From the NCBI GenBank assembly GCA_019637095.1, contig JAHBWG010000067.1, forward strand, positions 1 through 53,104: a DNA stretch of 53,104 nucleotides, given 5' to 3'. The translations under genes were made by a program, and so were the position numbers. Source of the stretch: Sandaracinaceae bacterium. Lineage in GTDB: Bacteria > Myxococcota_A > Polyangia > Polyangiales > Sandaracinaceae. The notes below the pieces were generated by a model. That model was not told where the DNA came from. It ran no database searches and saw nothing but the letters and a program-made list of their open reading frames with translations. This document shows, one piece after another, positions 1 through 53,104 of the stretch. The first letter of the stretch is position 1. Each line of letters begins with the position of its first letter.

Positions 1-3000
1 GCCGCGGCGTCGGCCTCGTCGAGCCGGTCGAGCCGCGCCAGCGCCGTCGCGCGCAGCGCGAGCGCGGCGGCGAGCGAGGCCCCGGTCCCCTCCTCCACCA
101 GCCGATCGATCACGACCAGCGCACGCGCCGGCTGACCGTCCTGCGCGAGCGTCCACGCGGTGAGCGCGCGCGCTTGGTCACGCAGCTCGGCGTCCACGTC
201 GGCGAGCACCGGCTCCACCGCGGCGAGCGCAGCCAGCGCGGCCCCCTGCGCGTACCCGCGGCGCGCGCAGCGCGCGGTCGCGATGGCGTGGCGCACGCGC
301 AGTGGTGCGTCGAGCGCGGGCGCCGCCTCGGCGAGCTCGCCGAGCGCCAGCTCCGCGAGCTCCGTCATCCCCGCGTCGAGCGCCGCGGCGGCCGCGTCGA
401 GCCCGCGCTCGAACGCGCTCGGGTCGAGCGGTCCGCGCGTCGCGCGGAGCACACGCGCGGCCTCGATGAAGTGGCGTGCGGCGCGCGCGAGCTCGCCTCG
501 CGCGCGCGCCATCTCGCCCGCGCGCACGAAGTAGTCGGGCGCGCCCCGCGGGTCCAGCGAGCGCGCCGCGTGCTCGGCGATCCGCTCGACGCCCTCGAGG
601 CTCGCGTCGCCGCCGACGCGCTCCAGCGTCGCGACGATCCGCGCGTGCAGGCGCGCGCGCTCCGCGGGCTCGAGCTCGGCGAGGATCGCGCGCCGGACGA
701 GCGCACCCGGGACGCTGACCTCGGCCGGCAGCGCGCTCGGCGTCGGGCCGTGCCCCCCCCAGCTCCCGATGCGCGCGGGCGGCGCGCCGCGCGCCTCGGG
801 TCCGACGACGAGATGACGTGCCCACAGGCGCCGCAACGGGGCTTGCTCCGTCTCGCCGACGAGCCCCTCGGTCGCGCAGACGAGACGAACCTCGACGGCC
901 TCGCCCATCGCCGCGACGACGCGGAGCATCGAGCGCTCGCGGGCGCGGAGCGGCTCGAGGCGCGCGGCGACCGACGCGACGAGCGGCGCCGGCGGCGCGA
1001 CGTCCGGCAGCTCCTCCACGCGGCGCCGCGCGACGCCGCCCTCGATCGCCACGGACTCGCGGAGCGCCTCGGCGACGAGCTCGATCCACGCGGGGATCCC
1101 GCCGGTCAGCGCGTGGACGTGGGCGGCGAGCGCCGGCTCGATCGCCCGCGCGCCGAGGTGGTGCGCGGCCAGCGCCGCCGTCGCGCCGGGGTCGAGCGGC
1201 TCGATCACGCGCACGTCGCCGTCGCTCGACGCGAGCCCGCTCACGCCGGGGCGCCTCGAGACGAGCACGACGACCCGACATCGGCCGAGGCCGTTCACGA
1301 GGAGCGGGAGCACCTGCCGCGTGGCGTCGTCCATCCAGTGGAGGTCCTCGAGCGCGAGGACGACCACGCGATCGCGGCTCAGCGCCCTGACCGCCTTGCG
1401 CAGCGCGAGCGCGAGCTCGATCCCGCGCGGCCTCCCCTCGCGCGCGTCCGACGCGACCGGGTACGCGAGGCCGACGAGCTCGCCGAGCCGCCGCAGCTCG
1501 TGGGGCGCGAGCCCCAGCACGCGCATGCGCTCCACCTTCGCGAAGCGCACCTCCGGCGCGTCCTCGGCCTCGACGCCGCAGAGGTCCATCACGAGATCGG
1601 CGAAGGCGCCGAAGGCGCGATCTCCATCGGTCTCGTCCGCGCGGCCGTGGACGAAGACGAAGTCGCGCGGTGCCGCCGCCGCGCGCAGCTCCGCGAGCAA
1701 GCGCGACTTGCCGACCCCCGGCTCACCGACGAGCTCGACGAGCGCGCCGCGCCCGGCGGCGGCGTCGAGGAGCCGCGCGGAGAGCTCGCGCAGGAGCTCG
1801 CGACGCCCGACGTGCGGGCCTCGCATCCGCAGCGCGCCGGCCGCGCGATCGCGGCGCGCGCGGAAACCGCGCACGAGGAGCGCCCCGTCGCCCGGCTCGG
1901 TGACGAACTCTCGCCCGACCTCGGCGGCGAGCGCGGAGGCGACGCGCACCTCGTCGTCGGCGGTCGCCGCGAGGAGCGCCCGCGCCGCGGCCTCGACCTC
2001 GGCGGAGGGCTTCGCCGCGCCGTCGAGCACCTGCGCCTCGGCGCCGATCACCGCCATCGCGGGCGTGGCGTGCAGGCGCTCCGCGCCCTCGAGCGTCACG
2101 GCGCGCCGGACCTCGAGCGCGCCGCGGATCGCGTGCCCGACGGCGCGCTCCATCCCCTGCACGCCGAACACCGCGAGGTGCAGCCCCTCGCCGACCGCGG
2201 GGACGAGCGCGCCGGCCGCGCGCGCCACCGCGCTCGCGAAGCAGCCCTCCTCGCCGGGCCGCAGACGCGCGGCCAGGAACGCGAGCCGGCGGCTCTCACT
2301 CTTCGCCCGCCGCGGGATCGGCAGGACGTGGGTGTGTGCGGTCGAGTCGGGCGCCGCGCCCGTCGAGCGCAGCTCGCGCCCCGGATCGCTCGCGGCGGCC
2401 GCGTCGTCGTAGGCCCGCTCGAGGAGGTCCACGCGCAGCTTGTTCGGATCGAGGCGCTCGTCGCGCGGGAACATGCGGTGCATCGCCGCCGCGAGATCGG
2501 TCGCGCCCACCGGACGGCCGAGCGCGTAGATCAGCTGCGTGAGCTCCGCGTGGATCTCGCCGGCGGACGCGTAACGATCCGCGCGCTCGCGAGCGAGCGC
2601 CCGCTCGATCACCGGCGCGAGCTCCTCGATCGGCAGGTGCCTCCGGAAGTCCGGGAGCTCCGTCGCGCGCACGCGCGAGAGGATCTCGGGCGCGGTGAGC
2701 CCGTGGAACATGCGCCGCCGCGTCGCGAGCTCGTAGAGCAGGATGCCGAGGGAGAAGAGGTCGCTCCGCCGATCGAGCACCTCGCCGCGCGCCTGCTCGG
2801 GAGACATGTACGCGTACTTGCCGCGGAGGATCTTCGGGTCCTCGCCACGGCCGAGGCCCGGCTCGTCGGCGCGCGCGATGCCGAAGTCCGCTACCTTGAC
2901 CTCGCCCTCGTAGCCCAGCAAGACGTTTTGCGGGCTCACGTCGCGATGGACGATGTTCATCGGCTTGCCGTCGTCGAAGCGCGCGCGGTGCGCGTAGTCG

Positions 3001-3380
3001 AGCGCCTTGGCGACCTCCGCGCCGATCCAGAGGCGGACCGCGAGGTCGAGCGGCGCCTCACCCGCGCGGCGGAAGCTCAGCGCCGCGGCGAGATCGCGCC
3101 CGCGCAAGAGCTCCATCGCGATGAAGTAGGAGCCGTCCTGCTCGCCGAGGTCGAAGATCTGCACGATGTTCGGGTGGCTCAGCCGCGCCGCGATCTTCGC
3201 CTCGCGGATCAGCAGCTCGGCGAACCCCGGCCGCTCGAGGAGCGAGGGCAGCACGCGCTTGATGACCACCGCCTTCTCGAACCCGGCGACGCCGCGCGAG
3301 CGCGCGCGCCAGACCTCGGCCATTCCCCCTTCGGCGATGCGCTCGACGAGCTCGTAGTTGCCGAACGGGATCCCCGACAC
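1..3380 (-). CDS. Ser/Thr protein kinase fused to cyclase-like and AAA/MalT-type ATPase regions (C-terminus beyond window)
   Basis: A Hanks-type kinase comes first (residues about 5-270). It has the glycine loop AEGGMAEV, catalytic IVHRDVSPQN, DFGIA and YMSPEQA. A region around residues 360-460 resembles a worn class III cyclase domain (stretch LEVRRAV and surroundings) without an obvious complete catalytic set. A P-loop GEPGVGKSR near residue 550 and a Walker-B-like LALEDLHW follow. Alpha-helical, TPR-like sequence then runs off the left edge. This order matches the multidomain kinase/cyclase/ATPase regulators common in myxobacteria, which are large cytoplasmic signalling proteins. I chose the GTG at 3380 because it is the nearest start giving SGIPFGNYELV before the kinase; a TTG at 3395 is also in frame. 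At least 1,126 residues are present. The substrate is unknown. The kinase call is firm and the cyclase-like call is an inference. Confidence 0.9.
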   Translation of the reverse strand, partial: MSGIPFGNYELVERIAEGGMAEVWRARSRGVAGFEKAVVIKRVLPSLLERPGFAELLIREAKIAARLSHPNIVQIFDLGEQDGSYFIAMELLRGRDLAAALSFRRAGEAPLDLAVRLWIGAEVAKALDYAHRARFDDGKPMNIVHRDVSPQNVLLGYEGEVKVADFGIARADEPGLGRGEDPKILRGKYAYMSPEQARGEVLDRRSDLFSLGILLYELATRRRMFHGLTAPEILSRVRATELPDFRRHLPIEELAPVIERALARERADRYASAGEIHAELTQLIYALGRPVGATDLAAAMHRMFPRDERLDPNKLRVDLLERAYDDAAAASDPGRELRSTGAAPDSTAHTHVLPIPRRAKSESRRLAFLAARLRPGEEGCFASAVARAAGALVPAVGEGLHLAVFGVQGMERAVGHAIRGALEVRRAVTLEGAERLHATPAMAVIGAEAQVLDGAAKPSAEVEAAARALLAATADDEVRVASALAAEVGREFVTEPGDGALLVRGFRARRDRAAGALRMRGPHVGRRELLRELSARLLDAAAGRGALVELVGEPGVGKSRLLAELRAAAAPRDFVFVHGRADETDGDRAFGAFADLVMDLCGVEAEDAPEVRFAKVERMRVLGLAPHELRRLGELVGLAYPVASDAREGRPRGIELALALRKAVRALSRDRVVVLALEDLHWMDDATRQVLPLLVNGLGRCRVVVLVSRRPGVSGLASSDGDVRVIEPLDPGATAALAAHHLGARAIEPALAAHVHALTGGIPAWIELVAEALRESVAIEGGVARRRVEELPDVAPPAPLVASVAARLEPLRARERSMLRVVAAMGEAVEVRLVCATEGLVGETEQAPLRRLWARHLVVGPEARGAPPARIGSWGGHGPTPSALPAEVSVPGALVRRAILAELEPAERARLHARIVATLERVGGDASLEGVERIAEHAARSLDPRGAPDYFVRAGEMARARGELARAARHFIEAARVLRATRGPLDPSAFERGLDAAAAALDAGMTELAELALGELAEAAPALDAPLRVRHAIATARCARRGYAQGAALAALAAVEPVLADVDAELRDQARALTAWTLAQDGQPARALVVIDRLVEEGTGASLAAALALRATALARLDRLDEADAA

Positions 3381-3468
3381 GGAGCCGGAGCATAGCAAGA
3401 GCGCGACAGGCCACGCGGCGGTTGGAGCGCCACCACGCGCGACCCGAGAACGGACCACCAGGGCCCGT

Positions 3469-3508
3469 GAGCGAGCGGGCGAGCGGGCGAGCGGGCGAGC
3501 GAGCGAGG
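3469..3508. repeat. Short tandem repeat of an 8-bp unit (GAGCGGGC)
   Basis: Three perfect copies of GAGCGGGC occupy 3473-3496, flanked on both sides by GAGCGAGC-type variants. The repeat lies in the gap between the kinase start at 3380 and the hairpin cluster at 3512. It is a simple microsatellite-like run with no visible coding role. Confidence 0.8.
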
Positions 3509-3511
3509 CCA

Positions 3512-3655
3512 GGCCATCGCGCAGCGATGGCCGTTGGCCGAGGGGGCCCCATCGCCCCGCGATGGGGTCGAACGCGGCTCCGCCGCGTTCGTCTTGGGCG
3601 GGGGGCCCCATCGCGGCTTTGCCGCGATGGGGGGAGGGGTTGGAACAACCCCTCC
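3512..3655. repeat. Cluster of five perfect stem-loops with 3-nt loops
   Basis: Five adjacent inverted repeats can be read directly. 3512-3532 has a 9-bp stem and loop GCA. 3547-3567 has a 9-bp stem and loop CCC. 3569-3591 has a 10-bp stem and loop TCC. 3606-3632 has a 12-bp stem and loop TTT. 3633-3655 has a 10-bp stem and loop GAA. Three of them share the core ATCGC/GCGAT, and the 14-mer beginning GGGGGCCCCATCGC occurs at 3542 and again at 3601. The last hairpin begins 7 nt past the stop of the anti-sigma gene on the minus strand, so it may protect or end that transcript, although there is no T tract. The cluster resembles REP/REPIN-type intergenic palindromes. Confidence 0.85.
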
Positions 3656-3661
3656 GAAGAT

Positions 3662-4882
3662 TCAGTACGGGTTGAGCAGGTCCAGCTGCTGCCTCGCCGC
3701 CGGCCGCTCCGCGCCCGACCCGGGTGCGGCGCGCGCGCGCCGCGCGGCGGGCGCGGCGGGGGAGAGCGAGCCGCCCGCGGTCGGCGCGGGGTGATACGCG
3801 TGCGTCACCTCGTAGGTCGCGTGCGCGCTGCGCGGCATCGACGCGGACTGCACGGCGCGCCGGATGCAGGCGGCCTCTGCGCCCGTGAACGGCGGCCGAA
3901 CGGTGACCGTCTCGACGCGACCGGTCGCGCCCTCGACGCGCACGCGGACCTCGGCCACTTCACGCGTGCGCACCATGCAGGACGCGACCGCGTGAGCGAC
4001 CTGGTTGAGGGCGTTGACGACCTCGACGCGCGACGGCTCTCGGGTGACCGGCGGCTCGGCCGCCGGCTGGTCGGCGCGATCGCCGCGCGCGAACTCGCCC
4101 GCGCTCGTGGAGCCCGTCGCGTACCCGGAGCCTCCGCCGCCCGCGCCGCGGGCGGGCGCGCGCGCGCCGAGCCCGTCGAAGCCGCCTCCCGAGGTCACGC
4201 CCCGCGCCACCACCACGGGCGGCGCCGGGGCCTCGGCCGGGATTGCGGTCGCCGTCGGCGCGGGCACGGCCGGCGCGGCGTACGCGACGGCCGCCTGCTC
4301 CTCGCGCTCGCCCTCGGCCGGCGCCGTCGTCGGCGCGGCGGCCATCGGCTCGGGCACCGCCGCGCTCTCGAGGTCCGCGGGGACGTCGACCGACTGGACC
4401 GCAGGCGCCGCGCTCATCTCGGCCGGCGCGCCGCGATCCATCGAGAGCCCGGCCATCACGCCCATCCCGACCGCCGCCGCCGCGGCGAAGGCGCCGGCGA
4501 GCGCGAAGACGCGGTTGCGCTGCTCGCGCCGCGCCGAGAGATCCACGACCTCTCCGCCCGCCGCGGCGACCGGCGGCGCCGCGACGCGTCGCGCGGACGG
4601 CTCGTCGGCGAACTGCGGCGGCGCCGTCGCGTCGAGCCCGTCGTCGAAGCCCGCGTCCGCGTCGAGGGCGTCCTCGATGCGCCCGAGCATCGCCTCCCAG
4701 TCGGGCTCTCGCCGGGCCGCGCCGAGCCCGCGGAGCGCCTCGTCGATCGCGCCGAGATCCTGCGCGTAGCGCGCGGCCTCCGGATCCGCGTCGAGGCGCT
4801 CGCGCAGCGCCGCGTCCGCGTCGAGGCCGCCGGGCGCGCCGAGCGCGTCGGAGATCCGGCGCATGAGCTCCTCGTCCGTCAC
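3662..4882 (-). CDS. Putative transmembrane anti-sigma factor with AgmX/PglI-like C-terminal domain
   Basis: The 406-residue product follows the ECF sigma gene. Its GTG start overlaps the sigma stop as GTGA, so the two are probably translationally coupled. Residues 1-120 are a cytoplasmic acidic and helical part. A single membrane helix spans about 124-147 (VFALAGAFAAAAAVGMG). A long Ala/Pro/Gly-rich linker leads to a C-terminal domain at about 290-380 with two cysteines (VASCMV and EAACIRRAV). That pattern resembles the C-terminal domain seen in myxobacterial AgmX/PglI proteins. No zinc-binding HxxxCxxC motif is visible at the N-terminus, so this is not a classic zinc anti-sigma factor. The role is inferred mainly from the pairing: it would hold the sigma factor at the inner membrane and sense a periplasmic signal. 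Confidence 0.7.
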   Translation of the reverse strand: MTDEELMRRISDALGAPGGLDADAALRERLDADPEAARYAQDLGAIDEALRGLGAARREPDWEAMLGRIEDALDADAGFDDGLDATAPPQFADEPSARRVAAPPVAAAGGEVVDLSARREQRNRVFALAGAFAAAAAVGMGVMAGLSMDRGAPAEMSAAPAVQSVDVPADLESAAVPEPMAAAPTTAPAEGEREEQAAVAYAAPAVPAPTATAIPAEAPAPPVVVARGVTSGGGFDGLGARAPARGAGGGGSGYATGSTSAGEFARGDRADQPAAEPPVTREPSRVEVVNALNQVAHAVASCMVRTREVAEVRVRVEGATGRVETVTVRPPFTGAEAACIRRAVQSASMPRSAHATYEVTHAYHPAPTAGGSLSPAAPAARRARAAPGSGAERPAARQQLDLLNPY

Positions 4883-5511
4883 GACGCCCGCCTCCCCGCC
4901 GGCTCGGCGCCCTCGCCCTCGCCCTCGCCGGCGCTCGCGTCGCCGTCGTCCGCCGTGTCGGCGAGCGCGATGCGCAGCCGGCGGCGCGCCTCGTGGATGC
5001 GCCACGCGATCGTTCCCTCGGAGCACCCGAGGATCTCGGCGACCTCCTTCTGCGGCATCCCGTCGACCAGCACCATGATCACCGTAGTGCGAAGCGACTC
5101 GCTGAGCCCGCCGACCGCCTCCGCGATCCGGCCTTGGAGCTGGCGCGCCTCGAGGGCGTGCCGCGGGTCGTTGCTGCCCTGCGTCGGGTCCGCCTTGGGC
5201 TCCGGCACCCGGGGATCCGCGAGGTCCGCGGCGTCGTGCCGCTTGCGCTTGCGGATGTGGTTCAAGCAGACGTTGACGCAGACCCGATAGAGCCACGTCG
5301 AGAGCTGGCTGCGCCCGTCGAAGCGCGCGATCGCGCGCCACGCGCGCACGAACGTCTCCTGCACCGCGTCGTCCGCGTCCCCGCCGTCGCCGAGCATGCT
5401 CACCGCGCAGGCGTACACGCGGCGCTGGTGCAGGCGCACGAGCCGGCTGAACGCCCTGCGGTCCCCCGCTTGCGCGGCCTCGAGCAGCTCGGCTTCGGTG
5501 GGCTCCGGCAT
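4879..5511 (-). CDS. ECF-type RNA polymerase sigma factor
   Basis: The 210-residue protein has region 2 at about residues 15-85, with the DDAVQETFVRAWRAI and STWLYRV motifs typical of sigma-70 region 2.2-2.4. Region 4 lies at about 125-180 and carries the helix-turn-helix KEVAEILGCSEGTIAWR. The C-terminal tail is Glu/Gly-rich and variable. The ATG at 5511 gives a normal ECF N-terminus (MPEPTEAELL). An upstream in-frame start would add 32 residues with no family similarity. The gene is the first of a pair with the presumed anti-sigma factor and overlaps it by 4 nt. Autoregulation is usual for such pairs, but I could not identify a matching promoter in the 181-bp gap to the PilZ gene. Confidence 0.92.
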   Translation of the reverse strand: MPEPTEAELLEAAQAGDRRAFSRLVRLHQRRVYACAVSMLGDGGDADDAVQETFVRAWRAIARFDGRSQLSTWLYRVCVNVCLNHIRKRKRHDAADLADPRVPEPKADPTQGSNDPRHALEARQLQGRIAEAVGGLSESLRTTVIMVLVDGMPQKEVAEILGCSEGTIAWRIHEARRRLRIALADTADDGDASAGEGEGEGAEPAGRRAS

Positions 5512-5692
5512 TCGCGTCTCGGACGCGGGCCGCCACGCCAACACGAGGCCGCCCCATCCGGGCCCCATGCTAGCAGCTGTCGTGGGCAGCGTGGCGAATG
5601 CCTGCATCGCGCCTCAGACCAGCCCCCTCGGGAGCGGCTTGGGGGAGGCTGGAAGTTTGCTCCGCTCGGAGCGCCGAGTATCGTCTGGATGC

Positions 5693-6115
5693 GTGAGCAC
5701 GGACGACACGGACGACACGGATGGGGCGGACGGCCGCGATCGACGCATTCACCCGCGCGTCCCGATCACGCTGCGCGTCGAGTACAAGCGCCTCAACTCG
5801 TTCTTCGCGGACTACACGAAGAACATCTCGCGCGGCGGCACCTTCATCCGCACCGCGAACCCGCTCGGGATCGGGACGGAGTTCGTGTTCCACCTCGCCG
5901 TCCCCTCGCTCGAGGAGCCGCTGTCGATCAAGGGCAAGGTGCAGTGGGTCGTCGACGCCGCGGAGGCGACCGACGCGCAGGAGGCCGGGATGGGGATCGG
6001 CTTCGTCTACGACTCGGAGGCCGAGCGCGATCGGATCGCGCACACCGTCGAGACGCTCATGGTCGCGCAGCTCGGGCCCGTGCTCTACGAGCGCCTGATG
6101 CGCCCGCGCGGGTGA
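5693..6115 (+). CDS. PilZ domain protein
   Basis: This 140-residue single-domain protein has the two hallmarks of c-di-GMP-binding PilZ domains. RRIHPR near residue 18 is the RxxxR motif, and NISRGGTFI about 35 residues later is the (D/N)xSxxG motif. The closest family style is the short myxobacterial PilZ paralogues. I chose the GTG at 5693 because it starts just before an Asp-rich leader (STDDTDDTDGADG) and the domain; longer in-frame starts run back into the sigma gene on the other strand. It is transcribed divergently from the sigma/anti-sigma pair. A role in c-di-GMP-controlled motility or surface behaviour is likely, but the target is not visible. Confidence 0.88.
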   Translation: MSTDDTDDTDGADGRDRRIHPRVPITLRVEYKRLNSFFADYTKNISRGGTFIRTANPLGIGTEFVFHLAVPSLEEPLSIKGKVQWVVDAAEATDAQEAGMGIGFVYDSEAERDRIAHTVETLMVAQLGPVLYERLMRPRG

Positions 6116-6119
6116 GCGC

Positions 6120-8696
6120 TCAGCGCGTGAGCGTCGCTTCGTTCCCGTAGGCGTCGACGACGACGAGGGTCCTCGCGCCGGCGGCGCCCGCGACGGTCAC
6201 CACGCCCGCGGCGTCGGTGGTCAGCGCCAGGGGCGAGCCCCCGTCGGCGGTCACGGTGACGGCGCGCCGCGCGAGCGGCAGCGTTCCGTCGCTGCGCGCC
6301 GAGAGGTCGAGCAGGCGGAACGCGTACGGCGGCGCGGTGATCGAGATCGTGATGGCGAGGTCCGCCCCGATCGCGGCGGCGCTCAGCGCGAGCGGCGCGG
6401 GCGTCACCTCGAAGGGCGAGGACGCGAGCTCGTAACTTGGCCCCTCGACGCGGAAGCGGTAGCGACCGAGCGGCAGACCGAGGCGGTCCTCGAGACCGAC
6501 GGCGTCGCTCCCGCCGATCGGCGTCACCGCCTGCATCTCCACGGTGTAGTAGTGCGCGCGCGGCGTGCCCGCCTGGCGCAGGATCGGGCTCGGCGTCCAC
6601 GTCATGACGAGCGCGCCGTCGAGCACGGGGCGCCCGCTGCGCCGGCGCACGTCGTCGAACACGCCGGGCACCTCGCTCTCGCGCTGGAGGTACACCCGCG
6701 GCGTGCCCGCGAGCGGATCGCTGCCGACGAACGTGAAGTGGACGCTGTCGAGCCGGGCGACCTGCGCGGCCGGCTGGGCGGAGGTCACCGGCCGCAGGCG
6801 CTGGGTCAGGAGGTAGCCGGGCAGCTCGGTCGGGACGGTGCCCACCGGGATCGGCGAGACGTCGACCGCGACGTCGTCGCGGATCACGGGCGAGCCCGGG
6901 CGCGGGACCCCCTCGGCGTTGCCGTCCTCGCGCGCCGGCGTGAGCGCGAGCGCCATGAGGCGGCCGAGCTGCTCGGCGACGTACTCGCCCTCGAGCGGGC
7001 CCCAGAACGTGATCGTCGGCTCGTAGCCGCCGCTCAGCCAGTCCTCCGGGCGCAGGAGGTAGCCGCCGTGATCCTGCGCGTAGCCGACGAGGATCGTGCG
7101 GTCCGGCCCCGCCGGCGAGAGCTCGTCGCGCAGATGATCCGCGAGGAGCGTCACGAGCTCGCCGGGCATCGTGCCGACGAGCCAGTCGCCGATGCGCAGC
7201 GCGCTCACCGTCGTGCGGGTCGTCTCGCAGATCGGCGGCTCCTCGAAGTCGAGGTCGAGCGCGCGCTCGAAGATGGTCGCGACCGCCTCGAGCCGCATGC
7301 AGCCGCGGTACGGGAGGTCTCGCAGCTCGAGCGTCCCCGGCATCTGCGCGCGCGGCACGATCGAGGGCATGTCCGCGGTGCAGAGGGCGGCCCCGAACGG
7401 CGCGTTGAACTCGTCGATCGGCGAGACGATCCGGCGCTCGGCGTCGAACACGATCCCGTCGGCCTCGCGGCGCGTGTCGAACTCGAGGTACGAGAGCGCG
7501 CCGCCGCGGATCGTGAACGTCGAGGCCTCGGGACCGAGCGGGACGGTGCGGGTCAGCATCTCGAGCTCGATCTCGCCCTGCATCACCTCGCCGGCCGCCT
7601 CCCAGGCCGCGAGGATCGCCTCGCGCGCGTGGTGCCCGATGCTCTCGGCGCGGGCGAAGTTCGCGCACGCGACCGCGCCGCCGCACTCGACGCCGCCCGA
7701 GCCGGCCGGCGAGACGTCGCCGCCCGCGCCCTGGAGGTGCGCGACGAGCACCGGCGAGTCGAACGACTCGCGAAGCACGCGCTCGATCCCGCCGATCGAG
7801 TCGGTGGTCACGATCGCGTTGTCGCCGCCCTGCGTGGTGCCGTGGATGCCGAAGACCGGGAGGAGCGCCATCGGCGATCCGTCGGCGGCGTCGACGCGGA
7901 TCACGTAGAGGTGGTGGTCGTCCTGTGGACCGCCGGCGAGCTCGTCGTTCGCGCGACGGCGGTCGCGGTTGACGCGGTCGTCGAGGTCGAACGCGGGGTC
8001 GTGGTGGATGCCGATGCGCGCCGGGCGCAGGTCGTCGATGGCGGCGCGGGCCGCCTCGGTGAGCTGGGCGACGATCGCGTCGTACACCGTCGAGCGGAAG
8101 CGGCCGAAGCCCACGTGCAGCGCGGAGTGCCCGCTGTAGTTGCCGAACGACGAGTGGCTGTGGCTCGCGGTGATGAGGACCTTGCCCGAGTACGCGGGTC
8201 CGAGGTTCGCTTCGACGTCGTGCACGAAGCCCTGGTAGGAGCTCGCGAGATCGAGCTTGAGCAGCACGACCGTCTCGCCGCCCGCGCGGAGCGCGAGCGC
8301 CGCGATCTGGGGGATCGTCTCGATGCCGACCGCGGGGGCGAAGGAGCCGGCGAGGTACTCGCGGCGCGCGTCGGGCTGGGGCAGGAAGCCGTCGCCACCT
8401 GCGCCCTCGGCGCGCGACGTGTAGGCGGCGAGGCTCGCGCCGAGCGGGACGTCGAGCAGGCGCTCGGCGACGCCCGCCTCGAGCGGCCCCCGCGTCACCG
8501 TGCCGCCGGCGCCGCCGGTGGGCGGCACCGCCTCGTAGTCGCAGTGCGCGAGCGAGACGGGCGGGAACGGCCCCGCGTCGGTCGGGCCCGCGTCCTCGGG
8601 CGGCGGAGGCATCGGCTCGCCGTCACACGCCCACCCGAAGACCACGACCACCGCGAGGCCCAAGAACGACGTCCGGCGCTGCATCGAGCGCATCAT
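6120..8696 (-). CDS. Neutral/alkaline ceramidase-like lipoprotein
   Basis: The 858-residue product starts with a lipoprotein signal whose lipobox ends GWAC (Cys 24), then a Pro/Asp linker. The body from about residue 65 reads as a neutral ceramidase-like enzyme. It has the N-terminal AGVAERLLDVPLG stretch, a His-rich ITASHSHSS motif that fits metal binding, IHGTTQGGDN, and GGDVSP, the usual setting of the catalytic serine in this family. The C-terminal 150 residues look like a beta-sandwich. Family members hydrolyse the N-acyl bond of ceramide, so this one may attack sphingolipids at the cell surface. The substrate is an inference. ATG 8696 and ATG 8684 are both possible starts. The gene is convergent with the PilZ gene. 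Confidence 0.8.
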   Translation of the reverse strand: MMRSMQRRTSFLGLAVVVVFGWACDGEPMPPPPEDAGPTDAGPFPPVSLAHCDYEAVPPTGGAGGTVTRGPLEAGVAERLLDVPLGASLAAYTSRAEGAGGDGFLPQPDARREYLAGSFAPAVGIETIPQIAALALRAGGETVVLLKLDLASSYQGFVHDVEANLGPAYSGKVLITASHSHSSFGNYSGHSALHVGFGRFRSTVYDAIVAQLTEAARAAIDDLRPARIGIHHDPAFDLDDRVNRDRRRANDELAGGPQDDHHLYVIRVDAADGSPMALLPVFGIHGTTQGGDNAIVTTDSIGGIERVLRESFDSPVLVAHLQGAGGDVSPAGSGGVECGGAVACANFARAESIGHHAREAILAAWEAAGEVMQGEIELEMLTRTVPLGPEASTFTIRGGALSYLEFDTRREADGIVFDAERRIVSPIDEFNAPFGAALCTADMPSIVPRAQMPGTLELRDLPYRGCMRLEAVATIFERALDLDFEEPPICETTRTTVSALRIGDWLVGTMPGELVTLLADHLRDELSPAGPDRTILVGYAQDHGGYLLRPEDWLSGGYEPTITFWGPLEGEYVAEQLGRLMALALTPAREDGNAEGVPRPGSPVIRDDVAVDVSPIPVGTVPTELPGYLLTQRLRPVTSAQPAAQVARLDSVHFTFVGSDPLAGTPRVYLQRESEVPGVFDDVRRRSGRPVLDGALVMTWTPSPILRQAGTPRAHYYTVEMQAVTPIGGSDAVGLEDRLGLPLGRYRFRVEGPSYELASSPFEVTPAPLALSAAAIGADLAITISITAPPYAFRLLDLSARSDGTLPLARRAVTVTADGGSPLALTTDAAGVVTVAGAAGARTLVVVDAYGNEATLTR

Positions 8697-8793
8697 GACG
8701 GCACCGCTCGGGATCGCGGCCGACGTTTCTCACAGCGCCGCGCGCGCCGCTCGGTCGAGCGGTCCGGCGGCGGCCTTGCTAGACTCGGCGTCG

Positions 8794-10518
8794 GTGACGA
8801 GCGCAGCCCCCGCCCGCACGCGCTTTCGCGCGCTCGCGCCCGGCAAGACGGTCGCCGCGCGCTACCTCGTCCACCGCGTGCTCGGCCAAGGCGGGATGGG
8901 CCAGGTCGTCGAGGTCGAGCACGTCGCGCTCGGGCGCCGCTTCGCGCTCAAGGTGCTGCGGCTCGAGCGCTGGAACGACGAGCTCGTCCGGCGCTTCAAC
9001 CGGGAGGCGCGCGCGCTCGGGAGCCTGACCACCGCGCGCGTCGCGCAGGTGACGGACTTCGGCTTCGACGAAGAAGCCGGCCCCTTCTACGTGATGGAGC
9101 TGCTCGAGGGCGAGACGCTCGAGGACCGCCTCGAGCGCGACGGCAAGCTCCCCCCGCGGGACGCGCTCGCCGTCGCGGCGGAGCTGTGCGACGCGCTCGC
9201 GGACGTCCACGACGCCGGCATCGTCCACCGCGATCTCAAGCCGTCGAACGTCGGGCTCCCGGCCGCGGGGCTCGTGCGCGTGAAGCTGCTCGACTTCGGG
9301 CTCGCGGCCTCCATGGACGAGGCGTTCCTGTCGCGGATCACGCAGAGCCAGCAGATCCTGGGCTCGCTCCCGTACATGGCGCCCGAGCAGTTCAACGGCG
9401 CGTCGCCCGCGCTCACGATGGACGTGTACGCCGTCGGCGTGCTGCTCTACGAGAGCCTCACCGGGCGGCTCCCGTTCATGGCGCCCGCCGCCGCGGCGAT
9501 GATCCACCAGATCCTCGCGACGCCGGCGCCGCCGCTGCCCCCCGAGCTCGGATCGATCCCGCGGCTCGAGGCGGTGCTCGAGCGCCTGCTCGCGAAGGAG
9601 CCGGCGGCGCGCTTCGAGTCGGCGCGCGCGGCGGCCCACGCGATCCGCGCGGTGCTCGGCGTCGACGCGGGCGCGCCGGCGACGCGGCTCGGCCTGCGGC
9701 CCGTGCCCAACACGCTCGAGTCGCCCGTGGGCGAGCCGCGCGCGCCCGGCGCGGTGCCGGCGCACGTGTCGGAGTCGGGCACGCGCCTCTCGGCGAGCGG
9801 CGTCGAGGCGGTCGCGTCGGGGGCCGCCGTCGCACCCACGATCGAGGCGCCGATCTCCGCGTACTCCAGCCCGCCGGCGCCGCTCTTGCCGTACGCGAGC
9901 CCGGCGCCGCTCGTCGTGCCGCCGACGCCGTACGGCGGGACGGTGCCGATGCCCATCGCCGAGGTGAGCGGGCCACGGTACGCGGCCTACCCGAGCGCGC
10001 ACCCGCCGCCGATGATCCACGCGCCGCCCGCGCCCGATCCCGGCCTCTCGCTCGGCGTACGGCTCGCGCTCGCCGCGATCGTGGGCGTCGTGTTCGCGGG
10101 GCTCACGGCGATCGCCGTCGCGGTCGGGCTCTCGCTGCTCGAAGAGGACGTGCGCGCGCGACCCGAGCCGGCGGCGGCGACGGCGCCGGCCGCGCCGAGC
10201 GCGCCGGCCGCCCCGAGCGCCGGTCGCGCCCGCTGCCGCCGCGCCGAGCGCGCCCGCGCCGAGGCCGCGGGCACGCTCGACACGTCGCTCGCCCCCGCCA
10301 CCGCCCCGAACGAGGTCGCGGTCGCCCCGGCGCGCGAGCCCGCGGGGGAGGTCGCGGCGCCGGCCGCCGTAGAGACCCTCGAGCCTCGCCGCCGCGCGCG
10401 GCCACGCAACGACGAGCCGGCGTGGCCGGAGCCCACCGTCCGCCGCTACGAGCCCCCGCCCCCCTCGAGCCCGCCGCCCCCCGCGCCGCGCGACCCGAGC
10501 GTGATCCGTACGTTCTGA
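8794..10518 (+). CDS. Transmembrane Ser/Thr protein kinase
   Basis: The 574-residue product has an N-terminal Hanks-type kinase with the glycine loop GQGGMGQV (about 31-38), FALKVL lysine (about 53), IVHRDLKPSN (about 143-152), LLDFGLA and YMAPEQF. An Ala/Pro-rich linker follows. One membrane helix spans about 424-449 (LALAAIVGVVFAGLTAIAV), then about 125 disordered Pro/Ala-rich residues that should face the periplasm. I prefer the GTG at 8794. The in-frame ATG at 8695 overlaps the start of the divergent ceramidase gene and would leave no promoter space. The next gene, 16 nt downstream, encodes a membrane TPR protein and is probably co-transcribed. A similar kinase/TPR pair occurs at 47355-49740. 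Confidence 0.9.
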   Translation: MTSAAPARTRFRALAPGKTVAARYLVHRVLGQGGMGQVVEVEHVALGRRFALKVLRLERWNDELVRRFNREARALGSLTTARVAQVTDFGFDEEAGPFYVMELLEGETLEDRLERDGKLPPRDALAVAAELCDALADVHDAGIVHRDLKPSNVGLPAAGLVRVKLLDFGLAASMDEAFLSRITQSQQILGSLPYMAPEQFNGASPALTMDVYAVGVLLYESLTGRLPFMAPAAAAMIHQILATPAPPLPPELGSIPRLEAVLERLLAKEPAARFESARAAAHAIRAVLGVDAGAPATRLGLRPVPNTLESPVGEPRAPGAVPAHVSESGTRLSASGVEAVASGAAVAPTIEAPISAYSSPPAPLLPYASPAPLVVPPTPYGGTVPMPIAEVSGPRYAAYPSAHPPPMIHAPPAPDPGLSLGVRLALAAIVGVVFAGLTAIAVAVGLSLLEEDVRARPEPAAATAPAAPSAPAAPSAGRARCRRAERARAEAAGTLDTSLAPATAPNEVAVAPAREPAGEVAAPAAVETLEPRRRARPRNDEPAWPEPTVRRYEPPPPSSPPPPAPRDPSVIRTF

Positions 10519-10534
10519 CGGCCCCGAACCTCCG

Positions 10535-11377
10535 ATGCGCCCCACCCTCGCCGCCCTGCTCCTCCTCGCCGCCGCGACCTCCTCCGCCGCGGCGCAAGAT
10601 CCGAACCGCGCGCGCCAGCTCTTCGAGCAGGGGGTCTCGGCGATGGACTCGGGGAACCCGGCGCTCGCCGCGCAGCACTTCGAGCGCAGCTATCAGGAGT
10701 ACCCGCGCGCGTCGTCGGCCTGCAACCTCGCCCTCGCCCTCGAGCGGACCGCGCGCCAGTGCGAGGCGGTGAGCTGGTACCGCCAGTGCGCGGCGCTCGA
10801 CACCGCGGGCACGTTCCGCGATCACGCGAACCGCCAGGCCGCCGCCCTCTCCTCGCAGTGCCCGCAGGCGGCGAGGAGCCCGTTCGTCACCGGGCCGCAG
10901 GCCGCGCCCGCCCCCTCGCGCGGCGGCGGCGTCGAGGTGGTGGAGAGCGGCGCGCCCGCCGCGTACGTGCCCCGCCGGCGTGACCTCGATCACACCATGC
11001 TCGGGATCGGGATCCCGGCGCTGCTGCTCGGGGTCGGCGCGTTCGTCGGCGGCGGCTTCGCGGCCGACGAGGCCACGTGGCAGGCCGATCGCATCGCGCA
11101 GCTCGGCTACGCGCCGGGCGATCCGCCGACCGTCCTGCCCGCGGGCTCGGAGGCCGCGGACGCCTATTTCCAGGCGCAGACGATGAGCAACCTCGCGATC
11201 GGGCTCTACGTCGGCGGCGCGATCTTCTCGCTCGTCGGCGCGATCTTGATCGTCGTCGACCTCGCGCGGCCGGGCGTCTTCGACGGCGGCGCGGCCGGGC
11301 CACCTCGCGGTCCGCGGCTCGCGATCGGGGGCGCGCCGGGCGCCGGAGCCCTCGCGCGGCTCGAGGTCCCCTACTGA
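10535..11377 (+). CDS. Exported TPR-like membrane protein paired with the upstream kinase
   Basis: The 280-residue product has a cleavable signal peptide (LLLLAAATSSAAAQ). A TPR-like segment at about residues 25-110 contains RARQLFEQG and YQEYPRASSACNLALALE. Two hydrophobic helices near residues 150-172 and 215-242 follow, separated by a polar loop. It lies 16 nt after a Ser/Thr kinase gene. It is a paralogue of the product at 48970, which has the same order of parts and is also next to a kinase. The function is unknown. A role as partner or output of the kinase at the envelope is an inference from the repeated pairing. Confidence 0.8.
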   Translation: MRPTLAALLLLAAATSSAAAQDPNRARQLFEQGVSAMDSGNPALAAQHFERSYQEYPRASSACNLALALERTARQCEAVSWYRQCAALDTAGTFRDHANRQAAALSSQCPQAARSPFVTGPQAAPAPSRGGGVEVVESGAPAAYVPRRRDLDHTMLGIGIPALLLGVGAFVGGGFAADEATWQADRIAQLGYAPGDPPTVLPAGSEAADAYFQAQTMSNLAIGLYVGGAIFSLVGAILIVVDLARPGVFDGGAAGPPRGPRLAIGGAPGAGALARLEVPY

Positions 11378-11413
11378 ATCGACACGCTCCGAGCGCGAGT
11401 CGTGCGCGTCCGC

Positions 11414-11442
11414 TTGAACATCGGAGCCGCGTTGCCTAAAAG
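11414..11442 (+). promoter_or_regulatory. Possible sigma-70-like promoter
   Basis: TTGAAC (11414-11419) and TAAAAG (11437-11442) are separated by exactly 17 nt in the 74-nt gap before the gene at 11452. The predicted start of transcription would fall within a few bases of the ATG, so the transcript would be nearly leaderless. Alternatively the AAAGGACG stretch is a ribosome site and the match is chance. Confidence 0.3.
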
Positions 11443-11451
11443 GACGCTCCT

Positions 11452-12063
11452 ATGCGCCCGCGCCACCACCTCCTCCTGGCCACGCTCGCGGCCCTCACCT
11501 CGCTCGCCTCCCCTGCGTTCGCCCAGAACCAGGAGGATCCCGAGCCCGAGGTCTCGACCCCGACGCCGCCGCGCCTCTACGAGCGGATGCTCGCGGTGTC
11601 GGTGACCGGCGGCTGGGACACCCCCTTCGGCGTCGCGGGCGGCGCGATCGAGTTCGCGCCGATCCCCGAGATCAACATCTACGCGGGCGGCGGCGTGAGC
11701 CGCTCCGGCGGGCGCTTCACCTTCGGCGTCAACGTGCGCGCGCCGATCCGGAACACCGCGATGGGCCTCGAGGTCGGCCTCTCGGGCGGCCCGCTCGACT
11801 GGCCCGGCCACGCGCCGGAGGCGACGCGCATCCATCGCTACTGGGAGCTCGCGCTCTTCATGCACAGCGGCGTCAACATCGAGCACCGCTGGGAAGAGGG
11901 CATCTTCGGCCGCCTGTCCGCGGGGGCCGAGGCGCTGATCGCGGGGGACATCACCGAGTGCCGCGGCCCCGACGGCAACGCCTGCGCGGCGCCGCCGGAC
12001 ACGCTCATCACCCCGATCTACGCCTGGGCCAGCCTGACGGTGGGCTGGGCCTTCGAGCTCTAG
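11452..12063 (+). CDS. Small exported protein, possible outer-membrane beta-barrel
   Basis: The 203-residue product begins with a clear signal peptide (HHLLLATLAALTSLASPAFAQ). A short acidic linker is followed by alternating hydrophobic and polar strands rich in Gly and aromatics, such as MLAVSVTGGWDTPFGVAGG and NIYAGGGVSRSGGRFTFGV. It ends YAWASLTVGWAFEL, a C-terminus with aromatic residues typical of barrel proteins. I recognise no named family. Outer-membrane location is inferred from these features. The gene stops 13 nt before the prfB start, and its stop codon overlaps the likely prfB ribosome site AGGAG (12062-12066). Confidence 0.7.
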   Translation: MRPRHHLLLATLAALTSLASPAFAQNQEDPEPEVSTPTPPRLYERMLAVSVTGGWDTPFGVAGGAIEFAPIPEINIYAGGGVSRSGGRFTFGVNVRAPIRNTAMGLEVGLSGGPLDWPGHAPEATRIHRYWELALFMHSGVNIEHRWEEGIFGRLSAGAEALIAGDITECRGPDGNACAAPPDTLITPIYAWASLTVGWAFEL

Positions 12064-12076
12064 GAGCGCACTTCTC

Positions 12077-13208
12077 ATGACGATCCCTGTCAGCGAGGCC
12101 CGCGACCGGCTGGCCGACCTCGCTCAGCGCCTGCGTGCGCTGGGGAGGTATCTTTGACGTCGACGGACTGAAGCGCCGCCTCGACCACCTCGACGCGATG
12201 ACGAGCGCGGAGGGCTTCTGGGACGATCCCGATCGCGCCCAGAGCGTCGTGCAGGAGCGCGCCGGGATCGAGGGGACCGTCGGCCGCCACGACCGCCTCG
12301 CGAACGAGGTGACCGAGCTCGCGGAGCTGCTCGAGATGGCGGCGAGCGAGGGCGACGAGGACATGGTCGGCGAGGTCGCCGCGCAGCTCCCCGCGCTCGA
12401 AGACGGCGTCCGCGGCGCGGAGCTCGATCGCATGCTCGATCAGCCCGCGGACAAGTCGGACGCGATCCTCTACATCAACCCCGGCGCCGGCGGCGTCGAC
12501 GCGCAGGACTGGGCCGAGATCCTCTTCCGCATGTACACGCGCTGGGCGGAGCGCCGCGGCTTCAAGGTCGAGGTGCTCGACGAGCAGCCCGGCGACGAGG
12601 CGGGGCTCAAGGACGTCTCGGTCGCCGTGCGCGGCCTCAACGCGTACGGCTACCTCAAGGCGGAGAACGGCGTGCACCGGCTGATCCGCATCAGCCCGTT
12701 CGACGCGAACGCGCGCCGCCACACCGCGTTCGCCGCGGTGCACGTGGTCCCCGAGATCGACGACGACGTCGAGGTCGACATCCGCAAGGAGGACCTCGAG
12801 GTCGACACGATGCGCGCCGGCGGCAAGGGCGGCCAGCACGTCAACAAGACGGAGTCCGCGATCCGCATCAAGCACATGCCGAGCGGCATCGTGGTGAAGT
12901 GCTCGGCGGAGCGCAGCCAGCACAAGAACCGCTCGACCGCGATGAAGATGCTGCGCAGCCTGCTCTACGAGCGGATGCTCGCCGAGAAGGCGAAGCAGTT
13001 CTCGGACGCGTACGAGAGCGGCAAGAGCGCGATCGACTTCGGCAGCCAGATCCGCACGTACACGATGCAGCCGTATCAGCTCGTGAAGGACGAGCGCACG
13101 GAGCACAAGGTCAGCAACGTCGAGGCCGTGCTCGACGGCGCGCTCGACCCGTTCATCGAGGCCTATCTGCTCTCGATCAAGAAGGGCTCGGAAGAGTCTC
13201 CGAGCTGA
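12077..13208 (+). CDS. prfB: Peptide chain release factor 2, with programmed +1 frameshift
   Basis: Release factor 2 ends translation at UGA and UAA. The gene starts at ATG 12077, reads 26 codons to an in-frame TGA (12155-12157), and must shift +1 there. The coding join is 12077..12154 plus 12156..13208, giving 376 residues, close to the usual 365. The shifted frame continues DVDGLKRRLDHLDAMTS as in RF2. The RF2 anticodon-like tripeptide SPF is present in IRISPFDANARRHTAF, and the catalytic GGQ lies in GGKGGQHVNKTES. The ribosome site AGGAG is 10 nt before the ATG. It heads a run with lysS, a common bacterial order, but a terminator separates the two. The frameshift gives RF2 negative autoregulation. 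Confidence 0.97.
12141..12158 (+). promoter_or_regulatory. RF2 programmed +1 frameshift site
   Basis: The site reads GGGGAGG, then TAT, the slippery CTT, the TGA stop and C. This matches the classical prfB recoding signal: an internal Shine-Dalgarno-like stretch just upstream of CTT TGA C. Low RF2 lets the ribosome slip to GAC in the +1 frame and complete the protein. Confidence 0.95.
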
Positions 13209-13215
13209 GTTGTTC

Positions 13216-13235
13216 GGCCGGTGCACCGGCCTTTT
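13216..13235 (+). terminator. Rho-independent terminator after prfB
   Basis: A perfect 6-bp GC stem (GGCCGG / CCGGCC) with loop TGCA at 13216-13231 is followed by TTTT. It begins 7 nt after the prfB stop and ends 22 nt before the lysS start. It may end the prfB transcript fully or only in part. Confidence 0.75.
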
Positions 13236-13257
13236 GTCGATTTCGGAGGAGCGTTCG

Positions 13258-14862
13258 GTGGCGACGGAGCAGGAGCTCGAAGAGGCGCGGCGCGCCAACG
13301 CGGCGGCGCTGCGCGCGGCGTTCCCCAACGACTTCCGCCCCACGGAGGCGGCGCGCGCGGCGCGCGAGGAGGTCGTGCGGATCGCGCAGGACGCGGACGC
13401 CAAGGCGAAGCTCCCGCAGGAGGAGCAGCTCGCCGGCGACGAGCCGCATCGCCCCCTCTACGGGCGCGTGATGGCGAAGCGCGGTCCGTTCCTCGTGATC
13501 CAGACGCCGCACGGCCGCGCGCAGGCGTACGTGCCGAACAAGGGCGCCGACCTCGCCGAGGACGCGCGCGCCGCGCTCGCCGCGCTCGACCTCGGCGATC
13601 ACGTCGCGGTCGAGGGCCCGCTCATCGGCACGCGCAAGGGCGACGCCGCGGTGCTCGTGCGCGCGTACCGGCACGTCGGCAAGGCGTTGGCGCCGCCGCC
13701 GGACAAGTGGCACGGCCTCAAGGACGTCGAGAAGCGCTACCGCGAGCGCTACGTCGATCTCTACGCGAACCCCGAGGTCGCCGACGTCTTCCGCGCGCGC
13801 GCGCTCATCGTCGCGGCGCTGCGCGAGCACCTCGACGCGCGCGGGTTCATCGAGGTCGAGACGCCGATGCTCCACTCGGTGCGCGGCGGCGCGACCGCCA
13901 AGCCCTTCTCGACGCACCACAACGCGCTCGACATGCCGCTCTACCTCCGCATCGCGCCGGAGCTGTACCTCAAGCGGCTCGTCGTCGGCGGCCTCGATCG
14001 CGTCTACGAGATCGGCCGCAACTTCCGCAACGAGGGGGTGAGCACGCGCCACAACCCCGAGTTCACGATGCTCGAGTACTACCTCGCGTACGCCACGTTC
14101 GAGGAGCAGATGGACCTCACCGAGGGTCTGATCCGCCACGTCGCGGCGCGCGTCGAGGAGCGCTTCACGGACCGCTGGCGCAGGACGAGCCCGGTGACCC
14201 TCGAGGAGCCGTTCGTGCGCGTCGCGATGGACGCCGCGATCGCCGAGCGCGTCCGGCGCAGCGGCGAGGATCGGCTCGGGCCGACGCCGCTCGACGGCGC
14301 GCTCGACCTCGCGGTGCTCGCGGACGACGCGAGGCTCGCGGCGGCGTGCGAGGCGGCGCTGCCCTCGATCCCGGCGTCGGAACGCAAGCCGCTCGCGACG
14401 GCGAGCTCGCGCGGCGAGCGCGTCTACGCGCTGTTCGAGCTGCTCGTCGAGCCCGACCTCGCGGCGATGTACCGCTCCGCGGACGGCTCGCGCAGCCGCC
14501 CGGTGTTCGTGACCGGCTTCCCGTTCGAGGTCTCGCCGCTCGCGCGCCGCAACGACGCGGACCCGTCGATCACCGATCGCTTCGAGCTCTTCGTCGAGGG
14601 GCGAGAGCTCGCCAACGCGTTCAGCGAGCTCAACGACCCGGACGATCAGGCGGCGCGGTTCCGCGCGCAGCTCGAGCGCGCGCGCGGCGGCGACGAGGAG
14701 GCGATGGACTACGACGCGGACTACATCCGCGCGCTGATGCACGGCATGCCGCCCGCGGCGGGGTGCGGCATCGGGGTCGACCGGCTCGTGATGTTGCTCT
14801 GCGACCAGCCCTCGATCCGCGACGTGCTGCTCTTCCCGCTCATGCGGGCGGAGGCGACGTGA
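13258..14862 (+). CDS. lysS: Lysyl-tRNA synthetase, class II
   Basis: The enzyme charges tRNA-Lys. The 534-residue product has an N-terminal OB-fold anticodon-binding domain (about 60-150) and a class II core. Motif 1 is around FIEVETPMLHSVRGGATAKPF, motif 2 around YEIGRNFRNEGVSTRHNPEFTM, and motif 3 near GCGIGVDRLVMLL. An insert of about 60 residues lies at about 300-370, between motifs 2 and 3. The GTG at 13258 is chosen because GGAGGA (13245-13250) lies 7 nt upstream and the N-terminus VATEQELEEARR starts a helix, as usual. The stop overlaps the start of the permease gene as GTGA. Confidence 0.95.
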   Translation: MATEQELEEARRANAAALRAAFPNDFRPTEAARAAREEVVRIAQDADAKAKLPQEEQLAGDEPHRPLYGRVMAKRGPFLVIQTPHGRAQAYVPNKGADLAEDARAALAALDLGDHVAVEGPLIGTRKGDAAVLVRAYRHVGKALAPPPDKWHGLKDVEKRYRERYVDLYANPEVADVFRARALIVAALREHLDARGFIEVETPMLHSVRGGATAKPFSTHHNALDMPLYLRIAPELYLKRLVVGGLDRVYEIGRNFRNEGVSTRHNPEFTMLEYYLAYATFEEQMDLTEGLIRHVAARVEERFTDRWRRTSPVTLEEPFVRVAMDAAIAERVRRSGEDRLGPTPLDGALDLAVLADDARLAAACEAALPSIPASERKPLATASSRGERVYALFELLVEPDLAAMYRSADGSRSRPVFVTGFPFEVSPLARRNDADPSITDRFELFVEGRELANAFSELNDPDDQAARFRAQLERARGGDEEAMDYDADYIRALMHGMPPAAGCGIGVDRLVMLLCDQPSIRDVLLFPLMRAEAT

Positions 14863-17224
14863 GCCGATCGGCGCCGGCCACGATCGCGCTGTGGCTCGGC
14901 GCCTTCGCGTGCGTGGTCGGCGGCGTCGCGGCGGGTGTCTTCGCGCCGCCGCCCTACGGCCTCGGCGGCGTCGCGCTCGTCCTGTTCGGCGGCGGGTTCG
15001 TCCACGCCCTCGCGCGCCGCCCGAGGGGCGGCCGCCGCGCCGACGAGCTGCGCGTCGGCTGGCCGGTCCTCGTCCTGTGCCTCTTCGCGCTGCTCGAGGC
15101 CCCGATCGTCCTCGGCATCGTGCTGCCGTTCATGACGCTCGGGGTCGTGCTCGAGGCGCCGCACCTCGTGCCGGCCTACGCCCTCGGGCCGGTCGCGGGG
15201 GTGGGGCTGCTCCTCTCCATCCTCCTGCTCATCCGCATGGGCCGCCACGCGACGGGCACGCACGGCAGGGTGCGCGCGACGCTCGTCGCCGTCGGCATGC
15301 TGCTGCGCTCGGCCGGCTTCGCGATCGGCGCGGTGGTGCTCTCGCTCGCGCTCACGGATCCGAACGCGCTGATGCTCGGCCTCGGGCTCGAGGAGCGCCT
15401 CATGCCGGTCGGGCAGATGCCCGCGATCGTCGAGTCGTTCCGCCTCGTCACCGGCGCGCAGGGCACGTTCCGGCTGCTGCAGGTCGCGCTCGTGCTCTCG
15501 GGCGCGGGCTTCGCCATCGAGCTGTTCGGCTGCATCACGTGCTGGTTCCTCCTGCCGCTCGGCTTCCGCCGCGCGTTCTGGGCGGTGTTCGACGTCCTCG
15601 CGCTCGCCGGCTTCGTCGTCGTCACGCTGCTCTTGCCGATCCGGCCCGCCGCGAGCGCGCCCAACGAGATCACCCTCCCGAGCATCCGGCTCGCGACGAC
15701 CACGATCTTCCTCATCCGGGTGCTCTTCCGCTTCATCCCGATCGCCCTCGACGGAATCGAGCAATTCGGCTTGCGGGCCCTCGTCGCGGCGCGGATGATG
15801 CGCGCGAAGAAGAGCGGCTTCCTCACCGCGATCGGCGCGCTCTCCATCCTCGCCGTCTCGTTCAGCTCGTGCACGCTCACGACGACGCTCAGCGTGATGG
15901 GCGGCTTCCGCAACGACCTCAAGCAGAAGATCCTCGGCAACAACGCGCACGTCGTGATCGACCGCGAGCGCGGCACGTTCGACGGCTGGGCGCCGGTCCT
16001 CGCCACGGTGCGCGGCGTCGACCAGGTCGTCGCGGCGACCCCGTACGTGCAGGGCGAAGTGATGATCACCAGCTCCACCAACCTCGGCGGCGCGGTGATC
16101 CGCGGGATCGATCCCGACACGATCGGCGACGTGACGGATCTGCCGCGCAACCTGCGCCACGGGCAGATGGACTACCTGCGCGAGCCGGAGCGGCTCTTGC
16201 GGCTGCGGCCGGCCGAGATGGGCGCGGGCCTCTTGCGCCCGCTCGTGCCCGCGGACGACGGCCCGCGCGGGAGCCTCCTCGACGAGGTCGCCGACGTGCT
16301 CGACACGGCCTCGCCGCCGGCCGGGACGCCGCGCGACGAGGACTCGGAGCGGATCGCGCGTGACATCGACGAGTTCCTCTTCGACGACGAGGAGGCGCCG
16401 GCGCGCCCGGCCGCGGCCCCCGCGGCGCCCGACGTGCTCCCCGGCCTCATCGTCGGGCAGGAGCTCGCGCGCACGCTGCGCCTGCACGTCGGCGACGAGG
16501 TGAACGTCGTGTCGCCGCTCGGCGAGCTCGGCCCGACCGGCCCGATGCCGCGCAGCCGCCCGTTCCGCATCGCCGGGATCTTCTACAGCGGGATGTACGA
16601 GTTCGACATGAAGATGGCGTACACGACGCTCGAGGCCGCGCAGTCGTTCCTCAACGTCGGGCAGGCCATCACGGGGATCGAGGTCAAGGTGCGCGACACC
16701 GACCGCGCCGAGCCGGTGGCGATCGCGATCGCGAGCGCGCTCGGCGAGCGCTCGCTGCGGGTGCGCGCGTGGCAGGAGGTGAACCGCAACCTCTTCGGCG
16801 CGCTGCAGCTCGAGAAGCTCGCGATGTTCATCACGCTCGGGATCGCGATCCTGGTCGCGTCCTTCTGCATCGTCGGGACCCTCTCGTTGATGGTCCAGGA
16901 GAAGCGCAGGGAGGTCGGGATCCTCAAGGCGATGGGCACGACCGGCGAGCAGATCGTGTCCGTCTTCATGATCCAGGGCCTGATGATCGGGTCCCTCGGG
17001 GCCGCGACGGGGCTCGGCCTAGGCTACTTGAGCTGCTTCATCATGGAGCACTTCGGGATTCACTTGAACCCCGAGGTCTACTACATCGACCGCCTCCCGG
17101 TGCACATCGACCCGAGCGAGTTCGCGGCCACCGGGATCGCCGCGGTCGTCGTCTGCTTGCTCGCGACCATCTACCCCGCAATCCTCGGCAGCCGCCTCCC
17201 CCCCCTCGACGCTCTGCGCAGCTC

Positions 17225-17228
<4 letters not shown>
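14859..17228 (+). CDS. LolC/LolE-type lipoprotein-releasing permease with long polytopic N-terminal extension
   Basis: From about residue 301 the protein reads as a LolC/E permease: [19 protein letters not shown], a first membrane helix, [11 protein letters not shown], a periplasmic domain, and three C-terminal FtsX-type helices with [14 protein letters not shown]. LolCDE extracts lipoproteins from the inner membrane for transfer to the outer membrane. At 789 residues it is nearly twice the usual length of about 410. The extra N-terminal 300 residues hold about seven or eight hydrophobic helices and are in the same uninterrupted frame. An acidic Ala/Pro-rich insert also interrupts the periplasmic domain at about 440-535. 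The gene overlaps both lysS and lolD by 4 nt (GTGA). The extension's role is unknown. Confidence 0.88.
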
Positions 17229-17975
<747 letters not shown>

Positions 17976-18001
<26 letters not shown>

Positions 18002-20603
18002 GCCCGGCCGGTCTCGGAGCCCCCACCCCTTGCGCTTCCGCCTCGCCACCCTGTTCGGCCTCTCCGTCGCGCTCGCGTCGGCGGCGCCCGCCCTCGCGCA
18101 GGACGAGGACGAGGAGGAGTGGACCGAGGAGGAAGAGGGGACGACCGCGGAGGAGGCCGCCGAGGGCGAGCCCGAGGCGCCCGACTACACCCCGGTCGAC
18201 GACCCGGACGTGGGGATCTCGGTGCCGCGCACCGTCTGCCACGGCCGGCGCGTGCGCCGCATCCGCGTGCGGGGGAACCGCCGCGTCTCCGACGACGACG
18301 TCCTCACCACCGTGCGCCTGCGCGCGGGCTCGTCGTGCACGGACGGAGCGGTCACGCGCGACGCGCAGGCGCTCTGGAACCAGGGCTTCTACGACGACAT
18401 CGTGATCGAGGGCCAGGCGGTCGGCGACGATCGCGTCGACCTGACGTTCCGCATCCGCGAGCGGCCCTCCGTCGGCCGGATCACGTTCGAGGGCAACGAC
18501 AACGTCCAGACGAGCGACCTGACCGAGGCGATCACGCTCACCGAGGGCGGGATCCTCTCCATCCCCTCGGTGCGCGAGCAGCTGACCAAGATCCGCGACA
18601 AGTACGCGGAGCAAGGCTACTTCCTCGCGCGCGTCACGTACCGGCTGCGGCCGATGGAGAACAACCAGGTCGACGTCGTCTACCGCATCGAGGAGGGGCA
18701 GCGCGTCACCGTCCGCCGCGTGCGCTTCGTCGGCAACACGCACATCCCGGACTCCGAGCTCGGCGGGATCATGCGCACCCGGGCGACCGGCTTCTTCTCG
18801 TTCATCGCGAACGACGACCGGTTCAACCGCGAGCACTTCGAGGAAGACACCACGCGGCTGCAGGCCTTCTATTACGATCGCGGCTACCTCGCGATGCGCG
18901 TGGGCACGCCTCGGATCGAGCTGACCGCCGACCGCCGCTACATCGATCTGACGATCCCGGTCGACGAGGGGCCGCGCTTCCGCATCGGCCGGCTCGTGGT
19001 GCGCGAGGTCGACGAGGAGGGCCGCCGCCGCGAGCCGCTCGGCGGTCGCCGCGAGCTGCGCGAGCGCATCCGCGCCAACCCCGGCGAGTGGTTCAACCGC
19101 ACGTCGATCGCGCAGTCGCTGATGAACGTGACGCGACGCTACCGGGACGACGGCTACGCGCACGTCGAGGTCAACCCCGAGACCGACCTCGACATGGAGC
19201 GCCGCGTCGTGCACGTCGCGATCGTGATCCGGCGCGGCCCGCCGGTGCGCGTCGAGCGGATCAACATCCGCGGCAACACGAAGACGCGCGACAGCGTCAT
19301 CCGGCGCGAGACGCAGCTCATCGAGGGCGAGCTCTACAGCCAGACGCAGGCGGAGGTGACGCGGCAGCGCATCATGTCGCTCGGCTTCTTCGAGCGCGTC
19401 GAGCTGAGCGAGGAGGAGGGCTCCGCGCCCGACCGGATCGTGGTGACCATCGAGGTCGCGGAGCGCGCGACGGGCACGTTCCAGATCGGCGCGGGCTTCA
19501 GCTCGATCGAGGCGTTCATCCTGACCGGCCAGGTCCAGCAGCAGAACCTCTTCGGCAACGGCCAGTCGCTCTCGCTCCAGCTCCAGCTCTCGGGCATCCG
19601 GCAGCTCGTGCAGCTCCAGTTCCTCGAGCCGTACTTCTTCGACACGGAGTGGACGTTCGGCTTCGACGTCTTCAAGACCGTCCGCCAGCTCTCGTTCTTC
19701 ACGCGGGACTCGACGGGCGGCGCGCTGACGTTCGGCCACCCGCTCGGGGACTACCGCCTGCGCCTCTTCGCGCAGTTCCGCGCGGACTACGTCGAGATCG
19801 GCGCAGCGACGGCGGGCCTCTTCGGCGGCGTGCCGACCGGGCAGGTGCTCGCGCTCTTCCCGCAGCTCCCGCTGCAGAACCTCTTCCGCGCGGGGCTCAC
19901 CAACACCGTCCGCCTCACGCTCACGTGGGACGGCCGCGACAACCGCCTCTTCCCGACCGACGGGTTCTACGCGTCGTGGTCGAGCGAGGTGTCGGACGAG
20001 TACCTCGGCTCCGAGCGCAACAACACGTTCGTGCGCCACGGGCTCGACGTGCGCGGCTACTACCCGATCTTCGAGAACGTGGTGCTGCGGGCCCGCGCGG
20101 ACTGGGGCATCGTCACCTCGCGCTTGCCGACCGGCGTGCCGATCTACGAGCGCTACTTCCTCGGCGGCATCTTCAACGTCCGCGGCTTCCCGCTGAACAG
20201 CCTCGGGCCGCGCCTGGGGATCTCCCGCGATCGCAACCCGAACGACATCCCGTTCCCGCGCGGCGTGCCGATCGGCGGGAACATGCAGTTCTTCTACAAC
20301 ATCGAGCTCGAGTTCCCGATCGTGCAGGAGGTCGGGATCCGCGGCGTGATCTTCACCGACGGCGGCAACACCTGGAACCTCAACGGGCAGTTCTGCGACG
20401 GCCCGCCCGCGAGCGCCGGCCACAGCAGCAACGACCCTTGCCAGTTCAACCCGTTCGACCTGCGCACGAGCTGGGGCTTCGGCATCCGCTGGGTCAGCCC
20501 GCTCGGACCGCTCCGCTTCGAGTGGGGCATCCCGTTCGACCGCCAGGTGGCGCTGAACGAGCAGGAGATCGACTTCCAGTTCACGATCGGCAACTTCTTC
20601 TGA
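17976..20603 (+). CDS. bamA: BamA outer-membrane protein assembly factor
   Basis: BamA inserts beta-barrel proteins into the outer membrane. A signal peptide ([20 protein letters not shown]) is followed by an unusual acidic segment rich in Asp/Glu. Five POTRA-like repeats then cover about residues 75-480, seen as recurring [45 protein letters not shown] and [15 protein letters not shown]. The C-terminal barrel contains the conserved [12 protein letters not shown] motif and ends in Phe (GNFF), the usual recognition signal. The TTG at 17976 gives the longest form and overlaps lolD by 26 nt. A TTG at 18030, with GGAG upstream, is an equally reasonable start. Confidence 0.95.
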
Positions 20604-20674
20604 ACCTCCATAGAATCCGCGCGCGCGCTTGACCGTCCACCTCGCGCGGAGTACGCAGCCCCCGGTTTTCTCAG

Positions 20675-21301
20675 ATGAAACTGCACCGTCACGCCGCGAG
20701 CCTCGTCGCCGCCCTCCTCCTCAGCACCATCGCGCCCGACCTGTACGCACAGGCGACGCGGATCGCGGTCGTCGATCTGCAGCGCGCGCTGAACGAGACG
20801 GAGGACGGCCGCCGCGCCAAGAACCGCCTCAAGACGCTCTTCAACCGGCGCCAGCAGACGCTCGACAAGCGGCAGAACGAGCTCAAGGCGCTCAAGACCG
20901 AGATCGAGGCGCAGCAGAAGGTGCTCAGCCGCGAGGCGCTCCAGAAGCGCGTCGAGGAGTACCAGAAGGCGTTCATCGAGCTGCAGTCGACGTACGTCGA
21001 GTATCAGCGCGAGCTCGCGGAGAAGGAGGCGCAGCTCACGCGCGAGATCATCGCGCGCATGGAGCGGATCCTCCGCCGCATCGGCCAGTCCGAGGGCTAC
21101 ACGCTGATCGTCGAGCGCAACGAGGGCGGCGTGGTGTGGGTCCCGTCGAACCTCGACGTGACCGACCTCGTCATCCAGCGCTACAACGCCGGCGAAGGCC
21201 GCGAGGGTGGCAGCGGCGGCGCCGCGCCGGCCGCCGGCGGCGGCGAAGGCGAAGGCGGCGCCGCGGCCCCGCGCCGCGGCGGCGCGACGAAGCGTCGCTG
21301 A
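20675..21301 (+). CDS. skp: OmpH/Skp-family periplasmic chaperone
   Basis: Skp carries unfolded outer-membrane proteins through the periplasm to the Bam complex. The 208-residue product has a signal peptide ending LYAQ, the OmpH opening TRIAVVDLQRALNETEDG, a long charged coiled-coil pair (about 45-130), and the closing strand segment YTLIVERNEGGVVWV. A 35-residue Gly/Ala/Arg-rich tail is added at the C-terminus. It lies 71 nt after bamA, the standard partner position. Confidence 0.92.
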   Translation: MKLHRHAASLVAALLLSTIAPDLYAQATRIAVVDLQRALNETEDGRRAKNRLKTLFNRRQQTLDKRQNELKALKTEIEAQQKVLSREALQKRVEEYQKAFIELQSTYVEYQRELAEKEAQLTREIIARMERILRRIGQSEGYTLIVERNEGGVVWVPSNLDVTDLVIQRYNAGEGREGGSGGAAPAAGGGEGEGGAAAPRRGGATKRR

Positions 21302-21376
21302 TTTCGTCTCGCAGCCCCGCGCGCGCGGCCGAAACGCTGGCGCGAGCGCGCCGTGGCGTGGAATGATGCCGGAGCC

Positions 21377-21859
21377 GTGGACTTCGACATCAACCGGATC
21401 CTGCGCATCCTGCCGCACCGCGCGCCGTTCGTCCTGATCGACCGCGTGATCGATCTGGCGCCACGGCAGAGCGCGCGCGCGGTGAAGTGCGTGACCTACA
21501 ACGAGCCCTTCTTCGTCGGACACTTCCCCGGCGCGCCGATCATGCCCGGCGGGCTGATCCTCGAGGCGCTCTCGCAGCTCACCGGCGTGCTCGCGTACGC
21601 GTCGGACCCGTACGACAACGCGCAGAAGGTCATGTACTTCCTCGGCGTCGAGGAGGCGAAGTTCCGGCGTCCCGTCGTCCCCGGCGATCGCATGGTCCTG
21701 CAGGTCGAGGTGGTGCAGCGCCGCTCGAACATCTGGAAGATCGCGGGCGAGGCGAGCGTGGACGGCAACCCGTGCGCGACGGCGAAGCTCCTCACCGCGC
21801 TGACCGAGAAGGGCGACATCCCGCAGGGCTCGGGCTTCTCGCAGGGCATGGGCGGCTGA
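21377..21859 (+). CDS. fabZ: 3-hydroxyacyl-ACP dehydratase FabZ
   Basis: FabZ dehydrates 3-hydroxyacyl-ACP in fatty-acid synthesis. The 160-residue hot-dog protein has the N-terminal ILRILPHRAPFVLIDRV and the catalytic His 49 and Glu 63 in FVGHFPGAPIMPGGLILEAL, matching His 54 and Glu 68 of the E. coli enzyme. The GTG at 21377 lies just after GGAG and gives the normal N-terminus. A GTG at 21353 would add eight residues. Its place after bamA and skp follows the usual proteobacterial order, but the lpxD and lpxA genes that often flank it are absent here. Confidence 0.95.
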   Translation: MDFDINRILRILPHRAPFVLIDRVIDLAPRQSARAVKCVTYNEPFFVGHFPGAPIMPGGLILEALSQLTGVLAYASDPYDNAQKVMYFLGVEEAKFRRPVVPGDRMVLQVEVVQRRSNIWKIAGEASVDGNPCATAKLLTALTEKGDIPQGSGFSQGMGG

Positions 21860-21933
21860 GCCGGCGCGCGGCCGCGACCGGGCATGCCTCGAACCGGTCG
21901 ATCCCGCGCCGCTCGTGGGGTATGTAGGCGCCC

Positions 21934-23415
21934 GTGCGGCGCCCTGCCCTGTGTGCCTGGCTCTCGCTCGCGTCCGCGGCCGTGTGGCTGCCGCTCGCGC
22001 AAGCGCAGGAGCGAGCGCCCTCCGCGGAGCCCTCCGCGGAGCCGGACGCGGAGACGGATGCGGAGGCGAGCACCGACGGCAGCACCGAGAGCGGCGCCGA
22101 GCCGGGCACCGAGGCCGCCGCCGAGCCGCGGCTCATGAACCTCGCCGCGTGCGAGCGCGCCGCGGAGCGGAGCTGGCCCGGCGTGCGCGCGGCCCGGGCG
22201 CGCCTGCGCGCGGCGCAGGCGCAGCTCGACGAGGCGTGGGTCTCGCCGTTCTTCCAGTCGTTCGTGACCGCCGGCGTCGCCCTCGCCCCCGAGGTCCGCG
22301 GCAGCCCGATCTTCAGCCCCGACCCGCAGCTCCCCGTCGACAACCCGTGGCAGCCGGTGCTCGGGTTCAACCTCGAGGGCGCCGTCCCGCTGTGGACGTT
22401 CGGCAAGCTCCCGGCCGCGCGCGACGCGGCGCGCGCCGGGATCCGCGCGGCGCAGGCGGATCGCCAGCGCGTCCGGGATCAGCTGCGCTACGACGTGCGC
22501 CGCGCGTACTTCTCGCTCCAGCTCGCGCTCGATCTGCGGCAGATGCTCGACGAGGCGCTGCCGCAGATCCGCGACCACGCCGCGCGGCTCGAGCAGCAGC
22601 TCGCCGACGGCGAGGGCGAGGTGACCGAGCTCGATCAGTATCGGCTCGAGGCCGCGCTCGCCGAGATCGAGGCGCGCGAGGCGGACGCCGAGCGCTTGCT
22701 CGCGAGCACGCGCGCCGCCCTCTCCATCCTCACCGGCGTGCGCGAGATCCGCATCCCCGACTGCCCCAGCGAGGCGGTGTCGGTCGAGCTGCGCCCGCGC
22801 GGGTTCTACACGCGCCGCGCCCGCCGCGATCGCCCCGAGGTGCGCATGCTCGAGGCCGCGGTGCGCGCGCGCCAGGCGGGCCTGGACTTCGCCGAGGCGG
22901 GGTTCTTCCCCGACCTCGCGCTCGTCTACCGCTTCAGCACGACCTACGCGCCGGGGATCACGGACCAGACCAACCCGTTCGTGATCGATCAGGCGAACTA
23001 CACGACGATCAGCGCCGGGCTCGTCCTGCGCTGGTCGCTGGACCTCTGGGGCAACGCGTACCGCGTCGATCGCGCGAGCGCGGAGCTCGCCGACACGATG
23101 GAGCGATCGCGCGAGGCGCACCGCGGGATCGAGCTCGAGGTCACCGACGCGTACGAGTCGGCGCGCGCCGCGGAGCGGCAGGTACAGAGCTGGGGCCGCG
23201 GCCGCCGCGCCGCGCGCCGCTGGTTCATCGCGGCCGGACAGGCGCGCGACGTCGGGGTGATCGAGACACGGGAGCTCGTCGACGCGGCGCGCGCCTACCT
23301 CACCGCTCGCTTCTCGCACCTCTCCGCGATCCACGCGTACAACAGCGCGCTCGCGAACCTCGAGCGCTCCTCGGGCGGCCGGGTCACCCAGGCCTGGGAG
23401 CCCCCCTGTGAATGA
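21934..23415 (+). CDS. TolC-family outer-membrane efflux channel
   Basis: The 493-residue product has a signal peptide ending PLAQAQ and an acidic Ser/Glu/Ala linker (about 25-65). Two TolC-type halves then follow, with paired long helices, the strand segment LGFNLEGAVPLWTFGK and the equivalent second-half strand TISAGLVLRWSLDLWGN. It would form the outer-membrane part of an export system. No inner-membrane pump or periplasmic adaptor is adjacent; the neighbour is an MlaC-like gene. It starts at GTG 21934 (MRRPALCAWLSLAS). Confidence 0.88.
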   Translation: MRRPALCAWLSLASAAVWLPLAQAQERAPSAEPSAEPDAETDAEASTDGSTESGAEPGTEAAAEPRLMNLAACERAAERSWPGVRAARARLRAAQAQLDEAWVSPFFQSFVTAGVALAPEVRGSPIFSPDPQLPVDNPWQPVLGFNLEGAVPLWTFGKLPAARDAARAGIRAAQADRQRVRDQLRYDVRRAYFSLQLALDLRQMLDEALPQIRDHAARLEQQLADGEGEVTELDQYRLEAALAEIEAREADAERLLASTRAALSILTGVREIRIPDCPSEAVSVELRPRGFYTRRARRDRPEVRMLEAAVRARQAGLDFAEAGFFPDLALVYRFSTTYAPGITDQTNPFVIDQANYTTISAGLVLRWSLDLWGNAYRVDRASAELADTMERSREAHRGIELEVTDAYESARAAERQVQSWGRGRRAARRWFIAAGQARDVGVIETRELVDAARAYLTARFSHLSAIHAYNSALANLERSSGGRVTQAWEPPCE

Positions 23416-23537
23416 ACGGCGCACTTGGGTGTGCACCGCGCGTCCCACCCGTCGCCACCGAGCCGCATCGGTCGAGCGGCGCGCGGCTTGCTGATGCGCT
23501 AAATACCGCCGTCGCACGCACCGTCCGAGGAACGCTC

Positions 23538-24155
23538 ATGACCCGTCTCCCGTCCGCCCCGCTCGCCGCCCTCGTCGCGGCGCTCTGCCTCTTCCCCGCC
23601 CTCGCGAGCGCGCAGGGCACCGCGCGCGCCTTCCTCGAGGCGCGCCACGAGGAGGTCAACGGGATCCTCCGGGACGGCGCCACGACGGACGCCGCGCGCC
23701 GCCAGCGCACCGAGCGGCTGACGCGCATGCTGAACGACCTGCTCGACTACCAGGCGCTCGCGGAGGCAGCCCTCGCGGACCACTGGCGGTCGCGGAGCGA
23801 GACCGAGCGCGAGCAGTTCGTGAACCTCCTGCGCCAGCTCGTCGAGCGCAACTACGAGACGAACCTCGAGCGCATCCTCGAGTTCGAGGTGAGCTACGAC
23901 GACGAGCGGGCCCGGGGCGATCGCACCGTCGTCACCACGAGCGCGCGCTCGCGCACGCAGCGCCGCCAGCCGCCGGTGGAGATCGAGTACACGCTGCGCC
24001 GCGACGGGCGGCGCTGGCGCGTCGTCGACGTGACGACGGACGGCGTCAGCATGGTCCGCAACTACCGCGACCAGTTCGGCCGGATCATCGCGCGCGACGG
24101 ATGGGCCGAGCTCATCGCGCGCATGGAGCGGCGCCTCGAAGAGAACCGCGGGTGA
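23538..24155 (+). CDS. mlaC: MlaC/Ttg2D-like periplasmic phospholipid-binding protein
   Basis: The 205-residue product has a signal peptide ending LASAQ, then the MlaC pattern: MLNDLLDYQALAEAAL, HWRSRSETEREQFVNLLRQL, EIEYTLRRDGRRWRVVDVTTDGVSM and NYRDQFGRII. MlaC shuttles phospholipids between the outer membrane and the MlaFEDB transporter. The remaining mla genes are not in this window, so the protein acts with products encoded elsewhere or has another partner. The start is ATG 23538, 122 nt after the tolC-type gene. Confidence 0.9.
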   Translation: MTRLPSAPLAALVAALCLFPALASAQGTARAFLEARHEEVNGILRDGATTDAARRQRTERLTRMLNDLLDYQALAEAALADHWRSRSETEREQFVNLLRQLVERNYETNLERILEFEVSYDDERARGDRTVVTTSARSRTQRRQPPVEIEYTLRRDGRRWRVVDVTTDGVSMVRNYRDQFGRIIARDGWAELIARMERRLEENRG

Positions 24156-24230
24156 CGACCGCGGTCGATCGTCCGTCTCGTCGCGGCGGGCTCGATCCGA
24201 GGGCGCATCTCGGCTAGCGTTCGCAGCCCC

Positions 24231-24743
24231 ATGCGACTGTTCAACGGAAAGATCCCGATCATCGCCGAGGAGATGGTGCGCACCCTCGTCGCCGACTCCG
24301 ACATCGAGACTCCGACGCCCGACGAGGTGCGGCTCGACATCGAGGCCGTCCTCAAGGAGTACCTCCGCCAAGAGCGCGGCGTGCTCGACGAGGCGAAGAA
24401 CCGGATGGAGATCCGCAGCCTGCCCTACTCCCAGCTCGGGAAGATGAAGCAGGCGGTCGCGCGGGAGCGCCAGATCCCGATCGGCGAGGACATGCTGCCG
24501 TACCTGCTCGAGCAGATCCTCACGATGCTCTTCCACTCGAGCAACGTGGAGGAGGTCTTCGCGGAGGACATCGAGCTGCGCAAGAAGATGACGAAGATCA
24601 TGCGGCGTCACCTCGAGGTCGAGGGCGAGCTCGATCAGGAGGTCCGCAGCAAGATCAAGAACCTCCAGGAAGGCACCGCCACCTTCGAGATCGAGTACCA
24701 GCGCGTGATGAACGAGCTGAAGCGCAAGAAGCGGCTGACTTGA
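24231..24743 (+). CDS. DUF507 family protein
   Basis: The 170-residue soluble protein opens MRLFNGKIPIIAEEMVRTL. It contains two similar halves, an early DEVRLDIEAVLKEYLRQE and a late EDIELRKKMTKIMRRHLEVE, as in DUF507 proteins. No catalytic motif is known to me for this family. Its stop overlaps the start of the YicC-like gene (TTGA), and gmk follows, so the three are probably co-transcribed. Confidence 0.88.
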   Translation: MRLFNGKIPIIAEEMVRTLVADSDIETPTPDEVRLDIEAVLKEYLRQERGVLDEAKNRMEIRSLPYSQLGKMKQAVARERQIPIGEDMLPYLLEQILTMLFHSSNVEEVFAEDIELRKKMTKIMRRHLEVEGELDQEVRSKIKNLQEGTATFEIEYQRVMNELKRKKRLT

Positions 24744-25615
24744 TCCGGAGCATGACGGGCCACGGCCTCGCGGACGCGCCGCTGGGCGCGGGCCGCGTCT
24801 CGGTCGAGATCCGCACCACGAACCACCGCTACCTCGACCCGCGCGTGCGGCTGCCGCTCGAGATCGCGGAGCACTCGGCCCTCGTCGAGGAGCTGGTGCG
24901 CCGCTCGCTCGTCCGAGGCCACGTCGAGGTGACCGGGCGCTTCGAGGGCGACGCGCTGCCCGTCGAGCTCGACGTCGCGCGCGCGCGCGCCGCGTTCGAG
25001 CAGCTCGCGCGGCTGCGCGACGAGCTGCGCCCGGACGAGCCGGTCCCGCTCTCGCTCCTGGCCGCGGTCCCCGGGCTGTTCCGCTCGAGCGCCGCGCACG
25101 CGCGCGAGGCGGTGATCGCCGCGGTCAGCGCCGCGACCGAGGAGGCGTGCGCGCGCGTCTGGGCGATGCGCGATCGAGAGGGCGAGGCGCTCCGCGAGGA
25201 TCTCGAGCGACACCTCGCGCGCTACGAGGCGCAGCTCGCGACGGTCGAGGCGGACGCCCCCCGCGCGGTGGACGCCTACCGCGAGAAGCTCGCGCAGCGC
25301 ATCGATCGGCTCCTCGCGGGGCGCGACGCCACCCTCGAGCCGGGCCGCCTCGAGCAGGAGGTCGCGCTCTACGCGGACCGCGCCGACGTCGCCGAGGAGA
25401 TCACGCGCGCGAAGAGCCACGCCGCGCAGCTCCACGCGGTCCTTCGGGACGGCGACGAGGCGGCGGGCAAGCGCCTCGACTTCCTCCTGCAGGAGCTGGC
25501 GCGCGAGACGAACACGATCGGGCAGAAGTCGCTCGACGCCGGGCTCGCGCGCGCGGTCATCGAGATGAAGGCCGCCGTCAGCCGCATGCGCGAGCAGGCG
25601 CAGAACGTGTTGTAA
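24740..25615 (+). CDS. YicC-family putative endoribonuclease
   Basis: The 291-residue protein starts MIRSMTGHG, the classic YicC N-terminus, and has the family motifs EIRTTNHRYLDPRVRLP, RADVAEEITRAKSH and DFLLQELARETNTIGQKS. E. coli YicC has been described as an RNase acting on small RNAs. The TTG at 24740 is chosen over ATG 24752 because it restores the conserved MIRSMTG. It overlaps the DUF507 stop by 3 nt, and gmk starts 11 nt after its stop. This yicC-gmk order is common. Confidence 0.93.
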   Translation: MIRSMTGHGLADAPLGAGRVSVEIRTTNHRYLDPRVRLPLEIAEHSALVEELVRRSLVRGHVEVTGRFEGDALPVELDVARARAAFEQLARLRDELRPDEPVPLSLLAAVPGLFRSSAAHAREAVIAAVSAATEEACARVWAMRDREGEALREDLERHLARYEAQLATVEADAPRAVDAYREKLAQRIDRLLAGRDATLEPGRLEQEVALYADRADVAEEITRAKSHAAQLHAVLRDGDEAAGKRLDFLLQELARETNTIGQKSLDAGLARAVIEMKAAVSRMREQAQNVL

Positions 25616-25626
25616 GCTCGCCGCGC

Positions 25627-26235
25627 ATGGACGAGCTCCTCCTCCTCGCGCTGTGCGCGCCCTCGGGAAGCGGCAAGACCACGCTGTCGCGCTCGCTGCT
25701 CGACGAGTTCCCCGGCCTGCGCTTCAGCGTCTCGCACACGACGCGGGCGCGGCGGGGCGCCGAGGTCGACGGCGTCGACTACCACTTCGTCGACGACGCG
25801 GCGTTCGACGCGCTGCTCGCCGCGGATCGCTTCGCGGAGCACGCGCGCGTCCACGGCAACCGCTACGGCACCAGCGTCTCGGAGCTCGAGCGCGCGCGCC
25901 AAGGCGGCGCCGAGGGCCTCGTCTTCGACATCGATCACCAGGGCGCGCGTCAGATCCGCGCGCGGCTCCCGCAGACGATCACGGTGTTCGTGCTGCCGCC
26001 CTCGCTCGCCGCGCTCGAGGCGCGCCTGCGCGGCCGCGGCACCGACAGCCCGGAGGTCATCGCGCGCCGGCTCGGCGCGGCGCGCGCGGAGATCGCGCAC
26101 TACGCGTTCTTCGACTACCTCGTGATCAACGACGACCTCGGCGAGGCCAAGGCGACCCTCGCCGCGATCGTGCGCGCCGAGCGCGCGCGCCGCCCGCGCC
26201 AGGCGGCCGCCGCCGAGGCGCTCCTCGCCGAGTAG
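25627..26235 (+). CDS. gmk: Guanylate kinase
   Basis: Guanylate kinase phosphorylates GMP to GDP. The 202-residue product has the P-loop APSGSGKTTL (a slight variant of the usual GPSGxGKS), the GMP-binding FSVSHTTRARRGAEVDGVDY, the Tyr in RYGTS, and VFDIDHQGARQIR where most family members have DIDVQGA. The H for V change is odd but conservative in position. The C-terminus ends normally after the VINDDL motif. Confidence 0.95.
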   Translation: MDELLLLALCAPSGSGKTTLSRSLLDEFPGLRFSVSHTTRARRGAEVDGVDYHFVDDAAFDALLAADRFAEHARVHGNRYGTSVSELERARQGGAEGLVFDIDHQGARQIRARLPQTITVFVLPPSLAALEARLRGRGTDSPEVIARRLGAARAEIAHYAFFDYLVINDDLGEAKATLAAIVRAERARRPRQAAAAEALLAE

Positions 26236-26243
26236 CGGACGCG

Positions 26244-27956
26244 TCACTCACGGCGCCGGCGCCACGCGAGCGCGCCCTCCAAGAGCATCCAGAGCGCGAG
26301 CGCGAGCATGATCGACGCGAGCGCGCCGAGCACCCAGTCGCCCGCGGCGAGGAACGCGCGCAGGCGCTCGCCGATGGCGGCGAGCGCGATGGCGGTCACG
26401 ACGAGCTGCGGGATCAGGAGCGGCAGCACCGGGCGCCGCTTCGCCGCGAAGTAGAGCGTGAGCACCATCAGCGTCAGCGCCGCGAGGAGCTGGTTGGACG
26501 CGCCGAAGATCGGCCAGAGCACCCAGCCCGCCTCGCGCGCCTGGCCGGTCGCCGGGTCCGGCACGTCGACGAACGCGAGCAGCGCCGCGGGCAGCACCGC
26601 GACGAGCGTCCCGACCGCCGGCCGCGTCAGCGGGCGCGCGGAGATCGCCTCGCCGATCTCCGCGACGATCAGCCGCTGGATCCGCGTCGCGGTGTCGAGC
26701 GTCGTCGCGGCAAAGGAGATCACGAGCACCGCCATCACGGTGCGCGCGACCTCGCCCGGGATCCCGAGCGACTCGAGGAACGCGCCGCCGCCGAGCACGA
26801 ACGCGAGCGACTGGTAGGCGCCCGCGTGCGCCCAGGTGTCGTAGTAGGCGCCCCAGCTCAGGTCGTCGACGGCGCGCCCGCCCGGCAGCTCGCACGCGGC
26901 GACGAGCCCGATGCCGGCCACCGCGGCCATCGTCGAGGCGAGCGCGAGCGTGCCCTCGCCGAGCATCGCGCCGTACCCGACGAGGCGCGCGTCCGCGAGC
27001 CGGTCGAGCTGCTTGCTGCTCGTGCCGCTCGAGACGAGCCCGTGGAACCCGCTGATCGCGCCGCACGCGATCGTGACGAAGAGCACCGGGAAGATCGGCG
27101 GCGCGCCCTCCCCGCCGGCGCGGAACGCGGGCGCGTCGAGCGCGGGAGCGGCGACGAAGAGCCCGACGAACAGGAGCGCGAGCCCGACCAGGAGCTGGTG
27201 GCTGTTGATGTAGTCGCGCGGCTGGAGCAAGAGCCAGACGGGGAGCAGGCTCGCGACCGCGGAGTAGGCGAAGAGCGCCGCGATCCAGCCGGCGCGCGCC
27301 TCGGCGGGCGAGAGCCCGAGCCGGGTCGCGTCGAGCGGCCAGAGCACCCCGAGCCCGACGAAGACGTAGAGCAGCACGAGCGCGACGAGCGACGGGACGA
27401 GCGGCGCGACCTTCTTCTGGTAGAGCAGCCAGCCGATCGCGACGGCGACCACGATCTCCGCGTTGATCGGCAGGACCGCGGTGGGCTGCGCGACGAACAG
27501 GCCCGCGATGGCCATCGCGAAGACCGCGAGCACGAGCCACACGAGCACCGCGACGAAGCAGAGGAACATGAGGCGCGCCCGCGGGCTGAGCACCGTGCCC
27601 GCGAGATCGGCGATCGAGCGCCCGCGCTCGCGCGCGCTCGCGACGAGCGCGCCGAAGTCGTGCACCGCGCCGAGGAAGATCGTCCCGAAGACGACCCACG
27701 CGAGCGCCGGGGCCCAGCCCCAGTAGGCGGCGACGCACGGGCCGATGATCGGCGCCGCGCCCGCGATCGACGTGAAGTGGTGACCGAACAGCACGTGCCG
27801 GTGCGTCGGCACGAAGTCGCGCCCGTCCTGCCGGGCGTGCGCCGGCGTGACGATCGCCTCGTCGTCGCCCAGCACGCGGCGGCCGATCCAGCGCCCGTAG
27901 ATCCCGTACGCCAGCGCGAACGCCGCGAGCGCCGCCACCGTGAGCAGGGCCGCCAC
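26244..27956 (-). CDS. CstA-family carbon starvation/peptide or pyruvate transporter
   Basis: The 570-residue product has about 16 hydrophobic segments and CstA hallmarks: RRVLGDDEAIVTPAH, DFVPTHRHVLFGHHFTSIAG, GPCVAAYWGWAPAL, GTIFLGAVHDFGAL and GFHGLVSSGTSSKQ. E. coli CstA and YjiY move peptides or pyruvate; which substrate applies here cannot be told. It is shorter than the roughly 700-residue E. coli proteins but close to other bacterial forms. The start is GTG 27956. The gene converges with gmk (8 nt apart) and lies 29 nt after radA on the same strand. Confidence 0.9.
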   Translation of the reverse strand: MAALLTVAALAAFALAYGIYGRWIGRRVLGDDEAIVTPAHARQDGRDFVPTHRHVLFGHHFTSIAGAAPIIGPCVAAYWGWAPALAWVVFGTIFLGAVHDFGALVASARERGRSIADLAGTVLSPRARLMFLCFVAVLVWLVLAVFAMAIAGLFVAQPTAVLPINAEIVVAVAIGWLLYQKKVAPLVPSLVALVLLYVFVGLGVLWPLDATRLGLSPAEARAGWIAALFAYSAVASLLPVWLLLQPRDYINSHQLLVGLALLFVGLFVAAPALDAPAFRAGGEGAPPIFPVLFVTIACGAISGFHGLVSSGTSSKQLDRLADARLVGYGAMLGEGTLALASTMAAVAGIGLVAACELPGGRAVDDLSWGAYYDTWAHAGAYQSLAFVLGGGAFLESLGIPGEVARTVMAVLVISFAATTLDTATRIQRLIVAEIGEAISARPLTRPAVGTLVAVLPAALLAFVDVPDPATGQAREAGWVLWPIFGASNQLLAALTLMVLTLYFAAKRRPVLPLLIPQLVVTAIALAAIGERLRAFLAAGDWVLGALASIMLALALWMLLEGALAWRRRRE

Positions 27957-27985
27957 GGCGCCACTCTACCCCGCGGCTCCGACGG

Positions 27986-29365
27986 TCAGCCGAACGCTTC
28001 GCGCAGGGCCTCCTCGAGCGAGCGCACCCCGACGAGCTCGATCCCGCGCGGCGCGTCGCCGTTGAGCGCCGCGAGGTTCGTGGCCGGCAGGATCGCGCGG
28101 GAGAAGCCGAGCTTCTGGGCCTCGGTGAGGCGCAGCGCGGCGCGCGGGACCGCCCGGAGCTCGCCGGCGAGCCCGACCTCGCCGAACGCCACGAGCCCCG
28201 GCGACACCGGCCGCTCGCGCAGGCTCGAGACCACGGCGATCGCCAGCGCGACATCCACCGCGCGCTCGTCCACGCGCGCGCCGCCCGCGACGCTCGCGAA
28301 GACGTCCTGATCGAGCACGTGCACCTGCGCCTTGCGATCCAGCACGGCGAGGAGGATCGCCAGGCGCTTCCCGTCGAGCCCGGTCGAGACGCGGCGCGCC
28401 GCGCCGTACACCGCGGGCGCGACGAGCGCCTGGACCTCGACGAGCAGCGGGCGCGTGCCCTCCGCGGTCGGCACCACGACCGAGCCCGCGGCGCGCTCCG
28501 GGCGCTCCGACAGGAACAGCGCGCTCGGATCGGGCACCTCGCGCAGCCCGTCCTCCACCATCTCGAACACGCCGACCTCGTGCGCGGCGCCGAAGCGGTT
28601 CTTCTCCGTGCGCACGAGCCGGAACGCGCCCGACGGATCGCCCTCGAACGCGAGCACGGTGTCGACGAGGTGCTCGAGCACCTTGGGCCCCGCGAGCGTG
28701 CCCTCCTTCGTGACGTGCCCGATGAGGAAGAGCGTGAGCCCGTCGCGCTTGGCGAGCTCGATCAGCCGGCTCGCCACCGCGCGGATCTGGCCGACGCTCC
28801 CGGCGACGGAGTCGAGCGTGGCCGCGCGCAGCGTCTGCACGCTGTCGACGACGACGACGCTCGGGCGCTCGGCCGCGATCGCCGCCTCGACGTCCTCGAG
28901 ATCGGTGGTCGAGACGACGAGCACGTTCTTGTGCGCGACGCCGAGCCGGCGCGCGCGCGAGGCGACCTGCGCCGCCGACTCTTCGCCGCTCGCGTAGAGG
29001 CCCCGCACGTCACCGCGACAGAGCCCGGCGAGCGCCTGCATCAGGAGCGTGGACTTGCCGATCCCCGGATCGCCGCCGAGCAGGACGACGCCGCCCGCGA
29101 CCGCGCCGCCGCCGAGCACGCGATCGAGCTCGGCGAGGTGCGTCGAGCGCCGGGCCGCGTCGTCCGTCTCGACCTCGTCGAGCGGGCGCGCGCGCACGCC
29201 GCCCGACGCAGGCGGCGCGACGCGCGGGGCGGCCGGGCGCGCGCGGCGCTCCTCGAGCGAGCTCCACGCGCCGCAGGCCGGGCACTTGCCCAACCAGCGC
29301 AGCGACTCCGCGCCGCACTCGGCGCACGCGTACACGGACTTCGGCTTCTTCACGGGGTGGCTCAT
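27986..29365 (-). CDS. radA: DNA repair protein RadA (Sms)
   Basis: RadA is a RecA-like ATPase and helicase that extends recombination intermediates. The 459-residue product has the N-terminal zinc finger (CAECG ... CPACG), Walker A GGDPGIGKST, the RadA-specific KNRFG motif (EKNRFGAAHE) and a C-terminal Lon-like domain (STGLDGKRLAILLAVLDR ... FGEVGLAGELR). The length is normal. It is divergent from the TPR gene at 29510 across 144 nt in which I see no clear promoter. Confidence 0.96.
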   Translation of the reverse strand: MSHPVKKPKSVYACAECGAESLRWLGKCPACGAWSSLEERRARPAAPRVAPPASGGVRARPLDEVETDDAARRSTHLAELDRVLGGGAVAGGVVLLGGDPGIGKSTLLMQALAGLCRGDVRGLYASGEESAAQVASRARRLGVAHKNVLVVSTTDLEDVEAAIAAERPSVVVVDSVQTLRAATLDSVAGSVGQIRAVASRLIELAKRDGLTLFLIGHVTKEGTLAGPKVLEHLVDTVLAFEGDPSGAFRLVRTEKNRFGAAHEVGVFEMVEDGLREVPDPSALFLSERPERAAGSVVVPTAEGTRPLLVEVQALVAPAVYGAARRVSTGLDGKRLAILLAVLDRKAQVHVLDQDVFASVAGGARVDERAVDVALAIAVVSSLRERPVSPGLVAFGEVGLAGELRAVPRAALRLTEAQKLGFSRAILPATNLAALNGDAPRGIELVGVRSLEEALREAFG

Positions 29366-29509
29366 CGGGCGGGGCGCTCCTCGGTTGCGCAGCGCGGCTG
29401 CGCGAGATCCTGCGCACGGACGGGGGGCGCCCCGGCGACTGACGCATTCTGCCGTTTTCTTGCCGCCTCGGGGGGAGCGCAGGCATCCGTCACGTCAGGA
29501 GAACGACCC

Positions 29510-30346
29510 ATGGGAGAGCCCGCCCTCGACTCGAGCCCCGCGCCCACCCGGCACCGCCTGAACCTCCGCGTCCTCTGCTTCCGGAACGATCCGGGCACCG
29601 GTGAGCCGGTGATGCTCGCGCGCGAGCTGATCGCAGAGGGCCGCTACGAGGAGGCGGTGGACCTGACCGGCCGGAGCCTCGAGACCGAGCCCGAGGACGC
29701 CGACCTCCTGCTCACCCACGGCGTCGCGCTCCGCGCCCGCGGTGAGCTGAAGACCGCGCAGCTCGCCCTCACGCGCGCGGCCAAGGCGGACCCGGAGTGG
29801 CCCGAGGCCTGGCACCACCTCGCCGCGGTGCTCGTCGCGCGCGGGCGGATCGCGCAGGCCTACCGCGTCGCGGAGCGGGGGCTCGAGCTCGATCCGTTCG
29901 ACGAGGAGCTGCGCGCGATCTTCGAGCTCGGCGAGCTCGAGGAGCGGGCGCAGCGCTACATCGACGGAGATCGCGACGCCGAGGACCCGACGCTCCTCGC
30001 GCAGGCGCTGCTCGCGCGCGGGCGCGTCGAGACCGCGTTCGAGCTCACGCGGGCCGCGCTGATGGAGGAGATCGACGACGAAGACCTGATGGTCGCGCAC
30101 GCGACGGCGGCGCGCGCGCGCGGGGACCTCGACGAGGCGGTGAGCGTGCTGACGCTCGCGACGATGGAGGCGCCCGACTTCGCGGAGGCCTGGCGGCTGC
30201 TCGCGCTCTCGCTCGAGGAGCGCGGCGAGCCGGATCGCGCGCGCGAGGCGGCCGCGCACGCGCTCGCCGCCGCGCCGTTCGAGCCCGCGCTGCGCGCGCT
30301 GCACGCGCGCCTCGACGCCGGCGGCGAGACCCTCGTCGTCCTCTGA
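29510..30346 (+). CDS. Cytoplasmic TPR protein
   Basis: The 278-residue product has no signal peptide. From about residue 35 it is a series of about six TPR-like helix pairs: MLARELIAEGRYEEAVDLTG, DLLLTHGVALRARGELKTAQ, AWHHLAAVLVARGRIAQAYR, and a second block near 170-270. It should be a protein-protein interaction scaffold; no partner can be named. AGGAGA (29497-29502) lies 7 nt before the ATG and fixes the start. It is convergent with the kinase at 30360, 13 nt away. Confidence 0.82.
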   Translation: MGEPALDSSPAPTRHRLNLRVLCFRNDPGTGEPVMLARELIAEGRYEEAVDLTGRSLETEPEDADLLLTHGVALRARGELKTAQLALTRAAKADPEWPEAWHHLAAVLVARGRIAQAYRVAERGLELDPFDEELRAIFELGELEERAQRYIDGDRDAEDPTLLAQALLARGRVETAFELTRAALMEEIDDEDLMVAHATAARARGDLDEAVSVLTLATMEAPDFAEAWRLLALSLEERGEPDRAREAAAHALAAAPFEPALRALHARLDAGGETLVVL

Positions 30347-30359
30347 CGTGACGCGCTCC

Positions 30360-31553
30360 TCACTCGAAGAGGTGGGCGTACACCGCCCAACCGACGCCGA
30401 GCATGAGCAGCCCCATCACGAGCGCGCCGAGCGCGACGCCGAGCCAGAGCCCCGAGCCGCGCGGCTTCGCGGCCGGCGCGGGCGGCGCGATCGCGTCCTG
30501 GTACTGCGGCATCTCGGGCACCGTCACCGGCGGCTCGCTCGCCTCGAAGTCGATCTCGATGCTCGGCTCGCTCTCGCCCGCGTCGAGCAGGCGGATCGTC
30601 GCCGGCCGCTCCTGCTCCTGGCCGAAGAGCCCCTCGGTGCGCACCGTCGCGTCCTCGTGGACCTCCCAGTCGAGCTCGATCGGCGCGTTGCCCTGCGCCT
30701 TGAGGACGTCGCGCATCGTGCGCGCGGACTGCCAGCGGTCGCCGGGGTCGCGCTTGAGCGCGCCGTCCACCGCGGTGACCAGCCACTCCGGCAGGTCTCT
30801 GCGCGCGGTCGCGAGGCTCGGCGGCGCCTCGTTCAGCAGCCGCGCGATCAGCCGGTTGTAGCTGTCCTCGTCGAACGGCGGCCGCCCCGTCAGCGCGTGG
30901 AACATCACCGCGCCGATCGCCCACACGTCGGCGCGGTTGTCGATGGGATCGCCCGCCGCCTGCTCGGGCGCCATGTAGTACGGGGTCCCGAGGATCGCGC
31001 CCTGCTGCGTGCTGAAGAGCTCGGGCCCCGAGTTCGTGCGCTTGGCGACGCCGAAGTCGATGATCTTCGCGCGCAGCTCGCCGTTCGCGTCCCACGTCAG
31101 GAAGATGTTCCCCGGCTTGATGTCGCGGTGGACGATCGCGCGGTCGTGCGCGGCGGCGATCCCGTCGAGCACCTGCACCATCACCTCGACGATCTCGTCG
31201 AGCCGCAGGTCGTTCGCCTCGATCGCGTCGTCGAGCGTGCGGCCCTCGAGCAGCTCGAGCGCGAGGTAGAGCGAGCCGTCGGGCTCGCGGCCCGCGTCGA
31301 GCACGTCGCAGATCGCGGGGTGGTCGATGTCCGACGCGGCGCGCGCCTCGCGCAGGAACCGCACGCCGAACCCCTCGTACTCCGCGAACCCGGGCTCGAT
31401 CATCTTGAGCGCGACGTGCTTGCCCGTGAACTGGTGGACGGCGGCGTACACCGCGCCGATCGCACCGGTGCCGAGCAGGCGGTTCAGCCGGTACTTCCCG
31501 GCGACCACGCTGCCGATCCGGGCGCTCGTTTCGACTGTGCTGCTCTTCCCCAC
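30360..31553 (-). CDS. Tail-anchored Ser/Thr protein kinase
   Basis: The 397-residue Hanks-type kinase has glycine loop GTGAIGAVY, VALKMIE lysine, IVHRDIKPGN, IIDFGVAKR and YYMAPEQ. A linker rich in Glu and Pro leads to a single C-terminal membrane helix (about 370-393, WLGVALGALVMGLLMLGVGW) and only a few residues after it (AVYAHLFE). It would therefore sit in the membrane with the kinase in the cytoplasm and almost no external part, so it probably senses through cytoplasmic or membrane cues. GTG 31553 is the start. Confidence 0.92.
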   Translation of the reverse strand: MGKSSTVETSARIGSVVAGKYRLNRLLGTGAIGAVYAAVHQFTGKHVALKMIEPGFAEYEGFGVRFLREARAASDIDHPAICDVLDAGREPDGSLYLALELLEGRTLDDAIEANDLRLDEIVEVMVQVLDGIAAAHDRAIVHRDIKPGNIFLTWDANGELRAKIIDFGVAKRTNSGPELFSTQQGAILGTPYYMAPEQAAGDPIDNRADVWAIGAVMFHALTGRPPFDEDSYNRLIARLLNEAPPSLATARRDLPEWLVTAVDGALKRDPGDRWQSARTMRDVLKAQGNAPIELDWEVHEDATVRTEGLFGQEQERPATIRLLDAGESEPSIEIDFEASEPPVTVPEMPQYQDAIAPPAPAAKPRGSGLWLGVALGALVMGLLMLGVGWAVYAHLFE

Positions 31554-31681
31554 GTGGGCGGGTCCCCCGCAGATCGTTCGTCCCGCGGACGGCGGGCCGT
31601 CGCCCGCAGCCGCCAGTCATAGCGCTCCCCGATGCGCGGTACAATGATCCACGCTCGCGGCACCCCTCCCCGAACGCGGCC

Positions 31682-32416
31682 TCAGAACCCGACGCGCCGC
31701 ATCACGAAGCGCGGGAGCGCGCGGATGACCGCCATGATCGGCCGCCACGCGGCGGGCGCGTACACCACGGGGACGCCGCGGTCGATCGCGTCGAGCACGG
31801 TGGCGGCCACGTCGTCGGCCTCCCCCGCGAACGGCGGCGGCGAGAGCTCCGCGGTCATCGAGGTGCGCACGAACCCGGGCTTGACGGTGATGACCTCGAG
31901 CCCCTGCGCGCGGTAGCGGTGGTCGAGCCCCTCGAGGTAAGCGGAGAGCCCCGCCTTCGAGGCGCCGTAGAGGACCACCGGCTTGCGCCCGCGCTCGCCA
32001 GCCACCGAGCTGAACACGCACAGCTTGCCTCCGCCCGCCGCGAGCAGGCGCCGGCGCGCCGCCTCGCAGAACAGGACGGTGTTCGTGAAGTCGAGGGTCA
32101 GGAGGCGCTCGGTGAGCGCCGCGTCCGCCTCGAGCGCGTCCTGCGTCGCGAAGATCCCGGCGGTGACCACCACGGCGTCGAGCCGCCCGAGCGCGGCCTC
32201 GGCGGCGTCGAGCGCGCCCTCGAACGTGTCCGGCCCCTCGAGGTCGCAGTGGACGGCCGCGGTCGCCGCCGCGCCCCGGACCTCGAGGTCGCGCGCGGAC
32301 CGCTCGAGCGCGTCGAGGTCGCGGCCGAGCAGCGCGATCCGATCTCCGCGCGCGGCCATCCGGCGCGCGAGCGCGCGCCCCATGCCCTTGGTGGCTCCCA
32401 TGAAAGCGACGTTCAC
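31682..32416 (-). CDS. SDR-family short-chain dehydrogenase
   Basis: The 244-residue Rossmann protein has NVAFMGATKGMGRALA as the cofactor-binding glycine motif (first Gly preceded by Met), a CDLEG segment, the VTAG structural motif, catalytic Ser in VFSSVAG and the YGASKAG active-site pair Tyr/Lys. The C-terminus carries a hydrophobic stretch (WRPIMAVIRALPRFVMRRV) that may bind a membrane. The start GTG 32416 is the first codon before the Rossmann strand. The substrate is unknown. It diverges from the malic enzyme gene by 72 nt. Confidence 0.9.
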   Translation of the reverse strand: MNVAFMGATKGMGRALARRMAARGDRIALLGRDLDALERSARDLEVRGAAATAAVHCDLEGPDTFEGALDAAEAALGRLDAVVVTAGIFATQDALEADAALTERLLTLDFTNTVLFCEAARRRLLAAGGGKLCVFSSVAGERGRKPVVLYGASKAGLSAYLEGLDHRYRAQGLEVITVKPGFVRTSMTAELSPPPFAGEADDVAATVLDAIDRGVPVVYAPAAWRPIMAVIRALPRFVMRRVGF

Positions 32417-32488
32417 GGGACGCAGCCTAGCAGGCCCGCCCTCCCCGCGGCGGCTTGTCCCGGCCTCGCCAGGGGGTAGCCTCCGCGG

Positions 32489-34195
32489 ATGGCCCGCTAC
32501 GAGCTCGACCTCGGAGAGGACGGATTGCCCGAGATCCACGTCCCGCACCGCGGGCACGCCCTCCTCGAGAACAACGTCTACAACCACGGCACCGCGTTCA
32601 CGATGGAGGAGCGCGAAGCGCTCGGCTTGCTCGGGCTCTTGCCCGCCGCCGTGCGCACGCTCGAGGAGCAGGTCGAGCGCGCCTACGAGCACGTGACCTC
32701 GAGCGACGATCCGCTCGACCGCTACCTCGCGCTCGCGGACCTCGAGTCCCGCAACGCCACCCTCTACTACCGCGTGCTCGTCGAGCACCTCGAGGAGCTG
32801 TTGCCGGTCGTGTACACGCCGACCGTCGGGCGCGCGTGCCAGCGCTTCAGCCACCTCTTCCGGCGCGGGCGCGGGCTCTGGATCACGCCCAAGCACCGCG
32901 GGCGCATCGCCAAGGTCCTGCGCAACGCGCCCTTCGAGGGCGTCCGGCTCATCTGCGTGACCGACAACGAGCGCATCCTCGGCCTGGGCGATCAAGGCGC
33001 CGGCGGCATGGGCATCCCCGTCGGCAAGCTCGACCTCTACGTCGTCGGCGCCGGGATCCACCCGACCAAGACGCTGCCGATCAGCCTCGACGTCGGGACG
33101 GACAACCCCGACCTGCTCGCGGATCCGTTCTACATCGGCTGGCGCGGCGAGCGCCTGCGCGGCCCGGCCTACGACGAGATGGTCGAGGAGCTGGTCGTCG
33201 CCGTGAAGGACGTGTTCCCGCGCGCGCTGTTGCAGTGGGAGGACTTCAAGAAGGCCAACGCCTTCACCCTGCTCGACCGCTACGCCGACCGGCTGCTGAG
33301 CTTCAACGACGACATCCAGGGGACGGCGGGCGTCGCGCTCGCGGGCGTCGTCGCCGCCTCGCGCATCAGCGGCGTGCCGATGCGCGAGCAGCGCATCGTC
33401 ATGCTCGGCGCGGGCGCCGCGGGCGTCGGGATCGCGCGCATCCTCGCGGCCGAGCTCGATCACCTGGGCCTGTCCGCCGAGGACGCGCGCCGCGCCGTCG
33501 CGATCCTCGACAGCGAGGGGCTCCTCGTCGACACGCGCGACTACCGCGACGCGTACAAGCAGAAGTTCGCGTGGCCGGCGGCGTGGGCGAGCGCGATCGG
33601 CCTCGACCCGTCGCGCCCGATCGATCTCCTCGACGTGGTGCGCGCGATGAAGCCGACCGTGCTGATCGGCACCTCGGGCATCCCCGGCACGTTCGGCGAG
33701 GGGGTCGTGCGCGAGATGGCGCGGCACTGCGCGAGCCCGGCGATCTTCCCGTTCTCGAACCCGAACTCGAAGGCGGAGGCGCGCCCGAAGGACCTCGTGG
33801 CGTGGACCGAGGGCCGCGCGCTGATCGCGGCGGGGAGCCCCTTCGCGCCCGTGGCGTACGGGGACCGCACGTTCGACATCGCGCAGGGCAACAACGTCTA
33901 CGTGTTCCCGGGCGTGGGGCTCGGCGCCCTGGTCAGCGGCGCGACGAAGATCGTCGACTCGATGTTCGCGGCCGCGGCGCACGCGATCGGCGAGCAGCTC
34001 GACGCGAGCGACATCGCCGCGCGCCGCCTCTACCCGCCGCTCGCGAACCTGCGCGCGATCTCGCGCGCGGTGGCGATCGAGGTGGGCCTCCACGCGATGG
34101 AGCTCGGGCTCGCGCCGCCGCTCTCCGCGGACGAGCTGGCCGCGCGCGTGGACGCGGCGACGTGGTTCCCGCGCTACGCGCGCGTGAGGCCGTGA
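32489..34195 (+). CDS. maeA: NAD-dependent malic enzyme
   Basis: It decarboxylates malate to pyruvate with reduction of NAD(P). The 568-residue length and order fit the large malic enzyme type. VVYTPTVGRACQRFSHLF carries the substrate-site Tyr. GLGDQGAGGMGIPVGK and FNDDIQGTAGVALAG (metal-site Asp residues) follow, then the Rossmann motif VMLGAGAAGVGIA and the closing NPNSKAEARP. NAD preference is the usual reading for this family in bacteria but is inferred. It is monocistronic as far as can be seen, and convergent with the next gene. Confidence 0.95.
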   Translation: MARYELDLGEDGLPEIHVPHRGHALLENNVYNHGTAFTMEEREALGLLGLLPAAVRTLEEQVERAYEHVTSSDDPLDRYLALADLESRNATLYYRVLVEHLEELLPVVYTPTVGRACQRFSHLFRRGRGLWITPKHRGRIAKVLRNAPFEGVRLICVTDNERILGLGDQGAGGMGIPVGKLDLYVVGAGIHPTKTLPISLDVGTDNPDLLADPFYIGWRGERLRGPAYDEMVEELVVAVKDVFPRALLQWEDFKKANAFTLLDRYADRLLSFNDDIQGTAGVALAGVVAASRISGVPMREQRIVMLGAGAAGVGIARILAAELDHLGLSAEDARRAVAILDSEGLLVDTRDYRDAYKQKFAWPAAWASAIGLDPSRPIDLLDVVRAMKPTVLIGTSGIPGTFGEGVVREMARHCASPAIFPFSNPNSKAEARPKDLVAWTEGRALIAAGSPFAPVAYGDRTFDIAQGNNVYVFPGVGLGALVSGATKIVDSMFAAAAHAIGEQLDASDIAARRLYPPLANLRAISRAVAIEVGLHAMELGLAPPLSADELAARVDAATWFPRYARVRP

Positions 34196-34204
34196 GCGAG
34201 GCCG

Positions 34205-35452
34205 TCAGGGCGGCGCGCAGCCCGGCATGTCGAACGACACGACGTCTTGACACCAGGTGCGGTCGCTCGGGCCGGGCGCGGACCGGCACGCGGTCCCGCG
34301 GGCGGCGCCGTCGAAGCGGCCGGTGAGCACCACCGTCTCGCCGCACGCGCGCACCGTCACGCGGTACGCGACGGCGCGGCCCGAGATGCAGCTCTGGTAG
34401 TGCGCGACGTGCACGCGGTAGGTGCCCGCGGGCGCGGTGCCGACGGGCCAGAAGACGTGCTCGTTGTCGACGCCGAGGTTCGAGCTGCACGCCGCGTTCG
34501 CGTCGAGATCGAGCCGCGCGCCGGTGAACGAGCTCGTGTTGCCGTAGTAGACGAGCACGCCGGAGGGGTCGGTGACGTAGAGGTCCATGTCCGTCGCCTC
34601 GCCCATCGTGAGCGTGACCTCGACGTCGCCGGCGCCGACCGCGTTCACCTCGAGCTCGCGGCCGACCGCCGGGCCGACGCGGCCCTCGAGGTCGGTCGCG
34701 GCGATGCGCATCGTCACGCGGAACGTCTGCCCCGGGCCCAGGCTCGCGCCGTTCGGCATCACCGGCGCCTGGATCGCGAAGTACACGGTCGCGCCGTCCG
34801 AGCCGCCCGCGGAGACCACGCCGAGCTCCGTGGGCACCGTCGCGGGCAGCCAGAAGTGGCCGGGGTAACCGACGAACTCGACCAGGTAGCCGGCGACGTC
34901 GGTGCCGCCGCGGCCGTCGCGCGCGCGCACGAGCGCCCTCGAGGGCGTGCGCGGCAGGATCGTCAGCGCCCGATCGGTGCGCTCGCTCGGGTCGAGCGTC
35001 GTGCTCGGCCCGCCGCCGACGGGCGCGGGCATCGGCTGCGGCCGCAGCTCGCCGCCGGGCACGATCCAGGGCGTGTCCACGGTCCGCGCGACCGGCGACG
35101 ATCCGAACGTCGTATCGAGCAGGAGGCGGCCGCTCTCGACCATGCTCTCGATCGAGACGAACGGGCCGGGCCGGTAGCGGTCGCGCATCGAGGGCCGGCG
35201 CGGCCCCGGGTCGACCGGATCGGGCCCGGGGCGCGGGCCGGGCGCGTCGCGCGGCGCGTCGTCGAGGCCGGGCGCCGGCGCGTCGGGCGCGTCGTCGCCG
35301 CCCCACCCCGCGAGGCGCTCGCGCGCGCCGACCGCGAGGCCGATCACGCCCACCAGGAGCGCGATCGCGACGCAGCCGACGCCACACCCGACGCCGACGC
35401 GCGAGAGCGTGGAGGGCGGCTCGTCCGGCAGGCTCTCTCGCGACGCGCGCAT
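34205..35452 (-). CDS. Membrane-anchored extracytoplasmic protein with YfaP/DUF2135-like C-terminal domain
   Basis: The 415-residue product has an N-terminal anchor helix (VGCVAIALLVGVIGLAVGA, about residues 25-43) and an Asp/Pro/Gly-rich linker (about 50-90). A middle beta-rich region follows. The C-terminal part contains TDMDLYVTDPSGVLVYYGN, DNEHVFWPVGTAPAGTYRV and AVAYRVTVRACGETV, the pattern of DUF2135/YfaP-type beta-sandwich domains with an Asp-rich, possibly calcium-binding loop. The ATG at 35452 is preferred; an upstream ATG would place the start across the promoter of the divergent lipoprotein gene. The function is unknown and the location is probably periplasmic. Confidence 0.7.
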   Translation of the reverse strand: MRASRESLPDEPPSTLSRVGVGCGVGCVAIALLVGVIGLAVGARERLAGWGGDDAPDAPAPGLDDAPRDAPGPRPGPDPVDPGPRRPSMRDRYRPGPFVSIESMVESGRLLLDTTFGSSPVARTVDTPWIVPGGELRPQPMPAPVGGGPSTTLDPSERTDRALTILPRTPSRALVRARDGRGGTDVAGYLVEFVGYPGHFWLPATVPTELGVVSAGGSDGATVYFAIQAPVMPNGASLGPGQTFRVTMRIAATDLEGRVGPAVGRELEVNAVGAGDVEVTLTMGEATDMDLYVTDPSGVLVYYGNTSSFTGARLDLDANAACSSNLGVDNEHVFWPVGTAPAGTYRVHVAHYQSCISGRAVAYRVTVRACGETVVLTGRFDGAARGTACRSAPGPSDRTWCQDVVSFDMPGCAPP

Positions 35453-35541
35453 CGTCCCGAGGACGGTAGCACCGCGTCGCGTGCGCGGGCTCTCGGTCCG
35501 ACCGTTGTCGCGCGGGTCGATCGCTGGTCCAATGGGCGTCG

Positions 35542-37764
35542 ATGTCGCGCACACGCCTCGCCGTTTGGCTCGCGCTCCTGACCGCCCTCGGCTGCGCCCG
35601 CGGCGGCGACCCCGAGGACGCGGGGGCCCCGGGGATGGACGCCGCCCTCGCCGACGCGGGCGTCGAGGACGCGGGAGGCGGCGACGCCGGCGAGCGCGAC
35701 GCCGGCGACGACGCGGGCGAGGCGCTCGACGGGGGGCACGACGCGGGCGGCGGCGGCGCCACCGCGTGCACGGCGGCGAGCGCGCCGGAGGTCTGCGGCG
35801 GGCGCCCGTGCGTCGACGGCTACTGCTGCGATCAGCCCTGCGACGGCGCGTGCCGCGGCTGCGCGGTCCCGGGCGCCGAGGGCACGTGTACGCCGTACGC
35901 CGCGGGGACCGACCCCGGGGACGAGTGCGCGACGCAGGCGCCGGCGACGTGCGGCACGAGCGGCGCGTGCGACGGCGACGGCGCGTGCGCGCGGTACGCC
36001 GCCGGCACGGGCTGCGACGACGGACAGGCGTGCACGACGGACGACGCGTGCGACGGGGCCGGCACCTGCCGCGGCGCCGCGCCGCCGGACTGCAACCCCG
36101 CGCCGGGCAACGAGTGTTGCTTGGGATCCTGCGACGCGAGCGGCGGCTGTCGCACCGAGGCGGGGACCTGCGCCGACGTCTGCGGCGGCAGCTCGCTGAG
36201 CGTCGGCCGCTCGTGTCAGGGCTGCGGCGCCGCGCGCGCCGCCGGCTCTTGCCTCGGCGGCGCGATCCACCGCTGCGACGCGGCGAGCCACTCGCCGTGC
36301 CAGGAGGTGTCGTGCGGCGGCGTCGCCTACTTCTGCACGAACCTCGGCGGCACGTGGGCGTGGCGCGCCGCCGCGATCTGCGACGACGCCGATCCCTGCA
36401 CGCACACCGATCTATGCGTCGCGGGCGCGTGCCGCGGATCGGCGGTGAGCTGCGCGAGCACCGACTGCATGACGCGCGCCTGCAACGGCACCGCGAGCTG
36501 CACCGAGACGCCGCGCACCGGCACGAGCTGCGACGACGGTAACCCGTGCACCTACGGCGACGCGTGCTCGGCGGCCGGCGTGTGCGCGGCGGGCGGCACG
36601 GCGACGTGCACGAGCACGGCGTGCCTCATGCGCAGCTGCAACGGCACCGCGACGTGCACCGAGACGCCGCGCACGGGGCTCGCCTGCGACGACGCCAACC
36701 CCTGCACGCACGGCGAGACGTGCGGCGCGGGCGGCGCGTGCGGCGGCGGCGCTCCGGTGGTCTGCCCGCCCGACACCCCGTGCCGCGTGCACGCGTGCAA
36801 CGGCACGAGCACCTGCACGGCCACCGCGCGCAACGTCGGCGGCGCGTGCGACGACGGCGACCCGGGCACGCCCATCGACCGCTGCGCGGCGGACGGAACG
36901 TGCGTGGGCTCGACGTGCTCGCCGACGCTGCTCTCCGTCTTCGCCGACGACTTCACCGCGCCCTCGTCCTCGAGCTGGACCAGCGGCGCCGACGCCGCGA
37001 TCACGACGAGCCGCTGGCGCGCGTTCACGACGTCGCAGCACGGCGCGCGCATCGACGGCGGCCGGCTCGAGCTCACGAACCAACGGGGCAGCTCCGGCCC
37101 GGGCCACGGCCAGGGGTACGCGTACGTGCGGACGGGCGGCGCCGGCTCCGCGTACGACAACACGCGCTACGCCTCGACGCTCGGGAGCAACGTGGGGCAC
37201 GAGGTCGTGTGGAGCCTCAACATGCGCCGCGACGACCCGGAGAGCACCGACGGCGGCTTCTCCTGCTCGAGCTCGAGCAGCCAGAACGGGATCACGGTGG
37301 GCCTCGCGTACGTGCTCGCGGCCAGCTCGGCGAGCGGGCTCAACGCGAGCGCCGACACGTGCAGCGCGAGCGCGACCTCGTTCGGCTACGCGGTCGTGAT
37401 GGGTGGCAGCGGCGGGCGCGTGCGCCTCGTCCGCTTCGTCAACGGCCTGCGCAACGGGACGCTGACGACCATCGCGCAGTCGAGCGCGTTCACGCGCTCG
37501 CACCACCTGAGCGTGCGCGTGACGTACGACGCGGACACCCACGGTTGGCGGCTCGAGGTGCGCAGCGACGGATCGAGCACCTTCGCCAACCCGGCCACGG
37601 GCACGTACACGTCGACGACCACGGGGACCGACGCGACCTACGTCGGCATGCCGCTCGACTTCGCCGGGCCCTACTTCCAGAGCGGCTGCTGCTGCCTGTG
37701 CTCGAGCCGCTTCACCGCCCGCTTCGACAACGTCTCCGTCGGCGTGCGCTGCGCCGGTGGGTGA
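35542..37764 (+). CDS. Cys-rich repeat lipoprotein with C-terminal lectin-like domain
   Basis: The 740-residue product has a lipoprotein signal with the lipobox LGC (Cys 18) and an Asp/Ala/Gly linker (about 22-73). A long Cys-rich region follows (about 75-460). Its last part repeats a module three times: CNGT..CTET followed by CDDGNPCT and a GxC close (near residues 320, 370 and 420). The C-terminal 270 residues, from ADDFTAPSSSSWTSG, look like a beta-sandwich of the concanavalin/LamG type. It is probably exposed on the outer membrane and may bind polymer or carbohydrate; that is inference. Such proteins are frequent in large myxobacterial genomes. The stop overlaps the mobA start by 8 nt. 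Confidence 0.75.
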   Translation: MSRTRLAVWLALLTALGCARGGDPEDAGAPGMDAALADAGVEDAGGGDAGERDAGDDAGEALDGGHDAGGGGATACTAASAPEVCGGRPCVDGYCCDQPCDGACRGCAVPGAEGTCTPYAAGTDPGDECATQAPATCGTSGACDGDGACARYAAGTGCDDGQACTTDDACDGAGTCRGAAPPDCNPAPGNECCLGSCDASGGCRTEAGTCADVCGGSSLSVGRSCQGCGAARAAGSCLGGAIHRCDAASHSPCQEVSCGGVAYFCTNLGGTWAWRAAAICDDADPCTHTDLCVAGACRGSAVSCASTDCMTRACNGTASCTETPRTGTSCDDGNPCTYGDACSAAGVCAAGGTATCTSTACLMRSCNGTATCTETPRTGLACDDANPCTHGETCGAGGACGGGAPVVCPPDTPCRVHACNGTSTCTATARNVGGACDDGDPGTPIDRCAADGTCVGSTCSPTLLSVFADDFTAPSSSSWTSGADAAITTSRWRAFTTSQHGARIDGGRLELTNQRGSSGPGHGQGYAYVRTGGAGSAYDNTRYASTLGSNVGHEVVWSLNMRRDDPESTDGGFSCSSSSSQNGITVGLAYVLAASSASGLNASADTCSASATSFGYAVVMGGSGGRVRLVRFVNGLRNGTLTTIAQSSAFTRSHHLSVRVTYDADTHGWRLEVRSDGSSTFANPATGTYTSTTTGTDATYVGMPLDFAGPYFQSGCCCLCSSRFTARFDNVSVGVRCAGG

Positions 37765-38317
37765 GCCGCGCGAGGGCCCGCCTCGGGCGGTCGGGGGCGT
37801 GTTCGTCGGCGGCGCGTCCCGCCGGATGGGCCGGCCCAAGGGGCGGATCGCCGGGCCCGACGGCCGGCCGCTCGTGGTGCGCGCGCTCGCGGTGCTCGAG
37901 GAGGCGGGGCTCGAGGCGGTGCTCGTCGGTGAGCGGCCCGAGTACGCGGGGCTGGGCCCGACGATCCCCGACGCGGCGGCGGACGCGGGCCCGCTCGCCG
38001 GGCTCGTGGCCTTGCTCGCGCACGCGGGCGAACGGCGCGTCGTGGCGCTCGCTTGCGACATGCCCTTCGTGACGAGCGAGGACGTGCGCGCCCTGCTCGC
38101 GATCGACGCCCCGATCGTGGCCGCGCGGCGCGACGGCCGCTGGGAGCCGCTGGCCGCCGTCTACTCGCAAGCAGTCTCGACGGCCGCGAGGGCGCGCCTC
38201 GCCGGCGGGCGCCGCTCGCTGATCGGGCTCATCGAGGCCGTCGGCGCCGCCGAGGCGCCGATCGATCCGGCGCACCTCGTCGACTGGGACACGCCCGAAG
38301 ACGTCGGCGACCCGTGA
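37757..38317 (+). CDS. mobA: Molybdenum cofactor guanylyltransferase
   Basis: MobA adds GMP to molybdopterin to form MGD. The 186-residue product has the nucleotide-binding FVGGASRRMGRPKGRI, in which the usual GG.S..MG.DK is conserved apart from a Pro before Lys, and the metal-binding CDMPFV. The protein is slightly short but complete. The GTG start overlaps the lipoprotein stop by 8 nt. The next gene, on the opposite strand 13 nt away, encodes a protein with a probable nitrate-reductase-associated domain, a context that supports a molybdoenzyme link. Confidence 0.9.
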   Translation: MGEPREGPPRAVGGVFVGGASRRMGRPKGRIAGPDGRPLVVRALAVLEEAGLEAVLVGERPEYAGLGPTIPDAAADAGPLAGLVALLAHAGERRVVALACDMPFVTSEDVRALLAIDAPIVAARRDGRWEPLAAVYSQAVSTAARARLAGGRRSLIGLIEAVGAAEAPIDPAHLVDWDTPEDVGDP

Positions 38318-38330
38318 CGCGATGCCGCGC

Positions 38331-39029
38331 TCACGACGAGCGGGTCTTCGGCGGCTCGGACGAGGCGTCGAGCGCGGCGCGCAGCGCCTCCATCCGGTCG
38401 AGCTTGCCGCGCGCGGCGTAGGCGTGGAGCGCGTGGCGCGCGACGCGCGAGAGCGCCCGCCAGCGCGCGGGCGTCATCGCGAGCGCCGCGGGGGGCGCCT
38501 CCGGCGGGACGAAGGGCGCGATCGGCTCGCCGCGGACGAGCTCGCGGACGGCCTCCGCGTCGGGCTCCGCCACGCTGCCGAGGCCGGCGAGGCGGCGGCG
38601 CGTCTCGAGCGGCAGCGCCTGCCACGCGGCGAGCGAGAGCCGCCGGCCCGCCACGTCGAGCGCGCGGCGCGCCGACCAGGGCAGGAGCGAGAGATCGGAG
38701 GGCTCTTCCGGCAGCAGCACGGGGTAGCGGAGCGCGTTCTTGGCGAGCTTCGCGGGGATGGCGGTCTCGAGGTCGATCCCCGCGCGGTCGCACAGCATGA
38801 GGAGCGTGATCGCGACGTCCGCCGCCTCGTCCGTGAGGCGCGCGTGGACCTCCGCGTCGCGGGCGACCTCGTCGGCGCGCTCGCTCGGCACCCAGCGCAG
38901 CTCGGCGACGAGCTCCCCCGCCTCGCTGGCCACCGCCATCGCGAGGTTCTTCGGGTCGTGGAACGGCTCCCACCCTCGGTCCCGCACGAACGCGCGGATC
39001 CGCTCGAGCGCCTCGCGCAGATCGGCCAT
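38331..39029 (-). CDS. MazG-like nucleotide pyrophosphohydrolase fused to nitrate-reductase-associated-like domain
   Basis: The N-terminal part (residues 1-110) is a MazG-like/RS21-C6-type dNTP pyrophosphohydrolase. It has FHDPKNLAMAVASEAGELVA with Glu 36 and Glu 39, then LTDEAADVAITLL with Glu 68 and Asp 71, giving the EXXE...EXXD metal site. The C-terminal part (about 113-215) reads like the conserved nitrate-reductase-associated family: LPWSARRALDVAGRRLSLAAWQ, LPLETRRRLAGL and WRALSRVARHAL. The second assignment rests on remembered family pattern. The ATG at 39029 gives the normal start MADLREALERIRAFV. The gene converges with mobA. Confidence 0.8.
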   Translation of the reverse strand: MADLREALERIRAFVRDRGWEPFHDPKNLAMAVASEAGELVAELRWVPSERADEVARDAEVHARLTDEAADVAITLLMLCDRAGIDLETAIPAKLAKNALRYPVLLPEEPSDLSLLPWSARRALDVAGRRLSLAAWQALPLETRRRLAGLGSVAEPDAEAVRELVRGEPIAPFVPPEAPPAALAMTPARWRALSRVARHALHAYAARGKLDRMEALRAALDASSEPPKTRSS

Positions 39030-39235
39030 CGCGCCTGATGTAGCAGACAGCGTGTCACCGCGGGGACGGTCGCGTCGCCGCGATGGCGCGCGGCGGGCTC
39101 CATGCCAGCCGACCACGCCCCGTGCGGAACCTGGCACGCGGGCTGCTGTCCCTTCGGGCATGACCCACGTGCTGCGCTTCTTCCTGTCCCGCGCGCTCTA
39201 CCGCGCCCGCGTCTCGCGCGCCTTCGCGTGAAGCC

Positions 39236-42200
39236 TCAGGCCTCACCGAGGTCGGTGAGGAACTGGTGCGCCTCCTCGAGGGCGTCGTCCTCGAGGCGCG
39301 CGCGCCGCGCCCAGAGCACCGCCTTCTGCTGATCGCCCTGCCGGTGCGCGATCTGCGCCTGGCGCAAGAACGCGACGGCCTTCGTCATCGGGCCCGGCGA
39401 CTTCTGGAGCGTCACCACCCGCAGGGCCTTGAGCGCGGACTCGTCGTCGCCGAGCTCCATCGCGAGCTCGGCGAGCTCCGCGGCGACCTCGGCGTTGTTC
39501 TTGTCCGCCTCGAGCGCGACGTTGAGCCACTCCTTCTGTGTCTCGGGATCGCCGCTGATGCCCGCGATGCGCGCCATGCGCAGCTGCATCTCGGCGAGGG
39601 CCGGGCTGCGGCGCCGCGCGAAGTTCGCGATCGTGGCCTGCAGGAGCTCGACCGCCTCGGCGAGCCGATCGGTCCCCATGTACGCGTCGGCGAGGAGCAC
39701 GATCAGATCGTGATCCTCGGGCTGGATCGCCGCCGCCTCGGCCAGCGGCGTGAGCGCGCCCTCCGCGTCGCCCATCCGGATGCGCAGATCGCCCGCCCTG
39801 CGGTACGCGGCGAACCGCGCCTCCGCGTCGGCGGCGAGGCGCGCGTCCTCTTCGACGAGCGCGGCGAGCTCGTGGAGCGCGCCGATCTCCTCGTAGAGCG
39901 CCTTGAGCGCCTCGCGCACCTCCGCCGCCTCGGGCTGGGCCCGGTGGACGTGCTCGAGCCCCGCGCGCGCCTCGCCGGGCTGCCCGATGCGGCGGCACGC
40001 GTCGGCGAGCCCGAGCGCCGCGGCCACCTGCTCCGCGCCCGACTCGATCGCGAGGAGCCGGAGCTGGTGGCGCGCGACGTCGCCCCAACGCTCGGCGTCC
40101 GTGTCGAGCGCGCGCAGGCGCCGCAGCGCGACCGCGTCGTCGTTCGCGCGCTCCACCCACTCGGCGAGGACGTCGCGCCCCGCCTCCGCCTCGCCGACCT
40201 CCGCGAGCACGGCCGCGAGCCGGTGCGTCGCGTCGCGCTCGACGTCGCGATCCGGCGCCGCGCCGCGCAGCACCTCGAGCCCGGCCAAGAGCGCCTGCGC
40301 CGAGCCGGCGCGATCGATCTGGTAGGCCTCCTCGAGGTCGGCGACCGCCGGGACCAGGTTCCCGACCGCGAGCTCGAGCCGCGCCCGCATCCTGAGGAGC
40401 GACGCGCGCGCCGCCGTGGGCTCTGTGTGAGCCTCGAGCGCCCGCGCGACGTCCTCCGCCGCCGCCGCGGGGAGCCCGGCGTCCGTGAGGTCTCGGACGA
40501 GCTCCTCGAGCAGGCCGAGGTCCTCCGGCCGCCGCTGCCACGCCGCGCGGGTCGCCTCCGCAGCCTCGCTCGGGCTCGCGAGCCGCTCGCGATAGATCGC
40601 GGCCGCCTCACGGGCGCGCGCGACCGCCGCGTCGACGTCCTCGCGGTGACGCGCGTCGTGCACGATCATCGAGGCGAGCTCGGCCCACTCCTCGCGCTCG
40701 CGGTAGAGCGCCTCGAGCCGCCCGCGCAGCGACGGATCGTTCGGGTGCGCGCGGAAGCCGAGGTCGAGCGCGCGCATCGCGCCGTACTCGTCGTCGAGCG
40801 CCTGGTAGGCGGCGATGAGCTGGTTCGCGAGCTCGGCGCCGCGCGGCCCCTCCGAGACCTCGAGCAGCCGCTCCATCAGCTCGGCGCGCTCGCGCGGATC
40901 GGCGCCCTCGTCGTAGTGCGGCAGGAGCGCCTCGAGGAGCGCGCGATTCTTCGGATCCCAGTCGAGGCCGCCCCGGTAGAAGTCCACCGCCGCGGACGGG
41001 TCGGTCGGCTCGATGAGCGCGCCCATCTGGAGGCTCAAGGCCACGATCGTCGCGACGTCCTCGCGGTCGCGCGCGCGATCGAGCCGGCGCCCGAGCAGCT
41101 CGACGAGCTGCTCGGCGTCGCCGTCCTCCTCGAAGAGCGCGCTCAGGCGCTCGGCGGCGGCCGCGTGATCGGGATCCTCGTCGAGGACGGTCTTGTAGAC
41201 GTAGATCGCGTCCTGGCGCGCGCCGACCACGTCGAGCAGGAAGTTGCCGAAGAACATCCGCAGCTCGTTGCGATCCGCCGGGTCGAGGAGCGCGTCGAGC
41301 GTGCTCGTGACGACGTCCTCGAGCCCGTCGCGATCCTGCAGGCGCGCGTAGACCGCGACGAGCGGCTCCCAGAGCGCGCGGTTCGCGGGGTCGTTCGCCG
41401 AGAGCATGCGGTACGTCTGCGCCGCGAGGCCGAGATCGCCGCCCTCCATGCACGCGAGCTCCGCGACGCGGGTCCAGAGCTCGACCGCCTCGTCGCCCTC
41501 CGCGACCTCGGCCGCCGCCTGCTGCCACTCGATCGCGCCGGCGACGTCACCCGCCGCCGCGCGCCGATCCGCGAGCCCGATCGGCACCCACAGCGCGTCG
41601 CGCAGGCCGAGCTCGCCGTGCCGGGCGAGCTCGACGCCTCGGCGCAGGAGGGCCTCGGCCCGCGCGCCGTCGCCGAGCGCGTCCGCCCGCTCGACGCCCT
41701 CGCGCACGTGCTCGAGGTTGCCGTCGTCGCGCCACGCGCGGCGCTCGAGGTAGTCGAGGTTCATCGCGGCGTCGCCCGAGGCGCGCGCGACCTCCTCGTA
41801 GACGTAGAGGAGGTCCTCGCTCCGTGGCGAGACCTCCGCCGCGGCCTGCAGGATCGCGCCCGCGCGCGCGTAGCGAGGCTCGCGATCGAGCCCGTCGCGC
41901 AGCGTGTCGAGGCCCTCCTCGACGTTGCCCGCGGCGAGGAGCACCTCGGCGATCCGGTAGAGGGCGCGCGTGCGCACGTCGGACGGGACGTCGTGATCCG
42001 CGTCGTCGACGAGCTTGCGCAGGACGCGCACCTCCTCGTCGGCGTCGCCGCGCGCGTCGGCCACCCGCGCGAGCGCCTGCCACGCGTCGACCACGCGCAT
42101 GCCGAGCGTCTCGACGGTCTGGTAGAGCTCGCGCGCCGCGTCGAGGTCGCCGAGGTCTTGCTCGGTCACCTCGCCGATGCGCAGCACGAGGCCGGCGCGG

Positions 42201-45200
42201 AACGCCGCCTCCTCCTTGCGCCGCGCCGCGTCCGCCAGGGCGCGCAGCGTCTCGACGTAGCGCGCCGTGACGCCCTCGGCCCGCGCGAGCTCGCGCGCGC
42301 GCTCGTGCAGCGCGTCCTGGGTCGGGGCGAGCCGGATGGCCTCGAGCAGCGCGTCGAACGCCTCCGCGCGCCGGTCGAGGTGGGTCGCGAGGATGTTCGC
42401 GCGGTGCGCGAGCATCGTCGCGCGGCTCGCGTCGTCGAGCCCCGCCTCGAGGCGCTTCTCGACCACCTCGAGCGCGAGCCGCACCTCGCCGCGGCCGAGC
42501 AGATCCGCCTCGAGCCGCGCCGTCTCGGCGTCGTGCTGCCCGGCGGTGCTGAGCGCCGTCTCGAGCAGCTCCTTGGACTGCGCCGCGTCGCCCTGCGCGG
42601 TCGCGAGGCGGCTCAGCTCGTAGAGCACCTCGGAGGCGCCGACCTCCACCGTCGGGTCGCCGGGATCCTGCCGCCGCACGACGAGCAAGAGGGCGCGGTA
42701 CGCCTTCTCGGCCTTCTCGAGCTGGCCCGCCTCGTGGGCCATGCGGCCGGCCATCCGGAGGATCCCGGGGTGGCTCATGTCCATCTTGCGTGCTTGCTCC
42801 AGCTCGGCCATCGCGTCGTCGAGATCGCCGCGGGCGTGCGCGACCTGCGCGAGCTGGAAGTGGACCGCCGCGCGCTCCGGCGAGCGGCGCCGGCCGTACG
42901 ACTCGAGCAGCGCGGCGAGGATCTCGCGCGCCTCGTCGAGGCGCCCGGCGACGCGCAGCCCGGTCGCGAGCTTGCTCTTGAGCTCCTTGTCGTCGGGGGC
43001 GAGCTCGATGCCCATCGAGAGCACCGGGATCGCCTGATCCGGCTGGCCGAGGCGCGCCTCGTAGAGGTCGGCGGCCTCGCGCACGTATGCGAGCCGGACC
43101 TCCGGGTCCGCCTCGTGCGGCGCGCCGCTCGAGAGCAGCGCGGCGAGGGGCGCCCACGCCTCCTTCTCGCGGTAGAGCGCGGCGAGCTTGCCGCGCGCGT
43201 CCGAGTGGCCCGCGTCGCGCTCCACGACGGTCGCGAGCACGCGGATCGCGGCGTCGTTCTGGCCGGCCGCGAGGTGCGCGTCCGCGAGGCGTAGCGCGAT
43301 CGGGGCGCGCTCCGCGTCGGAGGCGGCGTCGAGCCGGCGCGCGAGCCACTCGGCCGCCACGCCGGGCTCGCCCCGGTCGAGGTGCAGGCGCGCGAGCGCG
43401 TCGAGCGCGACCACCGTCGGCTCGAGCGCGACCACGCGGCGGTGCGCCTTGAGCGCGCCCTCGACGTCGCCCAGGCGCGTCTCGAAGAGCTCCGCGGCGC
43501 GCGCCCAGAGGCTCGCCGCGCGCCCGGGCTCGCCGAGCTTCTCCACGGCGCCCGCCTGGACGGTGTAGAGGTCCGAGAGCTCCTGGTGTCGCCCGCGCTC
43601 GATGTAGATCTGCGCGAGCTGCTCGACCGAGGACTCGTGGCCCGGGTGATCGCCGAGGTTCGCGGAGAGCACCTTGACGCGCCCTCCCCGCTCGTCGATG
43701 AGGCCGAGCACGCGCGAGACCTCGAGCCGCGCGCTCAGGCGCGTCTCGGCGTCGAGATCGAGCTCGAGCTGGCGCTGGCGCAGCGCGAGGAGCTCCGCGA
43801 GCCGGCCGCGCTCCTCGAGCTCGGCGCCGAGCTGCGCGACCGCCTCGGCGTCCTCGACGCTCTCGTCGACCACGCTCTGCAAGAGGCGCAGCGCGCGGTC
43901 GCGATCCCCGAGCTTCTCGCGGCAGAGCTCGCCGGCGCGGCGGCGCATCTCGCGCGACTGCGCGGGCTCGACGGGCATGCGCGCGCCGCCGACGAGCAGG
44001 TCGACGGCGCGGCGATGATCGCCGCCGTCGAGCGCCATCTGGACGAGCTGATCGAGCGCGAAGACCGCCATCGACGGCGCCTCGCGCTCCCCGCTCGCGG
44101 CGCGGCCGTCCTCCCACTGCCCGCGCGCGACGCGCAAGAGCCGGTCGAGGATCGTCCCCGCGAGCGCGCGGTCGCCCACCGGATCGAGCGCGATGCGCGC
44201 CGCGTCGTAGAGCGGGTCGAGGTCGTCGGGGAAGTTGCCGGCGAGCGCGAGCAGCGTGTCGACGAGCGGGCGGCTCGGCGCACGCCACTGGAGCCGCGCG
44301 AGCTCGCGCAGCGTGTCCGTGTGCGCCGCCTCGTGGCGCAGCGCGGCCAAGAGCGCCTCCTCGGCGCTCTCGACGTCGCCCGCGCGCTCGGAGCGCCAGG
44401 TCGCGACCTGCGCCCACAAGGCCCGGCCGAGCTCGGCGCGCACCTCTCCCGCCGCGGGGATCGCCGCGGCGAGGCCGTCCGCGATCGCCGCGAACGCGCC
44501 CGCGTCGTCGGCGCGCGCCTCGAGCGCGAGGAGCAAGTCCTCTTGCAGCGTGTCGCGCGCCACCGACGCGGTGACGGCGGCGCCCGCGGCCCCGTCCCAC
44601 TGCGCCGCCGCGGCGCCCGCGCGGATCGCCTCGGCCGCCGTCTCGACGTCGTGCGGCACGAGCGCGAGGGCGCCGAGCCACGCGGCGAGGGCGGCGGCGC
44701 CCTCGCCGAGCCGCTCGAGCAGCCCCGCGCGGTGCCGGAGGAGCTCCGCCGCGCGCTCCTTGCGCCCGTCCGCGAGCGCGTCGGCCGCGCCGCCGAGCGC
44801 CGCGGCGGCGTCGGCCCAGCGACCGGTCGCCTCCGCGAGCCGCGCGAGCTCGCTCTCGAGCTCGCGGCTCGCCGGCTCGAGCGCGACCGCGCGCGCGATC
44901 GCGTCGAACGCGCCCGAGGCGTCCCCGCCTCGCTGCTCCGCGAGGCGCGCCGCCTCGGTCAAGAGCTCGACGCGCTCGTCGTCCCCGCGCGCGAGGCCGA
45001 GCCGGTCGTCGAGCAGGGTGAGGATCGCGCCCCAGTCGTCCGTCAGCTCGTACGCCTTCGCGAGCCCGTTCACCGCCGAGGCCTTCGCGCTCGGATCCGA
45101 GAGGAGCGACCTGAGGCCGTCGCGCGCGCGCGCGAGGCCCGGCTCCATCACGATCGCGCGGTGGTACGCCTTGGCGGCCTCGTCGCCTCGGCCGAGGTGC

Positions 45201-46999
45201 TCGCGGCAGACGTCGCCGAGGCGCGCGAGCACCTCCGCGGCGCGGGCCGCGTCCCGCACGACCGCGCGCGAGAGCAGCGCGTGGATCTCCTCGTAGCGCC
45301 CCGCGCGGACGAGCAGCTCGAACAGCGCGTCGACGGTCTCCGCGTCCTCGCCGTACTCGTCCTGGATGCGCGTCCACGTGTCGATCGACTCGGAGACGCG
45401 GTCGAGCTCGGCGGCCTGCGTCGTCGCGATGCGCCCGAGGTCGAGCCGGCGCTGCAGGCGCGGCACGTCCGCCGAGACGCGCCGGCGGAGCGCGTCGACG
45501 TGGAGCTCCCAGCGGCCGAGCCGGCCGGTCAGCTCGATCAGCGCGTCGAGCGCCTCCGGGTCCGACGCGTCCGCGTCGAGGCGCTGCTGCCAGAACCCGA
45601 GCGCGCGATCCCCCTCGTCGAGGCGCTCGGCGAGGCGCGCGCACTGCCCGAGGACCCGCCGCCGCTCGACCGGATCCGTCTCGAGGTGCGCGAGCCCCTC
45701 GAGCACGCCCAGCCGATCCGCGTGGCGCTCCGCCGCGTCGAGCAGCTTCTCGAGCCGCCGTGCGACGGTGAGCTTGGTCGGCGGCAGCGCGTCGGCGCCG
45801 AGCACGCGCTGGTAGAGCGCGATCGCCGCCGCGCCGTCCTGGAGGTCGCGCGCGCGCACGTCGCCGGCGTCGATGAGCAGCGCGTACTGGCGCGGCCCCG
45901 CGTCGGCGGCGTCCGCCGCCGCGACGAGCGCGTCGGCGTACCGCGCGTGCGCGCCGCTCGCCTGCGCGAGCGTCGCGAGCTCGGCCTGCGCGTCCTCCGC
46001 GGCGGGCTCGAGGCGGAGCACCTCCGCCCAGTGCGTGACCGCGTCGGCCGTATCGCCGCGCGCGGCGAGCCGCTCGCCGAGCTCGCGGTGGAGGGCGACC
46101 CGCGCCGCTCCGTCCGCGAAGCCGAGCGCGACGCCGACGGCGCGGATCACGTCGTCGGTCCGGCCGTCGCGCTCGTAGCGCTCGCGCAGGATCGCGAGCG
46201 CGCCCTCGCGCACGTCGTGCGGGGACGCCGCGAGCGCGACCACGCGCTCGAGGAGCGCGAGGTTCTCCGCCTCGGGCGCGCCGTCGTCGAGCAGCCCGGC
46301 GACCTCGCGCAGCGTCGCGCGCCCGTCCTCGAGGTGGTCGAGGTAGCAGGCCGCGATGCGGCCGCGGAGCGCGAGGGCGTCCGCCGCGGAGGCGCCGGCG
46401 AGCTGCTTGCGCCACAGCCCGATCAGCTCCTCCCAGCGCCCCTGCCGCTCGAGCAGGCGCTCGAGCGAGCTGACGAGCTGCGACTCGTTGGGGCGCAGCT
46501 CGAGGAGCTGCTGGAGGTAGCCGATGGCGCGGTCGGGCTGCCCGGCGAAGTCCTTCGCGAGCTGCGCCGCCTCCTCGAGGAGCTGCTCTCTGCGCGCGGC
46601 GTCGCGCGCCGCCGCGAGCGCGCGGTCGTAGAGCGCGAGCAGCTCGGCCCAGCGCTCGCCGACCGTCATGACCACGGTCAGCCGCTGGAGCGCCCAGTCG
46701 GCCTCCGGCGTGAGCTCGAGGACGCGCTGGAGCACCTGCACGAGGTACGGCGAGTCCTCCGAGAACCACTCCTCGTGGAAGCCCGCCGCGCGCTGCCCGA
46801 GCGTCTCGGCGAGCTCGGCGCCGAGATCGCGCGCGAGCACCTCGCGGTAGAGCGCGCCCACCTCGTCCGGACGCTGCGTCTGCTCCGCCAGCTCGTCGAG
46901 CAGATCCCAGCTCCCCTCGTCCTGCGGTGCGGCGCGCGCCGCGGCGAGCGCCGCCGCGAGCTCGGAGTCCATCGCCTCGTCAGAGCTCTCTCGTCCCAT
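39236..46999 (-). CDS. Giant TPR-repeat protein (2,587 residues)
   Basis: A single open frame of 2,587 residues is made almost wholly of degenerate TPR helix pairs, for example AIGYLQQLLELRPNESQLVSS, DGAAAIALYQRVLGADA and YLEEIYIE-type turns throughout. It has no signal peptide or membrane helix, so it is probably a cytoplasmic solenoid that gathers partners. The composition is Ala/Leu/Glu/Arg-rich and uniform, and no enzymatic domain is visible. The ATG at 46999 (MGRESSDEAMDSELAAAL) is chosen; an in-frame start 42 nt upstream overlaps the direct repeat copy at 47043. Function is unknown. Huge TPR proteins of this type are known in myxobacteria. Confidence 0.85.
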   Translation of the reverse strand: MGRESSDEAMDSELAAALAAARAAPQDEGSWDLLDELAEQTQRPDEVGALYREVLARDLGAELAETLGQRAAGFHEEWFSEDSPYLVQVLQRVLELTPEADWALQRLTVVMTVGERWAELLALYDRALAAARDAARREQLLEEAAQLAKDFAGQPDRAIGYLQQLLELRPNESQLVSSLERLLERQGRWEELIGLWRKQLAGASAADALALRGRIAACYLDHLEDGRATLREVAGLLDDGAPEAENLALLERVVALAASPHDVREGALAILRERYERDGRTDDVIRAVGVALGFADGAARVALHRELGERLAARGDTADAVTHWAEVLRLEPAAEDAQAELATLAQASGAHARYADALVAAADAADAGPRQYALLIDAGDVRARDLQDGAAAIALYQRVLGADALPPTKLTVARRLEKLLDAAERHADRLGVLEGLAHLETDPVERRRVLGQCARLAERLDEGDRALGFWQQRLDADASDPEALDALIELTGRLGRWELHVDALRRRVSADVPRLQRRLDLGRIATTQAAELDRVSESIDTWTRIQDEYGEDAETVDALFELLVRAGRYEEIHALLSRAVVRDAARAAEVLARLGDVCREHLGRGDEAAKAYHRAIVMEPGLARARDGLRSLLSDPSAKASAVNGLAKAYELTDDWGAILTLLDDRLGLARGDDERVELLTEAARLAEQRGGDASGAFDAIARAVALEPASRELESELARLAEATGRWADAAAALGGAADALADGRKERAAELLRHRAGLLERLGEGAAALAAWLGALALVPHDVETAAEAIRAGAAAAQWDGAAGAAVTASVARDTLQEDLLLALEARADDAGAFAAIADGLAAAIPAAGEVRAELGRALWAQVATWRSERAGDVESAEEALLAALRHEAAHTDTLRELARLQWRAPSRPLVDTLLALAGNFPDDLDPLYDAARIALDPVGDRALAGTILDRLLRVARGQWEDGRAASGEREAPSMAVFALDQLVQMALDGGDHRRAVDLLVGGARMPVEPAQSREMRRRAGELCREKLGDRDRALRLLQSVVDESVEDAEAVAQLGAELEERGRLAELLALRQRQLELDLDAETRLSARLEVSRVLGLIDERGGRVKVLSANLGDHPGHESSVEQLAQIYIERGRHQELSDLYTVQAGAVEKLGEPGRAASLWARAAELFETRLGDVEGALKAHRRVVALEPTVVALDALARLHLDRGEPGVAAEWLARRLDAASDAERAPIALRLADAHLAAGQNDAAIRVLATVVERDAGHSDARGKLAALYREKEAWAPLAALLSSGAPHEADPEVRLAYVREAADLYEARLGQPDQAIPVLSMGIELAPDDKELKSKLATGLRVAGRLDEAREILAALLESYGRRRSPERAAVHFQLAQVAHARGDLDDAMAELEQARKMDMSHPGILRMAGRMAHEAGQLEKAEKAYRALLLVVRRQDPGDPTVEVGASEVLYELSRLATAQGDAAQSKELLETALSTAGQHDAETARLEADLLGRGEVRLALEVVEKRLEAGLDDASRATMLAHRANILATHLDRRAEAFDALLEAIRLAPTQDALHERARELARAEGVTARYVETLRALADAARRKEEAAFRAGLVLRIGEVTEQDLGDLDAARELYQTVETLGMRVVDAWQALARVADARGDADEEVRVLRKLVDDADHDVPSDVRTRALYRIAEVLLAAGNVEEGLDTLRDGLDREPRYARAGAILQAAAEVSPRSEDLLYVYEEVARASGDAAMNLDYLERRAWRDDGNLEHVREGVERADALGDGARAEALLRRGVELARHGELGLRDALWVPIGLADRRAAAGDVAGAIEWQQAAAEVAEGDEAVELWTRVAELACMEGGDLGLAAQTYRMLSANDPANRALWEPLVAVYARLQDRDGLEDVVTSTLDALLDPADRNELRMFFGNFLLDVVGARQDAIYVYKTVLDEDPDHAAAAERLSALFEEDGDAEQLVELLGRRLDRARDREDVATIVALSLQMGALIEPTDPSAAVDFYRGGLDWDPKNRALLEALLPHYDEGADPRERAELMERLLEVSEGPRGAELANQLIAAYQALDDEYGAMRALDLGFRAHPNDPSLRGRLEALYREREEWAELASMIVHDARHREDVDAAVARAREAAAIYRERLASPSEAAEATRAAWQRRPEDLGLLEELVRDLTDAGLPAAAAEDVARALEAHTEPTAARASLLRMRARLELAVGNLVPAVADLEEAYQIDRAGSAQALLAGLEVLRGAAPDRDVERDATHRLAAVLAEVGEAEAGRDVLAEWVERANDDAVALRRLRALDTDAERWGDVARHQLRLLAIESGAEQVAAALGLADACRRIGQPGEARAGLEHVHRAQPEAAEVREALKALYEEIGALHELAALVEEDARLAADAEARFAAYRRAGDLRIRMGDAEGALTPLAEAAAIQPEDHDLIVLLADAYMGTDRLAEAVELLQATIANFARRRSPALAEMQLRMARIAGISGDPETQKEWLNVALEADKNNAEVAAELAELAMELGDDESALKALRVVTLQKSPGPMTKAVAFLRQAQIAHRQGDQQKAVLWARRARLEDDALEEAHQFLTDLGEA

Positions 47000-47042
47000 G
47001 CCGTCCTCGCGTGATGTCCCGTGGGCCGGCGAGGATACCAAC

Positions 47043-47090
47043 GGATGGCGTCTCAGATCGACGCCGTTCTCGGCGGCAGCATCCGCGCGC
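47043..47090 (+). repeat. 48-bp direct repeat, copy 1
   Basis: The copy matches 51819-51866 at 47 of 48 positions; the single difference is G at 47047 against C at 51823. Copy 2 carries the last codons and stop of the decarboxylase-like gene. This copy carries the same bases but is interrupted by TAG just upstream in that frame. A further 12-nt match lies 5 nt beyond it (47096-47107, CGGCCTCGCGCC) and 31 nt beyond copy 2 (51898-51909). Confidence 0.9.
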
Positions 47091-47170
47091 TCTACCGGCC
47101 TCGCGCCCGGCGCGCGAGGAAGCGTAGCTCGTCGTCCGAGCCCCGCCGTCCTCGTGGCTCTGCGTGCTCG

Positions 47171-47302
47171 TCAGTGGGGCGATCCTCGCGCGGTCGTTCG
47201 CGCGCGCGCCCGAGAGGAAGTCGCGATCCCGATCCCCGCGGCGCACGCGTCGCACGCGACGAGCGGAGCCGTGAGCATGAAGAGCAGCGCGCAGCGTCCC
47301 AC
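47171..47302 (-). pseudogene. Possible truncated lipoprotein gene
   Basis: A 43-codon frame from GTG 47302 encodes a convincing lipoprotein signal (MLTAPLVACDAC, lipobox LVAC) and then about 25 residues of Arg/Ala sequence before a stop. The signal looks real but the rest does not continue as a protein. A frameshift would extend it toward 47091. It may be the 5' stump of a gene lost by rearrangement near the repeat; chance is also possible. Confidence 0.35.
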
Positions 47303-47354
47303 GGCGTAGACGCGCGACTACGACCTGCGGGCGAGCGCGACTACGGCCCCTCGA

Positions 47355-48911
47355 TCACCACTCCGGCTCGATCACTTCGGTGCCGGAGACGCGCGGCGGC
47401 GATCGCGGACGGAGCTCTCGGTCCAGCGGCTCGACGCGTGGGCGCGGGAGCGGGCGCGGGGAACGGCGCGACACGGGCGCCGGGACGGCCTCCGGCGCGC
47501 CCTCGGGCTCCCCATCGAGCGCGGGCGCCTCGGGTTGCAGCTCCCGCTCGGATGGCGGCGCAGCGGCGGGCTCGACCTCGGGTGCGACCGGCTCGGCGGG
47601 CGTGGGGCGAGATGCGACGGGCTCTGACGAGGCGGGCGGTGCCGCCGTGGCCGGGCGCGCCGCGCCTCCGGGCGCCGGGCGGACGAAGAGCAGCAGCGCG
47701 AGCAAGGCGAGGCCGACGGCGAGCACCGCGGCGAGCGCGCCCGCGAAGGGCCGCCAGAACGGCTTGCGTACGATCGTCGGCAGCTCGGTCGGCGGCCCGC
47801 CGGGTGCAGACGTTCGCGGCGCAGGGCGCGGATCGGTGGCGAGGGCGCGGCGCTCCGGCGCCGCGGGCGCCAGGATCGCCGGCTCGCGGTCCTGTCCGGG
47901 CGCGTCCATCGAGCCGAGGCGCCGCGTCTCGCGCGGGTCGAGCAGCCCGTCGGGTGGCCCCGAGATGGCCGTGACCGCCTGCGTCGGGGCGCGCGCCTGC
48001 ACGGACTCCGGGCGCGCGGCGAGCTGCATCCGCTGCGCCGCGTCGAGCTGCGCGGCGACGGCGAGGAGCGCGTCGCGCATCTCGAGCGCGGACGCGAAGC
48101 GATCGTCGGGCTTCTTCGCGAGCGCGCGAGCGACGATCGCCGCGAGCTCCGCCGGCAGCCCCACGCAGACGTCCGAGAGATCCGGCGCCTCGACGAGGAG
48201 CACGCGCCCTTGGAGCACGATGGGGCTCGCGTCCTCGAACGGGCGGCGGCCGGCGAGCACCTCGAACAAGCAGACCCCGATCGAGTAGAGGTCGCACGCG
48301 GGGGTCGGACGCTCGCCCTGAATCCGCTCGGGGGCCATGTACGCGGGGGTCCCGAGCGACATGCCGTACTGCGTAAGCTGCTTTGCGCCATCTTCGAGGA
48401 GGTAGGCGAGCCCGAAGTCGAGGATGCGCACCAGCTCGCGGCCCGGCCCGAGCGGGGTCACGAAGAGGTTCGCGGGCTTGAGGTCGCGGTGGATCACGCC
48501 GGCCTCGTGCGCCACCGCGAGGCCCTCGAGCGTCTGCACGGCGACGTCGATCGCCCGGCCGGTCGCCAGCGGGCCCTCACGCAAGACATCTTGCAACGAT
48601 CGCCCGGTGAGGAGCTGCATCACGAGGTACGGCAGCCCGGTCCCGTCGGCGCCGCGCCCGAAGTCGAGCACGGGGACGATGTTCGGGTGGCCGAGCCGCG
48701 CGCTCGCCTGGGCCTCCCGCTCGAGCCGCTCCACGAGATCGACGGCGCCGCCGGCGAGCGGGTGGATGAGCTTGATCGCCACGCGCCGGTCGAGCATCTC
48801 GTCCGTCGCCTCGTAGACGACCCCCATCCCGCCCTCGCCCAGGACGCGCTCGAGGCGGTATCGTCCCCCGACGACGCTAGCGACCTCGATCCCGGCTGCG
48901 CGCCCCGCCAC
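47355..48911 (-). CDS. Transmembrane Ser/Thr protein kinase
   Basis: The 518-residue Hanks-type kinase has GEGGMGVVYEA (about 25-35), VAIKLIH lysine 47, VIHRDLKPANLF, ILDFGLAYLL and YMAPERI. A linker leads to one membrane helix (about 387-408, GALAAVLAVGLALLALLLF) and a Pro/Glu/Arg-rich external tail. The GTG at 48911 is preferred, since longer forms to 49049 would run into the divergent TPR gene. It is one of four kinases in the window. It resembles the kinase at 8794 in layout and is likewise next to an exported TPR protein. Confidence 0.9.
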   Translation of the reverse strand: MAGRAAGIEVASVVGGRYRLERVLGEGGMGVVYEATDEMLDRRVAIKLIHPLAGGAVDLVERLEREAQASARLGHPNIVPVLDFGRGADGTGLPYLVMQLLTGRSLQDVLREGPLATGRAIDVAVQTLEGLAVAHEAGVIHRDLKPANLFVTPLGPGRELVRILDFGLAYLLEDGAKQLTQYGMSLGTPAYMAPERIQGERPTPACDLYSIGVCLFEVLAGRRPFEDASPIVLQGRVLLVEAPDLSDVCVGLPAELAAIVARALAKKPDDRFASALEMRDALLAVAAQLDAAQRMQLAARPESVQARAPTQAVTAISGPPDGLLDPRETRRLGSMDAPGQDREPAILAPAAPERRALATDPRPAPRTSAPGGPPTELPTIVRKPFWRPFAGALAAVLAVGLALLALLLFVRPAPGGAARPATAAPPASSEPVASRPTPAEPVAPEVEPAAAPPSERELQPEAPALDGEPEGAPEAVPAPVSRRSPRPLPRPRVEPLDRELRPRSPPRVSGTEVIEPEW

Positions 48912-48969
48912 GCCTGGGAGGGTAGCACTCGGAACCCCTCTGTTACCCCCTCGGGCCGCGAGCTTTGCG

Positions 48970-49740
48970 ATGATGGCGCGCATGCGGATGGGGTGGGGCC
49001 GATGGGCGGGAGCGATACTGGCGGGCGCGGTCGTGAGCCTCGCGGCCACCGCGAACGCGCAGGGGATCGAGCGCGCGCGCGCGCTCTTCGAGGCGGGGCG
49101 CGTCGCCGTCTCCGAGGGGGACTACGAGGCGGCGCTTCGCCACTTCACCGAGTCCCACGAGCTCTCGCAGCGGCCGCAGCTCCTCTTCAACATGGCCAAC
49201 GCGGCCGATCGACTGCGCCGCGACCAGCAGGCGCTCGAGCTCTACCGGCGCTACCTCGAGGAGCTACCCGAAGCCGACAACGCGGCGTACGTGCTCGCGC
49301 GCATCGATGCGCTGTCGGGCACGGAGCCGCCGCCCGCGCCCGACCCGGAGCCCGAGCCGGTCGTCGAGCCGCCGCCGGTGCTCGTCGCGCCCGTCCCGCC
49401 GCCGCGCCGTCCGCCGCCGGAGCGCGAGCCTCCCATCGCCGGCATCGCGACGCTCGCGGCGGGCGCCGCGTTCGCGGTCACGGGGGCGATCCTCGTCGGC
49501 GTCGCCGCGTCGGAGCGCGCGAGCGTCGACGGCGCGCCGATCGGGTCGCGGTGGTCGGAGTACGAAGGCAGCCACCAGCGCGCCAACACTCTGGCCCCGA
49601 TCGGTGGCGTCCTGCTCGGTCTCGGGGTGGCAGCGGCGGCGACTGGCGTCGCGCTCGTCGTCGTCCACGATGGTGAGGGCGAAGCGTCGGTGGCCATCGC
49701 GCCGTGGGGCGCGGGCGCGCTCGTGCGAGGGACCTTCTGA
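48970..49740 (+). CDS. Exported TPR-like membrane protein paired with the divergent kinase
   Basis: The 256-residue product has a signal peptide ending ATANAQ and then a TPR-like unit, IERARALFEAGRVAVSEGDY and FTESHELSQRPQLLFNMANA. A Pro-rich segment and two membrane helices (near residues 160-180 and 210-232) follow. It is a paralogue of the protein at 10535. The stop overlaps the next start as TGATG, so the two are probably co-transcribed. It lies 58 nt from the divergent kinase and may share its control region. Function is unknown. Confidence 0.8.
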   Translation: MMARMRMGWGRWAGAILAGAVVSLAATANAQGIERARALFEAGRVAVSEGDYEAALRHFTESHELSQRPQLLFNMANAADRLRRDQQALELYRRYLEELPEADNAAYVLARIDALSGTEPPPAPDPEPEPVVEPPPVLVAPVPPPRRPPPEREPPIAGIATLAAGAAFAVTGAILVGVAASERASVDGAPIGSRWSEYEGSHQRANTLAPIGGVLLGLGVAAAATGVALVVVHDGEGEASVAIAPWGAGALVRGTF

Positions 49741-51410
49741 TGCGGTGGCTCCCGCGGGTCGTCGCGTTCTCGGTCGCGCTGGGCGCGTGCGCCGATCCAC
49801 CGGAGGGCGTGTTCGGCTGCGCGAGCGACGAGGACTGCCCCACCGGCTACGTCTGCCGCTCCGGCCCATCGGCGGCCTCGCTCTGCTACGCGACGCCGGG
49901 GGCCGACGGCGGCGGGCACGACGGCGGCGTGGAGCCCATGGACGCAGCCGGCATCGACGCGGCCGGCACCGACGCGGCCGGCACCGACGCGGCCGGCACC
50001 GACGCGGCCGGCACCGACGCGGCCGGCACCGACGCGGCCGGCACCGACGCGGGCGTCGACGCCGGCTCGTTCGACGCCGGGCCGTGCGGCATCGGCGGCC
50101 TCGAGTGCGACGGCGTGTGCGTCGACCCGGCGAGCGACGACCGACACTGCGGCGCGTGCGGCGAGCTCTGCGCCGGCGGCACGTCGTGCGTGAGCGGCGC
50201 GTGCATCTTCGCCAGCGACGGTCGCGACGGCGCCTTCACGCCGACGGGCGACACGGTGCTCCCCGCCGGCGTCTACCACTTCACGCGCATCACCATCCCC
50301 GGGGGCGTCACGGTGCGCACCGACGGCGAGGGCGTGCTCGACCTGCGCGCGACGACGGATGTGCGCATCGACGGTCAGATCCTCGTCGAGGGCGGACGCG
50401 GCGGCGACGGTCGCTCGTTCCCCGCACCGGGCGACGCGAACGGGCGTGGCGGTGGCCACGGCGGCTCCACCGCCACCGGCGCGGGCGGTGCAGCAGGCAA
50501 CGGGACTTGCGCTACGGGGGGCGCGAGCGGAGGAGGCGCGGCGGGCGGCGCGCCGATGACATTCGAGGATCCCGCGTGCCGGCCCGGGATGGCCGGCGCG
50601 AACGGCGGTGGCGGCGGCGGCGGCTGGTCGTCCTCCGGCGGCGCGGGCGGCGGCTTCGCCGGCGGCGGCGGCGGCGGCGCCTACGTCTCCTCGGGTGGCG
50701 ACGGCGGATCGGCGTCGGGCGCGCGCGGCGGGCTCGGCGGCGGGCGCGCGGTCGACTGTGGCCCCTCGGCGCCCTCGACATGCGCGGCCGGGCGCGGCGG
50801 CGACGCGCCGGGCCCGTACGCGGGCGGGGACGGCGCGCACTCGATGATCTGCCGCGTCGGCACCTCGGACACGGACTTCGGGGCGGGCGGCGGCGGCGGC
50901 GGCTCCATCGGCGCCAACGCGGCGGCAGACCTCCTCGTCGCCTCGACGCTGCGCGCCGGCTCCGCGGGTGGCGGCGGCGGGAGCGAAGCGTGGCGCGGGA
51001 GCGGCTCCGGCTGTGGCGCGGGTGGCGGCGGCGGAGGCGGTGCCGTGCGCGTGGCGTCTCCGACGTCGATCCGCGTCGGCCCGACGGGCGCCGTCCGCGC
51101 CGACGGCGGCGACGGCGGCGCGGCCGTCACGGGCGCGGGCGCCGGCGGCGGCGGCTCCGGGGGCGTCGTGTACCTCCAGGCGCCCGTGCTCGTGATCGCC
51201 GGCGCCGTCTCCGCGCTCGGCGGGCGCCCCGGCTCCTCGGGCGGCTGCGGCTGCGACGGCGGCGAGGGCGGTGTCGGGCGCGTGCGGCTCTCGGCGACCG
51301 CGGCGAGCTGCGAGATCACGGGCACCGTCGCGCCTCCCCTCACGGACGGCTGCAACCCCACCGGCGTCCCGGCGCAGGGCCGCGCGTACATGGGTGACTG
51401 GCCGCGGTGA
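49740..51410 (+). CDS. Gly-rich repeat lipoprotein
   Basis: The 556-residue product has a lipoprotein signal with lipobox GAC (Cys 17). A Cys-containing segment (SDEDCPTGYVCRSG) and a DAG-type linker built from a 15-bp DNA repeat (AGTDA units, about 68-102) come next. A Cys cluster (CDGVCVDPASDDRHCGACG ...) follows, and then a very Gly-rich domain (about 220-510) with runs such as GGGGGGGWSS. It resembles the many secreted or surface lipoproteins of Polyangiales. The Cys cluster and Gly-rich architecture give no clear function. It overlaps the previous gene by one base (TGATG), so it may be part of the kinase/TPR module. Confidence 0.72.
   Translation: MRWLPRVVAFSVALGACADPPEGVFGCASDEDCPTGYVCRSGPSAASLCYATPGADGGGHDGGVEPMDAAGIDAAGTDAAGTDAAGTDAAGTDAAGTDAAGTDAGVDAGSFDAGPCGIGGLECDGVCVDPASDDRHCGACGELCAGGTSCVSGACIFASDGRDGAFTPTGDTVLPAGVYHFTRITIPGGVTVRTDGEGVLDLRATTDVRIDGQILVEGGRGGDGRSFPAPGDANGRGGGHGGSTATGAGGAAGNGTCATGGASGGGAAGGAPMTFEDPACRPGMAGANGGGGGGGWSSSGGAGGGFAGGGGGGAYVSSGGDGGSASGARGGLGGGRAVDCGPSAPSTCAAGRGGDAPGPYAGGDGAHSMICRVGTSDTDFGAGGGGGGSIGANAAADLLVASTLRAGSAGGGGGSEAWRGSGSGCGAGGGGGGGAVRVASPTSIRVGPTGAVRADGGDGGAAVTGAGAGGGGSGGVVYLQAPVLVIAGAVSALGGRPGSSGGCGCDGGEGGVGRVRLSATAASCEITGTVAPPLTDGCNPTGVPAQGRAYMGDWPR
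49941..50045 (+). repeat. 15-bp coding minisatellite in the lipoprotein linker
   Basis: The unit GACGCGGCCGGCACC is perfect six times in a row (49956-50045), preceded by one variant unit (49941-49955, GACGCAGCCGGCATC). It encodes repeated Asp-Ala-Ala-Gly-Thr. The exactness suggests recent slippage, so copy number may vary between strains without breaking the frame. Confidence 0.95.
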
Positions 51411-51828
51411 AGGTCCGTCGATGAATCCAGCCTGCTGACATACCCCCGCGAAGTGGGCGAAAGCCGGGCGCGCGCCGTGCTCGTCGAGTTGAAGGCGGTC
51501 TCACGGGTCCTCGCGATCCACCTGGCGCAGATGATGACCTACCTGAAGCTCTCCGGCCGCCATGTCGGCCTGCTCCTGAACTCTCACGTGCTCCGAGTGC
51601 GAGACAGGATCCATCGGTACGTTCGCGAGCTTCCCGGGTGACCGCTCTGCGGCCCTCTGCGGTGAATCGATTCGATCTCACTGACGCTGGGGCTACCGGC
51701 CCGATGACCGGACATCGCAGACCAGGGGGTAGGTCCGGAGGTCTGGAATCGAACCGAGCACCGGGGTCCGAATGGGTCCCGCCACGACGCGACGCGAGGA
51801 GTCGATCCAGGCGGTCGGGGATCGCGTC
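51411..51828. other. Intergenic region with decayed GxxExxY gene
   Basis: This 418-nt gap lies between the Gly-rich lipoprotein gene and the convergent decarboxylase-like gene. It holds a C-terminal remnant of a GxxExxY gene (51441-51641) and a 10-bp-period stretch of CTCTGCGG units (51645-51662). The start of the direct-repeat copy 2 is at 51819. The base composition is less GC-rich than the neighbours, which suggests foreign or decaying DNA. Confidence 0.7.
51441..51641 (+). pseudogene. Remnant of a GxxExxY-family (PD-(D/E)xK-type) protein gene
   Basis: The frame encodes the C-terminal half of the GxxExxY family. It has VLVELKAVSRVLAIHLAQ with the ExK of the nuclease-like core, then MMTYLKLSGRHVGLLLN and VRDRIHRYV before a stop. 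Complete members are about 120-130 residues and begin with the motif that gives the name. Here a stop lies at 51435 and no N-terminal half exists in the preceding sequence, so the gene is truncated and probably dead. Confidence 0.75.
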
Positions 51829-51866
51829 TCAGATCGACGCCGTTCTCGGCGGCAGCATCCGCGCGC
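51819..51866 (+). repeat. 48-bp direct repeat, copy 2 (at the 3' end of the decarboxylase-like gene)
   Basis: This copy covers the last 11 codons and stop of the minus-strand decarboxylase-like gene plus 10 nt beyond it. It matches 47043-47090 at 47 of 48 positions in the same orientation. It contains the short inverted repeat CGCCG TTCT CGGCG. Confidence 0.9.
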
Positions 51867-52467
51867 GGAAGTCCCGGAGCGATACCCCGGGCCCGAGCGG
51901 CCTCGCGCCGTCGAGCCCCTGCCAGGTCCCGTCGAGCCCGGCGACGCGCACCCGCCCGGGCGCGGGCGCCACGCGCCCACGGAATTCGCCGCGGAACCGC
52001 ACGAGCGTCGCGTCGCGTCGCGACAGCGTCACGATCGATCCGCGCGCGCGCACGCCGGCGAGCGCGCGCGCCGTCCACTCGATCCGCGCGCCGTCCTCGC
52101 CGTCCATGCGCACGCGCTCCCCCTCGTCGGCGAAGCGCGCGAGCTGCTTGGGCAAGGCCCAGAGCGCGCGGCCGGCGGCGAGCGAGCGCGCGTCGTCGAC
52201 GAGCATCTTCGCCACGTACCAGCCCCGCGCGACGGACCCGTCGGCGAGCCGCGCGCGCACGCGCGCAGGCATCCAGAGGATCTCGCGGTAGACGAGCGGC
52301 GAGGGCGCGACGTAGTCGACGAAGCCGAGGATCCCGACGCACCGCCCGAGGCGCGCCTCGACCTCGAAGCCCTGGGGCGGGCGCACGCGGCTCGCGTCGA
52401 CGAGGAACGCCGCGAAGCGCGCCTGGCCGAACGTCTCCCACGGCGGCGGCGGGTAGTCCGCGCTCAC
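51829..52467 (-). CDS. Acetoacetate decarboxylase-like protein
   Basis: The 212-residue product matches the acetoacetate decarboxylase fold, with VAPSPLVYREILWMPARV, SLAAGRALWALPKQLARF (family Lys context) and a C-terminal LRDFRARMLPP close to the usual end. Members decarboxylate acetoacetate or related keto acids, but many have other or unknown activities. The GTG start at 52467 overlaps the stop of the upstream histidine kinase gene as GTGA, so it is probably translated with it. Its last codons lie in a 48-bp repeat. Confidence 0.82.
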   Translation of the reverse strand: MSADYPPPPWETFGQARFAAFLVDASRVRPPQGFEVEARLGRCVGILGFVDYVAPSPLVYREILWMPARVRARLADGSVARGWYVAKMLVDDARSLAAGRALWALPKQLARFADEGERVRMDGEDGARIEWTARALAGVRARGSIVTLSRRDATLVRFRGEFRGRVAPAPGRVRVAGLDGTWQGLDGARPLGPGVSLRDFRARMLPPRTASI

Positions 52468-53104
52468 CGCGCCATGCGCTCCGCGAGCAGGCGCTCCACG
52501 TCCGCGAGCGCGAACGGCTTGTCGATGCGCGGCACGCTCGACCCCTTGAGGAAGTCGCGCGCGCGGTCCGTGAACGCGCCGCCCGTCATGAACACGAAGC
52601 GCGACGCGAGGTCGGGGCGGCGCTCCGAGACCCGCTCGTACACGTCCATCCCGCTCACGTCGGGCATCATCAGGTCGCACAGGATCAGGTCGTAGCGCGC
52701 GCCGTCGCCGAGCAGGGCGAGCGCCTCCGCGCCGCCACCCGCGACGTCGACGTCGGCGCGCTCCTCGAGCGCGAGGCGGATGGTCGTGGCGAGGCGCGGC
52801 TCGTCGTCGATGACGAGCACGGCGCCGCGCCGCCCCGGCGCCTCGACGACCTCGGGGCCGACCGGCGGCGCCGCCTCGCGCGACACGCCCGCGACCGGGA
52901 GCTCGACGCGGAAGACCGTGCCCACGCCGGGCCGGCTCCGCGCGACGCGGATCGTGCCCCCGGCGGAGGTGACGATGCCGTGGCAGATCGAGAGCCCGAG
53001 CCCGGTCCCGCGCGTCTTGGGCTTGCTCGTCCAGAACGGCTCGAAGACGCGCTCGACGAGCTCGGGCGCGATGCCGTGGCCGGTGTCCTCGACCTCGACG
53101 AACA
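52464..53104 (-). CDS. Hybrid sensor histidine kinase, C-terminal part (N-terminus beyond window)
   Basis: The visible part begins inside a HATPase domain (EDTGHGIAPE, FEPFWTSKPKTRGTGLGLSI, the G1, F and G2 boxes). It continues into a response-regulator receiver with VLVIDDEP, phospho-acceptor Asp in LILCDLMMPD, the Thr in MTGG and Lys in IDKPFA. The histidine phosphorylation domain and any sensor lie outside the window. A receiver after the kinase makes it a hybrid. The stop overlaps the start of the decarboxylase-like gene. Confidence 0.93.
   Translation of the reverse strand, partial: FVEVEDTGHGIAPELVERVFEPFWTSKPKTRGTGLGLSICHGIVTSAGGTIRVARSRPGVGTVFRVELPVAGVSREAAPPVGPEVVEAPGRRGAVLVIDDEPRLATTIRLALEERADVDVAGGGAEALALLGDGARYDLILCDLMMPDVSGMDVYERVSERRPDLASRFVFMTGGAFTDRARDFLKGSSVPRIDKPFALADVERLLAERMAR

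Follow-up and report, generated by a model that had tools for sequence, protein, structure and literature searches.

A dispersed five-hairpin repeat placed behind gene ends in Sandaracinaceae and other myxobacteria, probably a mobile palindromic element

In the window, i.e. the whole 53,104-nt stretch of Sandaracinaceae DNA that was analysed, an ECF sigma factor gene (4879..5607, minus strand; Pfam Sigma70_r2/r4) is followed by a gene at 3665..4885 (minus; start inferred), which ends at the repeat described here and whose product is presumed to be an anti-sigma factor, as suggested by its place behind the sigma gene, yet carries no Pfam domain. The TGA stop codon of this gene is seen in the sequence at 3662..3664 (minus). 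Downstream, and co-directional with these genes, lies a gene for a Ser/Thr kinase with an AAA domain (3..3380, minus; Pfam Pkinase, AAA_16; GTG start at 3380 inferred), which runs off the window. The gap between the presumed anti-sigma gene and the kinase gene holds five hairpins; no promoter-like site was found in this gap, and no intrinsic terminator, in the sense of a GC hairpin with a T-run, was found at 3300-3900.

The first-pass annotation had described the hairpins as five perfect stems of 9, 9, 10, 12 and 10 bp, each with a 3-nt loop, at 3512-3655, and all five were recovered as claimed. They are named here H1 to H5 along the minus strand, which is the sense strand of the repeat. H1 (the fifth stem in forward order; 3633..3655, 10 bp, GGAGGGGTTG-TTC-CAACCCCTCC) shows a compensatory C-G/T-A change in 11 of 30 copies and starts 6 nt behind the TGA, the spacer being ATCTTC (3656..3661, minus), which in many copies belongs to the repeat (GTCTTC, GCTTGC, GTTTGC). 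It is abutted by H2 (fourth stem; 3606..3632, 12 bp, CCCCATCGCGGC-AAA-GCCGCGATGGGG), which is followed by an unpaired C-rich tract (3592..3605, CCCCCCGCCCAAGA) kept in the family head as CCCCCC[AT]CCC, and then by H3 (third stem; 3569..3591, 10 bp, CGAACGCGGC-GGA-GCCGCGTTCG), H4 (second stem; 3547..3567, 9 bp, CCCCATCGC-GGG-GCGATGGGG) and H5 (first stem; 3512..3532, 9 bp, GGCCATCGC-TGC-GCGATGGCC), the last of which occurs in two alternative sequence types with full compensation. H5 is enclosed by an outer collar (3507..3539, minus), in which 3507-3511 pairs with 3535-3539 and which co-varies from GGCC/GGCC to GACC/GGTC. With this collar, the repeat unit (3505-3660, minus) is slightly longer than the 3512-3655 originally delimited; it matches the covariance model described below with 173.6 bits, and its RNA folding z-score is -7.3 on either strand. 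The 14-mer GGGGGCCCCATCGC, also part of the original description, was found at 3542 and 3601, 59 nt apart. Just past the end of H5 there is an 8-bp tandem repeat, GAGCGGGC, at 3468-3506, where other copies have a conserved tail.

At a GC content of 74.6%, 3.3 such hairpins are expected in the window overall, and one could thus regard the five as a chance cluster in GC-rich DNA, or as a local array unique to this gap. However, the window was simulated 200 times with a third-order Markov model, and perfect 9-bp stems with 3-nt loops were counted per 125 nt: 185 of the runs had a maximum of 0 or 1, 13 runs reached 2, single runs reached 3 and 4, and none contained five within 125 nt. These simulations, together with the dozens of homologous copies found elsewhere, refute both forms of this explanation, to which we attach a negligible probability.

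The host genome (G000; 9.25 Mb, 197 contigs) gave at least 76 BLAST matches to unit 3505-3660, and the 40 of 258 candidates that were scored are near full length, have 85-98% identity and are spread over many contigs. Searching with a covariance model built on 30 copies yielded 138 matches (E up to 1), of which about 75 had scores of 60 bits or higher, and the pattern of the H3 palindrome, allowing up to 3 mismatches, occurs at 150 sites as opposed to 17 for a reversed control pattern. Some copies stand head to tail in tandem, with junctions (marked by a slash) such as ..CTCGATG/TCTTCGGAGG, and the terminal hairpin with its tail is also repeated alone as a tandem array (G000 C13:93241-93484; L003 1699-1733). 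The genome search proposed in the first-pass annotation has therefore returned dozens of dispersed homologues, and the palindromes are not unique to the gap: together they make up a single copy of a palindromic repeat of ~155 nt that is dispersed over the genome in high copy number. The same annotation had considered a structured RNA acting on the sigma/anti-sigma operon or as a leader of the kinase gene; such an operon-specific role was rejected, because copies follow unrelated genes, among them those for a polyprenyl synthetase, UPF0014 and a sigma-54 activator.

Outside the host, the repeat was followed by its family head (H1, H2 and the C-rich tract), the diverged form being searched as a head model. 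A search of 289 genomes of the class found the head in 34, from at least eight families; the per-genome counts from this class survey are lower bounds (at least 18 at the top), and the complete genomes G001 and G006, both Sandaracinus-type, hold 36 and 68 heads, respectively. In the GTDB collection, the matches listed for the exact pattern of the head are all Myxococcota, Myxococcales, Polyangia or 'Deltaproteobacteria' drafts. As regards a phage or plasmid origin, there was one exact match among the IMG/VR viral contigs and none among the PLSDB plasmids. Many draft contigs end at the repeats (G005:C58:60, C46:17; G008:C246:58; G035:C54:39), so that draft copy numbers are probably underestimates; conversely, the repeat may explain contig ends in several myxobacterial drafts. 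Rfam gave no hit at gathering score for the window and seven relatives (best sub-threshold 18.9-20.7 bits), and no description of such repeats in myxobacteria was found in the open-licence literature.

A distinctive property of the repeat is its position. Of 71 non-tandem copies in the host genome, 59 follow a coding ORF in sense orientation and begin no more than 40 nt after its stop, with a stop-to-H1 distance of exactly 6 nt as the mode; 58 of these 59 stops are TGA, mostly in the context C-TGA-G. The constant feature is the upstream gene end and not the downstream gene, since the latter is convergent in 36 cases and runs in the same direction in 35. CTGAG by itself cannot account for the stop-adjacent position, because in 238 kb with crude gene calls the noncoding DNA contains 60 CTGAG sites away from stops vs 46 at stops, the latter number being inflated by the copies themselves. 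In G001 and G006 taken together, 25 of 33 copies have a coding-gene stop within 40 nt, again with a mode of 6 nt; most G002 copies have a distance of 8-9 nt. The head in G005 and G035 lies 4-13 nt after TAG, TAA and TGA stops, or further downstream, and several G005 copies are found 46-106 nt downstream of a stop, or after T-runs. A few Sandaracinus copies are reversed and stand at the stop of the opposite gene. In relatives, the head is also found 9-13 nt behind tRNA genes at three loci (L055, L139, L143) and 5 nt behind an SRP RNA gene (L138). The use of all three stops and of RNA gene ends suggests that more than a DNA motif is being read or tolerated.

Evidence on mobility was obtained by joining the flanks of Sandaracinus copies and searching them as queries in the sister genome (G001 vs G006). 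At L054, the filled site reads GCTTGAG/CTTGCG... and the empty one in G006 GCTTGAG/CCGAG; the second copy of L062 and the L172 copy likewise have empty orthologous sites in G006, and for L067, L174, L182 and L186 of G006 the sites are empty in G001, with the flanks of the pairs being mostly 85-98% alike. The copies at L176 and L171 are common to both genomes. Since these two Sandaracinus-type genomes show filled vs empty orthologous sites, copies appear to come (or go) at such sites, and the repeats are, as judged from these alignments, mobile. The idea that the element supplies the stop codon was rejected: the empty alleles of L054, L062, L172 and L067 carry the stop at the same place, and the stop therefore belongs to the gene. 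At L067, an intrinsic terminator directly downstream of the insertion is retained, and at L182, where the element is reversed behind the stop of an opposite gene, CTCAG stands on both sides vs one CTCAG in the empty allele. No clear target-site duplication was found in sense-oriented copies, CTCAG on both sides being clear only in L182. Another short repeat family (GGCTCGCCCGCCGGTCCCTCCCGTCCGCGCGCTTCGCG...), with a period of about 84 bp, some 60 matches and frequent tandem copies, was observed in G001, e.g. at C1:4506935-4507261 and 8994279-8994561; it, too, shows a presence/absence difference at an orthologous site downstream of a terminator, adjoining L067 in G006.

Taken together, we consider it probable that the repeat is a REP/MITE-like non-autonomous mobile palindrome array, which in recent events has inserted directly behind gene stops (mostly C-TGA-G), with its H1 end nearly always gene-ward, leaving the gene and its terminator unharmed. 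The recent empty/filled pairs are nearly all directly at a stop, which favours targeting over selection. Copies that lie away from stops in G005, or that are reversed at the stop of the opposite gene in Sandaracinus, count against this interpretation, as does the fact that the searches yielded neither an autonomous copy nor a mobilising enzyme and that Y1 and Y2 transposases do not correlate with the element. Mechanistically, a trans-acting mobilising enzyme would recognise the palindromes as DNA, probably in single-stranded form, and insertion would be either aimed at, or tolerated solely at, gene 3' ends.

A competing, less probable but still credible explanation is that the repeat is a conserved functional RNA 3' element (a stabiliser of mRNA 3' ends, a staller of termination or a Rho-related terminator), spread and kept by selection, with mobility being secondary. 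The sense orientation and the 6-nt spacing to the stop are in line with this, as are the strong hairpins and the unpaired C-rich tract conserved across genera, the heads behind tRNA and SRP RNA genes, and the finding that ribosomes in E. coli stall at REPs that lie within 15 nt of a stop (PMC12306157). However, orthologous genes with closely similar flanks do without the repeat, host intrinsic terminators are kept downstream, which makes the repeat unneeded as a terminator, and the window gap itself lacks a T-run terminator.

The upkeep of the palindromes bears on the same question. The check for compensatory changes proposed in the first-pass annotation gave strong covariation: in the 30 copies, 97.8% of the pair cells are standard pairs, and 11 pairs are changed on both sides (47 cells), a result matched in 0 of 500 shuffles and lost when the partner was slid by 1-3 columns. 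When the family head (H1, H2) was compared between genera, both sides had changed in 18 of its 21 pairs (433 cells; 0 of 500 shuffles), although the alignment of this set was fitted to the structure and leans towards it. If the sense RNA alone mattered, G.U would be tolerated and A.C would not be expected; yet the stems show no excess of G.T over A.C cells (17 vs 14 in the 30 copies, 9 vs 29 in the head set), which speaks against an RNA 3' element and points to a DNA palindrome. It would thus be the DNA hairpin itself that is maintained, e.g. through the machinery of mobilisation or through correction of one arm by the other.

A mobile DNA palindrome, as preferred here, may also act as RNA. 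From known ribosome footprints, the 6-nt spacing would bring the front edge of a ribosome positioned on the stop codon approximately to H1, where the H1-H2 hairpins would be met upon termination. Like the REPs of E. coli, H1-H2 may then influence termination or the stability of mRNA 3' ends, and by this analogy ribosome stalling or protection of mRNA 3' ends by the repeat is plausible. Dozens of genes may in this way have come to share a 3' hairpin with an effect on termination or mRNA stability.

With respect to the putative mobilising enzyme, one candidate is a Y1 transposase, the repeat then being a REP/REPIN-type or other IS200/IS605-type (HUH) single-strand DNA element with CTGAG as target. 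The hairpins in subterminal position, the oriented insertion on the 3' side of a short motif and the lack of a clear duplication would be in line with this, and three IS200-like Y1 genes of 148-152 aa occur in the host genome (C132:37703-38065, C90:92414-92770, C124:66222-66578), one of them ~0.7 kb from an element copy. We nevertheless regard this explanation as quite unlikely, given that Y1 (PF01797; RAYT, IS200) is absent from the carriers G001, G006, G002 and G014, including the two complete genomes with 36 and 68 heads, that G003 has 11 Y1 matches but no element, and that the GTAG/CGTC tag is not conserved. Y2 (PF04986; IS91) is likewise absent from G001, G002, G005, G008, G035, G054, G062 and G232, so that the complete G001 genome has neither enzyme. 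RAYT/IS200 and IS91 were consequently rejected as the common mobiliser, as PF01797 and PF04986 do not track the element, and no link was found to a REP-associated tyrosine transposase, for which the first-pass annotation had proposed to look. No autonomous copy was seen around 58 G001/G006 heads inspected by eye.

Alternatively, the repeat could be a MITE derived from a classical DDE insertion sequence whose short palindromic target is CTNAG, as might be read from the doubled CTCAG at L182 vs the single one in its empty allele, from the reversed copies and from the ends TGAG..CTCA in L171, L174 and L182. This, too, is unlikely: the terminal inverted repeat is not longer than about 4 bp, the copies show a strong orientation bias, which a palindromic target would not lead one to expect, and CTGAG away from stops, although frequent (60 sites in 63 kb of DNA crudely called as noncoding), is not used in the sample. 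A more far-reaching proposal, which we put forward tentatively and hold to be rather improbable as it stands, is a new class of mobile element, whose machinery would recognise the 3' ends of functional genes as such (several stop kinds, tRNA and SRP RNA ends), perhaps via the RNA 3' end or translation termination, and in which serial DNA hairpins would replace terminal inverted repeats.

RAYT enzymes are credited with the movement of many palindromic repeats in bacteria. The present family seems to be mobile in their absence, and its preference for the base immediately after the stop codon is unusually exact. Sandaracinus, a culturable myxobacterium, offers a test case for a mobile element that spares its host by settling at gene ends. 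Compared with the REP, BIME and REPIN elements of Enterobacteria and Pseudomonas, the repeat is likewise a palindromic, extragenic sequence in high copy number, single or in tandem and often close behind stops, and to this extent the REP/REPIN-like character suggested by the first-pass annotation holds. It departs from them in its length, ~155 nt with five stems as opposed to 20-40 nt units that may be paired, in the lack of RAYT in complete carrier genomes and in having no conserved tag at the palindrome foot (GTAG in 1, CTAC in 5, CGTC in 11 and GACG in 24 of 30 copies, with GACG at the H3 foot alternating with GGCG between copies). Its stop spacing is also far tighter than in E. coli, where about 11% of predicted REPs lie within 15 nt of a stop (PMC12306157). 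The CGTC-tagged REPs (PMC3733652) are similar in being palindromic repeats without a dedicated transposase, and differ in that the present unit is much longer and carries CGTC in the minority of copies given above.

As for IS200/IS605 elements, the CTGAG motif and the orientation agree, and the Y1 enzyme is missing from G001 and G006. The repeat resembles MITEs of insertion sequences in being non-autonomous and present or absent at orthologous sites; in contrast to them, its ends are at most TGAG..CTCA where MITEs have long terminal inverted repeats, its sense copies lack a clear duplication, no parent IS was found, and it sits at gene ends. Neisseria-type DUS terminators and mobile terminators are also dispersed inverted repeats at gene ends, whereas the present repeat has no T-run and the host terminator stays downstream. 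Group IIC introns and Tn7-like end-of-gene elements insert behind gene ends or terminators as well; unlike these, the repeat is not specific to the sequence of one gene, and at ~155 nt it is free of intron or transposase features. With no Rfam family, no paper in the open-licence literature and no REP tag found for it, the repeat appears to be an undescribed form of the REP/MITE kind, and it is the rule by which it settles at gene ends that is the surprising part.
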